From: Chloroflexota bacterium
Lineage (GTDB): Bacteria > Chloroflexota > Limnocylindria > Limnocylindrales > CSP1-4
Length of the DNA stretch: 13,743 bases
Assembly: GCA_021777365.1 (NCBI GenBank)
Contig: JAJYDP010000053.1
Coordinates: forward strand, 1-13,743
Direction: 5' to 3'
The notes beneath the pieces were generated by a model. That model was not told the origin of the DNA and ran no database searches. It was given only the letters and a program-made list of their open reading frames with translations. Shown here one piece after another: positions 1-13,743 of the stretch (its first letter is position 1; each line of letters begins with the position of its first letter). A program made the position numbers and the translations under genes.

Positions 1-2
1 TG

Positions 3-428
3 TCCGGCCTGGCGCGGGCCGTCGCGGACGCGAGGGCACGCCGGTCGGAACTGCGGCGGGACGACGCACCGCTGCTCCTCGCCACCGTGCACGGCACGAA
101 GGGCCTGGAGTTCGACCACGTCGCGGTGGTCGGCATGGACGAGGGGCGGTTTCCCAGCGCGCGGAGCATCGAGGAGTCGGACGAGCCCGGTCGGACGCTG
201 GAGGAGGAACGGCGGCTGGCCTATGTCGCCTGGACGCGGGCACGCCGGTCACTGACGCTCGTCTACGATCCGGGCGCCCCGTCCCCGTTCCTGCGCGAGG
301 CATTCACGGACGCGGAGCTGCGACCCCCGGGCACCGGCGTTCCGCGATACGCCGGGGGCGCCGGCACGCCACGAGGCGTGCCGGACCGCGCGTCCGCCGT
401 TCCGCCGGGCCCTGCGCCGCGGGAGTGA
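3..428 (+). CDS. UvrD/PcrA-type ATP-dependent DNA helicase, C-terminal fragment
   Basis: This is the 3' end of a superfamily 1A helicase; the reading frame is open to the left edge, so the start lies outside the window. The 141 visible residues contain the two C-terminal helicase motifs. The first is TVHGTKGLEFDHV followed by GMDEGRFP, which matches UvrD motif V (GTKGLEF with the downstream P). The second is EEERRLAYVAWTRAR, which matches motif VI; its arginines contact ATP in this family. The family unwinds DNA 3'-5' in repair and replication restart. The protein ends about 60 residues after motif VI in a Pro/Gly/Ala-rich tail and lacks the long C-terminal Tudor-like extension of classical PcrA, so it could be a shorter UvrD paralogue. 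The stop codon lies inside the first copy of a 29-bp direct repeat. I am confident of the family, not of the exact subgroup. Confidence 0.9.
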   Translation, partial: SGLARAVADARARRSELRRDDAPLLLATVHGTKGLEFDHVAVVGMDEGRFPSARSIEESDEPGRTLEEERRLAYVAWTRARRSLTLVYDPGAPSPFLREAFTDAELRPPGTGVPRYAGGAGTPRGVPDRASAVPPGPAPRE

Positions 429-491
429 CCTCCGTCGGCCCTTCCGGCGGGAAGCCAGCCAAGCCCTGCGCCGCGGGAGTGACCTCCGTCG
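409..491. repeat. 29-bp perfect direct repeat, two copies, spanning the helicase stop
   Basis: Positions 409-437 and 463-491 are identical 29-bp sequences, 54 bp apart start to start. The unit begins GCCCTGCGCCGCGGGAG and continues through TGACCTCCGTCG. The first copy contains the helicase stop codon (426-428). The 25 bp between the copies do not match the sequence after the second copy, so this is two copies of a short element rather than a tandem array. Confidence 0.9.
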
Positions 492-511
492 CGCCGACGA
501 CCGGGCCCGCT

Positions 512-542
512 CGCGCGCCGGGGGAGACGATCCCGCCGCGCG
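512..542. terminator. Possible bidirectional GC hairpin between convergent genes
   Basis: CGCGCG at 512-517 can pair with CGCGCG at 537-542, and inside it GGGA (522-525) can pair with TCCC (531-534) across an internal loop. It lies between the convergent helicase and LysM genes, where a shared terminator would be expected. Neither strand has a T-run after the stem, so intrinsic termination is not clearly supported. The rest of 429-559 holds nothing else beyond the direct repeat. Confidence 0.3.
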
Positions 543-559
543 CCGGCAGTCCCGGCCCG

Positions 560-916
560 CTACGGCTTGGGGATACTCAGCTTCTCGCCGATCTTCAGCA
601 TGTTGGGATCCTTCAGCTGGGGATTGGCGGCAATGAGCTGCTTCACGTATTCGGCGACCGAGACGCTCCCGTGGAACTTCTCCGCGATCCCCCAGAGCGT
701 GTCGCCCTTCTTCACGGTGTAGCTCGTCGTGCTCGTCGCGGGCGCGAGCGAGGGAGCGGGGGTCGGTGTCTCGAGCGCGGGCGCGGCCGTGGGTGCCACG
801 AAGGATGCGGCGGGCGCGAGCGACGCGGGGGCCGCACTGGGCGTGGCGGCCGAGCCTCCACAGGCGGCGACGATCGACAGGAGGGCCAACGCAACCACAG
901 CCGCACGGACACGCAT
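560..916 (-). CDS. LysM-domain lipoprotein, secreted
   Basis: A 118-residue protein. Residues 1-19 form a lipoprotein signal peptide: MRVR, a hydrophobic core, then the lipobox VAAC with the acylated cysteine at 19. Residues 20-65 are a Ser/Ala/Pro/Thr-rich linker, typical of the stretch that spans the cell envelope. Residues about 66-116 are a single LysM domain (YTVKKGDTLWGIAEKF, then ANPQLKDPNMLKIGEKLSIP), which binds N-acetylglucosamine-containing glycans such as peptidoglycan. No catalytic domain is present, so it is probably a wall-binding or scaffolding lipoprotein. The ATG at 916 is supported by GGAGG at 927-923, seven bases upstream. The neighbouring MFS gene ends 122 bp upstream on the same strand, so the gene probably has its own promoter. 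Confidence 0.88.
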   Translation of the reverse strand: MRVRAAVVALALLSIVAACGGSAATPSAAPASLAPAASFVAPTAAPALETPTPAPSLAPATSTTSYTVKKGDTLWGIAEKFHGSVSVAEYVKQLIAANPQLKDPNMLKIGEKLSIPKP

Positions 917-977
917 GGCTTGCCTCCGACACCCCTCGCGCCGCCCGATCCCGAGCGCCGGACACTGCGCTCCGACC

Positions 978-983
978 AGTCTA
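978..983 (-). promoter_or_regulatory. Weak candidate -10 element for the LysM lipoprotein gene
   Basis: TAGACT on the minus strand (983 to 978) resembles a -10 box and would start transcription near 971, giving a leader of about 55 nt that carries the GGAGG site. No convincing -35 lies 17 bp upstream. This is suggestive only. Confidence 0.25.
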
Positions 984-1038
984 GCCAGCGCGTCCAGCAC
1001 GCGCGATGCGCGTCGCCGCCCGCGAGGTGCCGTCGCCC

Positions 1039-2367
1039 TCAGGGGACGGGGCGGGCGTCCCGGTGCCCGAGCAGCAGGGGCACCCCGACCGCCACCGCGC
1101 CCAGGGCCAGCAGGCCGCCGGCCGCCACGAACACCGCGCCCAGGCCGCCGCCGACCAGTACCGCTCCGATCGACGGCCCCACGATCCCGGCCACGTACAG
1201 GGGCAGGTAGACGAGGTTGAGGGTCGCCGAGCGGCGCTCCGGCGAGACCTCCACCGCCAGCAGGCCGAAGATCATGGCGCTGACCGCCGCCACGCACGCC
1301 GACCAGAGGATGACCGCGACCGCGAGCGCGCCGACCCCCGGCATGGCGGGCATGAGCAGCAGACCGAGGGCGCCGCCGACGAACGAGACGGCCAGCACTG
1401 GACGGAACCCGAACCGGTCGCCCAGCGGGCCGGCGATGGGCGAGGCGAGACCGCCCACCAGGGCTGCAGTCCCCGTCACGAACCCGATCGCCGCCGCCAT
1501 CTCGTGGCCCTGCCCCACCAGCCGCTCGACGAGCAGCGGCAGGAACGGGTTGGCGATCTGCCGGGCGAAGAAGGCTAGGCCGAAGACGAGGAAGAGCCTT
1601 CGCACGGCCGGGTCGTCGAAGACACCCCGGACCGCGCCGAAGGCCAGCGACCGGACCGATCCCTCGGGCACGACCTCGGGCCGCACCTCGCGGGATCCGA
1701 AGGCGAGCAACAGCGCCACGACCACCGAGAGCGCCGCCGAGAGCCAGTAGACGCTGGCGACCGGCATCCCGAGCGCGCTGATCATGATGCCGCCCATCCA
1801 GGGCCCCACCGCCATTCCTACCGGCGAGGTCGCCCCGAACAGGGCGATCGCGGTCCCCAGGCGCCGCCGCGGCGTGACGTCGCGGATGGCGGCCAGCATC
1901 ACGCCCGTGTTGCCGAGCTGGAACCCGACGAGCAGCAGGCTGAGCCCGAGCTGCCAGGGTGTCCGGCTGAGGGCCACCGCGCCGAAGACGACCGCCTCCA
2001 CGACCGCGCTGCGGATGATCACGGCCTTGCGGCTGTACTTGTCCGCCCAGACCCCCCACAACGGGACGATGGGGAGCCCGAGGACGAACACGAGGGAGCT
2101 CAGGACACCGATGGTGCGCCCGATCTCCGACTGGGGCACGCCCATCCCCTGCAGGTACGGGAGCATGAACGCGAAGACCTGGCTGACGCCGAAGGCCTCC
2201 ACGAACGAGGCGATGCCGTAGAGCGTGAGCAGGACCACCCACGGCTGGGCCGCCCGCGGCACTGCCGCCGGCCCCATCGCCGCGACTGTCGAGTCACCGG
2301 CTCCGGCGCCGCGTCCGGCACCGGCTCCCGGGTCGCCCCCCGCGCCCGCCCCGAAGGAGCCGCTCAC
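1039..2367 (-). CDS. Major facilitator superfamily transporter
   Basis: A 442-residue polytopic membrane protein of usual MFS length. After a Gly/Ala-rich N-terminal stretch of about 40 residues, hydrophobic segments begin at PWVVLLTLYGIASF and continue to VGVPLLLGH near the C-terminus, consistent with about twelve helices. The loop after the second helix carries an MFS motif A (GVWADKYSRK) and the second half has its counterpart (GPLGDRFGFRP). These mark secondary active transporters, often drug or metabolite exporters; the substrate cannot be read from the sequence. I chose the GTG at 2367 because its GTGA overlaps the stop of the upstream gene, which suggests coupled translation. The ATG at 2277, giving 412 residues, is an alternative that would remove the low-complexity extension, but it has no evident ribosome site. 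Confidence 0.88.
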   Translation of the reverse strand: MSGSFGAGAGGDPGAGAGRGAGAGDSTVAAMGPAAVPRAAQPWVVLLTLYGIASFVEAFGVSQVFAFMLPYLQGMGVPQSEIGRTIGVLSSLVFVLGLPIVPLWGVWADKYSRKAVIIRSAVVEAVVFGAVALSRTPWQLGLSLLLVGFQLGNTGVMLAAIRDVTPRRRLGTAIALFGATSPVGMAVGPWMGGIMISALGMPVASVYWLSAALSVVVALLLAFGSREVRPEVVPEGSVRSLAFGAVRGVFDDPAVRRLFLVFGLAFFARQIANPFLPLLVERLVGQGHEMAAAIGFVTGTAALVGGLASPIAGPLGDRFGFRPVLAVSFVGGALGLLLMPAMPGVGALAVAVILWSACVAAVSAMIFGLLAVEVSPERRSATLNLVYLPLYVAGIVGPSIGAVLVGGGLGAVFVAAGGLLALGAVAVGVPLLLGHRDARPVP

Positions 2368-2696
2368 GTCCCGGTGGCCTGGCGGCGGTCGAGCAGGAGC
2401 TGCAGCCGGTCCAGGGCATCGCGCAGCCGCAGCGCGTCGTCCGAGTCCCACGCATCGAGCACCGAGTCCCGCGCACCGAACGCCGCGCGCGCCCGCCGGG
2501 CGGCGACCAGCAGGTCCGCCCGGTCGCCGTCCTCGAAGACCGGCACGAGCGGCTCGAACAGGGCTGCCCAGCGCGCGTGGCCCAGGAGGCGCAGGACGCC
2601 GACCGCGTCCCGCACCAGGCGGGCGACCCGCAGCGCCGCCTCGTCGAGGGCGGGATCCTGCCAGCGAGGCGGTCCCGCTGGACGACCGGGACTCAC
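2364..2696 (-). CDS. Hypothetical helical protein, unrecognised
   Basis: A 110-residue protein that I do not recognise. It is rich in Ala, Arg, Leu and Asp and reads as amphipathic helices (ARLVRDAVGVLRLLGHARW, then ADLLVAARRARAAFG, then LRDALDRLQLLLDRR), with no signal peptide, membrane segment or cysteines. The start is a GTG at 2696 without a clear ribosome site; the frame remains open upstream, so the true start is uncertain. It sits 58 bp after the DUF6941-like gene, and its TGA overlaps the GTG of the MFS transporter gene by four bases. The overlap is the best evidence that it is a real gene and that it is co-expressed with the transporter. No function can be assigned. Confidence 0.6.
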   Translation of the reverse strand: MSPGRPAGPPRWQDPALDEAALRVARLVRDAVGVLRLLGHARWAALFEPLVPVFEDGDRADLLVAARRARAAFGARDSVLDAWDSDDALRLRDALDRLQLLLDRRQATGT

Positions 2697-2754
2697 GGAA
2701 TGGCGTGGCCGCTCGCGGGCCCGAGCGGCCCTCGCGGGCGCGGCCGCAGGTCGG

Positions 2755-3213
2755 TCACGCGCGACCGGTGGGCGGCGGGAATGGCGGGACGACGCCGCTG
2801 CCGGGTGCCGCGGAACTCCGCTCCAGCGTCAGCGTCATCCGCTTCCGCTCGGAACCCGCGATCAGGATGCGCAGCGAATAGTCCCCGGGCTCCGCGAAGG
2901 TCAGGTTCCAGAGGTCGAGGGCGAACGTCACCGACGTGTCGCCTCCGCCGGCGGCCCATCCGTCCGCGCGGATCTGCGCCTCGGCCCGGGAGAGCTCCGT
3001 GCCGTTCGGAGCGAGGAGGACGAAGCGCAGGTCGTGTTCCTGGCCGAGCTCGGCCGCCGTGACGGTCAGGCCGATGACCAGCGCCAAGTGTGGATGGACG
3101 AGGGGGAAGGAAGGACCCCCGATGCGGGTCACCCCGCCCCCGAGGACGTTGAACTTCTGGCCCGGGCGGGCGTCCGCCGCGTCGGCGAGGAAGGCGAAGT
3201 CGATGGAAGGCAT
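2755..3213 (-). CDS. DUF6941-like small beta-rich protein
   Basis: A 152-residue protein with no signal peptide or membrane segment. It opens MPSIDFAFLADAADARPGQK and continues FNVLGGGVTRIGG, a pattern I associate with the DUF6941 family of small proteins of unknown role, widespread in high-GC bacteria. Alternating hydrophobic and polar segments (LALVIGLTVTAAEL, DLRFVLLAPNG, YSLRILIAGSERKRMTLTLE) suggest a beta-sandwich. The last 18 residues are a Pro/Gly-rich tail. The ATG at 3213 has no Shine-Dalgarno sequence; a TAGCAT hexamer ends exactly seven bases upstream, the geometry of a leaderless message. It is the first gene of a likely three-gene run with the unknown helical protein and the MFS transporter. 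The family match is from memory of the N-terminal motif, so the gene is more certain than its label. Confidence 0.75.
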   Translation of the reverse strand: MPSIDFAFLADAADARPGQKFNVLGGGVTRIGGPSFPLVHPHLALVIGLTVTAAELGQEHDLRFVLLAPNGTELSRAEAQIRADGWAAGGGDTSVTFALDLWNLTFAEPGDYSLRILIAGSERKRMTLTLERSSAAPGSGVVPPFPPPTGRA

Positions 3214-3219
3214 GGGTGG

Positions 3220-3225
3220 ATGCTA
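3220..3225 (-). promoter_or_regulatory. Candidate leaderless -10 element of the DUF6941-like gene
   Basis: TAGCAT (3225 to 3220, minus strand) is followed by six bases and then the ATG at 3213. Transcription would start at or next to the A of the ATG. No -35 match is visible at the usual spacing. Confidence 0.3.
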
Positions 3226-3279
3226 CCGTGCCGGACCCTGCCCCCGCGCGTGCGCGCGCCTCGGGCGCCGGTCGAGGGC

Positions 3280-3320
3280 ACGCGCATCCGTCCCCGCCGC
3301 AGTCCGGCGGGGATGCGCGT
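3280..3320. terminator. Large GC-rich hairpin downstream of uvrA
   Basis: ACGCGCAT (3280-3287) pairs with ATGCGCGT (3313-3320), and CCCCGCCG (3292-3299) pairs with CGGCGGGG (3305-3312), leaving a four-base bulge and a five-base loop. That gives 16 perfect base pairs. The element lies about 50 bp past the uvrA stop and before the next gene on the same strand, so it is a likely transcription or mRNA end. It lacks a T-run, so intrinsic termination is not proven. Between it and uvrA the 12-mer GACCTGCGGCGG occurs twice (3344-3355 and 3357-3368). Confidence 0.45.
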
Positions 3321-3368
3321 CGGGGCCGGCACCGAACAGCGGTGACCTGCGGCGGGGACCTGCGGCGG

Positions 3369-6386
<3,018 letters not shown>

Positions 6387-6394
6387 ACCCGGCA

Positions 6395-6400
6395 AGTGTA
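6395..6400 (-). promoter_or_regulatory. Candidate -10 element for uvrA, near-leaderless
   Basis: TACACT (6400 to 6395, minus strand) is a good -10 match. It predicts transcription from about 6388, two bases before the uvrA ATG, in agreement with the lack of a Shine-Dalgarno sequence. The hexamer 17 bp upstream, TGTTCT, is a poor -35 and lies within the candidate LexA box. Confidence 0.4.
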
Positions 6401-6416
6401 GCCGGTCCGCGGAAAG

Positions 6417-6432
6417 TAGAACAGATGTGCTA
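6417..6432. promoter_or_regulatory. Candidate LexA (SOS) box upstream of uvrA
   Basis: TAGAACAGATGTGCTA is an imperfect 16-bp palindrome in which six of seven arm positions pair. Its core GAAC-N4-GTGC differs at one base from GAAC-N4-GTTC, the LexA operator core of Bacillus and Actinobacteria. It overlaps the decarboxylase stop codon and the -35 region of the candidate uvrA promoter, the right place for a repressor of an SOS gene. The site is seen; LexA binding is inferred. Confidence 0.5.
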
Positions 6433-7725
6433 CTCGGCGGAGGACGGCAGGCGCTGGCCCTCGAGCCAGGCCTCCGCCTCGCGCCGGGGGCGCACGAGCA
6501 CAGCGCGGCCAGCGGTGACGGCGACCTCTGCTGGCGCGGCGTGCGACAGGAACCACGGCATCGACTGGGTGTAGCCGTAGGCGCCGGTGTCCAGCGCCAC
6601 CACGAGGTCGCCGGGCCTGGGCTCCGGGAAGGCGTCGATCCGGTCGAGCACGTCCAGCCCGGTGCAGAGAGGGCCGACGAAGTCGACGGGGACGCGCGGG
6701 CGGGCGCCGGGTGCGACGACGGGCGCGTCGGGGGCGATGGTCGAGACAGCTGCGTCCGCGTCGGCGACGAGCCGGAGACGGTGGTGGCGTCCGACGAGCG
6801 CCGGCGCCAGGAGGTGGTTGATCCCCCCGTCGAGCACCGCGACGTGCCGCCCCCGCAGCCGCTTCACGTCCACCACCCGCGCGAGGTAGGCGCCCGCGGG
6901 GCCCACCAGGAACCGCCCGGGTTCCAGGACGACGCGCGTGCCGCGTGTGGCCGGGTCCGCGGCCAGCGCCTCGTCGAGGCGCGAGAGGATCCCGCCGAGC
7001 ATCGCCAGGTCGAGCGCGGCGTCGCCGTCCGCGTACGGGATCCCGAGGCCACCGCCCGCGTCGATGACCCGCAGCGGGAAGCCCGCCGCGAGCGCCAGGT
7101 GTCGCCCGGCCTCCACGGTCCGCCGGGCGTGCGCCGCCAGCACCGCGGCATCGCGCTCGGCCGATACTCCGAACGAGTGAACACCCAGGCACTCGAGCCA
7201 TCGCGACCGCACGCACGTCCGTGCCGCCGCCAGCGCATCCTCCCACGACATCCCGAACGCCTGGTCGTCGTGGGCAGGCAGGCGGATCAGCACCGGGGCG
7301 ATCCGTCGCGCCTGCGCGGCCACCCGTTCCAGCCGGTCGAGCTCGCCGGGCGACTCCACCACGACCGCGCGGACGCCGGCCTCCACGGCGCGCGCGAGCA
7401 GGGCGTCCGACTTGCCCGGACCCGTCAGCATGGTGCGTGCCGCGGGGGCGCCTGCCCGGGCGGCCGCCGCCAGTTCCCCGGCCGAGGAAACGTCCACCCC
7501 GGTCCCGGCCGCCACCGCGGCGGCGATCACGGCGAGTGAGGGGTTCGCCTTGACCGCGTAGGCGATGTCGAAGCGCGCGGGCAGCCACGCGCGGAGCGCA
7601 CGCACCCGAGCGTCCACGAGGTCCAGGTCGTACACGTAGAGCGGCGTCCCGTGGGTCCGTGCCAGCTCCTCCGGGTCCTGCCCGGCCAGGAGACCCCGGC
7701 GCCAGATGCCAGGGTCGGCGGTCAT
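6430..7725 (-). CDS. lysA: PLP-dependent diaminopimelate decarboxylase-like protein (LysA by context)
   Basis: A 431-residue fold-III (alanine racemase-type) PLP decarboxylase. Visible features are YAVKANP with the Schiff-base lysine at 59, the glycine-rich phosphate-binding loop GGGLGIPY (224-231), EPGR (268-271), GPLCTGLD with the catalytic cysteine at 354, and [10 protein letters not shown] with the cofactor-contacting tyrosine at 384. The gene is last in the dapB-dapA-dapD run, and its ATG overlaps the dapD stop (ATGA), so by context it should convert meso-diaminopimelate to lysine in the cytoplasm. Two signatures deviate from typical LysA: CTGLD replaces CESGD, and HSFGVSA replaces the HIGSQ-type segment. 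Both resemble LysA relatives acting on other substrates, including carrier-bound ones. The fold and cofactor are certain; the substrate is inferred from the operon. Confidence 0.85.
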
Positions 7726-8543
7726 CGCAGCGCCGCCTCGAGCGCGGTCCGGGCGGACGTCCCCGTGTCGCGCATCTTCACGATCGCCGCGCACTGCAGG
7801 CCGATCCCCTGCGCCGAGGCGAACGCACCGCGCGCGGGCCGGGTGGCGGGGACCACCACGGCACCGGACGGGACGGCGAGCGGGGCCTCCGGCGTCCCCT
7901 CCAGCACCCGCTCGCCGACCAGGTCGTAGAGCCGGCTCGTCCCGGTCAGCACGACGCCGGCGGCCAGCACCGCGCCGCGGCCCACCAGCACGCCGTCGAA
8001 GAGCCCGCACTGGGCGCCCACGAACGCGTCGTCCTCCACGATCACCGGTCTCGCATTGGCCGGCTCGAGGACGCCGCCGATCTGCACGCCTGCGGAGAGG
8101 TGGACCCGCGCGCCCACCTGGGCGCAGGAGCCCACCAGCACGTGGGAGTCGACCATGGTCCCCTCCCCGACCCAGGCGCCGACGTTCACGTACGAGGGCG
8201 GCATGATCACCACGCCGTCGCCCAGGTACGCGCCGGCACGCACGCTGGTCCCGCCGGGCACGACCCGCCAGGGGCCGTCGAGCAGGCGTTTCGTCGGGAG
8301 CGTGGCCCGGTCCCGGAAGACGAGGACATCCGCCACCTGCCACTCGCGCATGGCAGGTTCCCGGAACAGCCCCAGGAGCTCCCGTCGCAGGTCGGGATCC
8401 ACGCGCCAGCCATCGGGCGAGGCTGGGTCCGGCCAGGCCGCCCGCCGCCGGCCGGCGTCCAGGTCGTCGAGCAGCGAGGGCAGCGCGCGCGGCTCACCCG
8501 CCGCCCTCGCCGTCGCCGCCGGCACGGACGCGCGCGCGCTCAT
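7722..8543 (-). CDS. dapD: 2,3,4,5-tetrahydropyridine-2,6-dicarboxylate N-succinyltransferase
   Basis: A 273-residue protein, almost the length of the Escherichia coli enzyme (274). DapD transfers succinyl from succinyl-CoA to tetrahydrodipicolinate, committing the pathway to the succinylase branch. Residues 1-100 are the N-terminal helical domain. Residues about 100-235 form the left-handed beta-helix of hexapeptide repeats, with the family blocks MPPSYVNVGAWVGEGTMVDS (114-133), VGSCAQVGARVHLSAGVQIG (137-156) and GVLEP (157-161). LQCAAIVK near 249-256 is the conserved C-terminal strand. One familiar block differs: the GARSEVVEG segment of enteric enzymes reads GAQCGLFDG here. The ATG at 8543 overlaps the dapA stop (ATGA) and gives the family-length N-terminus; there is no clear ribosome site, which fits translational coupling. 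Confidence 0.95.
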   Translation of the reverse strand: MSARASVPAATARAAGEPRALPSLLDDLDAGRRRAAWPDPASPDGWRVDPDLRRELLGLFREPAMREWQVADVLVFRDRATLPTKRLLDGPWRVVPGGTSVRAGAYLGDGVVIMPPSYVNVGAWVGEGTMVDSHVLVGSCAQVGARVHLSAGVQIGGVLEPANARPVIVEDDAFVGAQCGLFDGVLVGRGAVLAAGVVLTGTSRLYDLVGERVLEGTPEAPLAVPSGAVVVPATRPARGAFASAQGIGLQCAAIVKMRDTGTSARTALEAALR

Positions 8544-9652
8544 GCCCGCGCCGCCGCGACACGACGCGTCCGTGCCACGCCGTGGGCCGTGGTCCACGCC
8601 GTTCCAGCGGTCGCCACCGGTGCGCCCGGCTCGGCCGTCAGCAGGCCCTCGTCACGCAGCAGTTCCTGGAGCCGCCCCCGCCACGGATCCTCCAGCGGGA
8701 GGAGCGGCAGGCGCAGGCCATCCCCGATACGACCCATCATGGCCAGCGCGGCCTTCACGGGCACCGGGTTCGGGCCGCCGCGGAAGTTCGCCCGGAAGAG
8801 CGGCAGCCAGCGGGCATGCAGCGCGCGTGCCCGGTCCCAGTCGCCGCGCAGAGCCGACGCGCACAGGTCGGCCATCGCGGCGGGGATCTCGTTCGAGGCC
8901 ACGCTGATGACCCCGTCGCCTCCCATCGCCAGGGCGGCCAGCGTCCAGGCGTCGTCCCCCGCCATCACGGCGAAGCCCTGCGGTCGGTCGCGGATGATGG
9001 TGGCGATCTGCTCGAGGTTGCCCGACGCCTCCTTCACCGCCACCACCCGCGGGTGCTCGGCCAGGCGCAGCACCGTGTCCGCCTCGACGTTGGAGCCCGT
9101 CCGGGACGGCACGTTGTAGACGATGATCGGCAGCCCGCCCTCGTCGGCAACGGCGGTGAAGTGGGCCGCGAGCATCCGCTGGTCGGGACGGTTGTAGTAG
9201 GGCGCCACGACCAGTGCGGCGTCCGCGCCGAGCGCGGCGGCGCGCCGCGTGGCGCGGATGGTGGCCGCGGTGTCGTTGGTGCCGGTGCCCGCGACCACGA
9301 CGGGCCGGGCGGTCGCCTGCCGGTCGGTCGCCTGCCGGTCGGTCGCCTGCCGGACGCCCGCACTGCCGGAGGGCGCGCCCGTCGCCGTGGCATGGGCCAG
9401 GGCCGCCGCCTCCACCGTGGCGGCGATGACCCGCTCCCGCTCGTCCGGCGAGAGCGTGGGCGCCTCCCCGGTGGTGCCGCACGGGACCAGGCCGTCGATC
9501 CCGGCCGCCACCTGCCAGGCGAGCAGCCGCCGGAGGGCCGGCTCGTCGACCGCCCCGTCGGCGTCGAAGGGCGTCACGAGCGCGGTGAACGCTCCGCGGA
9601 TCAAGGGATCGCGCGTCTCGATATCCCGGGTCGTTCCGTCGTTCGGGTTCAT
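8540..9652 (-). CDS. dapA: 4-hydroxy-tetrahydrodipicolinate synthase with an internal repeat insert
   Basis: A 370-residue DapA, the TIM-barrel aldolase that condenses pyruvate with aspartate semialdehyde. Family residues are present: the TTGE block at 60-63, PYYNRP (151-156), YNVPSRTG with the catalytic tyrosine at 179 and substrate-binding arginine at 184, and VVAVKEASGN with the Schiff-base lysine at 207. The protein is about 70 residues longer than usual. Part of the excess is N-terminal. About 30 residues (86-116) are inserted before the RPVVVAGTGTND strand and contain RQATD, RQATD, RQATA. The remainder is a Thr/Ala/Arg-rich C-terminal tail (341-370). The ATG at 9652 overlaps the dapB stop (ATGA) and also has its own AGGAGG at 9664-9659, eliminating doubt about the start. 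Confidence 0.95.
   Translation of the reverse strand: MNPNDGTTRDIETRDPLIRGAFTALVTPFDADGAVDEPALRRLLAWQVAAGIDGLVPCGTTGEAPTLSPDERERVIAATVEAAALAHATATGAPSGSAGVRQATDRQATDRQATARPVVVAGTGTNDTAATIRATRRAAALGADAALVVAPYYNRPDQRMLAAHFTAVADEGGLPIIVYNVPSRTGSNVEADTVLRLAEHPRVVAVKEASGNLEQIATIIRDRPQGFAVMAGDDAWTLAALAMGGDGVISVASNEIPAAMADLCASALRGDWDRARALHARWLPLFRANFRGGPNPVPVKAALAMMGRIGDGLRLPLLPLEDPWRGRLQELLRDEGLLTAEPGAPVATAGTAWTTAHGVARTRRVAAARA
9311..9355. repeat. 15-bp tandem repeat, three copies, inside dapA
   Basis: GGTCGCCTGCCGGTC occurs at 9311-9325 and 9326-9340, with a third copy at 9341-9355 differing in one base. On the coding strand it encodes the pentapeptide RQATD three times (last unit RQATA). Because 15 is a multiple of three, gain or loss of a unit would keep dapA in frame. 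Confidence 0.95.
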
Positions 9653-10413
9653 CGTGTGCCTCCTGCGATCTCGGCGCCGACCAGTTCGTCGACGACGCAG
9701 TCGAACGTGTGGATGCCGGGGCACCGGGGAGACCGGAGCAGCCAGTCGGCCGCGGCAAGTGCCCCCATCGCGTATGCGGAGCGGTCCCGCGCGGTCAGGC
9801 GCAGCTCCACCGTCTCGCCCGGCGCATCGAAGCCGACCAGGTGCATGCCCGGCGACGAACCGGCGCGCACGCTGGCCACCTCGAGCTCGTCCGGGGCCGG
9901 CGGGCCGTCGCGCGGGCCCTCGACCATCCGCGCCTTGGCCGGATGGCCGTCCACGATCCGCCGCCCCAGCTCGAGGGCCGTGCCGGAGGGGCGGTCTGTC
10001 TTCCCGCGGCGGTGCCACTCCACCAGGTAGGGGTCGTAGGCGGGCAGGGCACCGAACATGCGGCTGGCCGAGGCCACCAGGCGCCCGAGGAGGTTGACGC
10101 CTGGACTGAAGTTCGCGGCGACCACCGCGGACGCGCCGTGCCGTGTCAGCAGGGCGCCGATCTCGGCCGGCGTGACGCTCCAGGCCGTGGTGCCGATCAC
10201 GAACGCGCGACAGCCCCCGGCCAGTCCGGCCGCCAGGTTCCCCAGGACCGCCGTGCCGCGGGAGAACTCGAAGACGACATCCGCCCCGGCGAAGGAACCC
10301 GGAGGATGCGTGCCCGCCGGGCGCCCCAGCACCACCGCGGTGTCGCCCCGCTCGACCAGGCCGCCCGCCACCGCACGGCCCATCGGGCCGTCGCCCATCA
10401 CGATCGCTCGCAT
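9649..10413 (-). CDS. dapB: 4-hydroxy-tetrahydrodipicolinate reductase
   Basis: A 254-residue DapB, which reduces the DapA product with NAD(P)H to tetrahydrodipicolinate. The N-terminal Rossmann fold opens MRAIVMGDGPMGRAV with the dinucleotide-binding glycines at 7-12; GTTAW (74-78) and AANFSPGVNLL (99-109) match the cofactor and hinge blocks. The substrate loop is EWHRRGKTDRPSGTA (132-146): the first histidine (134) and lysine (138) of the canonical ExHHxxKxDxPSGTA motif are kept, but the second histidine is arginine. The sequence is divergent but of normal length. The ATG at 10413 has GGAGG eight bases upstream (10426-10422), and that site is itself inside an inverted repeat. It is the first full gene of the dap operon and follows a structured leader. 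Confidence 0.93.
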   Translation of the reverse strand: MRAIVMGDGPMGRAVAGGLVERGDTAVVLGRPAGTHPPGSFAGADVVFEFSRGTAVLGNLAAGLAGGCRAFVIGTTAWSVTPAEIGALLTRHGASAVVAANFSPGVNLLGRLVASASRMFGALPAYDPYLVEWHRRGKTDRPSGTALELGRRIVDGHPAKARMVEGPRDGPPAPDELEVASVRAGSSPGMHLVGFDAPGETVELRLTARDRSAYAMGALAAADWLLRSPRCPGIHTFDCVVDELVGAEIAGGTR

Positions 10414-10420
10414 CACGCCG

Positions 10421-10436
10421 TCCTCCAGGTGGAGGA
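10421..10436 (-). promoter_or_regulatory. Hairpin sequestering the dapB Shine-Dalgarno sequence
   Basis: On the minus strand TCCTCC (10436-10431), loop ACCT, then GGAGGA (10426-10421) form a perfect six-pair hairpin. The 3' arm is the dapB ribosome-binding site, so folding would block initiation. This gives a second control point downstream of the terminator. Confidence 0.6.
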
Positions 10437-10470
10437 GCCGCCGGTGGGGGTCCGTCCGTCGCCGGACACG

Positions 10471-10503
10471 AAAAAGCCGCGGACACCGTCGTGGTTCCGC
10501 GGC
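10471..10503 (-). terminator. Intrinsic terminator (attenuator) 58 nt upstream of dapB
   Basis: On the minus strand GCCGCGGA (10503-10496) pairs perfectly with TCCGCGGC (10483-10476), with an extra ACC/GGT pairing possible in the 12-base loop. TTTTT follows at once (10475-10471). No complete gene lies upstream on this strand before the dap promoter, so the terminator must act on the dap leader transcript. Confidence 0.75.
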
Positions 10504-10555
10504 CCTTCGGGACCTCCGTGCCTGGAGGCCCCGTTCGTCGTCCGACGCGAAGCCT

Positions 10556-10615
10556 CTAGGCCCGTGCCTCCCGGCAGGGCCGCCAGCGCTTCGCATTCAG
10601 TGCGACGTTGATCAT
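10556..10615 (-). CDS. Candidate 19-residue leader peptide of the dap operon
   Basis: This ORF reads MINVALNAKRWRPCREARA and ends in TAG. Its ATG lies about three bases after the predicted transcription start, so it would be translated from an essentially leaderless message; no Shine-Dalgarno site is present. The coding region forms the 5' arm of P1 and the whole inner stem, and the stop falls in the internal loop, the layout expected if ribosome position decides the fold. It has a single lysine codon, so a simple run of lysine codons sensing lysyl-tRNA is not supported; arginine codons are frequent, with one Trp and one Cys. It could also be a chance ORF in a structured RNA. Confidence 0.45.
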   Translation of the reverse strand: MINVALNAKRWRPCREARA

Positions 10616-10619
10616 GGTC

Positions 10620-10655
10620 GCCGGACAATACCGGCCCGTGGTTGCCATGTCAACC
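10620..10655. promoter_or_regulatory. Two operator-like inverted repeats covering the dap promoter
   Basis: GCCGG-N6-CCGGC (10620-10635) has the -10 hexamer as its spacer, and GGTTG-N6-CAACC (10640-10655) covers the -35 hexamer. Both have five-base perfect arms and six-base spacers, and their centres are 20 bp apart, about two helical turns. The arm sequences differ, so they may be coincidental or bind different proteins. Confidence 0.35.
10625..10653 (-). promoter_or_regulatory. Sigma-70-type promoter of the dap operon
   Basis: A perfect -35 TTGACA (10653-10648), a 17-bp spacer and a -10 TATTGT (10630-10625) are present on the minus strand. Transcription should start at the A at 10618. In such GC-rich DNA a match of this quality is unlikely by chance. 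Confidence 0.8.
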
Positions 10656-10792
10656 ACCGTCCGGGCGCGGGCGGCGCCCGCGTCGTCAGCTCGAGCGTGG
10701 CCACCCCGGCCGCCGTGCCAGCCGCCAGCGCCACTGACCGCCGCCCGGGCGCCACCACGGCCGCCACCGTGCCCGCCGGCGGGAGCGCCACC

Positions 10793-10798
10793 TACAAT
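10793..10798 (+). promoter_or_regulatory. Candidate -10 element for the PfpI-family gene
   Basis: TACAAT is one base from consensus and would start transcription near 10805, leaving a 33-nt leader with a good Shine-Dalgarno site. No clear -35 lies at the usual distance. The stretch 10656-10792 is GC-rich spacer with no recognisable gene. Confidence 0.45.
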
Positions 10799-10837
10799 CG
10801 GTCACATTCGGACAGCAGCGCGCCGGGAGGCGAACAG

Positions 10838-11374
10838 ATGCGGCTCGAGGGTATGCGGATCGCGGTGCTTGCCGCCGAGGGCGTCGAGGACCTGGAGTAC
10901 TGGTGCACCGTGATGCGGCTGCGCGAGGAGGGCGCTCGCGTCACGAGCGTGGGCATCGCGCCCGGCGCGGTCCGCGGCAAGAACGGGCTCGAGGTGCCGG
11001 TCGAGACGGCGGCAGCGGACGTCAGCGAGGCGTCGTTCGATGCGCTCGTGGTCCCCGGCGGCTGGGCGCCGGACAAGCTGCGCCGGTACGAGGCCGTGAC
11101 GGGGCTCGTGGCGGGGGTCCGGACGGCCGGCAAGCCGATCGCGATCGTCTGCCACGGCGGCCTGGTCGCGATCTCCGCGAAGATCGTGGACGGCGTCCGT
11201 GCCACCGGATCGAAGGGGATCAAGGACGACCTGGTGAACGCCGGCGCCACCTGGGTCGACGAGCCTGCGTTCCGCGACCACGACATGGCCTGGGGGCGCG
11301 TTGTGGACGACATCCCCGCGTTCCTGCGCGAGACGGTCGACCTCTTCGCCGAGCACCACGCGCGTCGGGCCTGA
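10838..11374 (+). CDS. DJ-1/PfpI family protein (class I glutamine amidotransferase-like)
   Basis: A 178-residue single-domain protein of normal length for the PfpI/YhbO group. The nucleophile elbow AIVCHGG places the conserved cysteine at 105 followed by His106; the conserved acidic residue is Glu14 (AAEGVEDLEY). The family blocks VVPGGWAPDKLR (71-82), KGIKDDLVNAGATWVDE (126-142) and the C-terminal DDIPAFLRETVDLF (157-170) are all recognisable. Members have been described as proteases, glyoxalase-like enzymes or protein/nucleotide deglycases acting in the cytoplasm; which applies cannot be told here. The ATG at 10838 has GGGAGG at 10825-10830, seven bases upstream. It is transcribed divergently from the dap operon and is followed after 86 bp by the ERCC4-type gene. 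A 14-bp perfect palindrome (CCTGACCGGTCAGG, 11370-11383) spans its stop codon. Confidence 0.93.
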   Translation: MRLEGMRIAVLAAEGVEDLEYWCTVMRLREEGARVTSVGIAPGAVRGKNGLEVPVETAAADVSEASFDALVVPGGWAPDKLRRYEAVTGLVAGVRTAGKPIAIVCHGGLVAISAKIVDGVRATGSKGIKDDLVNAGATWVDEPAFRDHDMAWGRVVDDIPAFLRETVDLFAEHHARRA

Positions 11375-11383
11375 CCGGTCAGG
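11370..11383. repeat. Perfect 14-bp palindrome over the PfpI-family stop codon
   Basis: CCTGACCGGTCAGG reads the same on both strands and contains the TGA at 11372-11374. It lies about 80 bp before the ERCC4-type gene, so it could be a protein-binding site for that gene, a weak terminator stem, or chance. Confidence 0.35.
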
Positions 11384-11460
11384 AGGAGGGACCCGGGAAC
11401 AGCGTCCGATCGACGAGCGCGCGGCGCGACTGCCGCCACACCTGAACGGGGCATGCCAGC

Positions 11461-12531
11461 ATGCGGTTCCTGATCGCGCGGAATCCCGATTCCGAGTCCA
11501 GCCTGCCGTACCTGGTCAGGCTGCCGATCGAGGGCGGCATCGTCTTCAAGGCGCGGGACACCTGGCCGCGTACGAGCCGGGTGTTCTGCATGCCGGTCCC
11601 GGGTGGATGGCCCGACGACCCGGACGTCGTGGAGGACGTCGCGGTCCTGGTCTGCCGGAGGCGCGGGATCGCGATCGACCTCGTGGTGGACCGACCCCGG
11701 CTGAACCGCTCGCAGTTCGTGTTCACCACGCTGCCGAACGGACGGGAGGCCGTCTTCTGGCAGACACGGAAGGTCGTGGGTACCGCGCGCCCTGGTGCCC
11801 GCATCCCCGGCCGGCGGGCGAGCGGCATTCGCGAGGTCGAGATCGTCGTCGACACGCGCGAGCACTACCCGTACCGGTTCGCCAGGCAGCAGGCCTCCAC
11901 GGCCCGGGGCGCCCTGCCGGCGGGCGACTACGGAGTGCGCGATCCCGGCGGCGCGCTGGTCGCCGTGGTCGAGCGGAAGGCCCTCGCCGACCTGGCGGCT
12001 GGCCTCAACGACGGCACCTTCGTCTTCGAGCTCGCACGTCTGGCCGACGTTCCGCGCGCGGCGGTCGTCGTCGAGGACCGCTACTCGGCCCTGGTCCGCC
12101 ATGCCCACGCTCCCGCGGGGTTCCTTCCGGACCTGCTTGCCCGGGTCCAGGTGCGGTACCCGGAGATCCCCATCGTCTTCGCCGAGACACGCCCGCTGGC
12201 CGAGGAGTGGACGTTCCGCTACCTTGGCGCGGCGCTCGCCGAATCGCTCGACACCGCCGCCGGGTTCGCAGTCCATGAGCGAGGCCCCGGGCAGCGCGTC
12301 GCGGAGCGGCCGGACGCGACCGCGACCGCGACCGCGACCACGACCGAGACCGAGATTGACGCTGCGTCGGCGGCTGCGAGTTCGACGGGCGCCACGGCGA
12401 TGGGCACCACGGCGACCGGCGCGACGGCGACCGGCGCGACGGCGACCGGCGCGACGGCGACCGGCGCGACGGCGACCGGCGCGACGGCGACCGGCGCCTC
12501 GAGCAGGCCCGCGCCTTCCGACGATCGCTGA
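11461..12531 (+). CDS. ERCC4/XPF-type nuclease domain protein
   Basis: A 356-residue protein. Residues 1-120 form an N-terminal region (LPYLVRLPIEGGIVFKARD, SQFVFTTLPNGREAVFWQ) that I recall from actinobacterial ERCC4-domain proteins but that has no known role. Residues about 125-265 are an ERCC4 nuclease domain with VVDTRE (Asp131), GDY (155-157) and VERKALAD (Glu171, Arg172, Lys173, Asp177), matching the GDXnERKX3D metal-dependent active site of XPF/Mus81 enzymes, which cut branched or flap DNA. VVVEDRYS and AEEWTFRYLGAALAE follow as in the family. Eukaryotic partners and a helix-hairpin-helix domain are absent. Residues 285-345 are Ala/Thr/Gly low complexity, including five exact ATATG units. 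The start has only a weak GGGG upstream; an out-of-frame ATG lies 8 bp before. Confidence 0.88.
   Translation: MRFLIARNPDSESSLPYLVRLPIEGGIVFKARDTWPRTSRVFCMPVPGGWPDDPDVVEDVAVLVCRRRGIAIDLVVDRPRLNRSQFVFTTLPNGREAVFWQTRKVVGTARPGARIPGRRASGIREVEIVVDTREHYPYRFARQQASTARGALPAGDYGVRDPGGALVAVVERKALADLAAGLNDGTFVFELARLADVPRAAVVVEDRYSALVRHAHAPAGFLPDLLARVQVRYPEIPIVFAETRPLAEEWTFRYLGAALAESLDTAAGFAVHERGPGQRVAERPDATATATATTTETEIDAASAAASSTGATAMGTTATGATATGATATGATATGATATGATATGASSRPAPSDDR
12391..12495. repeat. 15-bp minisatellite, seven units, at the 3' end of the ERCC4-type gene
   Basis: Five exact copies of GCGACGGCGACCGGC run from 12421 to 12495, preceded by two degenerate units (12391-12405 and 12406-12420). They are in codon phase and encode ATATG five times. 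Just upstream (about 12316-12351) is a six-base GCGACC-type run encoding Ala-Thr pairs that grades into Thr-Glu. Confidence 0.95.
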
Positions 12532-13073
12532 CTGGGGAGACGGTCGCTGACGGGCGAGTTGACCAACGCTCGCGTGGTGAACGCCGGACAGGCCCGCATC
12601 CGACCGGCCTGACCGGCACCCACCTCGCCCGTGGCTCCGGCCGCCGGTCAGGGCCGGGCGCACGCTCCCGCCAAGCCGGGGCGAGCACGGTGCCGACCGG
12701 CAACCGGGCCGGGTTCCCGCACCGGACGTCGTGGAGGGCCGCGGTCTTCTCAAGGAACCGTTCCGTGCTCACCCGGCGGGCGTTGGTCAGGATCGCCGTC
12801 CCGCGAGACATGCATCCGGCCGAGCGGCCGGTGCGTCCCCGACACGCCCGGACACGCCCGCGAATGGGCCAGGGTGCGCCGGTCGGGCGGCCCGAGGCGC
12901 CGATCGGGCGGCCCGAGGCGCCGATCGGGCGAGCCGAGACGCCGATCGGGCGAGCCGGCCCCGGCGCACGTCCGGGCCGGCCCCGGAGGGCGACCGCGAC
13001 CATGACGGCCGATCGGTGCGGGGAAGCGGACCGGGCAGGGGCTCGGCCCGGCCCGCCAAACGCCGCGGCGGGT
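12532..13073. other. Non-coding, repeat-bearing stretch between convergent genes
   Basis: About 540 bp with no gene I can defend. It contains short dyads (GTTG-AC-CAAC near 12558; CCGGCC-GAGC-GGCCGG at 12816-12831, extended by GCA/TGC), two direct copies of ACACGCCCGG-type sequence near 12840-12860, and the 21-bp tandem array. Open frames exist on both strands because stop codons are rare at this GC content. A minus-strand segment starting at the ATG near 12812 has codon-like composition for about 45 codons, but its frame only ends deep inside the antisense of the nuclease gene. Confidence 0.55.
12876..12959. repeat. 21-bp tandem repeat, about four units
   Basis: Units begin at 12876, 12897, 12918 and 12939, with the shared core CGATCGGGCG (the first has CGGTCGGGCG); units two and three differ at one position in the second half. 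The period is seven codons, and read on the plus strand it would give APIGRPE-like heptads, but no supported gene covers it. Confidence 0.9.
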
Positions 13074-13743
13074 TCAGCGGCGGCGGCGGGGACGCTGGCC
13101 AGTGCGCCGGATGACGTTCGGCGTGACGCGGTGATCCCAGGTCTGGCGGTCCAGCCACTTGGCCTGCCAGCCGCCCTCGTCGTCGTGCTCGTCGCGGATC
13201 CCCGGGAGCCAGTCCGACGCGGTGCCCTCGTCGGCCCCCTCCCCGCCCGCAGCGTGGCCGCCCGAACCGGGCCAGCCCTCGCCGGGGTCCCCGACGGCGA
13301 GTGCCGGCTCCTCGCCGGCAGGCAGCACCTCGACGGAGGCGACGCGCATGAGGCCGGCATCCGCGTGCGTGCCACCTTCGCCTGCTCCGGCAGGGGTGCC
13401 AGCCCCGCCTGACCCGGCAATGGCGCCAGCCGGGCCTGCTCCGGCCGGGGCGCCAGCCCCACCTGACCCGGCCGCCCTCGGCCCGCCTCGCGCCGGTGCC
13501 GCTCCCGCCGCGCCGCCGGCCCCAGCCTCGAGTGCGCCGCGCGCCCGCTCGGCCCGCTGGACCTCGGCAGTGCCCGCCCGCGCGGCCTGCCGGGCCCCCG
13601 CCCTGCCGCCTCGCGCCGGTGCCATCTCACCGCGCGCGGATGCCACGCCGCCTCCCGGGGTTTCCGGTGGGCGACCGCGTCGCGATGCCGACCCGCCGCC
13701 GCGGGCGGCGGCGGCCGCCTGTTCCGCGGCCCGTTCCACAGAT
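13074..13743 (-). CDS. Hypothetical Ala/Gly-rich protein, 5' end possibly outside the window
   Basis: The frame is open from the right edge to a TGA at 13074 and gives at least 221 residues; a GTG at 13739 could be the start, but the open frame beyond it makes a partial gene likely. The first 130 visible residues are Ala/Arg/Gly-rich, starting with a helical AAEQAAAAARGG and including imperfect GAGGA/APAGAG repeats. The last 90 are more complex, with MRVASVEVLPAGEEP, then an acidic stretch (IRDEHDDEGG), the Trp-rich GWQAKWLDRQTWDHRVTPN and a basic end (RPRRRR). This C-terminal part looks like a conserved domain or binding tail, but I do not recognise it. No signal peptide or membrane segment is visible. 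The gene converges on the nuclease gene. Confidence 0.6.
   Translation of the reverse strand, partial: SVERAAEQAAAAARGGGSASRRGRPPETPGGGVASARGEMAPARGGRAGARQAARAGTAEVQRAERARGALEAGAGGAAGAAPARGGPRAAGSGGAGAPAGAGPAGAIAGSGGAGTPAGAGEGGTHADAGLMRVASVEVLPAGEEPALAVGDPGEGWPGSGGHAAGGEGADEGTASDWLPGIRDEHDDEGGWQAKWLDRQTWDHRVTPNVIRRTGQRPRRRR

Follow-up and report, generated by a model that had tools for sequence, protein, structure and literature searches.

What controls the lysine operon at this Chloroflexota locus? RNA control of lysine genes is known in the form of the L-box and the T-box, and that of methionine genes in the form of SAM riboswitches and T-boxes. An earlier note on this DNA had found neither an L-box nor a T-box core ahead of dapB, and had put forward two proposals, a peptide attenuator and a ligand-binding RNA of a new kind. 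Analysis of the whole stretch of DNA (13,743 nucleotides, here called the window) leads us to conclude that the leader is very probably a ribosome-mediated transcription attenuator of the E. coli his type, which would sense lysyl-tRNA through a leader peptide. The first of the two proposals was therefore supported and the second, the ligand-binding RNA, was not. The genes downstream of the leader are the following:

9649..10413, minus strand: dapB, ATG at 10413-10411; PF05173 (DapB_C), 88.7 bits, cut-off 27
8540..9619, minus strand: dapA; TIGR00674, 291 bits, cut-off 206 (scored on 8540-9706), also PF00701
7722..8597 (start putative), minus strand: dapD; NF008808, 250.5 bits, cut-off 204 (scored on 7722-8537)
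6430..7800 (start putative), minus strand: lysA-like decarboxylase; TIGR01048, 245 bits, below the cut-off of 298

The start of uvrA lies about 35 nt beyond the dapB-dapA-dapD-lysA operon. Elsewhere in the window, positions 12320-12500 (plus strand) hold tandem short repeats, with GACCGC-type and GACCGGCGCGACGGC-type units, at the C-terminal end of an ERCC4-domain protein.

An Rfam scan of the window gave no family at the gathering score, amino-acid leader families included, and permissive settings added three sub-threshold matches, none of them lysine-related; a significant match to a known family, which the earlier note had named as evidence against its proposal, did not appear. Two known identities were thus rejected: the L-box (RF00168), with no model match in the window and none in families f1 or f4 of the class (see below), and the T-box, with no match at the gathering score in the window. 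The parts of the leader are given here:

10625..10653, minus strand: promoter, -35 TTGACA at 10653-10648, -10 TATTGT at 10630-10625, 17-nt spacer
10556..10615, minus strand: leader ORF of 19 codons, MINVALNAKRWRPCREARA and stop, ATG at 10615, TAG at 10558-10556
10589..10597, minus strand: putative regulatory codon site X1-x-X2, AAT GCG AAG in the window (N-A-K)
10573..10594, minus strand: strand A, overlapping the second Lys codon (from folds and motif positions)
10552..10568, minus strand: strand B, holding the stop codon, pairs with A or C
10520..10532, minus strand: strand C, pairs with D (hairpin) or B (antiterminator)
10509..10517, minus strand: strand D, pairs with C or E
10493..10505, minus strand: strand E, 5' side of the terminator, whose helix is paired in 92.5% of cells in 35 leaders
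10471..10487, minus strand: strand F and the T5 run of the intrinsic terminator (from folds, the covariation alignment and motif positions)
10581-10559, minus strand: nested stem with a GGGA (GNRA) loop (from the fold)
10532-10509, minus strand: second hairpin (from the fold)
10503-10476, minus strand: terminator hairpin, T5 at 10475-10471 (from the fold)
10422..10434, minus strand: CTCC-ACCT-GGAG hairpin over the dapB Shine-Dalgarno sequence (from pairing in the window)

The near-consensus promoter claimed earlier was confirmed: TTGACA-17-TATTGT matches the consensus at 10 of 12 positions, and a consensus scan of 9500-11500 gave this site and no other, with a mean of 0.0 sites in shuffles. 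The ATG of the leader ORF is 9 nt 3' of the -10 box. Among 136 leaders of relatives, 61 have a promoter with at least 8 of 12 matches whose end lies 3-13 nt ahead of a start codon in frame, compared with 0.6% of control positions; in some Met leaders of genus g3 (see below for this type) the start lies further upstream. The leader ORF is probably leaderless, a reading that the promoter-to-start spacing fits. The 208-nt leader (10619-10412) folds to -117 kcal/mol, where shuffles average -93.0 (z -5.46; 0/200 shuffles as good). The nested stem with its GNRA-type tetraloop and the second hairpin, both described in the earlier note, were confirmed, and the intrinsic terminator with T5 is supported by folding and conservation, though a simple consensus scan listed none at the leader.

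The E. coli his attenuator combines a leader peptide that has codons for the amino acid of its own pathway with strands A to F and an intrinsic terminator. The leader studied here resembles it in its own amino-acid codons, in its terminator and in its six strands, where A:B, C:D and E:F (the terminator) are set against B:C and D:E (the antiterminator). From this arrangement we infer ribosome stalling and, in the cell, a choice between termination and read-through that would respond to lysine. Under lysine shortage, a ribosome translating the leader ORF would stall at the Lys codons and cover strand A; B would then pair with C and D with E, the terminator E:F would be hindered, and dapB-dapA-dapD-lysA would be transcribed. 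When lysine is plentiful, the ribosome would reach the stop codon inside B and cover B, C:D would form, E would be left free, E:F would form and transcription would end. With no translation at all, A:B, C:D and E:F would form, and this state too would terminate.

A ribosome footprint, set to +13 from the A-site codon, was imposed on minimum free energy folds of the window. With the ribosome at X2 and the transcript ending before F, B:C and D:E formed, and with the ribosome at the stop codon C:D and E:F formed. B:C joins 10561-10552 with 10529-10520 (9/10 pairs, by eye), and D:E joins 10514-10510 with 10505-10501. In the window, the probability of C:D was 0.02 with the ribosome stalled, 0.997 with it at the stop codon and 0.96 when it was stalled and B was shuffled, none of 40 shuffles being as low. 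The same test, in which 40 of 142 leaders were unscored, was applied to leaders with Lys, Met or Cys at the codon site (K-, M- and C-type). K-type leaders (n=53) had means of 0.20 stalled, 0.71 at the stop codon and 0.63 with B shuffled, 50 of the 53 falling below their own shuffle mean; the signal was weaker in M-type leaders (n=43; 0.36, 0.59 and 0.47; 27/43 below the shuffle mean), and the two C-type leaders gave 0.00 throughout. Among 33 genus-and-type representatives, the mean B:C energy was -18.7 kcal/mol within a leader and -17.5 after B was swapped between genera; 1 of 20000 permutations made within types did as well (407/20000 for K alone, 20/20000 for M alone).

The hairpins and the terminator also covary in an alignment of 35 leaders, a result of the kind that the earlier note had named as support for its proposal. 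In this alignment 90.7% of cells pair (shuffles 87.1%) and both sides have changed in 34 cells (shuffles 13.4), the structure having been picked from the same alignment and so being favoured against the slid control; one of the five measures, that of further pair types, was not beyond shuffles (127/500). Some results run against the model. In the full-length fold of the window E:F still forms in the stalled state, and because of this antitermination would need to be kinetic, as it is in classical attenuators. The probability of D:E moved in the wrong direction for K-type leaders (stalled above stop in 11/62), perhaps because GGCC of E can also pair with C; for M-type leaders the same metric favours the model (43/62). 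Those features of ribosome-mediated attenuation that can be looked for in a sequence were found, namely a predicted leader ORF, its codons, an intrinsic terminator before the first gene (from folds and the 35-leader alignment) and a mutually exclusive antiterminator, the last clearer in K-type than in M-type leaders.

How far is the leader kept in other genomes? The nearest relative of the window, G001, is nearly identical. Ahead of dapB, all 14 loci of the first relatives carry a short ORF together with hairpins and a stem that resembles a terminator, and the leader ORF, whose translation is predicted, is kept in 15 of 15 sequences when the window is added. A search with the DapB protein matched in 24 of 61 relatives; the 38 DapB loci with named records are mostly from 'Chloroflexi bacterium' MAGs, one being from a 'Candidatus Limnocylindrales' (L044). 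A covariance model, R1, built from 15 dapB leaders only, with no Met or Cys codon at the site, matched 75 of the 177 genomes of the class; of its 121 matches we examined 111 and then read 2 more (L226, L227), the remaining 8 being left out. DapB scored over the Pfam cut-off in 71 genomes, and the leader lies directly upstream of dapB in 64 of them. Seven DapB genomes have no recognised leader (G098, G111, G128, G019, G145, G155, G171); G019, the one of the seven covered by our reading, has a diverged leader by eye (VITSWLKRRKQRSPAEAVGR and stop, a GC-rich stem, T5). A weak R1 match in G155 (L129) was rejected as just a terminator-like stretch.

With the codon site anchored on strand A, Lys occupies X1 in 59 of the 65 anchored dapB leaders and X2 in 64 of them, and the sole X2 miss, L163, is a wrong anchor whose actual reading is K-S-K. 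At least two Lys codons occur at the site in 65 of 67 dapB leaders, a count that takes in the window and the unanchored L085 and L171. The codon pair in G001 and most relatives is AAG-x-AAG. AAA stands for AAG in five leaders (L150, L151, L152, L159, L182), so it is the amino acid rather than the exact triplet that is kept. The exceptions with one Lys are L162 and the window itself, both of which have AAT where most have AAG, and the single Lys of the window is a point against the model. At 10597-10595 (minus strand) the window reads AAT (Asn) and G001 reads AAG (Lys), a variant or a sequencing difference.

The Trp, Arg and Pro codons adjoining the site are conserved as well, another point against the model. 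Arg occupies codon 5 after X1 in 65/65 dapB leaders and in 64/64 metY leaders among the matches listed, with Pro or Ser next, and this could mean that an RWRP-type nascent peptide, helped by the residues of the codon site, arrests the ribosome, rather than a plain shortage of charged tRNA. The same stretch of RNA, however, is strand A, and helix 1 is paired in 94.9% of cells of the 35-leader alignment, so that its conservation can be put down to the pairing of A with B. Trp, moreover, is often replaced (W in 32/64 metY leaders among the matches listed), and specificity tracks the codon pair; we consider an arrest peptide very unlikely.

The hairpin that the earlier note had placed over the dapB ribosome site is present in the window (10434-10422), where its CTCC and GGAG arms would permit control to be mainly translational, with the terminator secondary. 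As a general feature of these leaders it did not stand: the Shine-Dalgarno 5-mer is fully paired in 13 of the 58 dapB starts with a recognisable Shine-Dalgarno sequence (8.1% in shuffles), against the 92.5% of cells in which the terminator helix is paired. Given this poor conservation across dapB starts, we rejected the hairpin as the main device, and translational control of this kind has next to no chance of being the right account.

The clearest evidence for a ribosome-read attenuator came from other genes. R1, made from dapB leaders, also matched leaders with an M-x-M codon site at the same distance from strand A (for example VEHTTVSWIMCMRWRPRRTEDGV and stop), and all 33 of its matches with metY within 1 kb were MxM. 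The same model also picked up leaders with Cys-x-Cys codons ahead of cysE-cysK. A second model, R2, was built from 35 K, M and C leaders; 23 genomes were rerun with it and 20 further matches read, its counts being among the matches listed. Among these, 63 of 64 metY leaders were MxM and none had Lys, and Met occurred at neither X1 nor X2 in the anchored set of dapB leaders. Both dapB and metY leaders are present in 14 genera. At L108 an MxM leader is followed by metY, which scores above the TIGR01326 cut-off, and metX, which stays under that of TIGR01392. Further genes behind MxM leaders are carbonic-anhydrase-like, OsmC-like and, both above their cut-offs, an SsuA-type sulfonate transporter (TIGR01728) and threonine synthase (TIGR00260).

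Cys codons mark a third set. CSC or CFC precedes cysE, often with cysK (L132, L134, L135, L211, L217, L253); at L132, the sole cysE locus checked with profiles, cysK is over its cut-off and cysE is below that of TIGR01172 and above that of NF041874. CTC or CSC precedes cystathionine beta-synthase-like genes (L236, L243, L246, L248), of which the one checked with NCBIfam, L236, scored 506 bits against a cut-off of 510. CCCC lies before a DUF4395 gene in L250 and upstream of a MoeZ-like gene in L251. One codon off register, CVCMC (L189) precedes a NirA-family nitrite/sulfite reductase and a cysG N-terminal domain, and CRC (L238) a gene with a CMD domain. Lys, Met and Cys are the only residues seen at the site among the loci read; there are degenerate copies, MCT (L142), MCR (L190) and MLCL or MMCL (L241, L244, L252), and L207 and L245 have no recognisable codon site.

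Several of the Met leaders have neighbours of some interest in themselves. In L121, L122, L142 and L213 the leader lies directly before a gene of the beta-carbonic-anhydrase family (Pro_CA), with metY next in L121; its product may have a role in supplying sulfur instead of CO2. In L122 (G079:C253) the Met leader and carbonic-anhydrase-like gene are about 1 kb upstream of a Lys leader and dapB, in the same direction, and in L204/L163 (G060:C5 140095-140750) a Met-type leader and the Lys-type leader of dapB are divergent within about 700 bases, the former preceding an SCO4226-like gene and then an ORF without a family match. OsmC-like genes follow L124, L125, L127, L136, L214, L239 and L247, some alone and some with metY after them. 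Threonine synthase, of the homoserine branch and an unexpected target, follows L235 (MAM), L242 (MAM) and L249 (MSM). In L110-L127 many Met leaders have, after the terminator, a CCTCCG block and then a CGACGGG-type and a CCGCC-type stretch; this block could pair back with the GGAGG and GGCGG of the leader.

The change of codon with the downstream gene is the decisive evidence for the predicted ribosome-read attenuator: with a constant scaffold and a codon pair that changes with the gene, nature has performed a codon-swap experiment that reveals what the switch reads. The same scaffold, carrying Met-x-Met or Cys codons, would serve methionine and cysteine genes in this one group of bacteria. 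It is here that a new ligand-binding riboswitch for lysine or diaminopimelate, with the short ORF incidental, has to be weighed. A strongly structured and conserved leader before a lysine operon is what such a riboswitch would look like, but what varies among dapB, metY and cys leaders is the codon pair, on an RNA scaffold that is constant, the ORF persists with a stop codon that falls in B or close to it, and the window has no match to any Rfam riboswitch family; we hold this alternative to be very improbable. Returning to the attenuator, it is likely that one ancestral cassette was copied to several operons of the class and re-tuned between Lys, Met and Cys by about two codons (AAG, ATG, TGY), giving a paralogous attenuator regulon with interchangeable sensors, which at dapB would stand in place of the lysine riboswitch of a sister family. 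The leader ORF with its Lys codons, the antiterminator and the paralogous Met and Cys versions all go beyond the earlier note.

The distribution of the two lysine devices was then compared. R2 matched 29 of 400 genomes in the phylum at E ≤ 0.001, 28 in the class and one weakly outside it (G334, 7.5e-4). Leaders directly upstream of dapB, which the earlier note had suggested looking for in related genomes, were found in 65 genomes, all in families f1 and f4 of one Chloroflexota class. The L-box scored over cut-off in 25 of the 177 class genomes, 24 in f3, 1 in f5 and none in f1 or f4, and the one in G155 (f3) is located upstream of dapB, with which it shares contig and strand. Two families of the class (f1 and f4) therefore have dapB leaders and two others (f3 and f5) have the L-box instead. 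SAM-I riboswitches were over cut-off in 83 of the 177 genomes, including genomes with Met leaders.

Compared with known systems, the leaders depart from the E. coli his attenuator in the identity, number and spacing of their codons, which are for Lys, Met or Cys, number just two or three and follow an X-x-X pattern in place of an unbroken run. The window leader differs further in being probably leaderless, in having no Rfam match and in belonging to Chloroflexota. The L-box RF00168 would share lysine control with our leader, but it is a ligand-binding RNA of 182 model positions. Canestrari 2020 is said to have described polycysteine leaderless ORFs in mycobacteria, and the Chloroflexota Cys leaders, which are probably leaderless, resemble these as short Cys-codon ORFs ahead of cysteine genes; unlike them, they have a terminator and an antiterminator and a scaffold common to the Lys and Met versions. 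For the mycobacterial Cys leader ORFs, a passage of PMC1262725 reports no conserved terminator hairpins. Other passages of that paper describe trp and leuS attenuators in Actinobacteria, which are likewise classical attenuation in high-GC bacteria and differ in their amino acids, and report that in Actinobacteria none of the lysine or methionine operons was seen to have conserved RNA structures upstream. According to part of PMC2965389, leader-peptide systems had until then been shown only in Proteobacteria and Actinobacteria, to which that paper adds Firmicutes, and PMC4833913 mentions, in connection with histidyl-tRNA, a case of lysQ in Lactococcus. In the open-licence PMC literature, subscription papers being outside this coverage, we found no Lys- or Met-codon attenuator, and in the same literature no attenuator in Limnocylindria and no shared scaffold with exchangeable codons.

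The class of mechanism is already known; what appears to be new is the choice of amino acids and a shared scaffold that can be re-tuned. Lys-codon and Met-codon attenuators would fill a gap in the known RNA control of these genes, and how attenuators arise and are re-tuned becomes open to direct test. The leaders are also an aid to annotating operons for lysine and sulfur in a group that is poorly known and, for the most part, uncultured.
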